Below, one piece after another: positions 1-64,000 of a DNA stretch of 64,000 nucleotides. Where the stretch lies: positions 1,104,501 through 1,168,500 of the forward strand of contig NZ_JYNQ01000001.1 in the NCBI RefSeq assembly GCF_000934685.1, read 5' to 3'. Numbering within the stretch: position 1 is the first letter of the stretch; the number at the start of each line of letters is the position of its first letter. Made by a program: the position numbers and the translations under genes. The DNA is from Lacinutrix sp. Hel_I_90 (GTDB lineage: Bacteria > Bacteroidota > Bacteroidia > Flavobacteriales > Flavobacteriaceae). The notes under the pieces were generated by a model that was not told where the DNA came from, made no database searches, and saw only the letters and a list, made by a program, of their open reading frames with translations.

Positions 1-1
1 C

Positions 2-361
2 TCTTCTAAAAATATTACAAAAATTGGAACCGCTGGAGGTTGGGTAAAAGGAAGTACTGGCTACTCGTTTAAGCACACTGAAAAAAAGGTTGCCAAGATT
101 ATTTTAAATTTAAAACAAGATAAAAAACCCTCAAAAAATTTATTCAAAAACAAATATGCTTTTTATGATAAAGTTTTTCTAAAAGTGCTTCACGATGAAA
201 ATCATAAGGGTGAGTGGATTTTTGAGCAATTTTATACTAAAAACACTGTAGAAACCATGTTTAAATTTTTAGATGAAGAGTCATCCCTTAAAGAAGAACT
301 AAACATCATGGGCTCACTTTTTTCAACCGCTTTTATCAAAGCCTTTTTTAAAACCTTATAG
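2..361 (+). CDS. crtY: Lycopene beta-cyclase, C-terminal part (5' end outside window)
   Basis: The reading frame is open from the left edge to a TAG at 359-361 and gives about 119 residues. Near its start it carries the GTAGGWVKGSTGYSF stretch typical of the C-terminal part of CrtY/CrtL lycopene cyclases, FAD/NAD-dependent flavoproteins that cyclise the ends of lycopene in carotenoid synthesis. Carotenoid genes are usual in pigmented Flavobacteriaceae. The N-terminal nucleotide-binding part lies outside the window, so intactness cannot be judged. Its last six bases overlap the 3' end of the convergent thioredoxin-like gene, leaving no room for a separate terminator. Confidence 0.75.
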   Translation, partial: SSKNITKIGTAGGWVKGSTGYSFKHTEKKVAKIILNLKQDKKPSKNLFKNKYAFYDKVFLKVLHDENHKGEWIFEQFYTKNTVETMFKFLDEESSLKEELNIMGSLFSTAFIKAFFKTL

Positions 362-925
362 CCTTAGTAATTCATCTATGGTTTTTCTTACCTTTTCACT
401 ATTCCAATTTGCCGCACCAGATTCATCAATAATAATATTTCCTTTTCTATCTAATAAGAACGTTCTTGGAATGCTTTTCACATCAAATGTTTCGGGAGCC
501 TCCGTTGTTGGTGTATAGATTTGTAAATCGTAGTTTTTCTTCTTTAAAAAGCGCTTTACCACCTCCTGGTCTTCATTTGAGACTAAAATAATGTCTATTT
601 TGTCTTTATAATCAGTACTTAATGCCTGAATGGAAGGCATCTCGGCAATACAAGGCGGACACCATGTCGCCCAAAGATTGATTAAGGTTACTTTACCTTT
701 ACTATTATTTAAATCGAAGGCATTTCCCTCTAAATCTTTAAGCATCCAATTATAGGTGCTTATTTGCTCCAAACTATCTTCAGGTTCTACACTTGGGCTA
801 AACATGGCGAAACCTTTATGTAGCACAATTTGAATTTGTTGCCTGCTTTGTGGAATCATCAGTAATATGATGACAATTAAAAGAATGATGTTTTTAACAG
901 ATAGTCTTTTCATAATCTTTAACAT
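356..925 (-). CDS. TlpA-like thioredoxin-family protein, membrane-anchored
   Basis: 189 residues. An N-terminal hydrophobic segment (about residues 11-25) should hold the protein in the inner membrane with the rest in the periplasm. A thioredoxin fold follows with the redox motif WCPPC (C89, C92) in the context LWATWCPPCIAEMPS and a cis-Pro region SIPRTFLLD. This is the AhpC/TSA-TlpA-ResA type, which reduces periplasmic disulfides, for example in cytochrome c maturation. The exact partner is unknown. A second ATG four codons downstream (MKRLSV) is an equally good start. The gene stands alone, convergent with the lycopene cyclase gene and overlapping it by 6 bp. Confidence 0.85.
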   Translation of the reverse strand: MLKIMKRLSVKNIILLIVIILLMIPQSRQQIQIVLHKGFAMFSPSVEPEDSLEQISTYNWMLKDLEGNAFDLNNSKGKVTLINLWATWCPPCIAEMPSIQALSTDYKDKIDIILVSNEDQEVVKRFLKKKNYDLQIYTPTTEAPETFDVKSIPRTFLLDRKGNIIIDESGAANWNSEKVRKTIDELLRL

Positions 926-956
926 TAATGGAACGTCAATACTCCCATGGACACTT

Positions 957-964
957 CAAATTTA
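957..964 (-). promoter_or_regulatory. -7 element for the TlpA-like gene
   Basis: On the minus strand this reads TAAATTTG, matching the Bacteroidota -7 consensus TAnnTTTG, about 32 nt upstream of the start codon. No clear -33 TTG is seen at the expected 19-21 nt, so the call rests on one box. Confidence 0.35.
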
Positions 965-1103
965 ATAAAAACTAAGGATACTACTCTGGATTATACTTCC
1001 TATTTATTAGGAATATCATTTACAAAAAAGTCTAATATCCCTTTTTTATGTAGTTCAAACTCTAGCCCTTGACCAGAATTGTTTGCTATTTACAAAGACG
1101 CAT

Positions 1104-1137
1104 AAAAAAACTCCTGATGTTTATCAGGAGTTTTTTT
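1104..1137 (-). terminator. Intrinsic terminator downstream of aconitase
   Basis: Perfect 8-bp stem CTCCTGAT/ATCAGGAG (1111-1118 and 1123-1130) with a 4-nt loop, flanked by seven A and seven T. The flanks extend the stem and give a U-tract in either direction, so it could work for both strands. It lies 20 bp past the aconitase stop codon. Confidence 0.85.
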
Positions 1138-1157
1138 GTTAAGACATATGGTATTAC

Positions 1158-3425
1158 TTATGCATTTTCTTTTTTAATCAGGTTTAAAGCAGATCCTTCA
1201 TTATACCAATCAATTTGTGCCTGGTTATAAGTATGATTTAATTTAATAACCTCTTTACTACCATCTGTATGCACTATTTCCAGTGTTAACGGTTTATCTG
1301 GAGCAAATTCATTTAAATCTAAGAAATTAAATGAATCATCTTCTTGAATTAAGTCATAATCACTTTCATTAGCAAAAGTCAACCCTAACATCCCTTGTTT
1401 CTTCAAGTTTGTTTCGTGTATACGCGCAAATGATTTTACAATCACTGCAGCCACACCTAAGTGTCTTGGTTCCATTGCTGCGTGTTCCCTAGACGACCCT
1501 TCACCATAGTTATGATCACCAACAACTATTGATTTAACACCAGCCGCTTTATAAGCTCTTGCAGTATCTGGCACCCCTCCAAACTCTCCTGTTAATTGAT
1601 TTTTAACAAAGTTTGTTTTCTTTCCAAAGGCATTAACAGCCCCTATTAGACAGTTATTAGAGATATTATCTAAATGGCCACGGAAACGCAACCAAGGTCC
1701 AGCCATAGAAATATGATCTGTTGTACATTTCCCAAAGGCCTTTATTAATAGTTTAGCACCATTAATTTCGCTACCAATTGGTTCGAAAGGTGTTAATAAT
1801 TGGATACGTTCAGAATCTTCATCTACCACGACACTTACTCCTGTACCATCTTCAATAGGTTCCACATACCCAGCGTCTTCAACTTCGAAACCTTTAGGCG
1901 GTAATTCCCATCCTGTTGGCTCATCGAACATGACCTCTTCTCCATTTTCGTTAATTAACTTGTCCGTCATTGGATTAAAATCTAAACGCCCTGCAATAGC
2001 AATCGCTGCAGTAATTTCTGGAGACGCTACAAAAGCATGCGTATTTGGGTTTCCATCTGCTCGCTTAGCGAAGTTTCTATTAAATGAATGCACGATACTA
2101 TTTTTTGGTGCATTTTTAGGATCACTATATCTTGCCCATTGCCCAATACATGGTCCACATGCATTGGTGAATAATTTCGCATTTAAGTTTTCAAAGATTT
2201 GCAATAGACCGTCACGTTCTGCCGTGTAACGTACTTGCTCAGAACCAGGGTTGATTCCTAACTCAGATTTCATTTTTAAACCTTTATCAATCGCTTGTTG
2301 TGCAATCGATGAGGCCCGTGATAAATCTTCATAAGAAGAGTTTGTACAAGACCCTATTAACCCCCATTCTACTTGAATTGGCCAGTCATTAGCTTTCGCT
2401 TTTTCAGTCATATTTTTACCAACTGGTGTTGATAAATCTGGCGTGAATGGCCCGTTTAATAAGGGTCCTAATTCAGACAAGTTGATTTCTATTACTTGAT
2501 CGAAATACTGTTCTGGATTTGCATACACTTCTGCATCGCCTGTTAAATACTCTTTTACTTTATTTGCTGCATCGGCAACATCTGCTCTATCTGTAGCACG
2601 TAAGTAACGTTCCATAGATTCATCGTAACCAAAAGTTGAAGTTGTCGCGCCAATTTCTGCTCCCATGTTGCAGATCGTTCCTTTTCCTGTACATGACATT
2701 GCTGTTGCACCAGGTCCAAAATATTCTACAATAGCACCTGTTCCTCCTTTTACGGTTAGAATGTCTGCTACTTTTAAAATCACATCTTTAGGTGCTGTCC
2801 AACCCGATAACTTACCTGTTAATTTGACACCAATTAATTTAGGAAATTTTAATTCCCAAGCCATACCGGCCATAACATCTACAGCATCTGCTCCTCCTAC
2901 TCCTATAGCCACCATTCCTAATCCACCAGCATTTACAGTATGAGAATCTGTACCTATCATCATTCCGCCTGGAAAAGCGTAATTTTCTAAAACCACTTGG
3001 TGAATAATACCTGCTCCTGGTTTCCAGAATCCAATACCATATTTATTAGATACTGATGCTAAAAAATCAAACACTTCTTTACTTACATCATTGGCATGCA
3101 ATAAATCTTTTGCAGCACCTTCTTTTGCTTGGATTAAGTGATCACAGTGAACCGTGGTTGGCACTGCTACTTTACTTTTTCCTGCTTGCATAAATTGCAA
3201 TAAAGCCATTTGTGCCGTAGCATCCTGACAAGCGATACGATCTGGTGCAAAATCAACATAATCTTTACCTCTAATAAACGCTTTGGTTGCTTTTCCATCC
3301 CAAAGGTGATTATAAAGAATTTTTTCTGAAAGTGTTAATGGTTTACCAACGACTTCACGGGCTGTATCAACGCGTTCTGCCATTTGAGCATAAACCTTTT
3401 TGATCATATCAATATCGAATGCCAT
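1158..3425 (-). CDS. acn: Aconitate hydratase (mitochondrial-type)
   Basis: 755 residues, full length for the mitochondrial-like aconitase family. It isomerises citrate to isocitrate in the cytoplasmic TCA cycle through a [4Fe-4S] cluster. The three cluster ligands are visible: C360 in [11 protein letters not shown], and C423 and C426 in [10 protein letters not shown]. The active-site GTDSHT (158-163) and the C-terminal swivel-domain motif [17 protein letters not shown] are present. It is transcribed alone, with its own upstream -7 element and a strong terminator just downstream. Assignment is by family recognition; the symbol is generic because AcnA and AcnB of enterics are different subtypes. 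Confidence 0.97.
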
Positions 3426-3464
3426 AAATAATAGTTTAAGGTTGTGTGTTTAATTTAAGTTCTT

Positions 3465-3478
3465 ACCGAAGTTTCGGT
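3465..3478 (-). promoter_or_regulatory. Inverted repeat in the aconitase leader (possible operator)
   Basis: ACCGAA-GT-TTCGGT is a perfect 6+2+6 inverted repeat, four bases downstream of the predicted -7 box and so at or next to the transcription start. A two-base spacer suits a dimeric protein-binding site better than an RNA hairpin. No regulator is identified. Confidence 0.35.
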
Positions 3479-3481
3479 CTG

Positions 3482-3489
3482 CAAATTTA
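3482..3489 (-). promoter_or_regulatory. acn: -7 element of the aconitase promoter
   Basis: Minus-strand TAAATTTG followed by GC, matching TAnnTTTG, about 57 nt upstream of the aconitase ATG. No clean -33 TTG is seen at 19-21 nt. Confidence 0.5.
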
Positions 3490-3912
3490 CAAAATTCCGA
3501 AGTACTTTAAAAATATATAGAGAATGTCTATAATCTTTGAATTATATTCAATGAAACAACACTAATTCATTTTCAATTTATTAAAATGATAATTTAAATA
3601 TTGAAAAAATAGTAAATTAACAAGTGGCTGTACTCCGGAATCGATGAAAACTGAAGAAACAAAATAGAATTTTCATTAAAAACGATAGCGTTTGCGTAGA
3701 AATGCACTAGTATCTTAACTTTTGATTTTTTTGCTTATCACGCTACAAAAGAAGACAATAAACAGCACAATCGTTACGCATTGAAAACTATTTCGAAAAT
3801 TAAAATAGCCTCCCAAAAGACCTCTGTTGATTTTTTAAAAGTGCTTCTGCTCTAGTGGCTGCACCACCAATTAGAAAAAAATGAGCGGATCGACTTATTC
3901 TCGAGTTTTAAT
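3490..3912. other. Gene-free spacer between aconitase and moxR
   Basis: About 420 bp with stops in all frames. No hairpin terminator for moxR, no tRNA-like fold and no recognisable gene remnant was seen. It is AT-rich like other spacers here. Confidence 0.6.
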
Positions 3913-4866
3913 TTAAAACAGTGATGCGATAATCTGCTCTTCTGTTACGCCTTCTGCTTCAGCTTTATAGTTTTTAATAATACGGTGTCTTAGAATACTT
4001 GTCGCTACAGCTTGAACATTTTCGATATCTGGAGAGAATTTCCCATTGATAGCTGCATGCGTTTTAGCAGCCAAAATCAAGTTTTGTGACGCTCTTGGTC
4101 CAGCGCCCCAATCTACATATTTAGCGACTAAATCTGAGGCTGTATCTGTATTTGGTCTTGTTTTAGAAACTATTTTAACAGCATACTCAATAACATTGTC
4201 TGCTACTGGGATTCTTCGAATTAAGTGTTGAAAATCTATAATTTCCTGAGCGGAAAATAAAACATTCACAGAAGCTGTGACATCTGTAGTTGTTGCTTTA
4301 ACCACCTGCACCTCTTCATCAAAGGTTGGGTAATTTAGATTAATAGCAAACATAAAACGGTCTAATTGTGCTTCTGGTAAAGGGTAAGTACCTTCTTGCT
4401 CAATGGGATTCTGAGTTGCTAAAACAAAGTACGGCAAGTCTAATTTATAATGCTGTCCAGCAACGGTAACCGCTCTTTCCTGCATGGCTTCTAATAATGC
4501 GGCTTGTGTTTTTGGAGGCGTACGATTAATCTCATCTGCTAAAATAATATTAGCAAAAATTGGTCCTTTTATAAATTTAAAGTTTCTGGTTTCGTCAAGA
4601 ATTTCACTACCCAAAATATCACTGGGCATTAAATCTGGTGTAAACTGAATGCGTTTAAAATCCAATCCCAAGGTTTGCGCTATGGTATTTACCATTAAGG
4701 TTTTTGCCAAACCTGGAACTCCAATTAACAATGCATGACCACCAGAAAATATAGAAATCAATATTTGATTAACCACTTCATCCTGACCAACAATAACCTT
4801 GGCTATTTCTTGCCTTAATGCTTTATACTTCGTTACCAGTTGGTTGATCGCGTTTACGTCTGACAT
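3913..4866 (-). CDS. MoxR-family AAA+ ATPase
   Basis: 317 residues, usual MoxR length. Walker A GVPGLAKT (about 54-61), Walker B ILADEINR (about 107-114) and sensor-1 LATQNPIE are all clear. MoxR ATPases are cytosolic chaperone-like AAA+ proteins that help mature metalloenzymes or secreted proteins, usually with DUF58 and von Willebrand A partners. No such partner is adjacent here. Instead it lies 14 bp downstream of three periplasmic PPIase genes on the same strand and is probably the last gene of that operon. The role is inferred only from the family. Confidence 0.93.
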   Translation of the reverse strand: MSDVNAINQLVTKYKALRQEIAKVIVGQDEVVNQILISIFSGGHALLIGVPGLAKTLMVNTIAQTLGLDFKRIQFTPDLMPSDILGSEILDETRNFKFIKGPIFANIILADEINRTPPKTQAALLEAMQERAVTVAGQHYKLDLPYFVLATQNPIEQEGTYPLPEAQLDRFMFAINLNYPTFDEEVQVVKATTTDVTASVNVLFSAQEIIDFQHLIRRIPVADNVIEYAVKIVSKTRPNTDTASDLVAKYVDWGAGPRASQNLILAAKTHAAINGKFSPDIENVQAVATSILRHRIIKNYKAEAEGVTEEQIIASLF

Positions 4867-4880
4867 GTTTTAAAACTATA

Positions 4881-6326
4881 TTATTTTTTTAACCAATTAC
4901 TACTGAAGTCGCAATCTTTATAGACATCACTAATTTTAATATAGGTGTCCATTATTTTTTCTTTTTGCCACTTTGCAATAACATCTAAGCGCTTTTCGCT
5001 TAAGGCCAATTCTTTGATTTTTAAGTAATCTCTTGCATAATCTGCTTCGTGCTCATCAATTCTATCGGTAACAGTCATGATTTTGAATTTCACATTCCCT
5101 GTTCTATCACGATCAACAATGATTTCAGAAATCTCATTATTCTCTAAATTTTGAATTTGTCCGTATAATTCCGGATCCATCTTGGTTAATTCAAAACTAT
5201 AATCTTGAGTCGCTGGGTTAATTAACTGTCCTCCTTGAAACTTTGTTTCACGCTCATCACTTGATTCTTTTGCGGCTTCGGCGAAAGTAATATTACCTTC
5301 CATTATATTCTTCCTAACCGTTTCCATGCGTTCTTTAGCTTCCTTTACAGATTCTTGAGAGACTTCTGGAATTAATAGAATGTGTCTTACATCATATTCT
5401 TGTCCTCTAATTTTTTCTAAAAAAATAATATGATACCCAAACTCTGTTTTAAAAGGTTCAGAAATTTCGCCTACCTGCATAGAAAAAGCAACTTCTCTAA
5501 ACTCTTTAACCATCTGTGGTTTCGTTCTGTTTAGCGTGTATAGTCCACCATTCTTTTTTGAGGCAATATCATCTGTATACAATACTACTTTAGAACGAAA
5601 GTTAGCATTATTCTCCTGAACGTCTCTCTTAAATTCTTTAAGCTGATCAATTACTTTCTGCGTGTCTTCCTCTGTAACTTCCGGCTCAATAATAATTTGA
5701 GCTACTTTTAATTCTGTACCAAAAGTAGGGCGTTGCTCCTTAGCTATTTTGTTAAAGAACTGACGTACTTCTTCAGGAGTAACCTCAATGTCTGCTACTA
5801 TTTTCTTTTGCATTTCTGAAGCTAATTTGTTCGCTTTATTGATTTCGAACATTTCATCTTTCAGACTTTTTTCATCATCTTTTTTATAAAACGCCAGCAC
5901 TTCCTTTAACGAACCATTAAATTCCTGCTTAAATTGTTCTACCTGTTGATTAACATACGAGCGGATTTCGGCATCATTAATTACTATACTATCTTGTATG
6001 GCATGATGGGCATACAATTTATCTTCTAAAAGCCTTCCAAACAATTGGCATCTTGTATACGTCGCAGGATCTATACCCTGAGATTTTAATAATCTCATGG
6101 TTTTTTCAATATCAGATTCTAAAATTATGTACTCTCCAATAACTGCGGATACGCCATCAACCTTTACATTTACCAATGGCATAACAGAGTCTTTTTCTGC
6201 TGCTTTTGGCGTTTCGTCTATTATTTCTTGTGCTAACATTCCGGTAGACACAAAAAGAATTAAGCATACTGCTATAATGTGTTTCAAATTAATTATACGT
6301 TTCAAATTGTTTATTTTTAATTGCAT
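4881..6326 (-). CDS. Peptidyl-prolyl cis-trans isomerase, SurA/PpiC-like (two parvulin domains)
   Basis: 481 residues. An N-terminal signal peptide ends near MLAQ. A SurA-type N-terminal chaperone region (about 60-190) is followed by two parvulin-like domains, about 200-310 (ending FGYHIIFLEKI) and about 312-420 (starting YDVRHILLIP). The protein should act in the periplasm in folding outer-membrane proteins. The ATG overlaps the end of the upstream gene by 38 bp. An in-frame TTG (codon 14) directly after the upstream stop is an alternative start and would still leave a signal peptide. Third of three consecutive PPIase-type genes. Confidence 0.88.
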   Translation of the reverse strand: MQLKINNLKRIINLKHIIAVCLILFVSTGMLAQEIIDETPKAAEKDSVMPLVNVKVDGVSAVIGEYIILESDIEKTMRLLKSQGIDPATYTRCQLFGRLLEDKLYAHHAIQDSIVINDAEIRSYVNQQVEQFKQEFNGSLKEVLAFYKKDDEKSLKDEMFEINKANKLASEMQKKIVADIEVTPEEVRQFFNKIAKEQRPTFGTELKVAQIIIEPEVTEEDTQKVIDQLKEFKRDVQENNANFRSKVVLYTDDIASKKNGGLYTLNRTKPQMVKEFREVAFSMQVGEISEPFKTEFGYHIIFLEKIRGQEYDVRHILLIPEVSQESVKEAKERMETVRKNIMEGNITFAEAAKESSDERETKFQGGQLINPATQDYSFELTKMDPELYGQIQNLENNEISEIIVDRDRTGNVKFKIMTVTDRIDEHEADYARDYLKIKELALSEKRLDVIAKWQKEKIMDTYIKISDVYKDCDFSSNWLKK

Positions 6327-7143
6327 CTGTTGTGATGTCTTTTTCTAACTGCCTAATAAGCTCCAATTTTCTTTTGTTGATTACTATTTGATCAATTGTG
6401 GGCTTTACATATTCTAAAGGTGCTGTTTCATTTCTTAAGAGTACCTCGTTAATTTGCATCAAATATAGCCCTAATGAATCTTTACGTTGTATAAAATTAG
6501 ATTTTTTTAACAGTTCATTTTTGTTCTCTGCAGTAATTACAGGGATTACATTAACGACTTGATCTAACCTTATCCATACCGAATCTTTAAGTGAGTAGGA
6601 TTTGAACTGAATTGCTATAGAATCTAAAACATATTTATCTTCAGCAGTATAACGTTTAAATTTTTCTTTGATATCCTCTAAATCTAAGCGTTTTTCATCG
6701 ACATTAATATATCTGAATTTTATTAACTCTTCATTTAATTTAAAAGCGTCCTTATTATCTTCATAATAAGCCGATGCCTCTTCCTGTGAGACCACTGTAT
6801 CTAGACTTTTATAGACTAAAGCTTCTAAATACGTTTTACTGTATAAATCGCTTTTATATTGCTCAACTAATCTGTCAAATTCTTCCTGCGTAGATTCTTC
6901 TAAATTTAACTCTGCACCTTGAACCAATAATTGTCTAGTTGCCCATCGGTTTATAAAATCGTTTACTAAAATAGTACTATCTGATTTTGTATAATTTTCT
7001 GGTAAAATTTTTAAAATATCCGCTTTATACAAATACGTTTCATTTACTCTTGCAATAGCCGCTTCGGTTTCTGTAGGCCGAAAATAATCGCAAGAAGCAA
7101 AACTAATTACTAAAATGAGATATAAGCTGAAGTGTTTCACCAT
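6289..7143 (-). CDS. Periplasmic lipoprotein of the PPIase/chaperone operon
   Basis: 284 residues with a lipoprotein signal (lipobox FASC, Cys at about 18). The rest is charged and mostly helical, resembling SurA/PpiD N-terminal chaperone regions, but the conserved parvulin signature (HIL...FGYHI) is not visible. It may therefore be a chaperone without isomerase activity. The ATG overlaps the preceding stop by one base (TAATG), so translation is coupled to the 647-residue PPIase upstream. Its 3' end overlaps the next gene by 38 bp. The operon position between two parvulins is the main evidence for its role. Confidence 0.75.
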   Translation of the reverse strand: MVKHFSLYLILVISFASCDYFRPTETEAAIARVNETYLYKADILKILPENYTKSDSTILVNDFINRWATRQLLVQGAELNLEESTQEEFDRLVEQYKSDLYSKTYLEALVYKSLDTVVSQEEASAYYEDNKDAFKLNEELIKFRYINVDEKRLDLEDIKEKFKRYTAEDKYVLDSIAIQFKSYSLKDSVWIRLDQVVNVIPVITAENKNELLKKSNFIQRKDSLGLYLMQINEVLLRNETAPLEYVKPTIDQIVINKRKLELIRQLEKDITTDAIKNKQFETYN

Positions 7144-9086
7144 TAGTTGAGCTTTGCTTTTACAGATTCTAAAGCGTCTTGATTTACTTTAACAGTATAT
7201 TTAAAAGCCAATTCTTTTAGCCAATTATTTTCTTTAAACTCTTGGTAATCACTAATAACTCTCCCTTTAGCTTCTTCAATTGTTTTTTGTGATTTAGGAA
7301 GCACATCGTCAACCTTAACCACAACATAGGCGTCATTATGTTTGTATATTTTAGAAATACCCTTTTTAAAGATAAAATTATCAGGAAGTGCCTGATGAGA
7401 CGCATCCATCTCACCCATTGTAAAGCTCACGTTTATAGCACTATCTGTATTTATTACCTTTTTTATCTCTTCGACACTTTTATTTTTCTCAAAAAGCTTA
7501 GCGACTTTTTTAAGCTCAGCTTTTGTTGCTGAAGAGGCTACAACTGCTACAACACGTTCTTTAAAAAAGTAATTGGACTTATAGGCTTCAAAATACTTTT
7601 GAATGGCTATTGTATCGTTTTTCCCCGCACTCCAAATTTCACTTTCCATTAAGTCGAATAATAGTAAACCATCTCTGTATTCGTCAACAATTTGAGCAAA
7701 CTCTTTATTTTCGTTTATTAAATTATCTTCTTCATATTTTAATAATTGGTTATCTAAAAAATCTTTATAACGATTCTCAACTATGGCATCAATTGAATTT
7801 GCTGCATTGCTGTTGCGCTGGCTTTTTACTAAATAAATACCAAAATCGCCATAGGTTAATTCTTTGTCTTGAATTTTTACTAAGGTTTTTTCTGCCTCAA
7901 AATCGGAAGGCAGATTCCAACGTTTATTTTGATACTCTTCATTTACTATCGTCTTAAAATAATTTAATCCGTCACTATTTTCAACAATGGTATACCTTGC
8001 TTTTAAATCATTAACCCGAGAATCATTTATAATTTTTGATCGCGTGTCTCTTTTAATTTTGCTTTCTAATTCTGATTTCATATCGCTATAAGTAGACATT
8101 GGTTTTTTGTCTATTAATTTAATAATATGCCATCCAAAATTTGTTTTAAAGGGTTTTGAAATTTCCCCTACTTTATTTAATCCAAAGGCCATTTCTTCAA
8201 ACTCTAAAGAACTCAACTCTCCTCCTGAGAATGGTTTTAGTAATCCGCCTTTAGCAGATGAGCTTTTATCTTGGGAAAACTGTTTAGCCAAAGCTTCAAA
8301 CGCTTCCCCTTGTTTTAAGCGTTGGTAAATTTCATTTATTTTTACTTCACTATCTTCAGTGCTATCTTGGTTTTCATTGAGCATAATATGCGCTACAGAC
8401 ACTTCACCTCTAGATGCTCTTTTATCTAAAACTTCAACAATATGATATCCAAATCGAGTTCTAAAAGGCATTGAAATCTCACCTGTTTTCGTATTATACG
8501 CGGCGTTTTCAAAAGGGTACACCATTTTAAAGGCTGAAAAATACCCTAGATTTTCTGCAAAAATGGTTCTTCCGTTATGCACATCTTTCTGTACTGCTGC
8601 ATAACCTTCATCTAGCACACGGTTTCTAAGCTTTAAGGCTTCATTATAAGCCGCTAAAGTATCTTCTACACTTGCGTTTTCATCAAGTCTCACTAAAATA
8701 TGGTTTGCGTTGACTTCTTGCTTTAGCCTTTCGTAAGCTTCCATAACCAAAGTATCTGTCACTTTGCTATCACTCAAATAATTTTTAGACAATTGATTTT
8801 TATAACTTTGCAATTCTGTTTTATAAGACTGTTTCTCGTCTAACTTCATTTGTCGTGCTTCTCTAAGTTTTAGCTTATAATTTATGAAAAGTTTTAGATA
8901 AGCATCAATGTCTTTTTGCGATTCATCTTTTACTAAATCTAAATTTTTGTTATAAACACGAATAAACTCTTGGGTATACACAGGCTCATTCTCAACAGTA
9001 AACAACACTTTATCTTCTTGAGCTTGTGTCATAAAAAGCATTCCGAAAAAGAAGGCAAAAAAGAATCCTTTTAATTGTATCTTCAT
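7143..9086 (-). CDS. Peptidyl-prolyl cis-trans isomerase with two parvulin domains
   Basis: 647 residues with a signal peptide (cleavage after AQA or near TQAQE). Two PpiC/parvulin domains are seen, about 125-225 (from VNANHILVRL to FGYHIVEVLD) and about 227-335 (from VSVAHIML to FGWHIIKLID). They are followed by a long helical C-terminal region of about 310 residues, as in PpiD/SurA-like foldases of Bacteroidota. It should assist outer-membrane and secreted protein folding in the periplasm. First gene of the operon, with a complete promoter 110 bp upstream. Confidence 0.9.
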   Translation of the reverse strand: MKIQLKGFFFAFFFGMLFMTQAQEDKVLFTVENEPVYTQEFIRVYNKNLDLVKDESQKDIDAYLKLFINYKLKLREARQMKLDEKQSYKTELQSYKNQLSKNYLSDSKVTDTLVMEAYERLKQEVNANHILVRLDENASVEDTLAAYNEALKLRNRVLDEGYAAVQKDVHNGRTIFAENLGYFSAFKMVYPFENAAYNTKTGEISMPFRTRFGYHIVEVLDKRASRGEVSVAHIMLNENQDSTEDSEVKINEIYQRLKQGEAFEALAKQFSQDKSSSAKGGLLKPFSGGELSSLEFEEMAFGLNKVGEISKPFKTNFGWHIIKLIDKKPMSTYSDMKSELESKIKRDTRSKIINDSRVNDLKARYTIVENSDGLNYFKTIVNEEYQNKRWNLPSDFEAEKTLVKIQDKELTYGDFGIYLVKSQRNSNAANSIDAIVENRYKDFLDNQLLKYEEDNLINENKEFAQIVDEYRDGLLLFDLMESEIWSAGKNDTIAIQKYFEAYKSNYFFKERVVAVVASSATKAELKKVAKLFEKNKSVEEIKKVINTDSAINVSFTMGEMDASHQALPDNFIFKKGISKIYKHNDAYVVVKVDDVLPKSQKTIEEAKGRVISDYQEFKENNWLKELAFKYTVKVNQDALESVKAKLN

Positions 9087-9196
9087 AGGTTATGTATCTC
9101 TCTGTTTTTAGGTAATATACTTTACTTTATTTATCATTTATTTTAAATGATAAGCTATTAAGCATCTTTATTATAGTGAATTGTTTTTCAATCTTG

Positions 9197-9226
9197 CAAA
9201 AATAACAATATTAGACTATAATACAA
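9197..9226 (-). promoter_or_regulatory. Promoter of the PPIase-moxR operon
   Basis: On the minus strand, TTG (9224-9226), 19 nt, then TATTTTTG (9197-9204). This is a full match in sequence and spacing to the Bacteroidota sigma-A-type promoter. The predicted leader is about 100 nt before the 647-residue PPIase gene. Confidence 0.75.
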
Positions 9227-9500
9227 GTGTTATAGTAAACGATAAACAATACATTTTATTACTGTTAAACACCAGGAGAAAAAGTCTGTATCCTTTATTG
9301 AGAAGAAAAGGCTGCCCTGATGTCGTAGTGACTAGTGCTTTTTACATCCTAAATAATTAAATATTCCTTGATGCTATTAGAATATGGTGGTTTAAAGTTA
9401 ATTTATAAACACACCTTTCTTGACATGGTTGACGGAATAAAAAGCATAATAAATTATGGTGTTACTCTTTTTTTATATCTTGCCAAAAAGTGATTATTTA
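9227..9500. other. Spacer between divergent genes
   Basis: About 270 bp with no gene, terminator or strong repeat seen. An upstream in-frame ATG at 9456 would add MVLLFFYILPKSDYL to the next protein but is judged unlikely to be the start. Confidence 0.5.
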
Positions 9501-9956
9501 ATGAAATACACATTAGAAATAATAGTTGAAATTCCATTAGAAGAATTTATTACAAAATTTGATAATCATGCCAATATGAAATATTGGCAACATGGGTTAG
9601 AAAGTTTTGAACACTTACATGGGGATCCTGGTAAAGTAGGCGCTAAAATGATTTTGAATTACAAATTTGGCAATCGTCAAATAGCGCTGACTGAAACTAT
9701 TACTAAATCAAAATTACCTAATGCGTTTCACGTTAATTATGATACTAAAGGCATGCACAACGTACAGCGAAATTATTTTAAAAGCATACCTGAAGGCCAT
9801 ACGCAATGGATTAATGAAAACGAATTTATCCCTACAAGCTTTGCCATGCGTATGATGACCTTAATAATGCCGAGTGCCTTTAAAAAGCAGTCTCAAAAAT
9901 ATTTAACTGACTTTAAAAACTTTGCCGAGAAAGGCATTTCTGTACAAGATGCGTAA
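9501..9956 (+). CDS. SRPBCC-family (START-like) small protein
   Basis: 151 residues from the ATG giving MKYTLEIIVEIPLEEF, the usual beta-strand start of the SRPBCC ligand-binding fold. The upstream ATG at 9456 adds 15 hydrophobic residues atypical of the family. The pattern of strand, helix (EEFITKFDN), several strands and a long C-terminal helix (PSAFKKQSQKYLTDFKNF) fits the fold. Such proteins bind hydrophobic ligands in the cytoplasm; the ligand cannot be predicted. The next gene overlaps its 3' end by 8 bp, so the two are probably co-translated. Confidence 0.72.
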   Translation: MKYTLEIIVEIPLEEFITKFDNHANMKYWQHGLESFEHLHGDPGKVGAKMILNYKFGNRQIALTETITKSKLPNAFHVNYDTKGMHNVQRNYFKSIPEGHTQWINENEFIPTSFAMRMMTLIMPSAFKKQSQKYLTDFKNFAEKGISVQDA

Positions 9957-10188
9957 AATAAAACTGATTTGGGATTTTCGTGGTCCAGATGCACTAAAGA
10001 TTGCCGAACATCATGAAATTCATTTGAAACAATATTTAGCACAGCAACAGTTTTCATTAAAAATTACAGGGGTCGATCTATTAAGCGAACTGCACGCCAT
10101 AGCTTATCTCGTAGTGGAAGAACCTGATATGAAACCCGTTAGAGATATTTTAAAACCTCATCGAGGCGCCGTTTATCTTGACTCCTGA
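9949..10188 (+). CDS. Small conserved-looking protein of unknown function
   Basis: 79 residues from the ATG at 9949 (MRKIKLIWDFRGPDA), which overlaps the SRPBCC gene's stop by 8 bp. A longer in-frame start at 9922 lies deeper in the upstream gene and is less likely. The protein is rich in His and acidic residues (AEHHEIHLKQYL), has no membrane segment or signal, and resembles short uncharacterised Flavobacteriaceae proteins. Co-translation with the SRPBCC gene suggests a linked role, but no function can be stated. Confidence 0.65.
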   Translation: MRKIKLIWDFRGPDALKIAEHHEIHLKQYLAQQQFSLKITGVDLLSELHAIAYLVVEEPDMKPVRDILKPHRGAVYLDS

Positions 10189-10284
10189 GTAACTGTTCAA
10201 ATAACGCTATTCACCCCCTTAAACACACACTTTAACAGATTAATGTGTATTTCGTAGAAAACTTATAAAAAAAAGCGTTAATGC

Positions 10285-10316
10285 TTGTCATTTCAACCTT
10301 AAATAGTGTATTTTTA
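10285..10316 (+). promoter_or_regulatory. Possible promoter of the small secreted protein
   Basis: TTG (10285-10287), 21 nt, then TATTTTTA (10309-10316). This is the Bacteroidota layout with A instead of G at the last -7 position. It would put the transcription start after the 10306 ATG, supporting the ATG at 10342. Confidence 0.4.
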
Positions 10317-10341
10317 TCGAGCTGTTAAAAAACTAAATCTT

Positions 10342-10833
10342 ATGAACCATTTACTTACCATTCCATTAGCTGTCTTTTGCAGTTTAAATTTCGTCTTTCA
10401 AGGAGAAACAACAAATCAACTAGAAGCTGCCACAAGCCCTTCTTTTAATGATACTACTATAAATAATAATTCTGCTATAACTAAAGCGGGTATAGAAGAT
10501 TTTACTAACCCTGTTATTATTCACAATGCTGACGTAGGGATATTCCCAGGGGATAGAAATCAAGGTAGAGCGTTTATACCAAGGACTAGAATAAGTGCAT
10601 TAGAAATGCGGGAAGACATGATTGTGACAGGAATAAAAGCTGCAGATGATGGTCAACAATTAATAATATTCGCTAATCATAATAATATTATATTATTAGC
10701 CAATAATTCAAATTCTTCTTCTGGAAACAGAATAGAACAAAATTCAAACATGATTATACAGCAAGGTAAAGCCTTTGAGCTTACTTACAGTGTCGCTGCA
10801 AACAAGTGGATTATAACTAATGACGATTTCTAA
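10342..10833 (+). CDS. Small secreted protein of unknown function
   Basis: 163 residues from ATG 10342, giving a signal peptide (MNHLLTIPLAVFCSLNFVFQ) for export. The 10306 ATG would add 12 residues and sits inside the predicted promoter. The mature part is Asn/Ser/Thr-rich and beta-prone, with repeated short Asn runs and hydrophobic strands (ADDGQQLIIFANHNNIILL), suggesting a surface or extracellular beta protein. No Cys pair, metal motif or type IX sorting domain is visible. It is monocistronic, with its own promoter-like site and a strong terminator. Not recognised. Confidence 0.65.
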   Translation: MNHLLTIPLAVFCSLNFVFQGETTNQLEAATSPSFNDTTINNNSAITKAGIEDFTNPVIIHNADVGIFPGDRNQGRAFIPRTRISALEMREDMIVTGIKAADDGQQLIIFANHNNIILLANNSNSSSGNRIEQNSNMIIQQGKAFELTYSVAANKWIITNDDF

Positions 10834-10855
10834 AAACAATAAAATATATCTTATT

Positions 10856-10889
10856 AAAAAATCAAGTCTTAGGACTTGATTTTTTTTTT
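10856..10889 (+). terminator. Intrinsic terminator after the small secreted protein gene
   Basis: ATCAAGTC-TTAG-GACTTGAT stem-loop (10861-10880), preceded by a run of A and followed by nine T. A classical rho-independent terminator 28 bp past the stop codon. Confidence 0.85.
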
Positions 10890-11609
10890 ATAACGACCCA
10901 AGCACCTTCCCCTTAAATTTAAATCACTGCTTTATTTAATAAAGTTAAGTCTCATTATTTGGAAGAATCTAAGACGCTTTTTACAACCAAATTTCCCGAA
11001 ACTACGATGGATGATGTCGGTTTTTTATAAACGAAATTATTTAGCAGCCCTATTTAGATACTACCCATTTATACCTATTAAAAACAAAGCACATGTTAGA
11101 TTAATAAACGGCGCAAAGCGATTAGCGTGTACGAGGTGTAAACAACAAATAATCCGTAGGCTTTATTTACGCGGATAACGCTTTAGAACACTGTTCAACC
11201 GGCCGTTTTTTGATTTTAATTAAAAGATCTACTAGAAAAAGATTAACTAAATGGGGTTAAGACCCGAAAACAAAAGTAACATACTTGATTATAAATCCCC
11301 TTTAATGAAGACTGGTCTAATTGCTTATGTGATGCATGAAACAACATTACAAAAAGCTATTAAAACGCCAAAAATCAAGGTTTTATAATGCAAAATAGTA
11401 TGTATAAGATATAACTTGCTACTAAGGGGAAATAGTAGTTTAATGATTTGATTCCTGTTAAACTTACTGTATTTCAGTCTTTCAATATCAAATTTCAACT
11501 TTATAAATTATATTATAAACTGTCATAATATATAGAAAACCACCGTTACAGAAAACAACTAGAGATGAATTTCAATAAAACAAAAGTCAGCGACTACAAT
11601 TTTTATTTA
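10890..11609. other. 720-bp gene-poor spacer
   Basis: No supported gene. The longest plausible plus-strand frame runs from an ATG at 11251 to a stop at 11386-11388 (45 residues, ending KTPKIKVL). It has no recognisable family and no visible signal, so it is not called. No long repeat or RNA-like structure was recognised. The histidine kinase gene ends at the right side without a clear hairpin terminator. Confidence 0.5.
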
Positions 11610-13829
11610 TTACATATGTTTTAAAATAGTTTCTACAAAAACCAATTCATCATAAGGTTTAATAATAATATCGCAAATTGTGGAATTCTCTATGGTATCA
11701 CGCATTTCTTCAATTTCAACTGCAGTTAAGGCTATAACCGGAACATCGGAATTAAAAGCTCTTATAGCCTCAGTAGTCTCTAAACCGTTCATTCCTGGCA
11801 TATTAATATCCATTAAAATAAGGTCGATTTCTTCTTCTTTAACTATTTCAATAGCCCTTTCCCCACTTTCTGCTACTAAAGGTTTAGCTTTATACTTCTC
11901 GAGCATCTTTTGGGTTACTATTCTATTTATTCTATTATCATCAACCACCAAAATGGTTTTATTATTAATAGAAATTTTAGGTAATAATATGATTTCTTTT
12001 GATGCTTTATAGTTGTCTTCAGAAATAGCGTAGGTAATTGTAAAACTCACTTGTGTTCCTTTCCCTTCCTCACTCTCCAAAGTTATTTCAGACTCATGTA
12101 ATTCTAAAAGTTTTTTAACAATTGGCAAGCCTAAACCAGTACCTTGATATTCCCCGTCATTTGAAACCTGAGTGAACTCATCGAATATTTCGTGCTGCTT
12201 ACTTAAGGGAATTCCAATTCCTGTATCTTTAATTTTAAAGGTAATATTAGCAGCCTCACTACCAGCACTATTGGATTCTATTTCTAAAGAAATTATTCCG
12301 TTTTCTGTAAACTTGCAGGCATTTCCCACTAAATTAATAAGAATTTGAGAGAGTTTAACATCGTCTCCTATTAATATATTTGGTGTGTTTTTAGAGATAT
12401 TTACATTAAAAGTATTGGTGTTTTGAACCTTTAAAAACTCAAAAGATTTCATTATTCCGGAAACAAGTTCCCGCAGGTTAAAGGTCACCTTGCCTAAAGT
12501 CTTTTCTTTTTTTGCATCTAATTTACTTATTTGCAAGACATCATTAATTAAAGACAAAAGATAGTCGGCTGAGAATTTTAGAGATTTCACATCCTCTTTT
12601 TGCTCCTCTAGAGTTACATCGTCCATTAATATGGAAGACAATCCAATGATACCATAGAGTGGCGTGCGCAACTCATGACTAATATTAGAAAAGAATAAAC
12701 TCTTTGCATTCGCTAACTCTTCACTTTTCTCTTTTGCTAATAAATATTTTATGTTTTTTTCTTTTAAATCATTAAGCAGTTTTTTTCTTTTAACATAAGA
12801 CACTAATAATGAAATTAAAAGCAGTCCTAACGCACTAGACCCAATTAAGACCCACATTAATACTTTTTCGTTTTTTACAACTTCTTGTTCTATTAATTGC
12901 GTTTGGAGCTCTTTAGCCTTTAATTCTTGTTTATACTGTTCAACATTAAATTTTGCAGTAACCATTTCAACTGCTTCAATTTTATCTGTGTTATATTTCT
13001 CTTTCTTATATTTATCTACATCTTGTTGAAGCTCAAAAGCTTTTTCATAATTGCCCAGCTTAGATTCTGACAATGCATAATAGGTGTAAGCATCAATTAG
13101 TCCATCTGTATAATTAATCGCTTTAGAAATCTCAATAGCTTTTTTGAGGTGCGGAATCGCTTCTTCTGATTTGTTTTTTAGATATAAAAAGCGTCCAAAA
13201 ATTTGTTCATAACCCGCCTTAAAGGGCTCAGCTTTTAAAGCAACAACGTATTTACCAATTTCGTCTATATGCTCTTCTGCCTTACTAACTTCAGCTTTAT
13301 CTAAATACAACTCTGAGATGTTATAATTTAAAATAAATAATCTAATGGTATCTTTTATTTTTTCAGCATAAGGTAATACCTCTTTATAAGAATCAATAGC
13401 TTTATCATACTCTTCCTGATTGATATACACATTAGCTAAATCAATACTAGCTCCTAAATAACTAAGTGAATCTTTTCTGGTTTGTGCTTGAACTAATTGC
13501 TTGGTGAATAGTTTTTTAGCAGCTACTGTATCGTTAATTTGAAGAAAAGTATTTCCTAAAATACTAGATATACTTGATATCCCTTGATAATATTCTATTT
13601 GCTCCGCTTTTTTTATAAGCGCATGACCTTCATCAATGGTTTTCGCATAATCTTTTGCATAATAACTTTTTCGTAACACATGTTTAATAAGCGAATCAAT
13701 TGATGCCGGCGTGACTTCTTCTTGTAAATCAGAAAATCGTTTTGTTTTTGAATATTCGTAATCCGACTGAGCGAAATAAATAGCAAACTGAAAAATTAGC
13801 GTTATTGTCAGTAAAGTCTTTTTATCCAA
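11610..13829 (-). CDS. Hybrid sensor histidine kinase with periplasmic TPR region
   Basis: 739 residues. Signal peptide (1-20), periplasmic TPR repeats (about 40-290), a coiled-coil-like stretch (295-320), one transmembrane helix (about 323-347), then HisKA with phosphorylated H385 in SHELRTPLYG. The HATPase domain has N503 (NLVGNACKF), DTGIGI and GTGLGL. The C-terminal receiver has acidic D630/D631, phospho-acceptor D674 (LMDINMPG) and K724 (IKPYDE). The TPR region should sense a peptide, protein or envelope signal; the output goes through another phosphorelay protein because no DNA-binding domain is attached. No response regulator lies next to it. Confidence 0.95.
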   Translation of the reverse strand: MDKKTLLTITLIFQFAIYFAQSDYEYSKTKRFSDLQEEVTPASIDSLIKHVLRKSYYAKDYAKTIDEGHALIKKAEQIEYYQGISSISSILGNTFLQINDTVAAKKLFTKQLVQAQTRKDSLSYLGASIDLANVYINQEEYDKAIDSYKEVLPYAEKIKDTIRLFILNYNISELYLDKAEVSKAEEHIDEIGKYVVALKAEPFKAGYEQIFGRFLYLKNKSEEAIPHLKKAIEISKAINYTDGLIDAYTYYALSESKLGNYEKAFELQQDVDKYKKEKYNTDKIEAVEMVTAKFNVEQYKQELKAKELQTQLIEQEVVKNEKVLMWVLIGSSALGLLLISLLVSYVKRKKLLNDLKEKNIKYLLAKEKSEELANAKSLFFSNISHELRTPLYGIIGLSSILMDDVTLEEQKEDVKSLKFSADYLLSLINDVLQISKLDAKKEKTLGKVTFNLRELVSGIMKSFEFLKVQNTNTFNVNISKNTPNILIGDDVKLSQILINLVGNACKFTENGIISLEIESNSAGSEAANITFKIKDTGIGIPLSKQHEIFDEFTQVSNDGEYQGTGLGLPIVKKLLELHESEITLESEEGKGTQVSFTITYAISEDNYKASKEIILLPKISINNKTILVVDDNRINRIVTQKMLEKYKAKPLVAESGERAIEIVKEEEIDLILMDINMPGMNGLETTEAIRAFNSDVPVIALTAVEIEEMRDTIENSTICDIIIKPYDELVFVETILKHM

Positions 13830-14585
13830 GGTGGTTTGGTTTATAAGTAGGTTAGCGTATACAATAATAATTATATATTTTGTAACTAACTAAAAATTAA
13901 CCGTCTAAATAACGAGTTTTGCTGTTTTTTACTTAACTATTTCTAATCCTTTTTTATATATCCTTGACATTTAGCCTCCTATATTCGATCTCCCACTTTT
14001 TCAAGAGACCATATCCGTACTTTTGAGAGAGTCTTAACAGTTTTACTGAAACTCAAGCCAATAACAGCAAAATAAACTTGGCGCTGTATATGTGTTATAG
14101 TTTCAGAGAAATTTAGTGTACTAATTTTGTAAGATTATAAGTTATAGCAATATTTTAAATCATAAACAGTCCATTTTTGATCTGCAAAATAGTTTTTAAA
14201 TGATTTTCAATTGATGGCAAGACATAGAAGTAACGTCTAGCTCAACTTAATGTATAGGTTCAACTTTAGATGGCCTAGGCTTGGGTTTATCATTTCGCCA
14301 CTTATAAATTGTAAGTACACAATAACATGGGCTTGATGGTATCTAATTTCAACGAACTACTTCCTACTTCGGCATCTATAACAAATATGCTCTTAAAAAG
14401 CACCCCCTAGCCTTATAATTAGACATCTACATGAAGATTGGAGCTAATTAAACGCGCTGCTATTTTACTAGCATGTTAAAACGATAAGTATTATGATTTT
14501 CTGACTTTGTATTTACAATGTTAAATTATTTTGTTTAAAAGTTAAATAGTTTCCTAATCCATTCTGTTTTATTAAATTATAATAA
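13830..14585. other. 756-bp gene-free spacer
   Basis: Stops in all frames; no gene remnant, tRNA or strong hairpin seen. It should contain the promoters of the divergent kinase gene and the HExxH protein gene, but no perfect TAnnTTTG box was found close to either start. Confidence 0.5.
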
Positions 14586-15197
14586 ATGAAACTAACGCTA
14601 ATATTATATCTTTTAATGACGACTATAGCCTATACCCAACACCACATGCCTAAATCTATCGAAGATGAAGTTAAGTTTGCACTTTCCTACTATCCTCAGT
14701 TAGAAAACACAAGCATACATTTTAAATTTAAGAAAGATATTAAAAAGTCAACGATGCAAGCACAACCGGCCTTTAGTAGTTTTTTTAAACGAAAAGGCGA
14801 CCGTAGTTATTACATCTTTATAAGTGAAACGGTGAAAATATCTGGCGAAACGTATTACACTAAAAAAATGCCCAAAGAGGTGCTAATAGGTTGGATAGGA
14901 CACGAATTAGGTCACATCATGGATTATAGAAACCGTAGTAATATGAATCTTGTTTGGTTTGGAATCAAGTACTTATTTTCAAAAAATCACATCATTGAAG
15001 CCGAGCGTGCTGCAGACACCTACGCTATTAAATCTGGAATGGAGGATTATATTTTAAAAACGAAAAACTTCATATTAAATCAGTCTGACATTGACGAAAA
15101 ATACATTGCTAGAATTAAAAAATTCTATTTGTCACCAGAGGAAATAATGGAAATAATTAAACAACGGGATTTAAAATTAGCTAAAGTTTTGGAGTAA
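14586..15197 (+). CDS. Secreted HExxH putative metalloprotease
   Basis: 203 residues with a signal peptide (MKLTLILYLLMTTIAYTQ). A zinc-protease motif GHELGH (H106, E107, H110) is followed about 28 residues later by IIEAERAAD, which could give the third ligand (E138 or E140) as in gluzincins. FWF-like hydrophobic residues between them may form the membrane-facing helix seen in M48-like enzymes. It is shorter than a usual M48 peptidase, so the substrate and activity are uncertain. The 3' end overlaps the convergent GH3-like gene by 17 bp. Confidence 0.72.
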   Translation: MKLTLILYLLMTTIAYTQHHMPKSIEDEVKFALSYYPQLENTSIHFKFKKDIKKSTMQAQPAFSSFFKRKGDRSYYIFISETVKISGETYYTKKMPKEVLIGWIGHELGHIMDYRNRSNMNLVWFGIKYLFSKNHIIEAERAADTYAIKSGMEDYILKTKNFILNQSDIDEKYIARIKKFYLSPEEIMEIIKQRDLKLAKVLE

Positions 15198-16707
15198 CAA
15201 AAGCTTCCCAATTTTTAAATTGATCTTCTCCCATAACGCGTTCCATTTTAACCTGACCGCCTTTTTTCTTGTTGGCGCCATTCCATTCGTAAAAGATATC
15301 TGGACTTATCACTTTCACTTTCACGCCTTCTAAGGCTTTTCCTCTAGCTACTTTGTAGTTTTTGTTTGTGGTTTTTAGAAAGTTGTCCAGCGCCGTGACT
15401 ATTTTCTCATTATCTGCTTTTAAACCCTCTGACCCTAAATACCAAACATGGTAAAACCCATCGTCAAAACGTTTCGCGCAAAGTGTGTATTCTGGTATCG
15501 TCGTTTCAAATTTTTCTTCCAGATGACTAATTGCTTTGTCCAATTTGTTAACCGACAGTTGTGAACCTACGGTATTTAAAAAGAATTTTGTTCGCCCAGT
15601 GATTTTAATTTCTGCGCGTTCAACATTTGTAAATTCAATAGTATCGCCAATTAAATAACGCCAGGCACCACTCACGGTGCTAATAATAAGTACATAATCT
15701 TGATTTAATTGAACGTCCTTAAGAGTAATACTAGGGGCATTAGGAGTTAAGGACCCATCTTGGTTAATATACTCTGGCTTAAATGGCACAAATTCAAAAT
15801 AGATTCCGCCATCTGTAACGAGTTGCATAGCATCCGTTTCTGGTCTGCTTTGAAAAGCTATAAAGCCTTCAGAGGCTAAATACGTATCTATAATGGTAAC
15901 TGGCTTTCCTAAAAGCGCTTTGAAACTTTTTTCATACGGACCAAATGCCACTCCTCCAGAGGTAAATACCCGTAAGTTTGGCCATACCTCATGAATATGT
16001 TTTACGTTATGATAATTTATCACTTCTTTGAGCATCAATTCCATCCATGAGGGTATGCCGCTTAGAGCACCAATATCCCATTGTTTTGCTCTCTTTGCAA
16101 TGCTTGACACACGCTCATCCCAGTCGTCAATTTTAGCAATATCTTCACCGGGCTTATAAAAGCCTTTAAACCAAAATGGAATATTGCTCGCAGTAATACC
16201 ACTAATTTCACCTTCTAAATGATTTTCTTTCTCAATTAAGTCTGTTGAACTCCCCAACATCATGGCTTCCTTAGTAAAAAAATCTGCTGGAAGATCAAAA
16301 TTGCTAAGCGCTGTAACCTGACTAATACCGGCTTGCCTAATAGCAGCAATCATAGCATCTGTAACGGGAATACGCTTACTCGTCTTTCCTGTAGTCCCAG
16401 AACTTAGTGCAAAGTAAGATGGACTCCCTGGCCAAGTAACATCAGTTTCTCCTTGATGAAGTTTACGCCACCATTTTTCATTTATTTCGTGATAATCAAA
16501 ATAAGGAATACGCTTTGCAAATGCCTCAGAAGGATGCTCTGATTCTAATAGTGCAGAAAAGTCATACGTCTCACCAAATTGTGTGTTTTTAGCTGTTTCC
16601 AACAACAGCACTAACTGCTTTTCTTGGGCGACAACTGGGTCTAATTCAGGCGTTAACGTGCCTTTCAGATTAATGGCGCCTTTAATTATATTTCCTAATA
16701 TTTCCAT
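15181..16707 (-). CDS. GH3 auxin-responsive promoter family protein (acyl-adenylating)
   Basis: 508 residues, normal for bacterial GH3-family proteins. The ANL-type ATP-binding loop SSGTTGKTSKRIPVT is at about 104-118, and adenylation-domain motifs such as GDTIEFTNVERAEIKITGRTK are near 350-375. Plant GH3 enzymes conjugate amino acids to acyl acids by adenylation; the substrate of bacterial members is unknown. Cytoplasmic, no signal. Overlaps the metalloprotease gene 3'-to-3' and is divergent from the EEP gene. Confidence 0.88.
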   Translation of the reverse strand: MEILGNIIKGAINLKGTLTPELDPVVAQEKQLVLLLETAKNTQFGETYDFSALLESEHPSEAFAKRIPYFDYHEINEKWWRKLHQGETDVTWPGSPSYFALSSGTTGKTSKRIPVTDAMIAAIRQAGISQVTALSNFDLPADFFTKEAMMLGSSTDLIEKENHLEGEISGITASNIPFWFKGFYKPGEDIAKIDDWDERVSSIAKRAKQWDIGALSGIPSWMELMLKEVINYHNVKHIHEVWPNLRVFTSGGVAFGPYEKSFKALLGKPVTIIDTYLASEGFIAFQSRPETDAMQLVTDGGIYFEFVPFKPEYINQDGSLTPNAPSITLKDVQLNQDYVLIISTVSGAWRYLIGDTIEFTNVERAEIKITGRTKFFLNTVGSQLSVNKLDKAISHLEEKFETTIPEYTLCAKRFDDGFYHVWYLGSEGLKADNEKIVTALDNFLKTTNKNYKVARGKALEGVKVKVISPDIFYEWNGANKKKGGQVKMERVMGEDQFKNWEAFVTPKL

Positions 16708-16763
16708 TTAATTCTTGTTTTTACTCAACAAATAGTCCTTTTTCATTTCTCTGTTATAAAGAT

Positions 16764-16771
16764 TATCTTTG
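16764..16771 (+). promoter_or_regulatory. -7 element of the EEP hydrolase gene
   Basis: TATCTTTG, a full match to TAnnTTTG, 36 bp before the ATG at 16808. No TTG at the proper spacing was seen. Confidence 0.4.
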
Positions 16772-16807
16772 AAGAGACTTATAATATACCAATAAAATTA
16801 TCAACCA

Positions 16808-17887
16808 ATGAAATTAAAATTAATATTACAAATTTTTGGTTTGATAACAGTAGTATTAACGTTATTACCAATCATTGACCTAGATTACTGGTTTATAAGA
16901 ATGTTAGACTTTCCGCATCTTCAATTAACCGTTTTAACCCTATTCTCTGCCCTTTTATTTTATATCAAATTTGAAGTTAATGACTATCGTGATTCTCTTT
17001 TTTTGATCACTCTACTTTGTTGTTTTCTGTTTCAAGTTTATAAAATATACCCTTACACGCCCATAGCAAAAAAAGAGTTATTTGATTATTCTAAAGCAAG
17101 TAAAGATTCTCTAACCTTATTTACTGCAAATTTATTGCAGAAAAATAACAATGTAAATAAAATTAAGGAAGTCATAAAAACAATTGATGCAGATGTCATG
17201 GTTTTTACTGAAGCGAATGCGCGCTGGAAAAATGATCTTGAAAGCATCACCCTGACTAAGTACCCGTATAAAGTTGAAATTGCATTACCCAATACCTATG
17301 GTATGTTATTTTATTCTAAACATAAGCTCAAAGATGCTCAGGTGCGGTATTTAGTAGACGACAGTATTCCTTCGATACATACAAAGTTGGTGCTTCCAAA
17401 TCAAGATATCGTTCAGTTTTACGCCATACACCCAACACCACCTATGCCTCAGGAAAACCCGATGTCTACAGATCGTGATGCGGAATTAATGCTGGTTGCT
17501 AAATTAGCTAAAGAGTCGGAATACCCCGTGATTGTATTAGGTGATTTAAATGATGTGGCTTGGTCTGAAACATCTAATCTCTTCAAGAGTGTCAGTGGCC
17601 TTTTAGATGCTCGAGTTGGGAGAGGCTTTTTTAATACCTATAACGCCGAGAAATATTTATTGCGCTGGCCGTTAGACCACATCTTTGTTTCTGAGCTATT
17701 CAGATATAAAGACATGAGGCTTTGTGAAGCTATAGACTCTGATCATTTTCCATTATTTATGTCCCTAAGCTACGAACCTGACCTAGCTAAAGCCCAAGAG
17801 AAAAACCCACCAACAAAAGAGGAGATGGAAAATGCCAATCAGCAAATGGAAAATTTTCACGAAAGTAAAACTACCTCGAATAATTAG
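16808..17887 (+). CDS. Membrane-anchored endonuclease/exonuclease/phosphatase-family protein
   Basis: 359 residues. Three hydrophobic segments at the N-terminus (about 5-25, 38-55, 62-82) are followed by an EEP (DNase I-like) domain with its metal and catalytic motifs: TEANARW, the His of [27 protein letters not shown] and the final SDHFPLF. The catalytic domain should face the periplasm. Substrates may be nucleic acids or phospho-lipid/inositol-like esters; the sequence does not decide. The tail is Gln/Asn/Glu-rich. The last 17 bp overlap the end of guaB. Confidence 0.88.
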
Positions 17888-19340
17888 GGGATTCTTTGGT
17901 GATGGTGACATCATGTGGATGACTTTCATTAATCCCAGAAGCAGTGATTTTCACAAAGCGTCCAGTTTCTTTTAAGGTTTCCACATCTTTTGCACCACAA
18001 TAGCCCATGCCTGCTCTTAAACCACCAATAAACTGATGTATACTTTCATACAACTCACCTTTATAGGGCACCCGGCCAACAATACCTTCTGGTACTAATT
18101 TTTTAATATCGTCTTCAACATCTTGAAAATAACGGTCTTTACTGCCTTCTTTCATAGCTTCTACAGAGCCCATTCCTCTGTAAGACTTAAATTTTCGGCC
18201 TTCATAAATTATCGTTTCTCCAGGACTCTCTTTTGTTCCTGCCAATAATGACCCTAACATCACGGTATCTGCACCAGCGGCAATCGCTTTAGGAATATCG
18301 CCAGTATAACGAATACCGCCATCGGCAATTACAGGAACGCCTGAACCTTTAATAGCATTTGCAACTTCTAAAACGGCTGAAAACTGAGGAAACCCAACGC
18401 CGGCAACAACACGTGTTGTACATATAGAACCAGGGCCTATACCAACCTTTACTGCATCGGCTCCTGCTTCAACCAAATATTTAGCAGCTTCAGCGGTTGC
18501 GATATTACCAACAACGACGTCTAAGTCTGGGAATTTCTTTTTGATCTCTTTTAAAACGGTTACCACGCCTTTAGTATGCCCGTGGGCCGTATCAATAACA
18601 ATAGCATCAACACCTGCATTTACCAAAGCTTCAGTTCTAGCAACAGCATCAGCTGTTACGCCTATAGCAGCAGCAACTCTTAACCTACCATAAGTGTCTT
18701 TATTAGCTATAGGTTTTTGTGTTACTTTGGTGATATCTCTAAAGGTTATTAACCCAACCAAGATATCGCCTTTAACAATTAAAAGTTTTTCGATTTTATT
18801 TTTTTGAAGAATTTTTTCAGCATCCTTTAAAGAAGTTCCAACTGGGGCAGTTACTAAGTTTTCACTAGTCATAACCTCGACAATGGGTCTGCTATTTTCA
18901 TGTTCGAAACGCAAATCACGATTGGTAACAATACCTTTTAGCTTTCCAGCTTCATCTACAATTGGAATACCACCAATACTATGCTCACGCATGGCACTTT
19001 TAGCATCTGCTACGATGGCCGTCATTGGTAGCGTTACGGGATCTATGATCATACCACTTTCGGCACGCTTTACCTTACGCACTTTTTGTGCCTGCTGCTC
19101 AATGCTCATATTTTTATGCAACACGCCAATACCGCCTTCTCGTGCCATAGCAATTGCCATTTGACTTTCGGTCACCGTATCCATCGCTGCAGAAACGATA
19201 GGTACATTAATAGTGATATTTCGTGTAAATTTTGATTGGATATTGACTTCGCGTGGAAGTACTTCAGAAAAAGCTGGGACTAATAAAACGTCGTCATAGG
19301 TTAAACCTTCTCCAACTATTTTGTTCTCGTGTGCTGTCAT
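17871..19340 (-). CDS. guaB: Inosine-5'-monophosphate dehydrogenase
   Basis: 489 residues from the ATG at 19340 ([20 protein letters not shown]). It catalyses IMP to XMP with NAD, the committed step of guanine nucleotide synthesis. Two CBS domains occupy about 95-205. The catalytic loop [15 protein letters not shown] has Cys307, and the flap [11 protein letters not shown] is present. An upstream in-frame ATG at 19367 lies inside the predicted -7 box and cannot be used by that promoter, so the shorter start is chosen. 3' overlap of 17 bp with the convergent EEP gene. Confidence 0.97.
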
Positions 19341-19364
19341 GTTGCAATTAGAATTAATTGCGTG

Positions 19365-19372
19365 CAAATATA
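19365..19372 (-). promoter_or_regulatory. guaB: -7 element of guaB
   Basis: Minus-strand TATATTTG followed by C, matching TAnnTTTG, 24 bp upstream of the chosen ATG. It decides between two in-frame starts because the longer one overlaps the box. Confidence 0.55.
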
Positions 19373-19471
19373 CATATTAATTCTTAATTCTTATTTTTTA
19401 AATTGATAAAGAATAAAATCTTATGGTCTGGTTGACTTATTTATTCTGAAATTTTAAGGAATAAGGTCTTT

Positions 19472-19930
19472 TTACTCTACTATTTTATAATTTTCACGTG
19501 CTTTATTAGCCCAAACAATAACAGCTTCTTTTTCTGCTTCAGTAATAGAACCATGTAACCAAGTATAAGCATCTAAAGGCATTTCTCCTTCTTCAACTTC
19601 TTCTACTAATTCATCAAGTTTATGGTCTTTTTTCTTATTACTATACGCAAGCCATTGCGACACATTAAAATGTTCATTACCTTCTTCAATTTGGTCATTA
19701 ATCCAAAAGGATACTGGTGCAACTTCGGCATACCAAGGATAAACGGTTTTGTTACTGTGGCAATTATAGCAGTTGTTTTCCATAATCGTTTTAATACCAC
19801 TTGTAACATTCGTTTCTAATTCAAAAGCAGCCACATCTCTATATTCTGCATTATTTTTAGCTGGTCTATACAACTGCATCAATACTAAAACAATTAATAA
19901 TGCAACTAATATCTTTTTTACTATTTTCAT
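19472..19930 (-). CDS. Haem-binding domain protein (CxxCH)
   Basis: 152 residues. One N-terminal hydrophobic segment (about 6-20) anchors or exports it. The periplasmic part carries one CYNCH motif (C54, C57, H58) followed by SNKTVYPWYAEVAPVSFW, which matches the haem-binding domain family common in Bacteroidota rather than a classical cytochrome c. It lies 11 bp downstream of the TonB receptor on the same strand and is probably the last gene of the DUF4856-imelysin-HTTM-receptor cluster. This suggests haem or electron transfer linked to iron uptake. Confidence 0.85.
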   Translation of the reverse strand: MKIVKKILVALLIVLVLMQLYRPAKNNAEYRDVAAFELETNVTSGIKTIMENNCYNCHSNKTVYPWYAEVAPVSFWINDQIEEGNEHFNVSQWLAYSNKKKDHKLDELVEEVEEGEMPLDAYTWLHGSITEAEKEAVIVWANKARENYKIVE

Positions 19931-19941
19931 TTCCTCCTATT

Positions 19942-22389
19942 TTAAAACTCAACTTGTAATGTGGTATAAAAATTTCGGTTTGCAGACGGAATTATCCCCG
20001 GACCAGGATATCCTGCAGCACGTCTTGTAAAATAGGCCTTATCTAAAAGGTTGTTTACACCCGTTTCTAATTTGAAACGTTTGTATTTATAAGACATAGA
20101 AAAATCCAACACATCATAACCTGGAATAATACCAACAATACTATTTAAATTATCACCTCCAGGATCATTACCTGCATCTGTAAATTGTGAGGTTAAATAG
20201 GTATATTGTATATTAGATAGAAAATTATTGTAACCAAATTGCAAACCCGTTTTTATATTAACATCTGGAATAAATTCAACTTTATTACCAACTCTAACAT
20301 CACTACTGGTATTATCAAATCTGGTAGACGTATATTCTGAAGTTACAAAAGATGAGTTGATAAAAACATTGGTTCGAAATTTATTATTCATATTCAAGAT
20401 TTTTTTAAGATTAAAATCAATTAAGGATTCTATTCCAAAAATTTTAGCATTACCAACATTCACTCTTAGTTTCCCTATACTATTGATAGGCGGAATTGTA
20501 GCATCAATTAAGCCAATTCTATCCTTATATAACAATGCAAACACATTCGCATCGTAAGACACATATTGATTAATATCCCCTCTAACACCGAGGTCTGCAG
20601 TAAAACCCGATTCGTCTTTTAAATCTGGATCTACTGCGTTTGACGGATTTACAATGTTTAAATCACCAAAGGTTACAGAACGGTAATTTTGCGAGATATT
20701 ACCATAAAACTCTAAAGCGTTTGATGCTTTATAACTAGTTCCTACTCCTAAAAGCACAAAAGAGCGTTCATTTTCAATATCCTGAGATTCTGATCCCGCA
20801 TCAATAGGATTGCCAGCACCATCAAAATTAAAGGTTTGCCGAACACCTATACTCGCTGTTTTTATATATTCGAATCTAACACCGGGTGTAATCGATAATT
20901 TGTCGTTTATATAAAATATATTCTCACTAAACGCTGCTAAGTTTAAATTTGGGTTGTCATATTCCGATTGTGTAGGATAAAAAGGATAGTCTTCTGTAGC
21001 AGGAGAAAAATCAGGATCCGACCCCGCACTTCCAGGACCTTGGGAGTAGCTGTTTTCTGCTTTGTAAAACTTACCTCCTATTAAAAACGTTGCTTTTTTA
21101 TTGCATACTTTATACTTTGTTAGTAGTCGTGTTTCAAACCCGTAATTATTAAAATCGCTATCGATTAAATCTCTGGCCCCTCCAGGATCTGGAATGTCTA
21201 CACGACGATTTCTATAACCTAAGGCTTTCCTGTTAGCATCTAAACCAAACGCATTAAATGTAAAGTTGGTGTTTTCAGAAAATTTATGAGATAATTTCAA
21301 ATTATATAATAACCAATCTACCTGAAACCAGTTCCGCGGGCGATTACTTTGGTATGGATTTTCTTGAAACTGTCTATCGTTTAGACCTCCTGCTTGTTTT
21401 GCTAAATACCGTAAGTAGGTTACTTCTCCCGTTAGTTTTGTGTCGTCGTTAAATTGATACCCCATGTGGGCATACCCGTTTTTAGATTCAAAATTAGAAT
21501 TTGGTCTAAAACCATCCCCTTTTTTATAGTTGAAAAACCCGTAATAACTTAACTTATTTTTAGTTCCTCCAATACTGGTAAAATTGGTATATAAACCATT
21601 ACTTCCTGTAGTATTCCTGGTTATAAACTTAAAAGATTTATTAGGATTTGGTTCTTTCATTTTAAAATTCACCAGACCTCCAAACTGAGTTCCATACTGC
21701 AAAGAAGCAGCACCACGAATAATCTGTACTTCTTTTAAACCTTCTGCCGCTGGTGTATAGTAACTTTCAGGATACCCTAAAACATCGGCACTTATATCAT
21801 ACCCATTCTGCCTAGTATTAAAACTCGCTGTGCGGTTAGGATCTAAACCACGACCTCCAATGTTTAATTGTAAACCTGCATCATCATTTTGATAGATGTT
21901 TAATCCAGACACTTGACTATATAATTGGCGTGCATTATTAGACGCCAAGTTTGCCATAGATTGTTCAACCAAAACCACTTCCGTTTTTTTCCCTGCATAA
22001 ATGGCCGTTTCTTCAACATCTTTTAAACGACTTAAACTAAAGACTTTCGCTTTTCTTGCTGTTAGTTCAACTTCAGAAAGTGTTTGTGCTAAAGGCTTTA
22101 ATTCTATATTTATGACTGTGTTCTCTACCGTTGTAATTTTCCGTTCAAAAGCTTCAAATTCATAAGAAAAATAGACTAAAGTTAAGTCTTCTTTTTCGGT
22201 TTCGAATTCGTAATACCCTAAAGCATTTGTTTTTGCTAATAGGCCTGTTTCTTTATTATAGACCTCTACGCCTTTTAATGGCTCAGAGGAGATTTCAGAA
22301 GTCACTGTTCCAGATATTTTAGTTTGCGCAAAAGCAATACTCGTTAATAAAAACAGTCCTGTAAATAGTTTAAAGTCCTTTAATGTCAT
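19942..22389 (-). CDS. TonB-dependent outer-membrane receptor, FecA-like
   Basis: 815 residues. Signal peptide (to about 21), an N-terminal carboxypeptidase-regulatory-like beta domain (KISGTVTSEIS... about 23-100), plug domain (about 130-240, with NIGGRGLDPNRTASF and GAASLQYGTQFGG), then a 22-strand-type barrel ending in FYTTLQVEF with the terminal Phe. It imports a substrate through the outer membrane using TonB. Siderophore or ferric citrate is the family expectation for FecA-type receptors; the imelysin and haem-binding neighbours also point to iron. It is not paired with SusD. The start overlaps the HTTM gene by 20 bp. Confidence 0.9.
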   Translation of the reverse strand: MTLKDFKLFTGLFLLTSIAFAQTKISGTVTSEISSEPLKGVEVYNKETGLLAKTNALGYYEFETEKEDLTLVYFSYEFEAFERKITTVENTVINIELKPLAQTLSEVELTARKAKVFSLSRLKDVEETAIYAGKKTEVVLVEQSMANLASNNARQLYSQVSGLNIYQNDDAGLQLNIGGRGLDPNRTASFNTRQNGYDISADVLGYPESYYTPAAEGLKEVQIIRGAASLQYGTQFGGLVNFKMKEPNPNKSFKFITRNTTGSNGLYTNFTSIGGTKNKLSYYGFFNYKKGDGFRPNSNFESKNGYAHMGYQFNDDTKLTGEVTYLRYLAKQAGGLNDRQFQENPYQSNRPRNWFQVDWLLYNLKLSHKFSENTNFTFNAFGLDANRKALGYRNRRVDIPDPGGARDLIDSDFNNYGFETRLLTKYKVCNKKATFLIGGKFYKAENSYSQGPGSAGSDPDFSPATEDYPFYPTQSEYDNPNLNLAAFSENIFYINDKLSITPGVRFEYIKTASIGVRQTFNFDGAGNPIDAGSESQDIENERSFVLLGVGTSYKASNALEFYGNISQNYRSVTFGDLNIVNPSNAVDPDLKDESGFTADLGVRGDINQYVSYDANVFALLYKDRIGLIDATIPPINSIGKLRVNVGNAKIFGIESLIDFNLKKILNMNNKFRTNVFINSSFVTSEYTSTRFDNTSSDVRVGNKVEFIPDVNIKTGLQFGYNNFLSNIQYTYLTSQFTDAGNDPGGDNLNSIVGIIPGYDVLDFSMSYKYKRFKLETGVNNLLDKAYFTRRAAGYPGPGIIPSANRNFYTTLQVEF

Positions 22390-23731
22390 CGTTAAATGGT
22401 AAAATCCAGTGTTTGGGTTTAAATGATTCTTTTTCGGCGTACAAATTTACTGTTTTGTCTATAAACGGGATGCTTAGTCTTCCGTTTAATGCCGCATAAC
22501 TTTCTACGTATACTTCAACATTTTTATGGCCTTGGCTCTTAAAATGATCGCCTAAGTAATGGGCATACTCTAAGATAAAATCAGGCTGAAAACTCATTTG
22601 CTTTTCCTGTAAAGGTGTTAAAAAGTCTTGATTGTCAACATAAAAAAACTGCCCAGTTTCACCATTGACAATCTTAAAATTGGCATACCCCATTTTCTCC
22701 ATGAGCATAACGCGCCAAGAAAAACGATAGCCTTCTTCCGTCCAAAACAATTCGTTAGGATACAATAGATAACGAAACGGAATTAAAAGTTGTAATGTGA
22801 AAAATAAAGCTAAAATAGACAGAACTAATTTTCTGTTTTTAGGTCGATAGACCGCTTTAGTTTCTATCGCTTTCGCGGAAAAACCGCCAAGGAGCTTTCT
22901 AATGCTGTCTATGATTTTATTATGAAGGTCAGCGTCAAAAAAGATGAGCGCACTTACAATCATAACAAACGGAAACATCCCAATTGGAAATAAAACGCGT
23001 GTAAATACATGAAAGAATACAACAAAGAAAAATGCCACTACTCTAGTTTTTCGGTATAACAAGAAAAAGGGTATCAGTAAATCGTAAAACATACCAGACC
23101 AACTCATGGCGTAATGAAACCAATTTTGATGCATCAGGCTTTCACCTATAAACGGTATATCGTATTTAGAAGGCAACCAGGTTTTTAATGGTTGCGCTTT
23201 AAATAACCAATCACTATTTAACTTAGCTAAACCTGCATAGAAATAAACAATCCCAATTAATAATTTAATACTGTCTGTGGTCCACTTTGGAATGTTTTTG
23301 TACTGTATTTTATTGCGGTATCCATCTACGGAAAAGTATTTTTCAGCAGGTAGAAAAATCATTAGAAAACTAAGAATACTTATAAAGTAGTAATGGTTTA
23401 AATAGGTTGTTTTTTCCATAAGTTCTATGTAGGTAAAACTTAAAAAAAAGGTAATAATAGCCAATCTATATTTATAACCAATAGCAACAAGGAAAGCAGA
23501 TAAGCCGCAAATTAAAAACAATAAATAAGTATAATCGCCTAATGTTTTAACCCACTCAAAACCATAATATTTAAAATGAAATTTAGGCTGAATATAAACA
23601 GTATCTATCCACCCCTTAAGCCAGTAGCGCACAATACCGTAGAGCATCATTAAGCCAAAGCCTATACGGAATACTGCTAATGGTGCAGCGCTTGTAGTTT
23701 GGGTTAAATATGTTTTGACTTTGCTTTTCAT
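22370..23731 (-). CDS. HTTM-domain membrane protein (vitamin K-dependent gamma-carboxylase-like)
   Basis: 453 residues with about eight or nine transmembrane helices (first at 18-37, last at about 308-328) and a hydrophilic C-terminal part of about 110 residues. It resembles HTTM proteins, bacterial relatives of the vitamin K-dependent gamma-glutamyl carboxylase membrane domain (VYFYAGLAKLNSDWL, RYRLAIITFFLSFTY). Its biochemical role in bacteria is unknown. Location between an imelysin lipoprotein and a TonB receptor, with a 20-bp overlap into the receptor gene, links it to that uptake system. A terminator-like hairpin ends a few bases before its start codon. Confidence 0.85.
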   Translation of the reverse strand: MKSKVKTYLTQTTSAAPLAVFRIGFGLMMLYGIVRYWLKGWIDTVYIQPKFHFKYYGFEWVKTLGDYTYLLFLICGLSAFLVAIGYKYRLAIITFFLSFTYIELMEKTTYLNHYYFISILSFLMIFLPAEKYFSVDGYRNKIQYKNIPKWTTDSIKLLIGIVYFYAGLAKLNSDWLFKAQPLKTWLPSKYDIPFIGESLMHQNWFHYAMSWSGMFYDLLIPFFLLYRKTRVVAFFFVVFFHVFTRVLFPIGMFPFVMIVSALIFFDADLHNKIIDSIRKLLGGFSAKAIETKAVYRPKNRKLVLSILALFFTLQLLIPFRYLLYPNELFWTEEGYRFSWRVMLMEKMGYANFKIVNGETGQFFYVDNQDFLTPLQEKQMSFQPDFILEYAHYLGDHFKSQGHKNVEVYVESYAALNGRLSIPFIDKTVNLYAEKESFKPKHWILPFNDDIKGL

Positions 23732-23735
23732 GTTG

Positions 23736-23773
23736 CAAAAAAAAGGTTGTCCTTTTTATTTAGACAACCTTTA
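23736..23773 (-). terminator. Terminator or attenuator between imelysin and HTTM genes
   Basis: On the minus strand, a 10-bp perfect stem AAAGGTTGTC/GACAACCTTT (23763-23772 and 23742-23751) with an 11-nt loop, followed by a T-tract that ends only five bases before the HTTM ATG. It would end or attenuate transcription inside the cluster, and could also cover the HTTM ribosome-binding region. Confidence 0.75.
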
Positions 23774-23792
23774 TAATTGTTTTATTGGGACA

Positions 23793-24896
23793 TTAATCGC
23801 CATCGTTATCGTTTGGATCTACTACGTAACTTACATTCAATGCCGAAAGCATATCAGATTTTAAAGACACGACTACCATTTGCAGCGCATCGTAAGCTTC
23901 CGTCATTTTTGTATTGTCTGTTTCAACCTGACTTTTTAAATTTGAATTTAAAGCTTGTACTTTTTGTCTGGCTACATCTAATCGTGCGTTTATAACTTCA
24001 ACTAAATCATTTCTATTTAAGGCTACTAAATAGGTTTTATAACTTTCGCCTTCGTTACTACTATTGTAAGCTTTACCATTAAATACGTCTTGTACAGTAT
24101 TTAAAGCCTCTAATACTAATTCTTTAGAGTTATCTTCTTTGTAAACCGCTTCTACCAATAATGGTTGCGGTGTTGTAGAAAAAACGCCAGCGGGAATTCC
24201 TATTTTTTGTGCTCTCAATTCTTTTTCGTAATAAAAAACATAAGCATTTAATAATTTATTTACAGACCCAGAAGCAACATTAGCGGTATTAACAACAAAA
24301 CTGTTTCTGTAATTAGTGGTCCAATCAGTCAATACACTATTAGTAAGTGATTGCATTTCGTCAATTACATCTGAAAGATAGTTTATGTAATTTGCATTTG
24401 TATACACATTTAAAATAGCCACATCATCATTTGCTACACCATATAACATATAATCTACCGCTGGAAAACCCACAGCAGCATTATTACTTGCATTTGATAA
24501 AACGTAATTTCCAGTTGAAATATTATTTTCAATAAGAGTAGTATTTGTAGGATAAACATTCATCCTATCTTTATAAAAGAGCTCTTCTGCTTTACCAATT
24601 TGAAACATTTGCACCGCTTGAAAGGTTTTATAAGCAGTAAACCAATCGGTTCTTAAGGTCTCTAAATTTGCTTGATTTACCTCTGTAATAAAAGCATTTT
24701 TAGAAGCGACCAATGTATTTAAATCTGCATCTAAATCCTGATATGCTGGAATAATAATATTATCTGCAATATTGGTAAGCATCGCAACTCTATCAAAGGT
24801 ATCGTTTGTAGTATTTCCAGAGCCTGTATCGTCTGATTCTGTGCAGGCCAATACCACTAAAACAACTATTACTACTCCAAAAATTCTCTTGATCAT
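23793..24896 (-). CDS. Imelysin-family lipoprotein
   Basis: 367 residues. Lipobox VLAC with Cys18 predicts a lipid-anchored envelope protein. The rest is helical with the imelysin layout. The family is linked to iron uptake and includes EfeO-like proteins. The usual GxHxxE motif appears here as G143-F-P-A-V-D148, so the histidine is replaced by proline and the glutamate by aspartate. Iron binding may therefore differ. The tail is acidic (DPNDNDGD). It is preceded by its own -7 box and flanked on both sides by terminator-like hairpins. Confidence 0.88.
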   Translation of the reverse strand: MIKRIFGVVIVVLVVLACTESDDTGSGNTTNDTFDRVAMLTNIADNIIIPAYQDLDADLNTLVASKNAFITEVNQANLETLRTDWFTAYKTFQAVQMFQIGKAEELFYKDRMNVYPTNTTLIENNISTGNYVLSNASNNAAVGFPAVDYMLYGVANDDVAILNVYTNANYINYLSDVIDEMQSLTNSVLTDWTTNYRNSFVVNTANVASGSVNKLLNAYVFYYEKELRAQKIGIPAGVFSTTPQPLLVEAVYKEDNSKELVLEALNTVQDVFNGKAYNSSNEGESYKTYLVALNRNDLVEVINARLDVARQKVQALNSNLKSQVETDNTKMTEAYDALQMVVVSLKSDMLSALNVSYVVDPNDNDGD

Positions 24897-24928
24897 GATA
24901 TTCTATTTTAATTTTCTTTTTCAGTGTG

Positions 24929-24936
24929 CAAAAATA
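24929..24936 (-). promoter_or_regulatory. -7 element of the imelysin gene
   Basis: Minus-strand TATTTTTG followed by C, about 33 nt upstream of the imelysin ATG. It overlaps the U-tract of the preceding terminator. No good -33 TTG was seen. Confidence 0.45.
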
Positions 24937-24981
24937 AGGAATAGTAGTCGTTTTATTAAATAACTACTATTCCCTTTTTTT
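24930..24981 (-). terminator. Terminator downstream of the DUF4856 gene
   Basis: Perfect 11-bp stem GGAATAGTAGT/ACTACTATTCC (24938-24948 and 24963-24973) with a 14-nt loop. T-rich sequence follows in the minus direction and eight T follow in the plus direction, so it is potentially bidirectional. It lies between the DUF4856 stop and the imelysin start. Confidence 0.75.
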
Positions 24982-24989
24982 AATACTTA

Positions 24990-26201
24990 TTAACTTCCAG
25001 CTTGTGCTGTTGTAAAGCTAAATTCAGCAGAAATTGTATTAGATATAGTATCCAACGTTGCTGGTGTTACCTCCCAAAAACCGTTTCCAGACATTAATGT
25101 TGCAATAAATGCATCTACTTCTGTTTTTGTAAAGTATGGTTGGTTGGTACCTGGTATTCTTGTAAACTGTAAGCTATAGATAAAACCATAAGCTTCAGAT
25201 AAATCGTGAAAAGCTGCAGCCATATCAGTACCTAAACTTGCCTTTCCCTGTTGCAGATAGTACACTGCTCTCACGGCAACAACCTGTGAAATTTTCTCTC
25301 TAATTATTTGTGCTTGTAAATCACGTACCTCGTAGTTTTTAGCTACGATAGCAGCGCGTCCTAATTTGAAGGCATTGTAAATATCCATTGAGATACCAGA
25401 AAAATCAACATCGTCTTCTACTCGTAATAGGTATTCATTTAAAAAGCTATCCTGTCCTAAAGTTGGCACTGCAGGATTCGCTTCATTCCCATAGAGATAG
25501 CCATAAGCCTCATCCCACTTGTGCTCCATAGCGGTATAGTTGTTAGCACCATCTAAAACAGCTGAATCATTGTTTTCTATATTATTTCCAGCATCTAAAA
25601 CAGCTGTACTTAAATAATTATTAAGCATTTGGTCTACCATTAACGCACCAAGTAATCCTTTAGCAAAGGCTTGATTGTTTTCTAAGCCTTTTCCATTTAC
25701 ATAACGCGTAGAGCCACCACCAGCTTCTTGAATTTGTCCTGCCACTCCAGCGGTTGCATTGTCTGCCCAATTTGGAAAAACAGTATTAACCTGATCTGAA
25801 ATGTAGGCATCAAAATCTGCTTTAATAACATTTGCTTCGGTTGTATTTGCTGAATAATAATCTACAGACGCCGCTGTTTTACTTCTTAAATTTTTATTTG
25901 ATGCATTTAAACCCGCATCAGTAAAATCATTAGCATTTTCTTGATGTGCAAACATGGCATCTAATTCCACTTCCGTTTTTAATGGATTTTTAAGAGCAGA
26001 AACAAGTTCCTGTGCCATTTGAATACGCGTTGTTTGACCATCAAAACTAACGGTTGTATTTCCATCTCTTTCAAATGAATAGGTATCTGGAGCCGTTACG
26101 CCATTTGGAGGTAATATTACTGTTGTGTTGTCATCATCGCTAGAACATGATGTGAAAGCTAAGGTTGCTATTGCTATTAATGCAAAAACTGTTTTTTTCA
26201 T
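24990..26201 (-). CDS. DUF4856 lipoprotein
   Basis: 403 residues. Lipoprotein signal with lipobox FTSC (Cys19) and an acidic linker (SSDDDNTT). The body matches the DUF4856 family of Bacteroidota (YSFERDGNTTVSFDGQTTRI, KWDEAYGYLYGN). It is mostly helical, with a GN-W/GxGFW-like end. DUF4856 proteins are commonly seen beside imelysin and TonB receptors, so a part in iron binding or delivery at the cell surface is inferred, not shown. First gene of the cluster, with a complete promoter about 70 bp upstream. Confidence 0.88.
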   Translation of the reverse strand: MKKTVFALIAIATLAFTSCSSDDDNTTVILPPNGVTAPDTYSFERDGNTTVSFDGQTTRIQMAQELVSALKNPLKTEVELDAMFAHQENANDFTDAGLNASNKNLRSKTAASVDYYSANTTEANVIKADFDAYISDQVNTVFPNWADNATAGVAGQIQEAGGGSTRYVNGKGLENNQAFAKGLLGALMVDQMLNNYLSTAVLDAGNNIENNDSAVLDGANNYTAMEHKWDEAYGYLYGNEANPAVPTLGQDSFLNEYLLRVEDDVDFSGISMDIYNAFKLGRAAIVAKNYEVRDLQAQIIREKISQVVAVRAVYYLQQGKASLGTDMAAAFHDLSEAYGFIYSLQFTRIPGTNQPYFTKTEVDAFIATLMSGNGFWEVTPATLDTISNTISAEFSFTTAQAGS

Positions 26202-26239
26202 TTTTGTATTGATTTCGTTTTATTATTGTTATTTAGACT

Positions 26240-26261
26240 AATTACAAATAGTGATGTAATT
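26240..26261 (-). promoter_or_regulatory. Inverted repeat near the DUF4856 transcription start
   Basis: AATTACA (26240-26246) and TGTAATT (26255-26261) are perfect inverted arms around 8 nt, just downstream of the -7 box. This position suits a repressor operator. It does not closely match a classical Fur box. Function is inferred only. Confidence 0.3.
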
Positions 26262-26267
26262 TGATTG

Positions 26268-26298
26268 CAAAAATAAAACTGAAACTTAGTTTACACAA
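26268..26298 (-). promoter_or_regulatory. Promoter of the DUF4856-imelysin-HTTM-receptor cluster
   Basis: Minus strand: TTG (26296-26298), 20 nt, TATTTTTG (26268-26275). Sequence and spacing fit the Bacteroidota consensus well. Confidence 0.75.
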
Positions 26299-26665
26299 GT
26301 TTATTTAGAATAAATTTAAATAAAGAATAAAATATAAGATTAAAAAGCTGAATTACAACCTATTAAGTAGTGTTAAAATTCTTTCAATTTAAATGAAATA
26401 TAAACTACACATTTACTACTGTTGTTTAAAAAATATTTAATTATTTGATATTAAGAATTTTATAAAAAAAAATATGTTAAAAGTTACTTCACGCTTTTCG
26501 GCAAACCTTCTGAAAGTCATTAAACGCAAACTGCCTCGTCCTTTAGCCGAAGGAAATCGCTATCACCGCGTTTATTTTTGATGATAGGATGTCGTTCTAT
26601 AAACCATTGAATAGCGGTGAGCCTTTCTTTGTATCTCTATAAAAAGGCAGTGAAATGATTTCTAT
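26299..26665. other. Gene-free spacer
   Basis: About 367 bp with no gene. The part 26490-26600 is less AT-rich than its surroundings and may be decayed sequence, but nothing was recognised in it. Confidence 0.45.
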
Positions 26666-27532
26666 TTAATGATACTTAGTAAAAATCTTAGTTGCTTCAT
26701 TATAAGCGCTCTCAAACGCCATAGCATTTAAGTTGGATGCTTTTTTGGTCGTTAAATAAGAGAGTACTTTTTCTGTTGGCATGTTACCTGTGAGCTCATC
26801 TTTTGCCATTGGGCAGCCACCAAATCCTTGAATTGCCCCATCATAGCGCCGACAGCCCGCACTATATGCGGCATCTACTTTTTCAAACCAGGTGCTTGGT
26901 GTTGTATGTAAATGTGCTCCAAATTCAATATTAGAATATTGCGGAATCAAATGTGAGAATAAATAATCAATATTTTCAGGATTCGACGTCCCTACGGTAT
27001 CGCTTAACGACAGGATTTTTACGCCCATTTTACTTAAACGCTCTGTCCATTCGCCCACAATATCAACATCCCAAGGATCGCCATAAGGATTACCAAAACC
27101 CATAGAAATATAAACCACCACTTCTTTATTCACTTGGTCTGCTTTGTTAAGAATCTCTTGAAGCGTCACAACAGACTGTGCAATTGTTTTATGCGTGTTA
27201 CGCATTTGAAAATTTTCAGAAATTGAAAACGGATACCCTAAATAATCAATGGCTTTATGCTCACAGGCCGCTATAGCGCCACGTGTATTGGCAATAATCG
27301 CTAACAACTTACTTTCTGTTTTAGACAAATCTAATTGCGCTAATACCGCTGCGGTATCAACCATTTGCGGAATGGCTTTTGGAGACACAAAGCTTCCAAA
27401 GTCAATAGTATCAAAACCTACTCTTAATAGCGACTGAATGTACTGTACTTTTTGCGCTGTAGGAATAAATTGCTTAATGCCTTGCATGGCATCTCGTGGA
27501 CATTCTATGACTTTAACAGGTTGGTTTTTCAT
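26666..27532 (-). CDS. Hydroxymethylglutaryl-CoA lyase
   Basis: 288 residues, normal for the family. It splits HMG-CoA to acetoacetate and acetyl-CoA at the end of leucine breakdown, in the cytoplasm. Motifs: ECPRDAMQG at the start (metal and substrate binding; the family usually has ECPRDG(L/W)Q), DTVGTSNPEN, GAHLHTT with the metal His pair, and the catalytic-loop region GAIQGFGGCPMAKDELTGN with the active-site Cys. It stands alone rather than in a leucine-catabolic operon. Confidence 0.92.
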   Translation of the reverse strand: MKNQPVKVIECPRDAMQGIKQFIPTAQKVQYIQSLLRVGFDTIDFGSFVSPKAIPQMVDTAAVLAQLDLSKTESKLLAIIANTRGAIAACEHKAIDYLGYPFSISENFQMRNTHKTIAQSVVTLQEILNKADQVNKEVVVYISMGFGNPYGDPWDVDIVGEWTERLSKMGVKILSLSDTVGTSNPENIDYLFSHLIPQYSNIEFGAHLHTTPSTWFEKVDAAYSAGCRRYDGAIQGFGGCPMAKDELTGNMPTEKVLSYLTTKKASNLNAMAFESAYNEATKIFTKYH

Positions 27533-27539
27533 TTAAAAT

Positions 27540-27547
27540 CAAAGATA
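27540..27547 (-). promoter_or_regulatory. -7 element right before the HMG-CoA lyase start
   Basis: Minus-strand TATCTTTG ends seven bases before the ATG, so a transcript from it would have almost no leader. No TTG at good spacing. Confidence 0.35.
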
Positions 27548-27793
27548 GAAAAGATTTACAGTTTCGAAAACGTTTTTTGAAATTATGGCACTACAAAAGT
27601 TCCTAAAATGGTAAACTGTATAAAATAGCACCAAACGTTTCCCATTAAACCAATATATTAGTAGAAAATCTAAAGCACAAGCTAAGCTAACCACACTCAT
27701 GAGAGGAACTGTCTAAATTAGTAAAGCTTATAAAACTGAGAATGACAATTAAAGCGCATGTTGTTTTATATACCAGCAGGCTACTAAAATAAT

Positions 27794-28420
27794 CTATTTT
27801 TCTGAAAACAAGATAAAAACGGCAATACCAACAAACACGACAATTTGAAGCCATTTTAAAATAATGCCTAAATTTTTATGCGATTTTAAATAGTCTGAAA
27901 TAAAGCCAGCCAAAATGGCTATGGTAGAGAAAATGATAAATGAGGTAAGCATAAACAGCAGTCCTAACACATAAAACTGAATGACCGTACTTAATGTTTT
28001 ACTAAACAAATACGCTGGGAAAAAAGCCAGAAAAAAAAGGGAGACCTTGGGATTAAGCACATTCATAATCACCCCTTGCTTAAACAACTGCCACATACTT
28101 TTTTTGGGCACATGTTCATAACTTAAGGTTACCTCTGCATTACTTTTATACACTTTATAAGCCAAATACATTAAATACAAGGCCCCAAATAACTTGATAC
28201 TAAAAAACAAGGTGTCATTTTCTTTAATGAGTACAGAGACCCCAAATGCCACTAAGGTGGTATGCACTAAACATCCAGAGATGAGTCCGCAAACGGTAGC
28301 TAATCCATATTTTCTTCCGTTAGTAATGCTTTGCATTAACACGTAAATATTATCAGGTCCTGGTGAGATTGCTAAGGCTGAAGTCGCAATTACAAACAAT
28401 AAAAGCGTTTCATATTGCAT
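27794..28420 (-). CDS. LysE/RhtB-family amino-acid exporter
   Basis: 208 residues with about six transmembrane helices. The N-terminal signature SPGPDNIYVLMQSITNGRKYGLATVCG is typical of LysE/RhtB transporters, which export amino acids or derivatives across the inner membrane by the proton gradient. Also seen: NVLNPKVSLFFLAFFPAY. The substrate is unknown. The ATG overlaps the pyrD stop by one base (TAATG), so it is translated together with pyrD. Confidence 0.9.
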   Translation of the reverse strand: MQYETLLLFVIATSALAISPGPDNIYVLMQSITNGRKYGLATVCGLISGCLVHTTLVAFGVSVLIKENDTLFFSIKLFGALYLMYLAYKVYKSNAEVTLSYEHVPKKSMWQLFKQGVIMNVLNPKVSLFFLAFFPAYLFSKTLSTVIQFYVLGLLFMLTSFIIFSTIAILAGFISDYLKSHKNLGIILKWLQIVVFVGIAVFILFSEK

Positions 28421-29454
28421 TAGCTTTTATTTAAGATTGCTTTATTTATTTGCTTAATAAGCGCAGGGCCTTCGTAAATAAAGCCCGTGTAGATTTGTAT
28501 CAAATCTGCGCCTGCCTCCAATTTTCCCAAAGCATCCTGAGCAGAATGAATACCTCCTACGCCAATGATAGGAAACGCTTTATTACTCTTATTTGCCAGA
28601 TACTTAATCACACGTGTAGCTTTGTCTTTTATGGGTTGTCCGCTTAATCCACCATTACCAATTTGGGCAAGTCTTGCTTCGCTTGCTTTTAAACCAGTTC
28701 TATCGGTTGATGTATTACTAGCAATCACACCGTCTAGATTTGTTTCAGCTATGAGTTCGATAATTTCATCCAACTGATTATCATTTAAATCTGGTGCAAT
28801 TTTGAGCAGGATTGGCTTTTGCTTTTCAAAGGTTTTATTGGCTTTTTGTACGGCTCCAATTAATTCTAACAAATAGTCTTTATCATTTAATTTGGCATGA
28901 CTCCCTACGTTTGGGCAACTCACATTCAGCACAAAATAGTTTACATAGGGATGCAGAGCATTAAAACAAGTTAAGTAATCTTTAGTATACTCTTCTGGTT
29001 TGGTTTGGGTGTTCTTTCCTAGATTACCCCCAATAATCAATTTGCCTTTATTCTTTTTAAGCTGAGCGATGGCCGCTTCTAAACCTTCATTATTAAAGCC
29101 CATACGATTGATGATGCCTTTATCGTCTTTTAATCTAAATAAACGTTTTTTGGGATTGCCTTCTTGTGCTAATGGGGTCACGGTTCCTATTTCTATAAAA
29201 CCAAAACCAAAGTTTGCCAGTTCATTATATAACACGGCGTTTTTATCGAAACCTGCTGCTAATCCAACAGGATTTTTAAATGTTAGACCGAAGAGGTTGC
29301 GCTCTAATTTAGGATTTTCTATAGCGTAAAAACTTCTAAAGACTCCGGGAACTCCAGGAATCTTGGAGGTGAATTGAATAAGAGAAAAAGTAAAATGATG
29401 AATTTTTTCTGGATCGAAAAGAAAAAATAAGGGCCTAAGGAGTAATTTGTACAT
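28420..29454 (-). CDS. pyrD: Dihydroorotate dehydrogenase (quinone), class 2
   Basis: 344 residues, full length for class 2 enzymes. It oxidises dihydroorotate to orotate with quinone as acceptor, at the inner membrane, in pyrimidine synthesis. Visible: N-terminal helix for membrane contact ([20 protein letters not shown]), FMN-binding LAAGFDKNA, catalytic NVSCPN region (with the class 2 Ser close by), ASNTSTDR and [30 protein letters not shown]. Followed directly by the LysE-type exporter gene with a one-base overlap. Confidence 0.96.
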
Positions 29455-29469
29455 CTATCACTGTTTGCA

Positions 29470-29500
29470 CAAAAGTACTTCTAAAAAAAAAGATGAACAA
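29470..29500 (-). promoter_or_regulatory. pyrD: Promoter of pyrD-lysE-like operon
   Basis: Minus strand: TTG (29498-29500), 20 nt, TACTTTTG (29470-29477). Full match to the Bacteroidota promoter, with a short leader of about 15 nt minus the start offset. Confidence 0.75.
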
Positions 29501-29591
29501 TTCAAAAGTCAAAAAACTTAATAATCGTAACTTTAAACTTTTAAAAAAAGAGACTAACCATTAAAAAATACCTACTTATGTGGGGAGTATT

Positions 29592-30836
29592 ATGATTTCA
29601 AAAGAAGATATAATTAAACGCTTTATAAGCTACGTTACTGTTGATACCGAATCTGATCCAGAAAGTGACACGACCCCAAGCACAGCTAAACAATGGGATT
29701 TAGCCAATGTGCTAGTTGATGAATTAAAAGCTATTGGATTGCATGATGTGACTATTGATGAAAACGCATACATCATGGCTACCTTACCCAGCAATGTTGC
29801 GCATGAGGTTCCTGTGATTGGTTTTATTTCTCATTTTGATACCACTCCAGATTTTACTGGTGCCAATGTAAAACCTCAAATTATTGAAAATTACGATGGA
29901 AAGGACATTGTACTTAATGCCGCAGAAGGCATCATATTATCACCAGATTACTTTGATGATTTATTATTATATAAAGGGCAAACGTTAATTACTACAGATG
30001 GGACCACACTTTTGGGTGCAGATGATAAGGCTGGTATTACAGAAATTGTTTCGGCAATGGAATACCTTGTTGCCAATCCGCAAATAAAACACGGCACTAT
30101 TAGAGTGGGCTTTACACCAGATGAAGAAATTGGTCGCGGTGCTCACAAGTTTGACGTAGAGAAGTTTGGAGCAGATTGGGCGTATACAATGGATGGCAGC
30201 CAGATTGGTGAATTAGAATATGAAAATTTTAATGCTGCTGGAGCTAAAGTGCGTGTTAAAGGAAAAATAGTACACCCCGGATATGCTAAAGGAAAAATGG
30301 TGAATTCTATGTATATCGCTACAGAGTTTATAAATTCATTATCCCGTATGGAAACACCTGAACATACGGAAGGTTATGAAGGTTTCTTTCACCTCTATTC
30401 TATTTCTGGTGAGGTAGAAGAAACCAAAATGGAATATATTATTCGTGATCATGATCATGGGCATTTTGAAGCACGCAAAGAAGTGATGCAAAAAATCACC
30501 AATGAGATTAATGCGCAATATGGTCGTGAAGTGATTGAGATTGAAATTAAAGACCAGTATTATAATATGAAAGAAAAGGTAGAACCGGTAATGCATATTG
30601 TAGATATTGCTGAAGAAGCCATGAAACAGTTGGACATCAAACCACTTATTAAAGCCATTCGTGGAGGCACCGACGGTTCTCAATTAAGTTACAAGGGTTT
30701 ACCGTGTCCTAATATTTTTGCTGGCGGACATAATTTTCACGGGCGCTATGAGTATGTTCCCGTTGAGAGTATGATAAAAGCCACTGAAGTGATTTGTAAA
30801 ATTGCTGAGTTGACGGCGGAGAAAAAAATAGGGTAA
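29592..30836 (+). CDS. pepT: Tripeptide aminopeptidase (peptidase T)
   Basis: 414 residues from ATG 29592 ([14 protein letters not shown]). A GTG four codons earlier is possible, but the ATG has GGGGAG just upstream. M20 zinc peptidase that removes the N-terminal residue of tripeptides in the cytoplasm. Metal and catalytic residues: His of [23 protein letters not shown] (catalytic Glu pair), YTMDGSQ and the C-terminal His in FAGGHNFHG. Single gene, divergent from pyrD. Confidence 0.95.
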
Positions 30837-30904
30837 GCGTTATCACTATTGCTGTTACTTAAAGAGATTATGCTTCGCTTTTTTTAGGCATCCTATAAAA
30901 GATA

Positions 30905-30928
30905 TATATAGAACATAGGTTCTATATA
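30905..30928 (+). repeat. 10-bp inverted repeat upstream of the TTG-started orphan gene
   Basis: TATATAGAAC (30905-30914) and GTTCTATATA (30919-30928) are perfect inverted arms around ATAG. There is no T-tract, so it is more likely a protein site or recombination-type element than a terminator. Confidence 0.55.
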
Positions 30929-30948
30929 CTATTGTTAGTACACATATA
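30927..30948 (-). repeat. Left flanking imperfect inverted repeat of the orphan gene
   Basis: Its reverse complement contains ATGTG, then CTAACAA, then AGTA. The same blocks in the same order occur in direct sense at 31657-31676, beyond the gene. The two copies thus bracket the 30960-31649 gene in inverted orientation. Confidence 0.4.
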
Positions 30949-30959
30949 ACCCAAACATT

Positions 30960-31649
30960 TTGAAAAAATCACTACTCATTTTAATTTATCTTTTTACCAC
31001 AATTAACTTTGCGCAAAACTTCGTAGATTTGGATTGTGAAACTGGATTTAAAAAAGTTCAATCTGAAATTGAATCCAAGCCTGAAGTTGATTATAAACTA
31101 ATTTACTCTCAAAAAATATACGGAGCAGAAAGCTTTGAATTCAGCGAAGGAATTATTGTAGTTAAAGAAATTGGCGATGAAATAACTCAAAATGAAATTG
31201 CCCAAATCATCGGTCGAATTGGAGTGGAAAATAATCTGACCAAAATAATTGCCTTGCGGAATTGTGATGCAGGAAGACTCTATCTTCGACAAAATGAATT
31301 ATCATCTGAACAAAAGGATTATTTAATTCAAAGTGTAATCGCAGAAATAAATATTGATTTACTTAAATCGTTATCAAAAAAGGAAAAGAAACAGCAAAAG
31401 AAAAAATGTAACCTAATTGAGTCAGTTTCTAAAGAATCGTGTAAAAAACTCGCTGAATTGGGAGCTGATAGATTAACTATGGAAAGTATTAATCAGATAG
31501 TCTCTGGCACATCTGCCGAATACGCTGAAAAAACAATGAAAATATACGAAATGCCATTTGAGCAAAGTGTAGATGAATTTTTAAATGATTTAATGAGCCA
31601 TCTATTGTTTGATTGTCAGTTAGTAAGAGAATTTACGAATAATCAATGA
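30960..31649 (+). CDS. Secreted protein of unknown function (TTG start)
   Basis: 229 residues starting at TTG with a clear signal peptide (MKKSLLILIYLFTTINFAQ). No ATG in frame gives a comparable signal, which supports the TTG. The mature protein has several Cys (DCETG, RNCD, KCN, KESCKKL, FDCQL) and a Lys-rich linker (KKEKKQQKKKC), and appears alpha/beta. Not recognised. It is bracketed by imperfect inverted repeats containing CTAACAA and looks like a self-contained accessory gene, perhaps acquired. Confidence 0.65.
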   Translation: MKKSLLILIYLFTTINFAQNFVDLDCETGFKKVQSEIESKPEVDYKLIYSQKIYGAESFEFSEGIIVVKEIGDEITQNEIAQIIGRIGVENNLTKIIALRNCDAGRLYLRQNELSSEQKDYLIQSVIAEINIDLLKSLSKKEKKQQKKKCNLIESVSKESCKKLAELGADRLTMESINQIVSGTSAEYAEKTMKIYEMPFEQSVDEFLNDLMSHLLFDCQLVREFTNNQ

Positions 31650-31656
31650 CAAAAAA

Positions 31657-31676
31657 CACATGTGCTAACAAAGTAC
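31657..31676 (+). repeat. Right flanking imperfect inverted repeat of the orphan gene
   Basis: CACATGTGCTAACAAAGTAC directly after the stop codon. It shares ATGTG, CTAACAA and AGTA with the reverse complement of 30927-30948, with small gaps. Confidence 0.4.
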
Positions 31677-31905
31677 TGTGGTGAAAAACAAGTGAAAATT
31701 CATTAATTTTTAACTAGAGCACTTTTATATTCCGCATCATATATTACTCCCGATTTAGCAATAGCAAAGGCCTGTTTTTAGATGGAAGTCACTAAAGAAA
31801 TAACAAAAATCAAAAAGCTTAGGAACTTATTTTAATGTAAAGTCAAATCTTTAACTGGTGTAAATGAGAGCACTCATAATAAACATACATCATGAAAAAA
31901 CGTAA

Positions 31906-32772
31906 ATGAAGCATCACGAAATCACTCCTGAGCAAAGCAGAGAATTAAAAGATAAGGGCTTTTTACTAATACCCAATGCCATTCCCATTAGTTTGTTGTC
32001 CAAATGGCAAGACTTGCTAACAGCATTAAATGAGAATGCGCTAAAATCGTACAGCAAATCATCACAATCACCAAATGCAAGTTTCATTGTAGGTCCCGAT
32101 AAACCTTTATTAAGTAGAGTTAACGATCTTTTGGCTTTTTATCCTGATGCGGTATTGGATTTATTGGCGTCCCCAATAATGATAGCAATTGCACGAGATA
32201 TTTGTGGTCCTGATGCCGTTCCTTTGCAATGCGATGCATTATTTAAGCACAATCATCCAGAATCTAAAATTTCATGGCATCAAGACGCGCTACACCCTCG
32301 CAAGTTCCCTTACCTAAATGTGGGGATTTATCTTGATGATGCTCCCTTAGGAGACGGTTGCGTACATTACATCCCAAAGAGTCAGCATAAAAAGCAAAAC
32401 ATTGGCAAACTGGTTAGTCAATATGGCTGGAATATACCCGATATGGTAAAAGTCCCAGTAAAAGCTGGAGCTATATTAATCCAGGACATGATGGTAATTC
32501 ATGGATCTCAAATGAAGCGAGACCCGGGCGTTCGTAGAACAATTTATGTCGAAATGAGGCCCGCCACTGCAGTGTCAGATCACGGAGTTCAAAGCAGAGA
32601 GTGGATGGAATTGAGAAAACGGTGGATGGGAATCGTAGTACGCAGATCAAGCGTTAAATGGCCTGAAGACTCGTACACAGCACTTACAAAAGACTTGAAA
32701 AGCGATTCTGAAGAGATCGAGGAGATTCTCCGTCTTCGAGAACCACCAATACCCGCCAACTATAGTATTTAA
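31906..32772 (+). CDS. Phytanoyl-CoA dioxygenase (PhyH)-family protein
   Basis: 288 residues. Fe(II)/2-oxoglutarate dioxygenase fold with the facial triad H125 and D127 (SWHQDA) and H199 (VIHGS). Arg210/211 (GVRRTIYVEM) is placed to bind 2-oxoglutarate. Such enzymes hydroxylate lipids or small metabolites; the substrate is not predictable. There is no functional neighbour. By eye the gene has somewhat more G+C (GACCCGGGCGTTCG, CGATGC) than adjacent genes, hinting at transfer. Start at 31906 gives MKHHEITPEQ, normal for the family. Confidence 0.85.
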   Translation: MKHHEITPEQSRELKDKGFLLIPNAIPISLLSKWQDLLTALNENALKSYSKSSQSPNASFIVGPDKPLLSRVNDLLAFYPDAVLDLLASPIMIAIARDICGPDAVPLQCDALFKHNHPESKISWHQDALHPRKFPYLNVGIYLDDAPLGDGCVHYIPKSQHKKQNIGKLVSQYGWNIPDMVKVPVKAGAILIQDMMVIHGSQMKRDPGVRRTIYVEMRPATAVSDHGVQSREWMELRKRWMGIVVRRSSVKWPEDSYTALTKDLKSDSEEIEEILRLREPPIPANYSI

Positions 32773-33327
32773 AATATTAAGTTCAAACCATACCAACCGA
32801 GATAACATTGATATGGTAGTGCCTAACACCCAAAAAACGCCATTACAATAGGCATTTATTAAACTTGTCTGCAATAAGGATTCGTCATAAATAAAGCTAC
32901 CTAATTTTAAACAATTAGTATGGCAGAAGAAAATCATTTCTATGAAATCGTAGCAAAGCGAAGATTCGTGAATTCCTATAAAAACAAATACGAAATCATG
33001 AACAAAACGCTATCGGAGAAAGAGTTCACGAATTATTAAAGACGCATTTTATCGCGACCAAACGTTTTCTAATATGATCCACGTGAATTGAGCCATAAAA
33101 AATACAATTAATCAATAAAATGAGATAACATTTAATTTGTCTTTAAATTTTAAAGACCCTAAAAAGAGCAACCTTTACAACCTGAAGACGAGCACCTTAT
33201 CAGAGTAAAATCAATTCTAATCTGTTGTAGTTATATTCCAGGGCAATACATCCAACAAAACGTCCTGTAACGCTTTTAAAAAAATTCTAATTAATGTATC
33301 TTACCGGCCTATCAAAAGCTAAAAATT
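32773..33327. other. 555-bp spacer with a doubtful 39-codon frame
   Basis: Contains an ATG frame at 32920-33039 (MAEENHFYEIVAKRRF... ending EFTNY), charged and helix-like but with no known family. It may be a small gene or the broken start of a larger one. Nothing else was recognised. The PLP gene's promoter should lie near the right side. Confidence 0.4.
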
Positions 33328-35172
33328 ATGGAAGGCAATAAAATACTAAATTATATTGAAGATGTATTAGAAAACAGACCAACTGGCTGGTTAAATCTAA
33401 CAACCCATCGCCTAGATATTTATAATGAAGCATTGGCTAAAACTGAATTCTTAGAGCAGTTTGAAGCCTTATTTAAAGCCGATAATTCTGAATCCTCAGC
33501 ACTCAATGAATTACCCACAGCTTATGACTATATTCGATTAGGTCATCCATTATCTTGTATACTAGAATGGGGTATTGCTAAACTGCATCATCTAAAACCA
33601 GAAAATGTTATTAGTTTTTCATCAAAAACGATTCCTATTTTAGCAATTCTAAGAAAGAATTTATTAGATAATAAAAACACCCAAATTGTTTATACCGGTG
33701 AATTGCCTGATTTTTTTGATGTTGATGTCGTAAAACGTGTTTATGGCTATAAATTTGATGTGAAGAAGATTGACAAAGCAACAAACATTCCTGATTTTAA
33801 GGGGAGTACCATTTACATGTCGCAACAAGATGAAATAGGCAGCATTGAAAACAACCCAAATATTGACTTCTTTATTAATCTACATGGACATCTTGGAAGT
33901 GTTTTAGTTATCCATGGGGAACACAATGAACCTTACATCTCAGAGATTCAACATGTAAGACGGAGAGAAACCATAGCTATGACTCCAGCCAATTCTCTTT
34001 CAGCCTTAAGGTTACTAATCACACGGTCTACTTTTGAAAATAAGAAAACTAATATTGAGACAAACAAAGCTCGCGTCGTAGATTCTATTCACGAGATTAC
34101 TGCTACAAAGTCAAAAGCGCTTATTGGTTCCTGCGGCCTATCTGTTCAATATGCAATAATGATGGGACTCATTGACGACGCTCTAGAAAAGCATAAAGGC
34201 AAGGCCATCAAAATTATTGTTCCTCCAAATTGTTATGGTGGAACAAACGATCAGGCAAGACGTGTTGCGGCCTGTGTTGAACATGTTGAAATTTTGGATT
34301 TACCTGTTGATGGTGATAATGATATGGTGCAAAGTATTAATATTGTTTTAGAACAAGTTGCTCAAGAAGATGCCATACCTTACATCATCGCTGAAATTCC
34401 AACAAATCCTAGAGTTGAAGTTCCTGATCTTCTCAAATTAAAGGCTGTTTTAAGTAAAACACGTAAAACGGCAATTGGTGAAATGGCTATCACTCCCGTT
34501 TTTATTTTGGATCAAACCTTTTGTCCTAATGTACAATTCTGCGGTGACGATGGAATACTCTCAACGGTAAGAACCATTTCATACGTGAGTGGCTCGAAAT
34601 TTCCAAGTGGCGGGCAATGTACTGCCGGTTACTGTGTGGCAAATGAAAAAGGAAACGCTATGATGGAGAAAATAGAAAACCATTTAAGACTATGCGATAA
34701 CGAGGCTACAGCGCATCAAATTGAAATATTAGCAAAACAGTTACCTTCAATGAATCAAAGAATTAGTGATGCCTATCAAAATACACGTGAATTTGTAAGC
34801 TTTATTGAAAATACTTTACCAGCTGCGAAAATCAATTTTGTTTCAGAAGACTTAGCAGAGCAAGGGTTTACACCCTCTGTATTTTCATTAGATCTTCCCA
34901 CTAAAGGCAGTACTACTGAAGAGAAAGAAGCTTATAAAAGAGTTTTAAATCTGAAATTAATCAATTTAATGATTACAGAAATCCCCAATGAAAGCAAATA
35001 CTGTGTGAGCTATGGGCAGTTAAATGGTTGTTATTGGACCATACCTGCGACCTCTACTCAAGGGACGACTAAAGAAGGTGACAAGGATTATATTGTTCGC
35101 GCATCACTTTCTCCGAATATGGATCTTAAGCACCATAAAGAAGTCTTTTTTAAATTTGTTGAAAAAATGTAA
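33328..35172 (+). CDS. Long PLP-dependent enzyme of the Cys/Met metabolism type
   Basis: 614 residues. The part from about 245 to the end resembles fold-type I Cys/Met-metabolism enzymes (cystathionine gamma-synthase group): SCGLSVQY (268-275, cofactor phosphate region), AEIPTNP (355-361), D395 in FILDQTF (pyridine N partner), and SGSKFPSGG with the likely Schiff-base Lys424. The first about 240 residues are an extension absent from the usual about 380-400 residue enzymes. They contain alpha/beta segments (YMSQQDEIGSIENNP, FFINLHGHLGSV). The reaction is unknown. Monocistronic. Confidence 0.75.
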   Translation: MEGNKILNYIEDVLENRPTGWLNLTTHRLDIYNEALAKTEFLEQFEALFKADNSESSALNELPTAYDYIRLGHPLSCILEWGIAKLHHLKPENVISFSSKTIPILAILRKNLLDNKNTQIVYTGELPDFFDVDVVKRVYGYKFDVKKIDKATNIPDFKGSTIYMSQQDEIGSIENNPNIDFFINLHGHLGSVLVIHGEHNEPYISEIQHVRRRETIAMTPANSLSALRLLITRSTFENKKTNIETNKARVVDSIHEITATKSKALIGSCGLSVQYAIMMGLIDDALEKHKGKAIKIIVPPNCYGGTNDQARRVAACVEHVEILDLPVDGDNDMVQSINIVLEQVAQEDAIPYIIAEIPTNPRVEVPDLLKLKAVLSKTRKTAIGEMAITPVFILDQTFCPNVQFCGDDGILSTVRTISYVSGSKFPSGGQCTAGYCVANEKGNAMMEKIENHLRLCDNEATAHQIEILAKQLPSMNQRISDAYQNTREFVSFIENTLPAAKINFVSEDLAEQGFTPSVFSLDLPTKGSTTEEKEAYKRVLNLKLINLMITEIPNESKYCVSYGQLNGCYWTIPATSTQGTTKEGDKDYIVRASLSPNMDLKHHKEVFFKFVEKM

Positions 35173-35430
35173 TCAAAAGGATGCTGAATGCCTCCCACGC
35201 CATCATATCATCGCGTTTTTTTTTAGAATTGCTTCGAAATACTGCAATTCAATAAAACCCTTATCCTAGACGATTATAATAAACACAAATCTCAAAAATT
35301 TCATCAGAAATTAAAGAAGTCTGAAAAACGATAATCTAACTTGCCAGTTACAAAGAACTAGTTAACAACTTATGCTTTAAATTCAACTATGACAAAATAG
35401 TTTATTATCTTAACTCCTTTAATAACTACC

Positions 35431-36027
35431 ATGAAAAAAGTCCATTCGGTCGAAGAATATATAGAAACCAATTTTCATTTTGAAGCGGCATTAACTTTAC
35501 TAAGAGCTATAATAAATACGACAACGCTTCACGAAGCCATCAAGTGGTCTGCTCCAGTATATACTTTAAATGGTAAAAATGTTATTGGCCTTGGTGCATT
35601 TAAAAACCACTTTAGCATTTGGTTTTTTAACGGTGTCTTTTTAAAAGATAAACACCAACTTCTGGTTAATGCTCAGGAGGGAAAAACTAAAGCATTACGA
35701 CAAATGCGCTTTGAATCTATCGAGGACGTTAATAAAGATGTCGTACTATCTTACCTAAAAGAAGCCATTGAAAATGAAAAACAAGGGAAGGAAATTAAGC
35801 CTGTTCGAAACACTAAGAAAGCGCTTGTTATTCCAAAAGAACTTAAAAATCTAATGGCTAGTACTTCTACCTTACGCTTGCCTTTTGAGAAACTAACACC
35901 AGGGAGGCAACGTGAATATTGCGAATACATAAAAGAGGCGAAACGAAAAGCCACCAAACACTCCCGTTTAGAAAAAATTGCACCGATGATTGTGGCTGGT
36001 ATTGGTTTGAATGATCAATACAAATAG
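35431..36027 (+). CDS. DUF1801 / YdeI-OmpD-associated family protein
   Basis: 198 residues, cytoplasmic. The N-terminal DUF1801 part (about 1-120: HEAIKWSAPVYTLNGKNVIGLGAFKNHFSIWFFNG) is followed by a C-terminal YdeI/OmpD-associated segment (about 135-190: LPFEKLTPGRQREYCEYIKEAKRKATKHSRLEKIAPMI). YdeI-type proteins are named for links to bacteriocin or peptide resistance in enterics; in Flavobacteriaceae the role is unknown. It converges on the LacI gene with an 8-bp gap. Confidence 0.85.
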   Translation: MKKVHSVEEYIETNFHFEAALTLLRAIINTTTLHEAIKWSAPVYTLNGKNVIGLGAFKNHFSIWFFNGVFLKDKHQLLVNAQEGKTKALRQMRFESIEDVNKDVVLSYLKEAIENEKQGKEIKPVRNTKKALVIPKELKNLMASTSTLRLPFEKLTPGRQREYCEYIKEAKRKATKHSRLEKIAPMIVAGIGLNDQYK

Positions 36028-36035
36028 TCCCCCTA

Positions 36036-37043
36036 CTACAAAGTGGTTCCGCGCAGATTTAAGCTAAAATCGATTGTTTTTGTCATTACGTCAAGAGCTT
36101 CTTTAGTTTCTATGCGTTTGACTAATAGCTGTACTGAAGCTTCGCCTATACTATCTGAACTCTGGGTAACTGTAGATAATTTTGGATTAGTGAACGGTAG
36201 CACATTATCATCTGAAAACCCAATAATTGAGAGGTCTTTTGGAATGGTATAACCATACTTTTGCGCAGTGTTCAGAGCAATAACACCCGATAGATTGTCT
36301 ATTGCAATGATTCCATCAATAGCTTTGTGCGTTTTAAACAAACTATCGATATCGGTTTCCAAGTTTTTAATTTGATCTATTTTAATTTCTATTATATCAT
36401 TTTTATAATGCCCCGCATCTGCGATTGCTTGTTTACAGCCTTTAGCCCGTAACTTACCCACGCTTAGATCTTCAATATTATTAATTAAAACAATCTTTTG
36501 TCTTCCTTCCTTTATTAAATGGTTTGTCGCATTATAAGCCGCCTGAAAATCATCTATTATCACCTTATCACAAGTGATGCTTTCAGCCACACGGTCAAAC
36601 ATTAAAATAGGAATATCCTGATCTAAAATATCCTGAAAATGGTTGGTTCTGTTATTCTTTTGGGTTTCTTCAGAAATAGACATAATAAAACCATCTACAC
36701 TTCCATTTGCTAATAACTCCAAACTTTGCAATTCCTTTTCATAATTTTCATTACTCAAACAGGTGATAATACTATAGCCTTGCTTAGCAGATTCCCGCTC
36801 AATACCATAGAGTACTTTCGCAAAGAAATGGTTGAGAATATTTGGTATGATAACACCAATGGTTTTCGTTTTACTATTCTTTAAACTTAAAGCCACACGG
36901 TTAGGCTTATAATTGAATTCTTTTGCGGCTTCTTTTACCCTCGCAATTGTTTTCTCACCAATCTCACTACTCCCATTTAATGCTTTTGAAACTGTTGAAA
37001 TTGATACACCTAATGTTTCGGCTAATTCTTTTAATGTGATCAT
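36036..37043 (-). CDS. LacI-family transcriptional regulator
   Basis: 335 residues. N-terminal helix-turn-helix MITLKELAETLGVSISTVSKALNGSSEIG with hinge helix (NRVALSLKNSKT), then a periplasmic-binding-protein-like sensor domain (TIGVIIPNILNHFF, DGFIMSISEET, LSIIGFSDD). It would bind a sugar or related effector and control catabolic genes. No transporter or glycoside hydrolase lies nearby, so the target is elsewhere or the gene is autoregulated. Start is the usual MITLKELA of Bacteroidota members. Confidence 0.93.
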   Translation of the reverse strand: MITLKELAETLGVSISTVSKALNGSSEIGEKTIARVKEAAKEFNYKPNRVALSLKNSKTKTIGVIIPNILNHFFAKVLYGIERESAKQGYSIITCLSNENYEKELQSLELLANGSVDGFIMSISEETQKNNRTNHFQDILDQDIPILMFDRVAESITCDKVIIDDFQAAYNATNHLIKEGRQKIVLINNIEDLSVGKLRAKGCKQAIADAGHYKNDIIEIKIDQIKNLETDIDSLFKTHKAIDGIIAIDNLSGVIALNTAQKYGYTIPKDLSIIGFSDDNVLPFTNPKLSTVTQSSDSIGEASVQLLVKRIETKEALDVMTKTIDFSLNLRGTTL

Positions 37044-37491
37044 AAAAACGCAGTCTATATTTTATAACAAGGTATAAAACTTTCATTAAAATATAATAGA
37101 AATAATACTAGGAGTACAAAAAACGACTAAAGTAAAATTCAGTAGCTAATAGCAGTTTGTAGAATTTAAAAGGTGTACGATAGCCTGAAACTTGTAAATA
37201 CTTAGGTTACGAAGTTAATAATTTAAAGGTCAGCTGGTGATTTACACCCCTCCTGCCGGACTGTTATCAATTAAAAGCGCCACAAAAGACCTCTCGAAGC
37301 GGGCTGGTTTTAAATGACCACTCCGTCCAAAAATGATAATTCTATTTTAATTCCTTCACAGCTTTAAAAAGCCTCGACTTTTTAAATATAGCACTAGAAA
37401 CAGTGAAAAAAAAAAAAACAGTACTTTTAAGTTTGGTTCTTTTTAACTAGAATAACTTGTTATTAACCACTAAAAAAAACCTTACATATGA
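37044..37491. other. Spacer upstream of lacI-like gene
   Basis: About 450 bp without a supported gene. It should hold the LacI-type promoter, but no perfect -7 box is close to the start. A run of ten or more A at about 37406-37417 is the only conspicuous feature. Confidence 0.5.
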
Positions 37492-37493
37492 CA

Positions 37494-37526
37494 CATAAAA
37501 AAACCTCAAGTAAGACTTGAGGTTTA
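37494..37526 (-). terminator. Terminator of nusB-DUF1573-yajC
   Basis: Perfect 11-bp stem AAACCTCAAGT/ACTTGAGGTTT (37501-37511 and 37515-37525) with a 3-nt loop and a T-tract in the minus direction, 20 bp beyond the yajC stop. Confidence 0.85.
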
Positions 37527-37546
37527 TATAAAAAGTTATTTTTAAA

Positions 37547-37834
37547 TTACTTTTTTGGTGGTTCGTTTAATGACTTGCTCATTTCCATAGAAATTGCAGA
37601 ACGGTCAAACTTTAATTTCCCAGACATTGTTTCTATAACACAACTTCTGTCTTTATCATTAAGTTCTACAATTTTACCATGCAGACCACTTTTAGTAATT
37701 ACTTTATCGCCACGTTTTAACTCGGCAGCGAATTTTTTTTCGTTTTTAGCACGTTTCATTTGTGGTGCAATCATAAAGAAATACACAACGGCGAACATGG
37801 CCACTATTGGCAACCAACTTGACATATCTCCCAT
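37547..37834 (-). CDS. yajC: Preprotein translocase subunit YajC
   Basis: 95 residues with one N-terminal transmembrane helix (WLPIVAMFAVVYFFMIAP) and the typical MKRAKNEKKFAAELKRGDKVITKSGLHGKI core. It is an inner-membrane accessory of the SecDF-YajC complex that helps Sec-dependent export. Its ATG overlaps the preceding stop by one base (TAATG). Last gene before a strong terminator. Confidence 0.95.
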   Translation of the reverse strand: MGDMSSWLPIVAMFAVVYFFMIAPQMKRAKNEKKFAAELKRGDKVITKSGLHGKIVELNDKDRSCVIETMSGKLKFDRSAISMEMSKSLNEPPKK

Positions 37835-38325
37835 TACTTGATTACTGGAGATAATGGTGTTGCTACAACTGGTGCGTTTGGATCTGGCTTTACAAAAGCT
37901 GTGATCTTAACTACTTCTCTACCTTTTTCTGTATTTGCTGTTACTGTAATCGCTTTAGATACTTTATTAGTACCAGAACCATTAAACTTTACCGTAAACT
38001 GTCCTTCTTCTCCAGGAGCTAAAGGCGCTCTTGACCAATCTTCTGGCACAGTACATCCACAAGTACTTTTAATATCTGTAATCACTAAAGGTGCTTCACC
38101 CGTATTTTTGTATTTAAATACAGTCTCTACTGGCGTTTTAGCGATAATTTCACCAAAGTCATGCTCTGTTTTTTCAAATGTTAAAACGGGATATACAGAA
38201 GAAGCCGCATCTCTATCTGCTGCTGCTGCTACCTTGTTATCATCAATTTTTTGTGCTGCATCTTCTTTACAAGATGTAAATGCAATCAAGCATAATGCGC
38301 TTAATGCTAATACTACTTTTTTCAT
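37834..38325 (-). CDS. DUF1573 lipoprotein
   Basis: 163 residues. Lipobox FTSC (Cys about 19) and a single DUF1573 Ig-like beta domain (about 48-150: FEKTEHDFGEIIAKTPVETVFKYKNTGEAPLVI, with STCGCT). The family is abundant in Bacteroidota envelopes; its function is not defined. It lies between nusB and yajC, an arrangement typical of Flavobacteriaceae, with a one-base overlap into yajC. Residues 25-45 are Ala/Asp-rich low-complexity linker. Confidence 0.92.
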   Translation of the reverse strand: MKKVVLALSALCLIAFTSCKEDAAQKIDDNKVAAAADRDAASSVYPVLTFEKTEHDFGEIIAKTPVETVFKYKNTGEAPLVITDIKSTCGCTVPEDWSRAPLAPGEEGQFTVKFNGSGTNKVSKAITVTANTEKGREVVKITAFVKPDPNAPVVATPLSPVIK

Positions 38326-38378
38326 AATTATTTTAATTTTGCTATTATTTGGTGGGTAAAAATAAGAATATTTTTTGT

Positions 38379-39323
38379 TTACATCAATCCTCTACCCATT
38401 TTATTTAAATTTCCATTGTCTTGATATTCTTTAATGATCTTATCTAAAATACCGTTAATGAACACACTACTCTTTGGTGTTGAATACTCCTTAGAGATTT
38501 CTAAGTACTCATTGATGGTTACTTTTGTTGGTATAGACGGGAATTTCTGAATCTCACAAACGCCCATTTTTAGCAGTAAATAATCAATAGTAGCAATACG
38601 ATCTGAATCCCAATTGGTGGTCTTTTTTGAAATCTCCTGCGTTAAGGCATTTTGATTTAATAAGGTTTTCCTAAACAAATCGATTGCAAATTGCTTATCC
38701 TCTAAGTCTTTGTATAATTTTGGTATAAAATGAAACGCGTTAGAATCTTTTTTAACTTTACGTAATAACTTAGCGATAGAAGTGTTTACCGTTGGCAAAT
38801 CGTCTAACCATGTTAAATGCTTATCTTCGATATAATCGTAAAGTTTGTCATTGGGAGCTATTATCTCTTTAAAGACATCTACTATAAAATCTCTATCTTC
38901 TTTAAAATCTGAAGTTTTAGTTTTAAGATAGTCTGCATACAAATCACTCGCTAAAATAGCTTTAAAAATAATTTCAACATATTCGCTATCTAATTCCCAG
39001 TTATTAATATGAGCGTCGTCAAACTTTGCGTGAAGCTGCTCGTTATTTTTAAGCAAAGCCAGAACTTGATTATTAACAAACTTACGATTTGGGTTTTTTT
39101 CTTCGTCGGTTGGTAAGTGCTTTTGACTGGATTTCTCCAGGTGATTCTCCGCGCGTTTTTGAACTTCAATCAACAAGGACAAGAGTAACAAGTATAAATT
39201 ATACATATTATCTATACTGTTAAGTAAAAACCGCTGATCTTTCGAAAAATCATCACTCTCTGTACCTTTAAAGGCATAAAGGACTTGCATTACTTTTATT
39301 CTAATATGTCTTCTACTTAGCAT
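38379..39323 (-). CDS. nusB: Transcription antitermination factor NusB
   Basis: 314 residues, about twice enteric NusB, as usual in Bacteroidota, with an N-terminal helical extension. The start MLSRRHIRIKVMQVLYAF and the C-terminal core (IDYLLLKMGVCEIQKFPSIPTKVTINEYLEISKEYSTPKSSVFINGILDKI) match the RNA-binding NusB fold. It works with NusE/S10 on rRNA antitermination. First gene of the nusB-DUF1573-yajC unit. A -7-like box upstream sits in front of the terminator of the preceding gene (see findings). Confidence 0.95.
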   Translation of the reverse strand: MLSRRHIRIKVMQVLYAFKGTESDDFSKDQRFLLNSIDNMYNLYLLLLSLLIEVQKRAENHLEKSSQKHLPTDEEKNPNRKFVNNQVLALLKNNEQLHAKFDDAHINNWELDSEYVEIIFKAILASDLYADYLKTKTSDFKEDRDFIVDVFKEIIAPNDKLYDYIEDKHLTWLDDLPTVNTSIAKLLRKVKKDSNAFHFIPKLYKDLEDKQFAIDLFRKTLLNQNALTQEISKKTTNWDSDRIATIDYLLLKMGVCEIQKFPSIPTKVTINEYLEISKEYSTPKSSVFINGILDKIIKEYQDNGNLNKMGRGLM

Positions 39324-39344
39324 CTTTACAAAGAACTTGGTGTT

Positions 39345-39380
39345 AAAAAAGGCGAAAATGATAGTTTATCATTTTCGCCT
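39345..39380 (-). terminator. Terminator of the leucine-dehydrogenase gene, in front of nusB
   Basis: 14-bp perfect stem AGGCGAAAATGATA/TATCATTTTCGCCT (39350-39363 and 39367-39380), loop of 3 nt, with T-tract in the minus direction. The stem also ends with A-rich sequence on the other side. Strong intrinsic terminator. Confidence 0.85.
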
Positions 39381-39381
39381 G

Positions 39382-39389
39382 CAAAAATA
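39382..39389 (-). promoter_or_regulatory. nusB: -7-like element just before the terminator hairpin upstream of nusB
   Basis: Minus-strand TATTTTTG followed by GC. If used, the nusB transcript would begin at the terminator hairpin. The nearest TTG is 26 nt upstream, too far, so the promoter is uncertain. Confidence 0.35.
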
Positions 39390-39406
39390 GTATAATTTAC
39401 GTATAA

Positions 39407-40513
39407 CTAGCTATTCAAATTTTCTTTTTTTCTGGCATCAATTCTACTTTGTGCAAGATTTAAAGCTGCCTGGTGCGTTGTGATGCTATTTGCTTCTGCG
39501 TTGCTTAAAATTTCTAACGTTGTATTGTAGATGTTTTCAGTTTTACGCATGATTTCAGCTTTACCATAATTTTCCAACTCCGCGTACACATTAATAATTC
39601 CGCCGGCGTTAATTAAAAAATCTGGTGCATAAACAATACCCTTATCCTGAAGCATTTGTCCGTGAACCTTTTCATTTGCCAATTGGTTATTTGCTGCACC
39701 AGCAATCACTTTAGCTTGAATATTAATAATCGTGTTATTATTAATCGTTGCTCCCAAAGCACATGGGGCATAAATATCTACTGCTTCGCTATATAAGTCT
39801 TTTCCTCTATAAATAGTTGCATTGTATTTCTTACTTACTTCTTCAAGACGCGCTTCATTTATATCACTAATAATAACATTAGCACCTTCATTTGTTAAAT
39901 GCTCTACTAAGCTTTCTCCAACATGACCAATACCTTGAACGATAACCGATTTACCTTCTAGAACATCTGTTCCAAATTTAAATTTCGCTGCTGCTTTCAT
40001 TCCCATAAAAACACCGTAAGCTGTAATTGGCGACGGATTTCCTGCTCCTCCAATACTTTCAGAAATTCCCGTAACATAAGGTGTAACTGTACGTACTAAA
40101 TCCATATCGCTGGTTTCCATACCTACATCTTCTGCTGTGATATATTTTCCACTTAAAGAATGTACAAACTCCCCAAAACGTAACATCAGTTCTGGCGATT
40201 TTTGGGTTTTGGCATCTCCAATAATAACGGCTTTACCGCCACCAAGATTTAAACCCGTAATTGCAGATTTATAAGTCATGCCTCGAGATAATCGTAAGGC
40301 ATCATTTAAGGCTTCCCACTCATTGGCATAATTCCACATTCTTGTGCCCCCTAAAGCAGGACCCAATACCGTATTATGAATACCAATTATTGCTTTTAAA
40401 CCTGTATCTTTGTCGTTGCAAAAAACAATTTGCTCATGATCATCGAAAGATAATTGACCAAAAACGGGGTCAATTTTGTGTAATTCGTTTGCGCTTATAA
40501 CTTGTTGAACCAT
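39407..40513 (-). CDS. Leucine/Glu/Phe/Val dehydrogenase
   Basis: 368 residues, normal for leucine dehydrogenases. It performs NAD-dependent oxidative deamination of branched-chain amino acids in the cytoplasm. Motifs: catalytic Lys region GMTYKSAITGLNLGGGKAVIIGD, TAEDVGMETSDMD, the Rossmann loop VQGIGHVGESLVEHL, and AGAANNQLANE. Annotated by family; the exact amino-acid preference cannot be told. It has a complete promoter and a strong terminator, so it is monocistronic. Confidence 0.93.
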   Translation of the reverse strand: MVQQVISANELHKIDPVFGQLSFDDHEQIVFCNDKDTGLKAIIGIHNTVLGPALGGTRMWNYANEWEALNDALRLSRGMTYKSAITGLNLGGGKAVIIGDAKTQKSPELMLRFGEFVHSLSGKYITAEDVGMETSDMDLVRTVTPYVTGISESIGGAGNPSPITAYGVFMGMKAAAKFKFGTDVLEGKSVIVQGIGHVGESLVEHLTNEGANVIISDINEARLEEVSKKYNATIYRGKDLYSEAVDIYAPCALGATINNNTIINIQAKVIAGAANNQLANEKVHGQMLQDKGIVYAPDFLINAGGIINVYAELENYGKAEIMRKTENIYNTTLEILSNAEANSITTHQAALNLAQSRIDARKKENLNS

Positions 40514-40569
40514 TACCTTTTTAGTTTAATTTGTTAAATTGAAAATACATATTTTGTAAAAACAAGGTG

Positions 40570-40600
40570 CAAAAATAATCTAATATTAGTATTATTTCAA
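40570..40600 (-). promoter_or_regulatory. Promoter of the leucine-dehydrogenase gene
   Basis: Minus strand: TTG (40598-40600), 20 nt, TATTTTTG (40570-40577), about 56 nt upstream of the ATG. Complete match. Confidence 0.75.
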
Positions 40601-40657
40601 AAATATAACCGTTAAAATACGAAATTGCTAAAAAATTAAAAACAACCTATTTGGTAA

Positions 40658-42418
40658 ATGAAAGAATTACAGCATCTCAACAAGTATTTCTTAAAGTATA
40701 AAACGCAAGTTATTATTGGTATTATTATTACCATAGTTTCCAATCTGTTTAGTGTATTAGTTCCAAACTTAATTGGTAAAACTATCGATATTGTAAATAC
40801 CCAAATTGAAAATCCAGAAAGGAGTCTCTCCGTATTTAAAGCTGAGTTACTGGAAATAATTCTTTATGTTATTGGTACAGCCGTCGCCGCTGGGATTCTT
40901 ACTTTTTTTATGCGACAAACCATTATTAATGTCTCGCGGTATGTCGAGTATGATCTCAAAAATGAAATTTACCAACAGTACCAAAAACTGTCTTTAAACT
41001 TTTATAAGAAAAACAGGACCGGAGATTTAATGAACCGCATTAGTGAAGACGTTGGTAAAGTACGTATGTATGCTGGACCTGCTATTATGTACAGTTTTAA
41101 TACCATAACCCTATTTGTGGTTGCTTTAATCTTTATGTTTAGGCAAGCTCCACTTTTAACGTTTTACACGATTATTCCACTACCTATTCTATCGCTTATT
41201 ATTTACAAAATAAGCAAGGAAATTCATAAACGCAGTACAGCTGTACAACTAAATTTATCAAAATTATCAGAATTTACACAGGAAGCTTTTAGTGGTATTT
41301 CTGTGATTAAAGCTTACGGAATAGAGCCTCAAACTCAAAAAAACTTTAATCATTTAGCAGAACAAAGCAAAGCGAAACACGTGCATTTAGAAAGAATTCA
41401 CGCTTTCTTTTTCCCAATGATGATCTTATTAATAGGCATCAGTAATGTGATTGTTATCTATGTTGGAGGTAACCAATATATAAATGGTGAAATTTCCTTA
41501 GGAAACATACTAGAGTTTATTATTTATGTAAATATGTTAACTTGGCCAGTAGCCACTGTAGGTTGGGTCACATCGATTGTACAACAAGCTGAAGCCTCAC
41601 AAAAACGAATTAATGAATTTCTAAATGTGGAACCAGAAATTCAAAACACGATAGAAGCACCTTCAAAAATCAACGGAAATATTGAGTTTAAGGATGTTCA
41701 TTTTACTTACGACGACACCAATATTAAAGCATTACAAGGTGTTAGTTTTAAAGTAAACTCAGGTGAAACCTTGGCTATTATAGGAAAAACAGGCTCGGGA
41801 AAAACGACCATTCTAGACCTCATTGGTCGATTATATGATATTGATAAAGGCGCACTACTTATTGATGGGCAACCCATAAACAAACTCAACTTAACCAGCT
41901 TACGTGATGCTATTGGTTATGTGCCACAAGAAGCCTTTTTGTTTAGTGACACCATAAATAATAATATTAAGTTTGGGAAAGAGCAGGCTACAGATGAAGA
42001 AGTCATTCAAGCAGCAAAAAATGCGCAAGTACATAAAAACATCAGCGAATTCACAAATGGCTACAACACTATTTTAGGTGAGCGTGGTATTACGCTTTCT
42101 GGCGGACAAAAACAGCGTGTTTCTATCGCCAGAGCGATTATAAAAGCGCCTAAAATTTTATTATTTGATGATTGTTTGTCTGCTGTAGACACAGAAACCG
42201 AAGAAAAAATACTTAAAAACCTCAGCAAAGTGTCTTCAGGAAAAACAACCATTATTGTGAGTCACAGAATTTCTTCAGCTAAAAACGCAGATCAGATTAT
42301 TGTACTAGATAATGGTAAGATTGTACAACAAGGCACACACAACCAACTTATTGAAACCCAAGGATACTATAACACCCTTTACACTAAGCAATTAAGCAAA
42401 GACCCTTCACTTGAGTAA
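40658..42418 (+). CDS. ABC transporter, fused permease and ATPase (MsbA/multidrug type)
   Basis: 586 residues. Six transmembrane helices in the first about 310 residues and an ATP-binding domain with Walker A GKTGSGKT, Q-loop VPQEAF, signature LSGGQKQR, Walker B ILLFDDCLSAVD and the switch His in IVSHRIS. It works as a homodimer or heterodimer exporter of lipids or drugs; the substrate is unknown. Single gene, with the dehydrogenase gene divergent upstream. Confidence 0.93.
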   Translation: MKELQHLNKYFLKYKTQVIIGIIITIVSNLFSVLVPNLIGKTIDIVNTQIENPERSLSVFKAELLEIILYVIGTAVAAGILTFFMRQTIINVSRYVEYDLKNEIYQQYQKLSLNFYKKNRTGDLMNRISEDVGKVRMYAGPAIMYSFNTITLFVVALIFMFRQAPLLTFYTIIPLPILSLIIYKISKEIHKRSTAVQLNLSKLSEFTQEAFSGISVIKAYGIEPQTQKNFNHLAEQSKAKHVHLERIHAFFFPMMILLIGISNVIVIYVGGNQYINGEISLGNILEFIIYVNMLTWPVATVGWVTSIVQQAEASQKRINEFLNVEPEIQNTIEAPSKINGNIEFKDVHFTYDDTNIKALQGVSFKVNSGETLAIIGKTGSGKTTILDLIGRLYDIDKGALLIDGQPINKLNLTSLRDAIGYVPQEAFLFSDTINNNIKFGKEQATDEEVIQAAKNAQVHKNISEFTNGYNTILGERGITLSGGQKQRVSIARAIIKAPKILLFDDCLSAVDTETEEKILKNLSKVSSGKTTIIVSHRISSAKNADQIIVLDNGKIVQQGTHNQLIETQGYYNTLYTKQLSKDPSLE

Positions 42419-42451
42419 TTAATACCTGTTATAAAAGAAAACACTAAAATG

Positions 42452-42481
42452 TTGGATGGTATCAATTTTTTTATATTTTTG
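42452..42481 (+). promoter_or_regulatory. Promoter of the DUF3276 gene
   Basis: TTG (42452-42454), 19 nt, TATTTTTG (42474-42481), 26 bp before the ATG. Complete match to the Bacteroidota consensus. Confidence 0.78.
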
Positions 42482-42507
42482 AAAGACTAATAACAACATA
42501 AAGCATT

Positions 42508-42912
42508 ATGCATAATAACGAGATGATGGAGAAAGAGGAAATTTACTCTAAAGTTTTAAGAGCTGGAAGACGTACTTATTTTTTTGATGTTCGCGCTACA
42601 AAAGCAGAAGATTACTACTTAACGATTACGGAAAGTAAAAAATTCACAAACGATGATGGTTCATTTCATTATAAAAAACACAAAATCTATTTGTACAAAG
42701 AGGATTTTTCTGAATTCAATAGTATTTTAAAAGAGATGACTGATTATGTGATTAATGAAAAGGGAAATGAAGTGATTAGTGATCGCCATCAAAAAGACTT
42801 TAAAAAGGAATACGATAGTTCTGAAACTACTTTAGAAACGGAAACGCCTTCAACAGATGAAAGTACAACCGCTGAAAGTCGTTTTACAGATATCGACTTC
42901 GATGACATCTAA
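42508..42912 (+). CDS. DUF3276 PUR-like nucleic-acid-binding protein
   Basis: 134 residues. The core EEIYSKVLRAGRRTYFFDVRATKAEDYYLTITESKKF matches the DUF3276/PUR-alpha repeat family found throughout Bacteroidota, small RNA/DNA-binding proteins that are often strongly expressed. The C-terminal about 30 residues are an acidic Ser/Thr/Glu-rich tail. Two Met codons at positions 6 and 7 are alternative starts. It has a consensus promoter and a strong terminator, consistent with high monocistronic expression. Confidence 0.9.
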   Translation: MHNNEMMEKEEIYSKVLRAGRRTYFFDVRATKAEDYYLTITESKKFTNDDGSFHYKKHKIYLYKEDFSEFNSILKEMTDYVINEKGNEVISDRHQKDFKKEYDSSETTLETETPSTDESTTAESRFTDIDFDDI

Positions 42913-42944
42913 AAAATTACAGCTCTAGTTTTAGATTTACAATT

Positions 42945-42985
42945 AAAAAAAGCCAATTCTTATTTAGGAATTGGCTTTTTTATTT
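42945..42985 (+). terminator. Terminator of the DUF3276 gene
   Basis: Stem AAAAAAGCCAATTC/GAATTGGCTTTTTT (42946-42959 and 42968-42981) with an 8-nt loop and T-rich tail, 30 bp past the stop. It could also serve the convergent csaA-like gene. Confidence 0.88.
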
Positions 42986-43021
42986 TATTTTTTTGAAGGC
43001 TAAAGACTGAAGACCGCAAAA

Positions 43022-43357
43022 CTAACTCACCACACTCCCATTAGGTACTTTATGCTCAGGTTTTAGCAAAATCACATCTTTACCGTCTACAGCACCAACA
43101 ACTAAACAATCACTCATAAAATTAGCTATTTGCTTTTTTGGGAAGTTAACCACCGCTAAAATTTGCCGATTTAATAAGGCTTCTTTCTTATAACGGGTGG
43201 TGATTTGAGCAGAGGTCTTTTTTACGCCCAATAAACCAAAGTCAATCGTTAATTGGTACGCAGGCTTTCTTGCTTTGGGAAAATCGCTGACCTCTATAAT
43301 TGTACCTACACGAATATCTGCCTTTGTAAAGTCTTCAAATTGAATGGTATTGCTCAT
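43022..43357 (-). CDS. csaA: CsaA-like tRNA-binding protein
   Basis: 111 residues, full length for CsaA. A single OB-fold tRNA-binding domain: FTKADIRVGTIIEVSDFPKARKPAYQLTIDFG, SAQITTRY and PNGSVV, typical of CsaA/EMAP-II-like domains. CsaA is a cytoplasmic homodimer proposed to act as a secretion-related chaperone; it also binds tRNA. It is convergent with the DUF3276 gene and shares its terminator region. Confidence 0.92.
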   Translation of the reverse strand: MSNTIQFEDFTKADIRVGTIIEVSDFPKARKPAYQLTIDFGLLGVKKTSAQITTRYKKEALLNRQILAVVNFPKKQIANFMSDCLVVGAVDGKDVILLKPEHKVPNGSVVS

Positions 43358-43492
43358 GAGTTAAATATATGAAAGTCCAGGTTATAGTTAAAAAATTAAA
43401 AAAATTGTAATTGATTCTATAGTAATGAAAAAATATCAAAATATAACTTGTTTTGCTGCAACACACAATAAGTAATAATGTGCAGATACATT

Positions 43493-44035
43493 TTAATACC
43501 ACCCTTCACGCGCCATCAAACGCTCAATATGTGCATAATGATGCAGGCTGTGCCAGGCATACATTCCTAAATTTTCTTTTAAAGCAATCGTTTTATTCCC
43601 ATCTGGATGAATAAACGTGCGTTCTAAATCCTGTTCACTTAAACCTTTTATAAAATAGACTAATTTTGAATGTACCACCTTTAGATGTAATAACGAGGTT
43701 TCTATTGGGGCGCTGTAATCGTGCAATTCTGACCAAGCCAGTTCATCATAGGCTTTAATAGTAGGATTGGTCTCTGTCATCGCCCATTTAAAGCGACAAT
43801 AACTGTGAAGGTGACTATCGCTAACATGATGTATTACTTGTCTCACGGTCCATCCACCTGGTCGATAAGGAGTGTCTAATTGTTCTTCGGTGAGATCTTT
43901 AACCAGCTGTTCTAATCGTTTCGGAAAGTACTCCAGAACTTCAATCCACTCTTTAACCTGATTTTCAGTGATGTGTTTTGGACAAACAGTTTTACCAATT
44001 GGGTATTTAAGTTGCTCTAATTCTTGATCTGTCAT
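43493..44035 (-). CDS. YfiT/DinB_2-family putative metal-dependent enzyme (bacillithiol-transferase type)
   Basis: 180 residues from ATG 44035 (MTDQELEQLKYPIGK). An in-frame ATG 11 codons earlier gives an atypical start. The four-helix DinB-like fold has three expected metal His in VIHHVSDSH and the HSLHHYAHI end, matching YfiT, whose relatives transfer thiols such as bacillithiol. The motif RPGGWTVRQVIHHVSDSHLHSY is diagnostic. The substrate in this organism is unknown. Confidence 0.9.
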   Translation of the reverse strand: MTDQELEQLKYPIGKTVCPKHITENQVKEWIEVLEYFPKRLEQLVKDLTEEQLDTPYRPGGWTVRQVIHHVSDSHLHSYCRFKWAMTETNPTIKAYDELAWSELHDYSAPIETSLLHLKVVHSKLVYFIKGLSEQDLERTFIHPDGNKTIALKENLGMYAWHSLHHYAHIERLMAREGWY

Positions 44036-44189
44036 GCTATAAATGTAATGAATTTGGCTAAACCTCAAGTATTCAAATTTAAGAATCTGACGCTACTTCA
44101 GAGTTAAAAAACAACAGGTATTATCTATATTTAAAGTTTATTTGTCATCACGCCAACTCAATTATTAAAGCCTATACCTAAAAGACCAT

Positions 44190-45146
44190 TTATACCACAC
44201 CTTTATTCCAAACAGGAACCTTAAACAACCGGCTAAGTTTTATCATATCACTTAAAATATAATCTTTATCCCCATGATTTAGTAAATTATGTCGTTCTCC
44301 ATTTAGAGTAATAACATTTAATTCGTAACTAAAATAACTTCCTGATGAATGGCTTTCTGTAAACTTTTCCAGTAATTGCAATGCGTGTATGTGTTGAAAA
44401 GGAAGCGTTTTTCCATCAATACTAACTTTTCTTTTACTAGTATTCACGTATGCTTTTGGAGTGAAAATAAGAAGCAGCATGAATCCTATTAGTAAAAAGG
44501 GGCCGCCTGAGGTAAAAAATAGCTTACCGGCTTTCATAAGTGTAAGAGAGACGTCGTAAATTTGGTAATATTCAACAAAAGAAAGTACCACATAATTGAG
44601 TCCTATTAGAAAAAAGCTCCAAGCAACTACTTTTGTTAAAGAGCTCGAAATTATCTTGTACCCGTTGTGTGTTTTTTTTAATACTTCACTCGCAAAATTG
44701 CTACCTGAGCGCTCAACACCTACCCATGCTATTCGTTGCCCGATAGCATCACTATCAGGATCTTCAAACGTGAAATCTACCTTTTCATTCTTAGGTGCTG
44801 TTTTCTTTTTGGTAGAGATATAGCCAGAGACAACCATACCGACTCCCATAAATGCTAAAACAAACAACATCCCTCCTGTTTTATAATAAACAAAAACCTC
44901 GCGCTGATATGCCGCTGTATGGATAGGCACTGTAATTTCCAATTTTTTGATTGTCTGTAAATCTTTCCTTGTTGGTTCTGTTAACTGTTGTAAAGAATCT
45001 AAGGTGACAACATCCTGTTGAAGTCCTATCTTTTTAGTGTTATACACTGTATATTTTCCTTGTATCTCAGGAACGATTACAAAAATTAAAACACCAATAG
45101 GGATTAAAAAGAAAAGCCACGATGGCTTAATATGTAGAGATTTCAT
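44190..45146 (-). CDS. Membrane protein of unknown function
   Basis: 318 residues from ATG 45146 (MKSLHIKPSWLFFLIPIG). A longer start at 45203 adds 19 residues without known homologues. About four transmembrane helices (residues about 8-26, 85-110, 163-185, 200-225), then a C-terminal domain (about 230-318, STSKRKVSIDGKTLPFQHIHALQLLEK) like the bacterial PH-type or YcxB-like domains. No enzyme motif. The large N-terminal loop (between helix 1 and 2) should be outside. Not recognised further. Confidence 0.65.
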   Translation of the reverse strand: MKSLHIKPSWLFFLIPIGVLIFVIVPEIQGKYTVYNTKKIGLQQDVVTLDSLQQLTEPTRKDLQTIKKLEITVPIHTAAYQREVFVYYKTGGMLFVLAFMGVGMVVSGYISTKKKTAPKNEKVDFTFEDPDSDAIGQRIAWVGVERSGSNFASEVLKKTHNGYKIISSSLTKVVAWSFFLIGLNYVVLSFVEYYQIYDVSLTLMKAGKLFFTSGGPFLLIGFMLLLIFTPKAYVNTSKRKVSIDGKTLPFQHIHALQLLEKFTESHSSGSYFSYELNVITLNGERHNLLNHGDKDYILSDMIKLSRLFKVPVWNKGVV

Positions 45147-45395
45147 TATGTTTTTTTTCAATTTTAAAGTAGTTTGCGCATTTATTAAAATGCCTTTATC
45201 CACTTTTTGTCTAACTTAATTATTTGAGAAACATAAATACTTATCAAGTTAAGCAGTTGCACTAATTCGTAACTTCCAGTGTGTATAAAAACAACAAAGT
45301 TACTGACAAGTCTGAATAAGGAAGGAAACGAAAGTTTTTAAAGCATAACACTTTACGCGCTCACGCGTTTAGCTAATAACTAAAAATAACAGCCA

Positions 45396-46088
45396 TTATT
45401 TTTTCTCATAAACTTCAACAAAACGTTTTGCTCTACTATTTCCAGTATTATATTTTAGAGCCTTTTTATAATTTTCATAAGCTTGCAAACTGTCGCCGCT
45501 TCTTGCATAGGCATCTGCTAAACTGTCATACACATTATCACTAGTTGGATGCAAGGTTGCATTTATTTTAAAAATAGCTATAGCATCCTTATAGTTTTCC
45601 TCACGCAGTTGCTGATAACCAAATCTGTTAAAAGCATGCTCATTTAAAAAGGTACTGGTTGAGTCTTCTTTTTTAATTTTCAAATAACCCGCCAGTGCTT
45701 TATCATATTGCTTATTATTCAAATACACACTCGGTACATCCATGGAGTCTGCTAACTTGATGTAATCGTAAGTGATGGCCTCCTCATCCTCTGAAATAAC
45801 AGAAAGATAATGCGCCTTGGTTTCAGGATGGGTAACAAACTGCATTTTCTTATTAAGTTCTTTTACAAAGAACACATGCTTTCCTAAGTGTATTGGTTCT
45901 ATGTTGTCTTTACCTCTCCATTTTAAAAACAGTTTCTGGTCTTTAAAATAAACGGCTATAACTTCATCTGGTGTAAATAAATAGCGCCCCGTATTCTCTT
46001 TAATAAACTCTGGAGTGTATTCTACATTTTTAGAGCAACTAAAACAGATACCTGTTAATGTAAAAAGAATTAAAAATTTGGTTTTCAT
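45396..46088 (-). CDS. TPR lipoprotein of unknown function
   Basis: 230 residues. Lipobox CFSC (Cys about 18), then a beta-rich part (about 30-110) and C-terminal TPR-like helices (about 115-228: NKQYDKALAGYLKI, YQQLREENYKDAIAIFKINATLHP, DNVYDSLADAYARSGDSLQAYENYKKALKY). Such proteins often follow a serine hydrolase or act as envelope scaffolds. A minus-strand terminator upstream separates it from the repeat array. No partner gene is next to it. Confidence 0.8.
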   Translation of the reverse strand: MKTKFLILFTLTGICFSCSKNVEYTPEFIKENTGRYLFTPDEVIAVYFKDQKLFLKWRGKDNIEPIHLGKHVFFVKELNKKMQFVTHPETKAHYLSVISEDEEAITYDYIKLADSMDVPSVYLNNKQYDKALAGYLKIKKEDSTSTFLNEHAFNRFGYQQLREENYKDAIAIFKINATLHPTSDNVYDSLADAYARSGDSLQAYENYKKALKYNTGNSRAKRFVEVYEKK

Positions 46089-46127
46089 AATGATTTTGGT
46101 TGATGATTAAACATACTAAGAGGCCAT

Positions 46128-46157
46128 AAAAAAACGCCTCATATAAATGAGACGTTT
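46128..46157 (-). terminator. Minus-strand terminator beyond the 78-bp array
   Basis: Arms AAACGCCTCAT (46132-46142) and ATGAGACGTTT (46147-46157), loop 4 nt, with a T-tract in the minus direction from the A-run at 46128-46134. The single non-Watson-Crick position is U·G on the minus transcript but C·A on the plus transcript, so the minus strand is the functional one. It would end transcripts that come from the cyclophilin-FKBP gene through the array. Confidence 0.75.
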
Positions 46158-46234
46158 CAAACTTATTTTTGTTACAGATTCTTAAGATTTTGATCAAGAG
46201 TAATCCGCAACTTTTTAAAATAGTGTTCCTTTTT

Positions 46235-46999
46235 ATTTATGACCCCCAGGTGGGTATAAGCGATTCACACATTTTTTTAATAAAAAAAATGGTGCTTATT
46301 ATCTCCTTTAATGAGATACCCACGTGCGTGGGTATAAGCGATTCACACATTTTTTTAATAAAAAAAATGGTGCTTATTATCTCCTTTATTGAGATACCCA
46401 CCTACGTGGGCATAAGCGATTCACGCATTTTTTTAATAAAAAAAATGGTTCTTATTATCTCCTTTATTGAGATACCCACCTACGTGGGCATAAGCGATTC
46501 ACGCATTTTTTTAATAAAAAAAATGGTTCTTATTATCTCCTTTATTGAGATACCCACCTACGTGGGCATAAGCGATTGACACATTTTTTTAATAAAAAAA
46601 ATGGTTCCTACATTCTCTTTTTAATGAGATACCCACCTGCGTGGGTATAAGCGATTCACACATTTTTTTAATAAAAAAAATGGTGCTTATTATCTCCTTT
46701 ATTGAGATACCCACCTACGTGGGCATAAGCGATTCACACATTTTTTTAATAAAAAAAATGGTGCTTATTATCTCCTTTATTGAGATACCCACCTACGTGG
46801 GCATAAGCGATTCACGCATTTTTTTAATAAAAAAAATGGTTCTTATTATCTCCTTTATTGAGATACCCACCTACGTGGGCATAAGCGATTCACACATTTT
46901 TTTAATAAAAAAAATGGTTCTTATTATCTCCTTTATTGAGATACCCACCTACGTGGGCATAAGCGATTCACGCATTTTTTTAATAAAAAAAATGGTTCT
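46235..46999 (-). repeat. Tandem array of ten 78-bp units with two hairpins each
   Basis: Units begin at about 46235 (degenerate first copy), 46313, 46391, 46469, 46547, 46626, 46704, 46782, 46860 and 46938; the spacing is 78 except one 79. Each holds a hairpin ATACCCAC-4 nt-GTGGG(T/C)AT, then GCGATTCAC, a second palindrome CATTTTTTT-AATA-AAAAAAATG and a T-rich tail (TTATTATCTCCTTTATT). Units differ at a few fixed positions. The array ends 4 bp from the stop codon of the cyclophilin-FKBP gene and lies in its probable 3' untranslated region. The core resembles REP-like palindromes, but no transposase is near. An open frame through it is judged non-coding. Confidence 0.95.
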
Positions 47000-47003
47000 C
47001 TGC

Positions 47004-47936
47004 TTACTTTACATTCACAAGCTCAACATCAAATATTAATGTAGCATCCGCTGGAATTACACCTCCTGCTCCTCTAGAACCATAACCTAACTCACTTGGA
47101 ATTACAAATCTTGCTTTGTCACCTACTTTTAATAACGCGACTCCTTCATCCCATCCTGCAATAACTTGTCCCATACCCAAAGCAAAATCAATGGGTGCAT
47201 TACGCTTGTATGAAGAATCGAAAACGGTTCCGTCAGTCAATGCCCCTTTGTAGTGTACAGATACTGTTTTTCCTTTTTCAGCTTTTACACCATCTCCTTT
47301 TTGAATAATTTGGTAACGTAAACCACTTGCTGTTTGCTCAAATCCTGCGGCATATTTTTCAAGCTCTGCTGCTTTTACTGCTTTTTCTTCTTCTATTCTC
47401 TTTTCGCGAGCGCCTTCAAAAGTTCTAAAGGCTTCAATACCATTAAATTTTTCTGCTGCTGCTCCTACTCTTACTATTTCTAAAGTTTCAATTACATCCC
47501 CTTGTGCTATAGCATCTACCACCTCTTGTCCTTCTACCACCTTACCAAAAACAGTGTGATTACCATCTAACCAATCTGTAGCAATATGCGTGATAAAAAA
47601 CTGACTTCCATTAGTTCCCGGTCCAGAATTCGCCATAGATAAAACGCCTGGTCCACTATGCTTTAAATCTGGATGAAATTCGTCATCAAATTTGTAACCA
47701 GGATCTCCCGTTCCCGTACCTTGAGGACAACCACCCTGAATCATAAAATCTGGAATAACTCTGTGGAATTTTAATCCATCATAATATGGCGTTCCTTGTG
47801 GTTTTACTGAATTCTCCATGTTACCTTCAGCTAAAGCAACAAAATTACCTACTGTTCCTGGTGTTTTTTCGAATTCTAAATTAACCAAAATGGTACCTTT
47901 ATTGGTATTGAATTTTGCGTATAAACCGTCTTGCAT
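47004..47936 (-). CDS. Cyclophilin-FKBP fusion peptidyl-prolyl isomerase
   Basis: 310 residues with two PPIase domains. Cyclophilin domain (about 1-160: [39 protein letters not shown]). A helical charged linker follows (about 160-200, [21 protein letters not shown]), then an FKBP domain (about 205-310: [57 protein letters not shown]). No signal peptide, so probably cytoplasmic, acting as a double foldase. Its 3' untranslated region appears to be the 78-bp array. Confidence 0.94.
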
Positions 47937-47958
47937 TGTCTTATTTTTTAATGAAATG

Positions 47959-47966
47959 CAAAGATA
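47959..47966 (-). promoter_or_regulatory. -7 element of the cyclophilin-FKBP gene
   Basis: Minus-strand TATCTTTG followed by C, 22 bp before the ATG. No -33 TTG at the right spacing. Confidence 0.4.
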
Positions 47967-48049
47967 GTGAACTCTATTAAAAAGTTTGAAGTTTGGAGCC
48001 AGAAGTTTTTTAGTGTGGTTTTACCTAAATGTATTCAACATAATTTCCT

Positions 48050-48057
48050 TAGATTTG
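48050..48057 (+). promoter_or_regulatory. -7 element of the 144-residue protein gene
   Basis: TAGATTTG, a match to TAnnTTTG, 20 bp before the ATG at 48078. No clear TTG upstream. Confidence 0.35.
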
Positions 48058-48077
48058 ATAAAATCTTGAAATAAACG

Positions 48078-48512
48078 ATGGGACTATTTGATAAACTTTT
48101 TGGTGCATCTCATGATAAAGCGGATGAGACTCTTGATGCTGATTATATTGAAACTATTATTAATGAAAGTGAAGATGAACCTCTTGGCGTTTCAGAGCGC
48201 AATATCATCTATGCCGGTTATAATGAACTTGGCGGCTATTACTTTCTACAAACCTTTATTGTAGGTGAATTTAAGATTAAAACTAAAGAGGGTGCTAAAC
48301 TGCTTATAGAAGGTGATAATTATACTTTTGATTTAAATTGTGATATGCCAGAGTTTGCATCCGAGGATGCTACTACTTTTAAAGGACATGTTACGAAAAT
48401 CGATTTTGAAATTGAAAAAGCAACTGTTGAAAAAATAAAAAAATCCACACTTAAACAACTCACATTAACGACTAAGAAAAAGAAAATTGTGTTTTCTGTT
48501 TATAATTCTTAA
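48078..48512 (+). CDS. Conserved-looking protein of unknown function
   Basis: 144 residues, cytoplasmic, acidic N-terminal (MGLFDKLFGASHDKADETLDADYIE) and a beta-rich body (GGYYFLQTFIVGEFKIKTKEGAKLLIEGDNYTFDL) with a basic C-terminus (TLTTKKKKIVFSVYNS). No motif for an enzyme or DNA binding. It ends 3 bp from the convergent recQ stop. Not recognised. Confidence 0.7.
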   Translation: MGLFDKLFGASHDKADETLDADYIETIINESEDEPLGVSERNIIYAGYNELGGYYFLQTFIVGEFKIKTKEGAKLLIEGDNYTFDLNCDMPEFASEDATTFKGHVTKIDFEIEKATVEKIKKSTLKQLTLTTKKKKIVFSVYNS

Positions 48513-48515
48513 TTA

Positions 48516-50705
48516 CTAATTAGCTACTTCGCTAATAAACTTGATACGGTACAAACGCAACTCTTCGTCATCGTAATCACCGTCAAACTCATCAATTGCC
48601 ACATCTATTTTATCTGTTTGACTTTCCATAAAGTAGTCATGCAGCTCTTCTTGCTGATCTTCATCTAAAAGTTCATCTACAGAATAGTTGATATTAAGTT
48701 TCGTGCCAGAAAAAACAATAGCTTCCATCTCTTTTATAAGCTGTGGCATTTCCATGCCTTTAGAAGAAGCGATATCAGACAGTGGTAGCTTTCTATCTAC
48801 ATTCTGAATAATATATAATTTTAAACCAGAATTAGTTCCTGTAGATTTAACGATATAGTCATCTGGCCTGATGATATCATTTTCCTCAACATACTTAGAA
48901 ATTAAAGCCGTAAAATCTTTTCCGTACTTTTTAGCTTTACCTTCTCCCACACCATGAACGTTAGAAAGTTCTTCAATAGAAACCGGATATTTTAAGGCCA
49001 TATCTTCTAATGATGGGTCTTGAAAAATAACAAATGGTGGTATCCCTAATTTCTTTGCATTAGCCTTGCGCAAGTCTTTCAATAGTTTCATTAAGGTTTC
49101 ATCCACAACAGCACCTCCTTTGGAGGCCGTAACGATGCTATTATCTTGTTCACCGTCGAACGCATGATCTTCGGTCATCATAAATGATGTTGGTTTTTTA
49201 AGGTAAGCTTCTCCTTCTGCCGTTAACTTAACGACGCCATAGGTTTCAATATCCTTCTTTAAATAACCTGCAACTAATATTTGGCGCAATAATGCCATCC
49301 AATAGCGTTTATCTTTTGCTTTTCCTTTTCCAAAAAAAGGCTGCTCATCTGTTTTGTGCGAGCCAATCATTGCATTTACATTCCCGGTAATAACACTTAC
49401 TAAATCTTTAGACTTATATTTTTCATGCGTTAGATTAACAATATCTATTAGTAAATGCGCATCGTCTTTAGCTTCGTGTTGTTTTTTAGGATGACGCATA
49501 TTATCATCCATATCACCGCCATCGCCCGTTTCATTATCAAACTCTTCACCAAAGTAATGTAAAATAAATTTCCGACGAGACATTGAGGTTTCACAAAAAG
49601 CAACCACTTCTTGCAATAAAGCTTGTCCGATTTCCTGCTCTGCCACAGGCTTTCCAGACATGAATTTTTCTAGTTTTTCTATATCTTTATAGGCGTAGTA
49701 AGCCAAACAATGTCCTTCACCGCCATCTCGGCCGGCACGTCCTGTTTCCTGATAATAACTCTCAATACTTTTTGGAATATCATGGTGAATGACAAAACGA
49801 ACATCTGGTTTATCTATTCCCATTCCAAAAGCGATAGTTGCAACCACAACATCAATATCTTCCATCAAAAACATGTCCTGATGTTTTGCTCTGGTCTTCG
49901 AGTCTAATCCTGCATGATAGGGTACTGCTTTTATACCATTTACCTGCAAAACCTGTGAGAGCTCTTGTACCCGCTTGCGGCTTAAACAATAAACAATACC
50001 TGTTTTACCTTCATTTTGTTTGATAAAACGAATAATGTCTGAATCGACATCTTTCGTTTTCGGACGAATTTCATAGTACAAATTCGGTCTATTAAAAGAG
50101 GCTTTAAATGTTGTTGCATCAGTAATTCCAAGATTCTTAAGAATATCTTCCTGTACTTTTGGAGTGGCAGTTGCTGTTAGACCAATAATAGGGATATCGT
50201 CACCTATACGCTTAATAATGGTTCTTAAGTTTCTATATTCTGGTCTAAAATCGTGCCCCCATTCGCTAATACAATGCGCTTCATCTACAGCCATAAAAGA
50301 AATAGTTACCGTTCTTAAAAACTCAACATTTTCTTCTTTGGTTAATGATTCTGGTGCGACATACAACAGTTTAGTAATACCATTAGTGATATCTTCTTTA
50401 ACCTGTTTTATCTCTGTTTTATTTAATGAAGAATTAAGCACGTGGGCAATGCCGTTTTCATTAGAGACCCCACGAATGGCATCTACTTGATTTTTCATCA
50501 ATGCAATTAAGGGAGAAACGACAATAGCAGTTCCTTCCTGCATTAAAGCAGGGAGTTGGTAGCACATGGATTTCCCACCACCTGTAGGCATAATAACAAA
50601 GGTGTTTTGTTTCGCTAAAATACTTTCAATTACAGGTTCTTGTAGGCCTTTGAATTCGCTAAATCCAAAATGTTTTTTTAGGGCAGCACTTATATTACTT
50701 TTCAC
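48516..50705 (-). CDS. recQ: RecQ-family ATP-dependent DNA helicase
   Basis: 729 residues. Superfamily 2 helicase: Walker A MPTGGGKS (about 39-46), DEAH (141-144), [22 protein letters not shown], then RecQ C-terminal winged helix and an HRDC domain (about 525-605). It unwinds 3'-5' in replication-fork repair. The zinc-binding knuckle of canonical RecQ (CRR...CGNCDNC) is altered: [15 protein letters not shown] keeps the frame, but the following cysteines are replaced by an Asp/Gly/Glu-rich run (about 389-402). A longer acidic tail follows. Confidence 0.95.
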
Positions 50706-50808
50706 TTTACAATAAAGGATTAGTTATTTACATCTTCTTTTAAATGCACGTTTAAAATCATCAACAATATTTAAATGTGTAATCCTTATTTCCGTTTTAT
50801 TTTTTAGT

Positions 50809-50816
50809 TAAATTTG
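50809..50816 (+). promoter_or_regulatory. kdsD: -7 element of the kdsD operon
   Basis: TAAATTTG followed by C, about 97 nt upstream of the TTG start. No -33 TTG at good spacing. Confidence 0.45.
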
Positions 50817-50912
50817 CAACAATGCAAACAATAATAACACAGAAGGATTGTTGTGCAATATTTAAAGATAACAAATTCTTTTAATTGCATCCTAATTAAA
50901 AAATGATATATT

Positions 50913-51878
50913 TTGAATACTAAAGATTCTATTTTAAATATTGCAAGAGAAACCATAGCGCTAGAGAGTGCTTCCATTGGGAATTTGGCGACATTGCTTG
51001 ATGCCGATTTTGCTGATGCCGTGGAGCTCATCTACCATTCTAAAGGGAGAGTCATCATTACGGGTATTGGTAAGAGCGCCATTATTGCAACTAAAATCGT
51101 TGCCACTTTAAATTCTACGGGAACTCCAGCGGTATTTATGCATGCCGCAGATGCCATTCATGGTGATTTAGGTTTAATTTTACAAGATGACATTGTGATC
51201 TGTATTTCTAAAAGCGGGAATACGCCTGAAATTAAAGTACTTGTCCCTTTAATTAAAAGCGCAAAAAATAAAATGATTGCCATTACTGGTAGCAAAGACT
51301 CCTTTTTAGGAACCCAAGCAGATTATATATTAAATACCTATGTTGCTAAAGAGGCCTGCCCAAATAATTTGGCGCCTACAACAAGTACTACTGCGCAATT
51401 AGTTATTGGTGATGCTTTAGCGGTTTGTTTGTTAGATTTACGTGGTTTTTCGAGTAAAGATTTTGCTAAATACCATCCTGGTGGCGCTTTGGGTAAAAAA
51501 TTATATTTACGAGTACAGGATATGTCTTCCGTAAATAAAAAGCCAAAAGTACACTTAGAAACTGATGTAAAACAGGTGATTATGGAAATTACTGAAAGCA
51601 TGCTAGGGGTAACAGCTGTAGTAGAAAACAATAAAATTGTAGGTATTATTACCGATGGTGATTTACGACGTATGTTATCTAAAGTGGATAACTTTTCTGG
51701 ATTAAAAGCGAAAGATATTATGAGTAGCAACCCTAAAAGTATCGCTGAAGAGGCCATGGCTGTTGATGCCATGGAAGTTATGGAAAAATTTGGCATCTCT
51801 CAACTATTGGTTGAAAAAGAAGGGGACTACGCCGGCGTTGTACACTTACACGATTTAATTAAAGAAGGTATTATTTAA
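50913..51878 (+). CDS. kdsD: D-arabinose 5-phosphate isomerase (KpsF/GutQ)
   Basis: 321 residues starting with TTG (NTKDSILNIARETIALES). SIS domain (about 30-165: GIGKSAIIATKI, SKSGNTPEIK, YHPGGALGKKL) and two CBS domains (about 200-320). It converts ribulose 5-phosphate to arabinose 5-phosphate, the first step toward KDO for lipopolysaccharide, in the cytoplasm. No in-frame ATG lies close upstream, so TTG is accepted. First gene of the operon with tatC, an AhpD-like gene and lptB; the next ATG overlaps its stop (TAATG). Confidence 0.93.
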   Translation: MNTKDSILNIARETIALESASIGNLATLLDADFADAVELIYHSKGRVIITGIGKSAIIATKIVATLNSTGTPAVFMHAADAIHGDLGLILQDDIVICISKSGNTPEIKVLVPLIKSAKNKMIAITGSKDSFLGTQADYILNTYVAKEACPNNLAPTTSTTAQLVIGDALAVCLLDLRGFSSKDFAKYHPGGALGKKLYLRVQDMSSVNKKPKVHLETDVKQVIMEITESMLGVTAVVENNKIVGIITDGDLRRMLSKVDNFSGLKAKDIMSSNPKSIAEEAMAVDAMEVMEKFGISQLLVEKEGDYAGVVHLHDLIKEGII

Positions 51879-52711
51879 TGACGAAAAAAAATATAAATGA
51901 GATGTCTTTTTTAGATCATCTTGAAGATTTAAGATGGCATTTAATCCGTTCAACCCTCGCTATTGTTATCGTGGGCACAGTTGCTTTTATATTTAGTAGA
52001 GCACTATTTAGGCTCATTATTTTTGCCCCACTAGAGATGAGTTTTCCTACGTACCGCTTGTTGTGCAAAACCGCCCAGTTTTTTAATATTGAAAGCACCT
52101 TTTGTGGAGAAGAGTTACCTATGATTATTCAAAGTAGAACGATGGCAGGGCAATTTTCTGCAGATATCTGGACGTCTATAACAGCAGGTTTTGTTATCGC
52201 TTTTCCTTATGTAATCTATCAATTCTGGAAATTTATTAGTCCTGGTTTACATGACGATGAACGGAAACATTCTCGTGGATTCATTATCGCCTCGTCACTC
52301 CTATTCTTTATTGGCGTTCTTTTTGGTTATTATGTTGTTTGTCCGTTATCCATTAACTTTTTAGCAAACTACAACATCTCAGAAGTTGTCGACAATCAAA
52401 TTGATATTGGTTCATACATTGGCTTGGTTCGCTCTACAGCCTTAGCTTCAGGTTTTATTTTTGAACTACCAATTGTGATATACTTTCTAACCAAAATAGG
52501 TCTGGTTACACCGCTATTCCTTAGAAAGTACAGGAAATACGCTTTAGTTATTGTGCTTATTCTTTCAGCCATTATTACCCCTCCAGATGTTGCAAGTCAG
52601 ATTATTGTAGCTATTCCGGTGCTCATCTTATATGAAATAAGTATTTATATTTCAAAAATTGTAATTAGAAATCAAGAACGTAAAATAAAAAAAGATGTCA
52701 GAACTCGTTAA
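51878..52711 (+). CDS. tatC: Sec-independent translocase subunit TatC
   Basis: 277 residues with six transmembrane helices and TatC hallmarks: MSFLDHLEDLRWHLIRS at the start, SAIITPPDV toward the end, and FIASSLLFFIGVLFGYYVV. It is the receptor for twin-arginine signal peptides in the inner membrane. A long cytoplasmic or periplasmic loop with several Cys (CKTAQFFNIESTFCGEE, about 55-75) is present. Overlaps kdsD by one base and the next gene by 17 bases, so the operon is tightly coupled. TatA/TatB are not in the window. Confidence 0.96.
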   Translation: MTKKNINEMSFLDHLEDLRWHLIRSTLAIVIVGTVAFIFSRALFRLIIFAPLEMSFPTYRLLCKTAQFFNIESTFCGEELPMIIQSRTMAGQFSADIWTSITAGFVIAFPYVIYQFWKFISPGLHDDERKHSRGFIIASSLLFFIGVLFGYYVVCPLSINFLANYNISEVVDNQIDIGSYIGLVRSTALASGFIFELPIVIYFLTKIGLVTPLFLRKYRKYALVIVLILSAIITPPDVASQIIVAIPVLILYEISIYISKIVIRNQERKIKKDVRTR

Positions 52712-53042
52712 AGAATTTAATGACTACCGTTCAAAAATGAACGATAAAATATTAGCTGATAATAATAAAATCATCAAACGTATATTTAATTTAGATACTA
52801 ACGCTTTCGCGGAAGGTGCTCTGGATGTAAAAACAAAGGAATTACTTGGTTTAGTAGCCTCTACCGTTTTAAGATGTGATGACTGTGTAAAATACCATTT
52901 AGAAGCGTCTTATAAAGCTGGAGTTCCAAAGGAACAAGTTGTTGAAACGCTTGGCATAGCGACTCTAATTGGTGGTACCATTGTGATCCCGCACTTAAGA
53001 CGCGCTTATGAATACTGGGATGCTTTAGAGGCTCAAAGTTAA
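52695..53042 (+). CDS. AhpD/carboxymuconolactone decarboxylase-like protein
   Basis: 115 residues, cytoplasmic. CMD-family fold with the redox-type motif LRCDDCVKYHL (C61, C64, H68), as in AhpD-like alkyl hydroperoxidases. The start overlaps the end of tatC by 17 bp. The position between tatC and lptB is an arrangement seen in Bacteroidota. The substrate is unknown; a thiol-dependent peroxide or disulfide role is inferred from the CxxC-H motif. Confidence 0.88.
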   Translation: MSELVKEFNDYRSKMNDKILADNNKIIKRIFNLDTNAFAEGALDVKTKELLGLVASTVLRCDDCVKYHLEASYKAGVPKEQVVETLGIATLIGGTIVIPHLRRAYEYWDALEAQS

Positions 53043-53116
53043 ACTTTATATAAATTAATGACCTAAATCGAGAAGTACTTACAATTTTACTATTTTAGTC
53101 GCTCTATAATAAGCCA

Positions 53117-53857
53117 ATGAAACTCAAAGCCGAACATTTAATGAAGTCCTACAGCGGACGAAAAGTTGTAAAAGACGTTTCTCTAGAAGTAAACACCGGA
53201 GAAATTGTTGGGTTACTTGGGCCAAATGGCGCGGGTAAAACCACCTCGTTTTACATGATTGTAGGCTTAATAAAACCGAATGGGGGTTCTATTCATTTAG
53301 AAGGTACTAATATTACCAAATACCCCATGTATAAGCGGGCTCAAAATGGTATTGGTTATTTGGCACAGGAAGCTTCGGTATTTAGAAAACTGAGTATTGA
53401 AGATAATATTTTGAGTGTTCTTCAATTAACGAAGCTCAGTAAAAAAGAGCAGTTAGATAAAATGGAATCGCTTATTGATGAATTCAGTTTAGGGCACATT
53501 CGTAAAAACCGTGGCGATTTATTATCTGGAGGAGAGCGACGCCGTACTGAAATTGCACGTGCTCTGGCTACCGATCCTAATTTTATTCTATTGGATGAGC
53601 CTTTTGCAGGCGTAGATCCTGTGGCCGTTGAAGACATCCAGCGTATTATTGCCCGATTGGCAAAAAAGGGGATTGGTATTTTAATCACAGACCACAACGT
53701 GCAGGAAACCTTAGCCATTACAGACCGAACCTATTTAATGTTTGAAGGAGGCATTTTAAAAGCTGGAGTTCCTGAAGCATTAGCTGAGGATGAAATGGTG
53801 CGTAAGGTGTATTTAGGGCAGAACTTTGAACTGCGTAAAAAGAAAATTGATTTTTAG
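53117..53857 (+). CDS. lptB: Lipopolysaccharide ABC transporter ATPase LptB
   Basis: 246 residues, the full ATPase length. Walker [10 protein letters not shown]-loop YLAQEASVF, signature [16 protein letters not shown], Walker [14 protein letters not shown] and H-loop ITDHNV. The [11 protein letters not shown] and ATDPNF forms and the CTEI-like C-terminal switch ([12 protein letters not shown]) are typical of LptB, which drives LptFG to extract LPS from the inner membrane. It ends the kdsD-tatC-AhpD-lptB operon and links KDO synthesis with LPS export. Confidence 0.95.
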
Positions 53858-54100
53858 TAGCCTAAGACCAATTTATTACTGTTTTCGGCATTAGACAGCT
53901 ATTTGTTACTTACTAATCCCAAGTGCTTTTGCGTTAATGATTAGCACAATTCTCTTTCAGATTCAAGCAGAGTAATCCTTTTTTATAACGTTAGTAATGC
54001 GATACAAATGCATTGCATTTAAAGACCGCTTTTTCTTTTTACAAGAATCAACTCTTAATTACCAGAAAATAAGCCCCCTTTTATACCTATTCATTATTTT

Positions 54101-54697
54101 CTAACCTCGTCGTCTCTCTAATAAAATGAGCATCATTAAACCTAACATAATGCGCTCGTCATCATTATTATCAATAGGTTTTACTAATTCGAGTTTGAAC
54201 TCCTTACCAAAAAAAGAAGGTTGCTTTTTGAGTTTTACAATCACCTCATCTCTTAGATTCGTGACATTATAAGTGGGATGAAACATATAGCCTGTAAAAA
54301 AACCTAAAACAGGTATTTCGCCAACTACAGAGTCCAGTACTTTGACCCAAGGATTATTTTCACTAACCCGATATTGTAAGTTATCGTTTTGATCTATAAT
54401 TTCGTAATTCGCTTTCCAAATAGAAGACCACCCTTTTCTGGCAACTTTGCCAATACTTGTCCCTTTGCCATCTTTAAAGGCATAAGCTGCAGAAAAATCT
54501 AACCATTGATTCGCAGCAATAGTATAATCTACACGCGTTTTATTTTCATCTGAATAAATGGTTATTGCTTCTTTAAGTTTAAAGAGCTTTTGCTTGACAT
54601 AAGCTACGGTTCTACCATCAACATCTTTTGCTGTGAAATCATTCGCTAAAGTGCCAATTTTAAAACTAAAGTGTATTGGGAATTTGAGGTCTTTCAT
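54101..54697 (-). CDS. LURP-one-related / Tubby-like protein
   Basis: 198 residues, cytoplasmic or membrane-attached. A 12-strand-type barrel pattern with LURP-one/scramblase-like motifs (FPIHFSFKIGTLANDFTAKD, ITIYSDENKTRVDYTI, GKVARKGWSSIWKANYEI, YNVTNLRDEVIVKLKKQPSFFGKEFKLE), and a final hydrophobic patch (RIMLGLMMLILLERR). Function in bacteria is unknown; the fold binds lipids or nucleic-acid-like ligands in relatives. Single gene. Confidence 0.8.
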   Translation of the reverse strand: MKDLKFPIHFSFKIGTLANDFTAKDVDGRTVAYVKQKLFKLKEAITIYSDENKTRVDYTIAANQWLDFSAAYAFKDGKGTSIGKVARKGWSSIWKANYEIIDQNDNLQYRVSENNPWVKVLDSVVGEIPVLGFFTGYMFHPTYNVTNLRDEVIVKLKKQPSFFGKEFKLELVKPIDNNDDERIMLGLMMLILLERRRG

Positions 54698-54879
54698 ATG
54701 GTGTTTTGTTGTATTTGAATACTATAATTATTATTTTTATCCTCAGGAGTGCCAACTCTTTCTGCCATTCATTTCTTTTGCTAATATTTTGAAAAGGCCA
54801 TTAATTTAAGATTCGCAAATAAGCAAGAAAGCATGACATTCTAAGATGCTTCTAATTACAGAACCCTTATTGAAAGATA

Positions 54880-55764
54880 TTAGTGAATGGCCTTATCTTT
54901 TTTGAAAAAAAGTCTTTTAAAAATCTTCACTACTAAAAATGCAGCAAAACCAACCAAGAGTCCGACGATAAAATCCTTAATAATACCCGGAAGCACGTCT
55001 AGAAAATGATGAAAAAATTCAATATTATGAACAAATATTCCTCCGGCAACTAAAACCAGAGCAATCGTACCTATTATAGACAAACTTTTAATAACTATCG
55101 GCAAAGCTCGTATTAAAAAATTTCCAATAAAATTAGAAACACTTTTTTTATTTGCATTTAGGCTTACCAGCTTAAACCCTAAATCATCCATTCTAACGAT
55201 TAACGCCACTATGCCATAAACACCAATGGTAGCAATAACTGCAACAATTGAAACTACTATTATTTGAAACAAAATAGGCTGACCTAAAACGGTACCTAAG
55301 GCAATAATTACAATTTCTACGGATAAAATAAAGTCTGTAAAAACAGCCGATTTAATTTTCTTTTTTTCAGCAATGGTTTGTTCTTCTTCAGAAAGCGTAT
55401 CTATAACAACAATAGTTTTTTGGCGCTTGTGGGGTACAAAAAATTCAACGATTTTTTCTACACCTTCAAAAGCCAAATAGATGCCGCCTAAAATCAAAAC
55501 TACAGTAATTGCCCAAGGTGCAAAAGCACTCAATAAAAAAGCGATTGGCAAAATAATTACTTTATTAAGCGCCGAACCTTTTGTAATTGCCCACAACACG
55601 GGTAATTCTCTTGAGGAAACAAAACCTATTGCTTTTTCGGCATTTACTGCCAGATCATCTCCTAAAATACCAGCTGTTTTTTTAGTACTAATCTTACTCA
55701 TGACAATAACGTCATCCATTAAGGCTGCTATATCATCTAGCAATGCAAAAAAACCTGAAGCCAT
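54880..55764 (-). CDS. DUF808 membrane protein
   Basis: 294 residues. Starts MASGFFALLDDIAALMDDVIVMSKISTKKTAGILGDDLAVNAEKAIGF, the exact signature of DUF808 proteins, with about six transmembrane helices. It is an inner-membrane protein of unknown function, widespread in bacteria. The start lies 44 bp downstream of pssA on the same strand, so the two could be cotranscribed. Confidence 0.92.
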   Translation of the reverse strand: MASGFFALLDDIAALMDDVIVMSKISTKKTAGILGDDLAVNAEKAIGFVSSRELPVLWAITKGSALNKVIILPIAFLLSAFAPWAITVVLILGGIYLAFEGVEKIVEFFVPHKRQKTIVVIDTLSEEEQTIAEKKKIKSAVFTDFILSVEIVIIALGTVLGQPILFQIIVVSIVAVIATIGVYGIVALIVRMDDLGFKLVSLNANKKSVSNFIGNFLIRALPIVIKSLSIIGTIALVLVAGGIFVHNIEFFHHFLDVLPGIIKDFIVGLLVGFAAFLVVKIFKRLFFKKDKAIH

Positions 55765-55808
55765 TTATATCTTTGTTTTAGTTATAGAAACGGGAACCAT
55801 TTCTTTTT

Positions 55809-56552
55809 TTATTTAGAGATTAAGGATAAAATAATGTAGGTGAGAATAATTAATGGAATTGCTGCAAAATGAAGGACAATCAAAAGCACTACACTCAGGA
55901 TGATAAAAACATAACGCATCGCATTATTTTTAAAGCTATAGTCTTTGAACTTTAGCGCAAACAATTTGATATTAGAATTTAGTAAATAACAACTTAAAAA
56001 AGTTAAAGCGATTAAAAACCATTGGTTCAAAATAATCTGATTGATAGTATCGTTATTCTGAAATTCCAAAATTAATGGCAATGACATAATAAGCAAGGTG
56101 TTTGCAGGTGTTGGTAAGCCTTTAAAATACGTTTGCTGGTCTTCGTCCAAATTAAATTTTGCCAATCTATAAGCAGAAGCCAACGTCACAAACAAACCAA
56201 TAATAGGCAACCAAGTCATTTTAAAGCCAGACCAATGCATTGTTTCACTCCATTCTACAGCACCCGTAAGTACTGGTGAATCACTAGCTAAAGCCAATAA
56301 TTTATATAGAATTATTCCAGGAACCAAGCCACTAGTTACCATATCTGCCAAAGAATCTAATTGCAATCCCAATTCACTTTGAACATTGAATTTACGTGCC
56401 AAAAGGCCATCAAAAAAATCAAAGAATATGCCTAAAAAAACAAATAAAGAAGCCGTTACAAAATGGTTGTTTACCGCAAAAATAACAGCGATACTGCCAC
56501 ACAACAAATTAAGAAGCGTGATACTATTTGGAATGTATTTTTTTATCTGCAT
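55809..56552 (-). CDS. pssA: CDP-diacylglycerol-serine O-phosphatidyltransferase
   Basis: 247 residues with about eight transmembrane helices. The CDP-alcohol phosphatidyltransferase motif DG-x2-AR-x8-G-x3-D-x3-D is exact in FFDGLLARKFNVQSELGLQLDSLAD. It makes phosphatidylserine from CDP-diacylglycerol and serine, the route to phosphatidylethanolamine, at the inner membrane. The start MQIKKYIPNSITLLNLLCGSIA is typical of PssA. A strand change follows upstream, with the divergent PorV gene. Confidence 0.93.
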   Translation of the reverse strand: MQIKKYIPNSITLLNLLCGSIAVIFAVNNHFVTASLFVFLGIFFDFFDGLLARKFNVQSELGLQLDSLADMVTSGLVPGIILYKLLALASDSPVLTGAVEWSETMHWSGFKMTWLPIIGLFVTLASAYRLAKFNLDEDQQTYFKGLPTPANTLLIMSLPLILEFQNNDTINQIILNQWFLIALTFLSCYLLNSNIKLFALKFKDYSFKNNAMRYVFIILSVVLLIVLHFAAIPLIILTYIILSLISK

Positions 56553-56667
56553 GCATTAATTTTTTGTAAAAATAGCAAAGTATTTTCGTCTAATACTAAT
56601 ATTAAACAATATTGTATATGAATTGAAGTTTAATATATAGAAAAATTATATCATCTTTGTAAAAAAA

Positions 56668-57738
56668 TTGCATTTGAGACTCCTTTTCACACTCGCTTTA
56701 GTCGCTGTGTCACTCACGCTTTCTGCACAAACGAAATATTCTAACGAGTTTATGAATATAGGTGTTGATGCTGCCGCGTTAGGGATGAGTAATGCCGTAA
56801 CTGCTAGCTCAAATGATGTTAATGCTGGTTATTGGAATCCTGCTGGACTCGTGAATGTTGAAGACAAACAACTCGCTTTAATGCATTCCAGTTACTTTGC
56901 TAATATTGCAAATTACGATTATGCCGCCTTTGCCATGCCTTTAGATGACAGAAGTGCTATTGGCTTATCTTTAATTCGTTTTGCTGTTGATGATATTTTA
57001 GACACCACACAACTTATTGATGATCAAGGTAATGTTAATTATGACCGTATTCGTTTATTTTCGACAGCAGATTATGGTTTAACGTTTTCATATGCTAGAA
57101 AATTACCCCTTCAAGGTTTAAATTATGGGGTAAATGCTAAAGTAATCCGACGTATTATTGGCGATTTTGCTAATTCCTGGGGATTTGGCTTAGATGCTGC
57201 AATACAGTTTGAAACAGGCAATAATTGGAAATTTGGCTTGATGGCTCGTGACATTACCACGACTTTCAATTCCTGGAGTTATAATGAAGACGCTTTTGCA
57301 AGAATTCAAGGGGCTATTGAAGGTCAAAATCAGGAATTACCAGAAGCTTCAGAAATTACGATTCCTAAACTACAATTAGGTGTTTCTAAAAGCTATAACT
57401 TTAATTATGACTATGCTTTACGAGCAGAAATAGATTTAAATGTCCGTTTTGAACAAAATAACGATTTAATATCAACTTCTTCTGCCAGTATCAATCCTGC
57501 TTTGGGCTTTGAGTTTGGTTATATCGACATGATATACCTTAGGGCTGGCTTAGGCAATTTTCAACATGAACTACAAATTGATAATTCTGAAAATTTAAGT
57601 TTTCAGCCTAGTTTTGGTGTTGGTTTTAAATACAACGGCATTCAAATAGACTATGCTTTTACAGACATTGGAGACCAAAGTATAGCACTCTACTCTAATG
57701 TATTTTCAGTGAAACTTGATTTTAGTGCGTTTAGATAA
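56668..57738 (+). CDS. PorV/PorQ-family outer-membrane protein
   Basis: 356 residues. Start TTG (or the next TTG two codons later), followed by a signal peptide (LRLLFTLALVAVSLTLSAQ). The body has the PorV/PorQ-family pattern: NEFMNIGVDAAALGMSNAVTASSNDVNAGYWNPAGL, repeated beta strands, and a C-terminal barrel end (FRVKLDFSAF-like). PorV and PorQ belong to type IX secretion, used to export and sort C-terminal-domain proteins. A nearby SprA-type partner is not in the window. Followed 9 bp later by the Lnb-N protein. Confidence 0.88.
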   Translation: MHLRLLFTLALVAVSLTLSAQTKYSNEFMNIGVDAAALGMSNAVTASSNDVNAGYWNPAGLVNVEDKQLALMHSSYFANIANYDYAAFAMPLDDRSAIGLSLIRFAVDDILDTTQLIDDQGNVNYDRIRLFSTADYGLTFSYARKLPLQGLNYGVNAKVIRRIIGDFANSWGFGLDAAIQFETGNNWKFGLMARDITTTFNSWSYNEDAFARIQGAIEGQNQELPEASEITIPKLQLGVSKSYNFNYDYALRAEIDLNVRFEQNNDLISTSSASINPALGFEFGYIDMIYLRAGLGNFQHELQIDNSENLSFQPSFGVGFKYNGIQIDYAFTDIGDQSIALYSNVFSVKLDFSAFR

Positions 57739-57747
57739 ACGCTTTTT

Positions 57748-58935
57748 ATGCTTATGAAACCATTTTTACTCCTACTCGCGTTCTTATTATTATTTTCTAT
57801 TTCTGCCACTGCTCAAAATCCAAATTTATCTGAGGATGCTGAAATAAGTGTGCTTACTATGGGTCCAGGACAACTATTAAATGATTCCTTTGGTCACAGT
57901 GCCTTTAGAGTACGTACGGGCACGCTCGATATCGTCTACAATTACGGGATGTTTGATTTTAATGCCCCAAATTTTTATTTGAATTTCGCCAAAGGCAAGT
58001 TAGATTATTACTTAGGTTACACTTCCTATGAGCGTTTTAAGGCCATTTATATTTCTCAAAACCGAAGCATTAAAGAGCAAGTTTTAAACTTAACTAAAGC
58101 TCAAAAACGCGCTTTATTTAGCTTTCTAATTAATAACGCTAAAGAAGAAAATAAAATTTACGCGTATGATTTTTTCTATGATAATTGTGCTACGAAAATG
58201 CGCGATGTCGCCGAAGCCGTTTTAAATTCAAATATAGCTTACAAAACACCTAAAACCTATAAAGCAGAAAGCTTTAGACAGCTTATTAATACTAATATTT
58301 ATTGGAATTCCTGGGGCCATTTTGGTATTAATGTGGCTTTAGGCTCTGTTATCGATCAAAAGGCAGAACCAAGAAACTATATGTTTTTACCAGACTATAT
58401 CTTTCAGTTTTTTGATAAAGCAAGCTTTAAAGATTCAGGAGAACCCTTAGTTAAGGAAACGAATACTATTTATGAATCTAAGCCTGAAATCACAAAAAGC
58501 AATTTCTTTTTAAGCCCTTTATTTATTATCGGTTTAATAGGATTATGTATCCTTTGGGTGACCTATTTAGATTATAAAAAACAAACGCGTTCAAAGTGGC
58601 TGGATGTTTCTATTTTTGCCCTTACTGGAAGCATAGGTACTTTATTGTTTTTACTGTGGTTTGCAACAGATCATACAGCGACTGCTAATAACTATAATGT
58701 ACTTTGGGCATTTCCTTTAAATTTAATTATTAGTTACCAAGCCACTAAAACGGCTCCCAAACTTTGGTATATTGGGTTCTTAAAGCTATTAATTATCTTA
58801 TTGTGCCTAATGACTTTACACTGGATTATTGGTGTGCAAGGCTTTTCGTTTGCATTGATTCCTTTTTTGATTGCCTTATTATTTAGGTATCTGTATTTAC
58901 TTTGGTTTTACAAGACGTCTTTTAGTCTACAGTAA
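57748..58935 (+). CDS. Lnb N-terminal / DUF4105-domain membrane protein
   Basis: 395 residues. Signal or first membrane segment (to about residue 22), then a periplasmic N-terminal domain (25-245) with LTMGPGQLLNDSFGHSAFRVR and FFYDNCATKMRDV (possible catalytic Cys and His) of the DUF4105/Lnb-N group, then about five transmembrane helices (255-395). ATG 57748 and ATG 57754 are both possible starts. Function is unknown; the Cys/His pattern suggests a peptidase- or transferase-like fold. Probably cotranscribed with the PorV-family gene. Confidence 0.87.
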   Translation: MLMKPFLLLLAFLLLFSISATAQNPNLSEDAEISVLTMGPGQLLNDSFGHSAFRVRTGTLDIVYNYGMFDFNAPNFYLNFAKGKLDYYLGYTSYERFKAIYISQNRSIKEQVLNLTKAQKRALFSFLINNAKEENKIYAYDFFYDNCATKMRDVAEAVLNSNIAYKTPKTYKAESFRQLINTNIYWNSWGHFGINVALGSVIDQKAEPRNYMFLPDYIFQFFDKASFKDSGEPLVKETNTIYESKPEITKSNFFLSPLFIIGLIGLCILWVTYLDYKKQTRSKWLDVSIFALTGSIGTLLFLLWFATDHTATANNYNVLWAFPLNLIISYQATKTAPKLWYIGFLKLLIILLCLMTLHWIIGVQGFSFALIPFLIALLFRYLYLLWFYKTSFSLQ

Positions 58936-59032
58936 AGTCGCAAAGTAATATTGGAGACAGAACATGGAAGAGCCAAAACTGAATACTGAACACAGAAGAT
59001 GTAAAATTGAACATTGAGGACTGTAAACTAAG

Positions 59033-60424
59033 TTACTGCCCTCTAAAGAAAATGACCGTACTCAGTGTTTTTATTATAATATTAAAATCGAGTATAAAAC
59101 TACGGTGTTTAATATAATATAAATCATACTGTAATTTCACCAAGCTATCATCCACGCTAGATCCATAGCGCGCTTTTACTTGCGCCCAACCAGTTAATCC
59201 AGGTTTTACGATATGTCTGGTGTGATAAAATGGGATAATCCGCGATAATTCGTTCACAAACATTGGGCGTTCTGGTCTAGGCCCAATGATACTCATTTCA
59301 CCTTTTAAAATGTTAATAAGCTGTGGTAATTCATCAAGTCTAGAGGTTCTTAAAAAGCGTCCAAACAGAGTAACACGACTGTCATTCTTTGTTGCCCAAA
59401 CGGCACCTTGTGCTTCGGCAGTCGTAACCATACTTCTATATTTATATATTGTAAATGGTTTTCCGTTTTTTCCAACCCGTTCCTGGGTATATAAAAGAGG
59501 GCCCCTATTTGCTAAAAGGTTTCCTATTAGGATTAAGGGCAATACCAGAATACCTAACACCATACCGATAAGCGACAAAAAAATATCAAAAATTCTTCTG
59601 TAAGCGAGATATAGCTTGTTTTTATTATTTTTACTAAACGGGAAAAACTTGTAAAAATCTTTACCAATAAACTGAACAGGCACCCGATAGGCCATCTCTT
59701 CATAAACTTGTGTGTATTCACGAATAGTAAAACCACGCTCTAATAAAGTTATCAAATCTACATAAACCGAAGACGCTATCGCTTCAGAATTATATATGGC
59801 AACAACAATTTCATTAATATTCTCGGTATGGATGATACTGTGAATATCATCTTGTTCAAACTTTTTAATTGCCTTAAATTTAACAGAGGCCTTCCGTTCC
59901 TCTTCACAATTTATAAAACCAATAATTTGATAATTAGGATCGGCCTGTTTTAAGGACGCAATAATCGCCTCAATATTTTCCGTTTCGCCCACTAACAAGA
60001 CTCTTTTAAAAAACCTTGGAGAAGCTATAACGTTAATATAGGCGGTACGCCAAACCAATAAAACTAATAATATTGCAAGATAAAAATAGAGAATTTGAAT
60101 ACGATTATCTGGTAAAGACGGCGTATAATAAGGCGTTAATAAATACACTAAAACGGTGACAGATGTCGTAAGAATTATAGCTCCTGTTACGGTTTCTAAC
60201 TTGCTTGACTTTTGTAAATCGTATAGTTCAAAAATGGTTCCAAAAACCATAATATAGAGGGCTAAAACAATGAGCCACCGCCAATTGTTTTCATCAATTC
60301 TAAAATAATAAAAGCCAGAAATACGACTTAATCCATAGAGCGCCAAACCAATAAACAGCAAGTCAAAAAGACGTAAAAGAATTTTACGCTCTGAGATTTC
60401 AAAATGAATTTTAGAGCTAGACAT
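59033..60424 (-). CDS. Undecaprenyl-phosphate sugar transferase (exopolysaccharide initiation)
   Basis: 463 residues. Four or five N-terminal transmembrane helices, a CoA-binding-like middle domain (about 130-240: RVLLVGETENIEAIIASLKQ), and the C-terminal bacterial sugar transferase domain (about 268-460: YRRIFDIFLSLIGMV, YRSMVTTAE, TRLDELPQLINILKGEMSIIGPRPER, HIVKPGLTGWAQVKARYG). It transfers the first sugar phosphate to the lipid carrier for polysaccharide synthesis at the inner membrane. It has a complete promoter of its own and is the last gene of the locus seen. Confidence 0.95.
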   Translation of the reverse strand: MSSSKIHFEISERKILLRLFDLLFIGLALYGLSRISGFYYFRIDENNWRWLIVLALYIMVFGTIFELYDLQKSSKLETVTGAIILTTSVTVLVYLLTPYYTPSLPDNRIQILYFYLAILLVLLVWRTAYINVIASPRFFKRVLLVGETENIEAIIASLKQADPNYQIIGFINCEEERKASVKFKAIKKFEQDDIHSIIHTENINEIVVAIYNSEAIASSVYVDLITLLERGFTIREYTQVYEEMAYRVPVQFIGKDFYKFFPFSKNNKNKLYLAYRRIFDIFLSLIGMVLGILVLPLILIGNLLANRGPLLYTQERVGKNGKPFTIYKYRSMVTTAEAQGAVWATKNDSRVTLFGRFLRTSRLDELPQLINILKGEMSIIGPRPERPMFVNELSRIIPFYHTRHIVKPGLTGWAQVKARYGSSVDDSLVKLQYDLYYIKHRSFILDFNIIIKTLSTVIFFRGQ

Positions 60425-60450
60425 ACTTTGTTTGGTTGTTACTCACACCG

Positions 60451-60480
60451 CAAAGATAGTAAGTTATCTATGGATGGCAA
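60451..60480 (-). promoter_or_regulatory. Promoter of the sugar transferase gene
   Basis: Minus strand: TTG (60478-60480), 19 nt, TATCTTTG (60451-60458), 26 bp before the ATG. It lies between the GT4 gene's stop and the transferase start, so the transferase may be expressed apart from the upstream genes. Confidence 0.7.
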
Positions 60481-60484
60481 GAAA

Positions 60485-61495
60485 TTAACTTAATGTGTTA
60501 ATCCATAACTTTTTAACAATAGCCCAATCAAAACCTTGGACTTTAAGTCTGGCGTTTTTAACGAATAACATAGTTTCTTCAGGATTATTTATAAGTTGCA
60601 TTATTGCATTAACAAAGGCCTCTGCATTATTTGGCTCAACTAAAATTCCTGTTTTATAATCGTCAATTAAAAAGGGCAATCCACCAACATTAGTTGAAAT
60701 AACGGGTAATCCTAGAGCCATAGCTTCAATAATACTTACCGGCATATTATCAAAATTAGTCGTATTAATAAAAACAGTCTCGTTTTTAGCTAAGGCCACC
60801 CATTCTTTTTTTGATAATTTCCCGGTGAATGTAACGTCTAAATTTAAGCGGTTTGCATAGTCTTTTGTTTCTTCTAAACTACCATCATTATCAGGCCCTA
60901 CCATACATAAAGTAGCCGCTACCCCTTTTAATTTTAAACCATGAAACACCTCTACCGCTAATTTAGGATTATAGATTCTTGAAAACGAACGCACCCAAAG
61001 TAACTTTATCCCGTCAAACTTCCGTTCCTGAAATTCATATTTTTTTATGTTAATTGCATTCGGTATGATTTTAATATTAGTAAAACCGTACGCTTCAAAA
61101 TGCGCCTTTATATAGCCTGAAGGTGCAATATTAATCCACGCATTTTTAAAGATGGCCGCGCTTAATGTCGGATTGTTTTTTAAACGATTTGGTAGATTCC
61201 CACCATGAAGTATTGGAATGTACTTTAAGTTTAGCAAAAGACATAACTGGCTGCATAAATAGGCATAATAAAAATTTTGTGTACTGTACGTATCTATTAA
61301 AACATAATCTGTTTTTTTAGCATATTTTAAAATAGAAAATAACATCTCTAATAGTCGTAATCCTTTATTGGTTTGCTTAGAAACAGATTTTACCCGAAAC
61401 CCTTCTGCTTGCAATGCTGCACTTAGGGTTTCAATGGTCGTGACCGTTTTTCCTTTTTGCGAGAGCTTGTTTCCTATGTATAGGAGGTTTTTCAT
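60485..61495 (-). CDS. Glycosyltransferase family 4 protein
   Basis: 336 residues. GT-B fold without signal; N-terminal domain KNLLYIGNKLSQKGKTVTTIETLS, then the C-terminal nucleotide-sugar domain with KYEFQERKFDGIKLLWVRSFSRIYNPKLAV and the donor-binding motif FDNMPVSIIEAMALGLPVISTNVGGLPFLIDD. It transfers a sugar to a polysaccharide intermediate; donor and acceptor are unknown. It is 8 bp from the DUF6798 gene and part of the same locus. Confidence 0.93.
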   Translation of the reverse strand: MKNLLYIGNKLSQKGKTVTTIETLSAALQAEGFRVKSVSKQTNKGLRLLEMLFSILKYAKKTDYVLIDTYSTQNFYYAYLCSQLCLLLNLKYIPILHGGNLPNRLKNNPTLSAAIFKNAWINIAPSGYIKAHFEAYGFTNIKIIPNAINIKKYEFQERKFDGIKLLWVRSFSRIYNPKLAVEVFHGLKLKGVAATLCMVGPDNDGSLEETKDYANRLNLDVTFTGKLSKKEWVALAKNETVFINTTNFDNMPVSIIEAMALGLPVISTNVGGLPFLIDDYKTGILVEPNNAEAFVNAIMQLINNPEETMLFVKNARLKVQGFDWAIVKKLWINTLS

Positions 61496-61503
61496 TTAAC
61501 AAA

Positions 61504-63096
61504 TTATAATTTATAAAGTGAAAGATCACCTTCGGTGTGTACTGGAGTCAATTCAGACCCATAGGCTTTGTTTCTGGTCACAATATAGTTTACACCTAAA
61601 GTTTTAAGCACCTTTATTTTTTCTATTATTGTCTGCGCATTGCCTAATTTTTTCTGATTTTCTCTGGCTTCTATAAACTGCGTAGGATTACCTTCAATAA
61701 GCATTGAAGCCCCCTTAGAATCTAATATCACAGAGCGCCTTGAAGCACCTCTATAATGATGGCTTCCATACAAAAGGGCCTCTTGAGGCGTATTTTCTTC
61801 TATATATTCAGCCATAGCATCTGCCGCTAGTTTTTTAGAAGGAAGATGGCTTCCAAAGCTTAAATTATTAGGAAGAACCAATCTAGAAATATCATCTCCA
61901 ACAAATGGAACTGCATCAAAAACGGGCCGTTTACAAACCAATAACACTAAAAAACAGGTAGACACTAACACTGGTAAAAACCAGTTACTTTTTAGTTTCT
62001 CATGCAAATACTGAAGCAAATAGGCCATAGCAAAAAACGATGGGATAATGGCTATTTTTTGACTTCTAATCAGTTGAAAAGAAAGCCTCAAATTCAAGTT
62101 CAAAATACGATTAACGAAACCTTCTACATAAACGCTAATAGACGGTAAGACGATTAAAATCACAGTGAGTAAAATGATGATTTTTGCGCGGTTATTCGAT
62201 TCTTTATGGCTTCGGGATACCAGGTAATAAAGGATTACAGGTAGTATATAAAACAATGTTTTAAAATGTACCCATTGCTTTAAAAAAGTTATAGGCTCAG
62301 AAAACAACATTGGAATTCGTGCATTAAACGCTTGTGAAAAAGCATTCATATCGTAGGTAATATTGCTGGATGTCTTACCAAAATAGGTTAATATAAAGGG
62401 CAACATCCCTATTAACAAGGCTAGTAAAACACCAAGACTATTTTTAACCGTTACTTTACTTTTCTGTTTATAGACTATAACATATAAGACAATAAAAGAA
62501 AGATAGAGCAAGATCCCGCCTAATCCCGTTATGGGATGAAAATTAAAGACCAACCCTATTAAAAAAGCAGATAGAACGACTCTTAGAAATGAGGGTTTCA
62601 AAATTAAAAATGGAATAGGAAAAAAAGTAATGTATAAGGTTCTCGGCATCATGGTCCACAGATCTGCAATCCCCCATATTTCGAAGCCTGGCAGCCAGAC
62701 AATACCTCTTACTAAAACAGAAATTAGTAAGGCGATCCAGAAATTGGATACAAATTTGTAAATAAGAAAAAACCATAAAACACCAAATAAAAGATGACAG
62801 ATGCCATTCATAATATTTACAGACTGCACATAATCCTGATTTGTGAATTTCCCAAAAAACCGTAAGGATTGCACATAAAAAGGCGTGTAATACCGCACAT
62901 TATCGATTGTATTTAGGTAAAGGTCTTTTTTAAATAGTTCAGGATTATCGAACTTTTGCGCTACTGGTATAATGTTTTGAATATCAGAAGACAAACTACT
63001 GTAATTCGCATTCAAATTACCTATAAAGAAGCCTAAAGCAATCGTTACATTTATTGCAATGACTAGAATAAGCTGTCTGGTTTCATTCTTTAGCAT
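61504..63096 (-). CDS. DUF6798-type polytopic membrane protein
   Basis: 530 residues with about ten or more transmembrane helices and a hydrophilic C-terminal part (about 410-530: LAADAMAEYIEENTPQEALLYGSHHYRGASRRSVILDSKGASML). The start LNANYSSLSSDIQNIIPVAQKFDNPELFKKDLYL resembles membrane glycosyltransferase-like DUF6798 proteins of polysaccharide loci. A GT-C-type role is possible but not shown. Its ATG follows the GT2 stop directly (TAAATG), so they are cotranscribed. Confidence 0.78.
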   Translation of the reverse strand: MLKNETRQLILVIAINVTIALGFFIGNLNANYSSLSSDIQNIIPVAQKFDNPELFKKDLYLNTIDNVRYYTPFYVQSLRFFGKFTNQDYVQSVNIMNGICHLLFGVLWFFLIYKFVSNFWIALLISVLVRGIVWLPGFEIWGIADLWTMMPRTLYITFFPIPFLILKPSFLRVVLSAFLIGLVFNFHPITGLGGILLYLSFIVLYVIVYKQKSKVTVKNSLGVLLALLIGMLPFILTYFGKTSSNITYDMNAFSQAFNARIPMLFSEPITFLKQWVHFKTLFYILPVILYYLVSRSHKESNNRAKIIILLTVILIVLPSISVYVEGFVNRILNLNLRLSFQLIRSQKIAIIPSFFAMAYLLQYLHEKLKSNWFLPVLVSTCFLVLLVCKRPVFDAVPFVGDDISRLVLPNNLSFGSHLPSKKLAADAMAEYIEENTPQEALLYGSHHYRGASRRSVILDSKGASMLIEGNPTQFIEARENQKKLGNAQTIIEKIKVLKTLGVNYIVTRNKAYGSELTPVHTEGDLSLYKL

Positions 63097-64000
63097 TTAC
63101 GTTGCTTTTGGCGCTTTAGTAATATCGTAATGTATTGCTTGCAATAACAACTGAAAGCCAATAATAATGGTTAAAGTCACTAGCATGATGGTTCCTGTTG
63201 GCGCAAAAATGTCTTGACTGGAATAGAACCACCAGTTATATACGCCATAAATCAATCCGAATAAAAATAAAGGCGATCCAATTAAAATATAGATTGACGA
63301 CATATTAAAATCGTAAACAAAATAGGATTTATAAATACGACTTACGAAGGTTTTTATCAATTGAGGCAAAAAAACAAACGGCATTTTCCAAACGACCATA
63401 TTGGATTTTTCACCATTATAAACAGCTGGCATAGGTATATCTTTAATAACGGCTTCTTGAAAATACAATTGCGCAATTAGGGAGGTTTCAAAGTAATAAC
63501 GATTGGCTATGGCTTCAAAATCTAAGCCTTTTAAGGTCTCTGTCTTAATGGCAAAAAAACCATTGGTTGGATCAAAATTATTCCAATAACCGGTAGCGGC
63601 TTTAGTTAAAAAAGACAAGCCCAAATTACCCACTTTTCTAAAAAAGGGCATTTTTCTCAAGGCTTTAAAATCTCTAAAGCGATTGCCTTTTGCGTAACTC
63701 GCTCTATTTTCAATTAAAGGTTTTACTAAATCTTTAATGTAAGTGGTATCCATCTGGTCATCGGCATCTACTTTAACAACAATAGCCATGCCATCGGCAA
63801 TCGCTTTTGTAAATCCTGTTTTTGTAGCACCACCTACACCTAAATTCTTTTCGTTCTTAAGGTATTCTACATTTTTAAATGCATTTAGTGCTGTCTCAGG
63901 AAAAGGCTCTGGACTACAATCGTCTATAACATAGACTTTGGTGACCAAATCGGGTAATTTATTTAATACATCAACAATGTGTTTTGATGCATTATAATAA
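63097..64000 (-). CDS. Glycosyltransferase family 2, truncated by the window edge (5' part missing)
   Basis: The frame is open to the right edge: the translation continues upstream of the apparent start (YYNASKHIVDVLNKLPDLVTKVYVIDD), so the start codon is outside the window. GT-A motifs: VYVIDDCSPEP, NLGVGGATKTGF, VVKVDADDQMDTT (metal-binding DxD). Two transmembrane helices at the C-terminus (about 225-275 of the visible part) suggest a dolichyl-phosphate mannosyltransferase-like membrane enzyme. It makes a lipid-linked sugar or a polysaccharide link. First visible gene of the locus. Confidence 0.9.
   Translation of the reverse strand, partial: YYNASKHIVDVLNKLPDLVTKVYVIDDCSPEPFPETALNAFKNVEYLKNEKNLGVGGATKTGFTKAIADGMAIVVKVDADDQMDTTYIKDLVKPLIENRASYAKGNRFRDFKALRKMPFFRKVGNLGLSFLTKAATGYWNNFDPTNGFFAIKTETLKGLDFEAIANRYYFETSLIAQLYFQEAVIKDIPMPAVYNGEKSNMVVWKMPFVFLPQLIKTFVSRIYKSYFVYDFNMSSIYILIGSPLFLFGLIYGVYNWWFYSSQDIFAPTGTIMLVTLTIIIGFQLLLQAIHYDITKAPKAT

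Follow-up and report, generated by a model that had tools for sequence, protein, structure and literature searches.

The 78-bp tandem array in the window, that is the whole 64,000-nucleotide stretch of Lacinutrix sp. Hel_I_90 DNA that was analysed, is a secondary expansion within a genuine and apparently undescribed family of structured repeats that has an unusual link to stop codons. A stop codon is normally regarded as a punctuation mark for the ribosome only; the one studied here is in addition a strand of a predicted helix, in which natural changes from UAA to UGA are matched downstream. We hold with about even confidence that the array is the tandem amplification of a two-hairpin, predicted transcribed 3'-end element of mobile origin which is closed by the stop codon. 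The original prediction, which had left four options side by side, missed the role of the stop codon, the conserved core and the distribution over the family.

The array itself is real. Tandem Repeats Finder gave a period of 78 over 46250-46999 with 9.6 copies, 95% matches and a score of 1337, and the unit alignment gave ten cores, in agreement with the ten copies predicted. Its neighbours are also those that had been named: on one side the cyclophilin-FKBP stop codon (47004-47006, minus strand), and on the other an inverted repeat at about 46127-46156 with the shape of a terminator. The features on which the analysis rests are as follows, in window coordinates.

47004-47936, minus strand: gene for a cyclophilin plus FKBP peptidyl-prolyl isomerase (open reading frame; Pfam PF00160 and PF00254), whose stop codon at 47004-47006 is part of the element
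46960-47006, minus strand: core of unit 1, UAAGC-AGAGA-ACC-(A/T hairpin)-GUGAAUC-GCUUA (R2 match, 56 bits; fold of unit 1 by itself, z = -5.2; covariation)
46941-46960, minus strand: second hairpin of unit 1, AUGCCCAC-GUAG-GUGGGUAU, AT-clamped and REP-like, with no CGTC tag (sequence; comparison with PMC3733652)
46250-46999, minus strand: tandem array of the 78-bp unit (Tandem Repeats Finder; unit alignment)
46239-46923, minus strand: units 2-10 as a block (R1 matches; fold)
46860-46923, 46782-46845, 46704-46767 and 46626-46689, minus strand: units 2-5 (R1 matches)
46547-46614, 46469-46532, 46391-46454, 46313-46376 and 46239-46298, minus strand: units 6-10 (R1 matches)
46127-46156, minus strand: inverted repeat of terminator shape, AACGTCTCAT-TTAT-ATGAGGCGTT, with T after it on the minus strand (sequence)

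The inverted repeat at 46127-46156 was absent from the output of a simple terminator scan, and it is kept 3' of the cyclophilin-FKBP gene in relatives.

The array had been described as starting 4 bp from the stop, whereas the TAA at the start of unit 1 is the cyclophilin-FKBP stop codon and is itself the 5' strand of the basal helix of unit 1. From there unit 1 reads TAAGCAGAGAAC, the hairpin CATTTTTTTTATTAAAAAAATG, a bulged C, GTGAATCGCTTA, the second hairpin (as DNA ATGCCCAC-GTAG-GTGGGTAT, its A being shared with the preceding part) and CTC. The two palindromes predicted for each unit do exist, but the full architecture is larger than that: a bulged hairpin that stands on a conserved internal loop and a basal helix is followed by the second hairpin, and the fold of this array places a third hairpin, UAUCUC-AAUAAAG-GAGAUA, in the spacer. 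The general core is UAAGC-AGAGA-RCC-(hairpin)-GYGAAUC-GCUUA, in which UAAGC pairs with GCUUA, and the REP-like second hairpin comes after it. This second hairpin is AT-clamped with a stem of 8-9 bp, a loop of 4-5 nt and the tail CTC (AUUCCGAA-CUUGU-UUCGGAAU is a further example), it is preceded by GCTT or ACTT in intact cores, and some copies do not fit this stem and loop. Measured from the stop codon, the 889-nt region has a fold much stronger than that of its shuffles (z = -14.5).

Units 2-10 differ from unit 1. They are without the UAAGCAGAGA start and in the fold have the basal helix AUAAG/CUUAU instead, they no longer have the AGAGA loop, and in several of them the R-Y pair is broken. One unit is 79 bp long as opposed to the 78-bp period elsewhere in the array, and in the distal unit near 46240 the second hairpin is degenerate. 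One explanation is that the array arose by neutral replication slippage and that the nine copies beyond unit 1 are functionless, which is compatible with a 3'-end element as well as with a mobile hairpin and to which we give somewhat less than an even chance. It agrees with the lack of a complete core in units 2-10, with copy numbers that vary freely among loci and species, and with unit identities of 94% within the source genome and 99% within one relative (G004) as against 83% between the two. Units that are alike within a genome and diverged between genomes are what would be seen after a recent expansion or if the units evolve in concert. What speaks against slippage alone is that arrays recur at particular genes, namely at 6 of 7 ppi loci, 21 of 38 icmF loci and 15 of 26 RDD loci and rarely at dnaK (1 of 14), that a basal helix has been rebuilt in units 2-10, and that the junction ATCT/CAGAGAACC is frequent in arrays and recurs in several genera. 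Behind icmF in one genome (G400, locus L347) several variants of the element make up a higher-order array of about 287 bp.

The array leaves two plus-strand frames open, 46169-46579 and 46641-47039 (136 and 132 codons), with a period of 26 residues, and annotation pipelines may call a protein here, which is probably a spurious ORF. In favour of a plus-strand repeat protein, the 78-bp period keeps a frame open for this length; against it, the frame is broken at the 79-bp unit, conservation follows base pairing, and the units of relatives are 71 or 76 bp long, which refutes a coding repeat; we give this explanation a negligible probability.

The pairing of the stop codon was examined at 137 gene ends of flavobacteria with a recognisable core, the partner bases being left free in the count. 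A TAA stop was opposite TTA in 128 of 132 cases, and a TGA stop was opposite TCA in all five, which are three CMD genes of one genus and the RDD genes of two other genomes. The fifth basal pair was C-G in 121 gene ends and U-A in 12. In 24 cores taken from across phyla, 99% of the cells were paired and 7 of the 12 pairs vary on both sides, with a covariation score of 0.553 as against 0.153 in shuffles and at most 0.1 in slid versions. R in GARCC and Y in GYGAATC change together, as A-U and G-C. The AGAGA/GAAUC loop is nearly invariant, and in the cross-phylum cores this is partly built in, because the pattern used to retrieve them prescribes most loop bases; this bias does not apply to the flavobacterial stop-pairing counts. 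As far as the compared sequences go, a nucleic-acid structure is kept by compensatory change, as is expected of a putative cis-acting 3'-UTR element.

The stems are nearly all Watson-Crick paired. On the sense strand the ratio of G-U to A-C is 23:13 in hairpin 1 and 16:16 in hairpin 2, and this excess is so weak that RNA is not separated from single-stranded DNA by it. The near absence of G-U pairs, together with perfect palindromes in tandem copies, would suit an array that acts as DNA, either as binding sites for a nucleoid protein, as was among the original proposals, or as an attC-type recombination site. We found no support for a DNA-binding array and consider both forms improbable: the sequence of hairpin 1 turns over among loci while its pairing is retained, which is unlike a sequence-specific duplex site, there is no GTTRRRY box of attC, and all flavobacterial copies are oriented with the gene. 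There was no signal when the similarity of hairpin 1 between orthologues was compared with that between other genes, and hence hairpin 1 cannot tell descent from transposition.

In the source genome, searches with the unit and with covariance models found the element at only four gene ends and not as single units scattered in the manner of ordinary REPs. Besides the cyclophilin-FKBP gene, these are the stop codons of a DnaK gene, a gene of the IcmF-type methylmalonyl-CoA mutase family and an RDD-family gene, the last with three copies, of which one is decayed and the others are intact. All 13 genomes of the genus have at least one match. The search of Flavobacteriaceae genomes extended this well beyond the genus, as core model R2 found the element in 77 of 397 genomes and 57 of 237 genera. 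When the class was sampled more broadly (395), it was found solely in Flavobacteriaceae (5 genomes), and a DNA pattern scan also matched a Crocinitomicaceae bin and one labelled Chitinophaga. At all confidently identified Flavobacteriaceae loci that were examined, the element starts precisely with the stop codon of the preceding gene and on that gene's sense strand; a few weak or frame-shifted matches (for example L083, L084 and L127) could not be judged for this. As the models derive from copies anchored at a stop, they favour TAAG. They still found array-internal units without it, so that solitary copies with no such anchor ought to have turned up.

The host genes code for the IcmF-type mutase, RDD, DnaK, cyclophilin-FKBP, a CMD-family protein, an SDF-type symporter, superoxide dismutase, an SQR-like oxidoreductase and a few others, the symporter, SQR and IcmF names being our own reading of the sequences, and they form no obvious regulon. 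Predicted terminators were found 3' of the element at 49 of 89 loci compared to 12 of 89 coding control stretches. Within the genus, the ppi and dnaK loci have the element in intact or in decayed form or not at all, and in many relatives the element is absent or decayed at the same gene. In relatives without it (loci L265, L266 and L267) the dnaK 3' flank has, right after the stop, a TGTC-tagged hairpin with a CCA tail of the CGTC-REP type. The original suggestion of an RNA element in a 3' untranslated region is upheld in part, for unit 1, which is conserved, structured and anchored to the stop codon of several genes across the family, and so is that of a REP-like expansion, as the second hairpin of the unit is similar to CGTC-type REPs.

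Outside Flavobacteriaceae, a cross-phylum pattern of about 45 bits, for which we estimate under one chance hit, found the core in Clostridium, Acetobacterium, Sporomusa, Selenomonadales and Synergistota. These cores are mostly not tied to stop codons, look mobile and may be homologues, transfers or convergent forms. The richest Clostridial genomes have 85-88 copies, and in Clostridium core copies truncate CRISPR repeats. On a Clostridium simiarum contig (L225-L228) about 19 cores lie in CRISPR arrays and cut the repeat GTTGAACCTTAACATGAGATGTATTTAAAT after TATT or CCT; an ORF-poor Clostridium stretch at first taken for rRNA operons holds CRISPR arrays, and the former assignment was dropped. At five loci (L113, L123, L137, L163 and L119) the core follows a 5' tRNA half that ends in the D loop or comes directly after the CCA end of a tRNA, and where it lies behind a 5' half an intact copy of the same tRNA is found downstream. 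Clostridium magnum (L292-L308) has a larger repeated hairpin (..CCAGGGACGTAGCCGCTC..GAGCGGGTAGTCATCGG..) that matched no Rfam family and whose loop contains many of the cores. Eight matches of a looser pattern in viral contigs look like chance matches in coding sequence and were set aside.

Both filled and empty sites, by which a mobile repeat is recognised, were found. A Synergistes bin has clean 54-bp insertions in which one core copy with a 12-nt tail lies inside another (filled loci L314, L315 and L317 within L313-L315 and L317, as against unfilled L321), and within the genus of the source genome the filled and empty dnaK 3' flanks of G000 and G004 differ by a clean block. It could therefore be argued that the element is a selfish, non-autonomous mobile hairpin of REP or MITE type with TAAG as its left end, which spreads via single-stranded DNA or RNA, and that the copies in flavobacteria go back to old insertions which brought in a TAA or overlapped one, and were then inherited and tandemly duplicated. 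The nested insertions, the dnaK flanks, the up to 88 copies in Clostridial genomes, the interrupted CRISPR repeats and the copies behind duplicated tRNA 5' halves all speak for this. Against it, the copies in Flavobacteriaceae keep to one small set of stop codons, found again in dozens of genera, and occur nowhere else, and the paired changes of the stop codon require selection on folding. A target-site duplication, hinted at by the G000/G004 dnaK pair and the tRNA halves, gave no signal over 92 flavobacterial loci, where the likeness of the left to the right flank was on average 6.07 compared to 6.03 between unrelated loci, and a motif scan near the Firmicutes copies found no Y1 transposase or reverse transcriptase. 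We regard the mobile hairpin as a possible but doubtful account of the whole.

The 3'-end element is preferred because of its position at the stop codon, the compensatory changes including that from UAA/UUA to UGA/UCA, the recurrent set of genes and the terminators downstream. We counted against it the many decayed or absent copies, the incomplete units 2-10, the lack of an obvious regulon, the Firmicutes and Synergistota cores that mostly lie off stop codons and the weak G-U excess. A probable way for such an element to act is that UAAGC, made up of the stop codon and two further bases, would pair with GCUUA 30-50 nt downstream and close a hairpin that has a single bulged base and a purine-rich internal loop, AGAGA/GAAUC, with the REP-like hairpin following. 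In the mRNA this fold would form once the stop codon is free of the ribosome, and it could then block 3'-to-5' RNases or dock a protein that recognises the internal loop, so that the proposed role is 3'-end protection or protein binding. Extra copies would be added barriers or sites, or else neutral products of slippage. It is rather unlikely, though worth considering, that this amounts to a translation-gated 3'-end switch, in which ribosome traffic at the stop opens and closes a widespread and uncatalogued RNA module that flavobacterial mRNAs have in common, the related cores of Clostridia and Synergistota having spread as a mobile hairpin. The UAA/UGA swaps are a natural experiment on how stop-codon structure affects termination, mRNA decay or protein binding, and the similar core of the distant Clostridia, where it lies within CRISPR repeats and pieces of tRNA, leads to the question of a very small mobile hairpin.

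Text and sequence-string searches of the open-licence literature found no description of the element. Like Flavo-1 it is a structured motif in Flavobacteriaceae found by comparison, and in Rfam, Flavo-1 included, no family reached the gathering score and none was credible at relaxed thresholds. GTAG-tagged REPs are short palindromic interspersed repeats 3' of genes that are probably transcribed and are associated with RAYT (Y1) transposases. The element resembles them in its short palindromes 3' of genes and its predicted transcription but has no GTAG tag and no Y1 motif near its Firmicutes copies and is fixed at the stop codons of particular genes. With the integron attC it shares an imperfect hairpin at a gene end that can occur in series; unlike attC, it has no RYYYAAC/GTTRRRY boxes (the consensus has GTTCTCT on one strand) and no cassettes between copies. 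The array is unlike CRISPR in that its 78-bp units run head to tail with near-identical and not unique spacers. The closest likeness to the expanded REP that had been proposed is in the second hairpin. CGTC-tagged REP palindromes, reported in Bacteroidetes 3' of genes, have a CGTC (or TGTC/CCTC) tag, an AT-started stem of 8-9 bp, a loop of 4-5 nt and a CCA tail (PMC3733652, 2013). The second hairpin has the same stem length, complementary AT start, loop length and position 3' of genes, but it has CTT before it in place of a CGTC/TGTC tag and its tail is CTC and not CCA. The element also differs from them in occurring in tandem and in few copies, and in being coupled to a separate and more conserved core hairpin at the stop codon.
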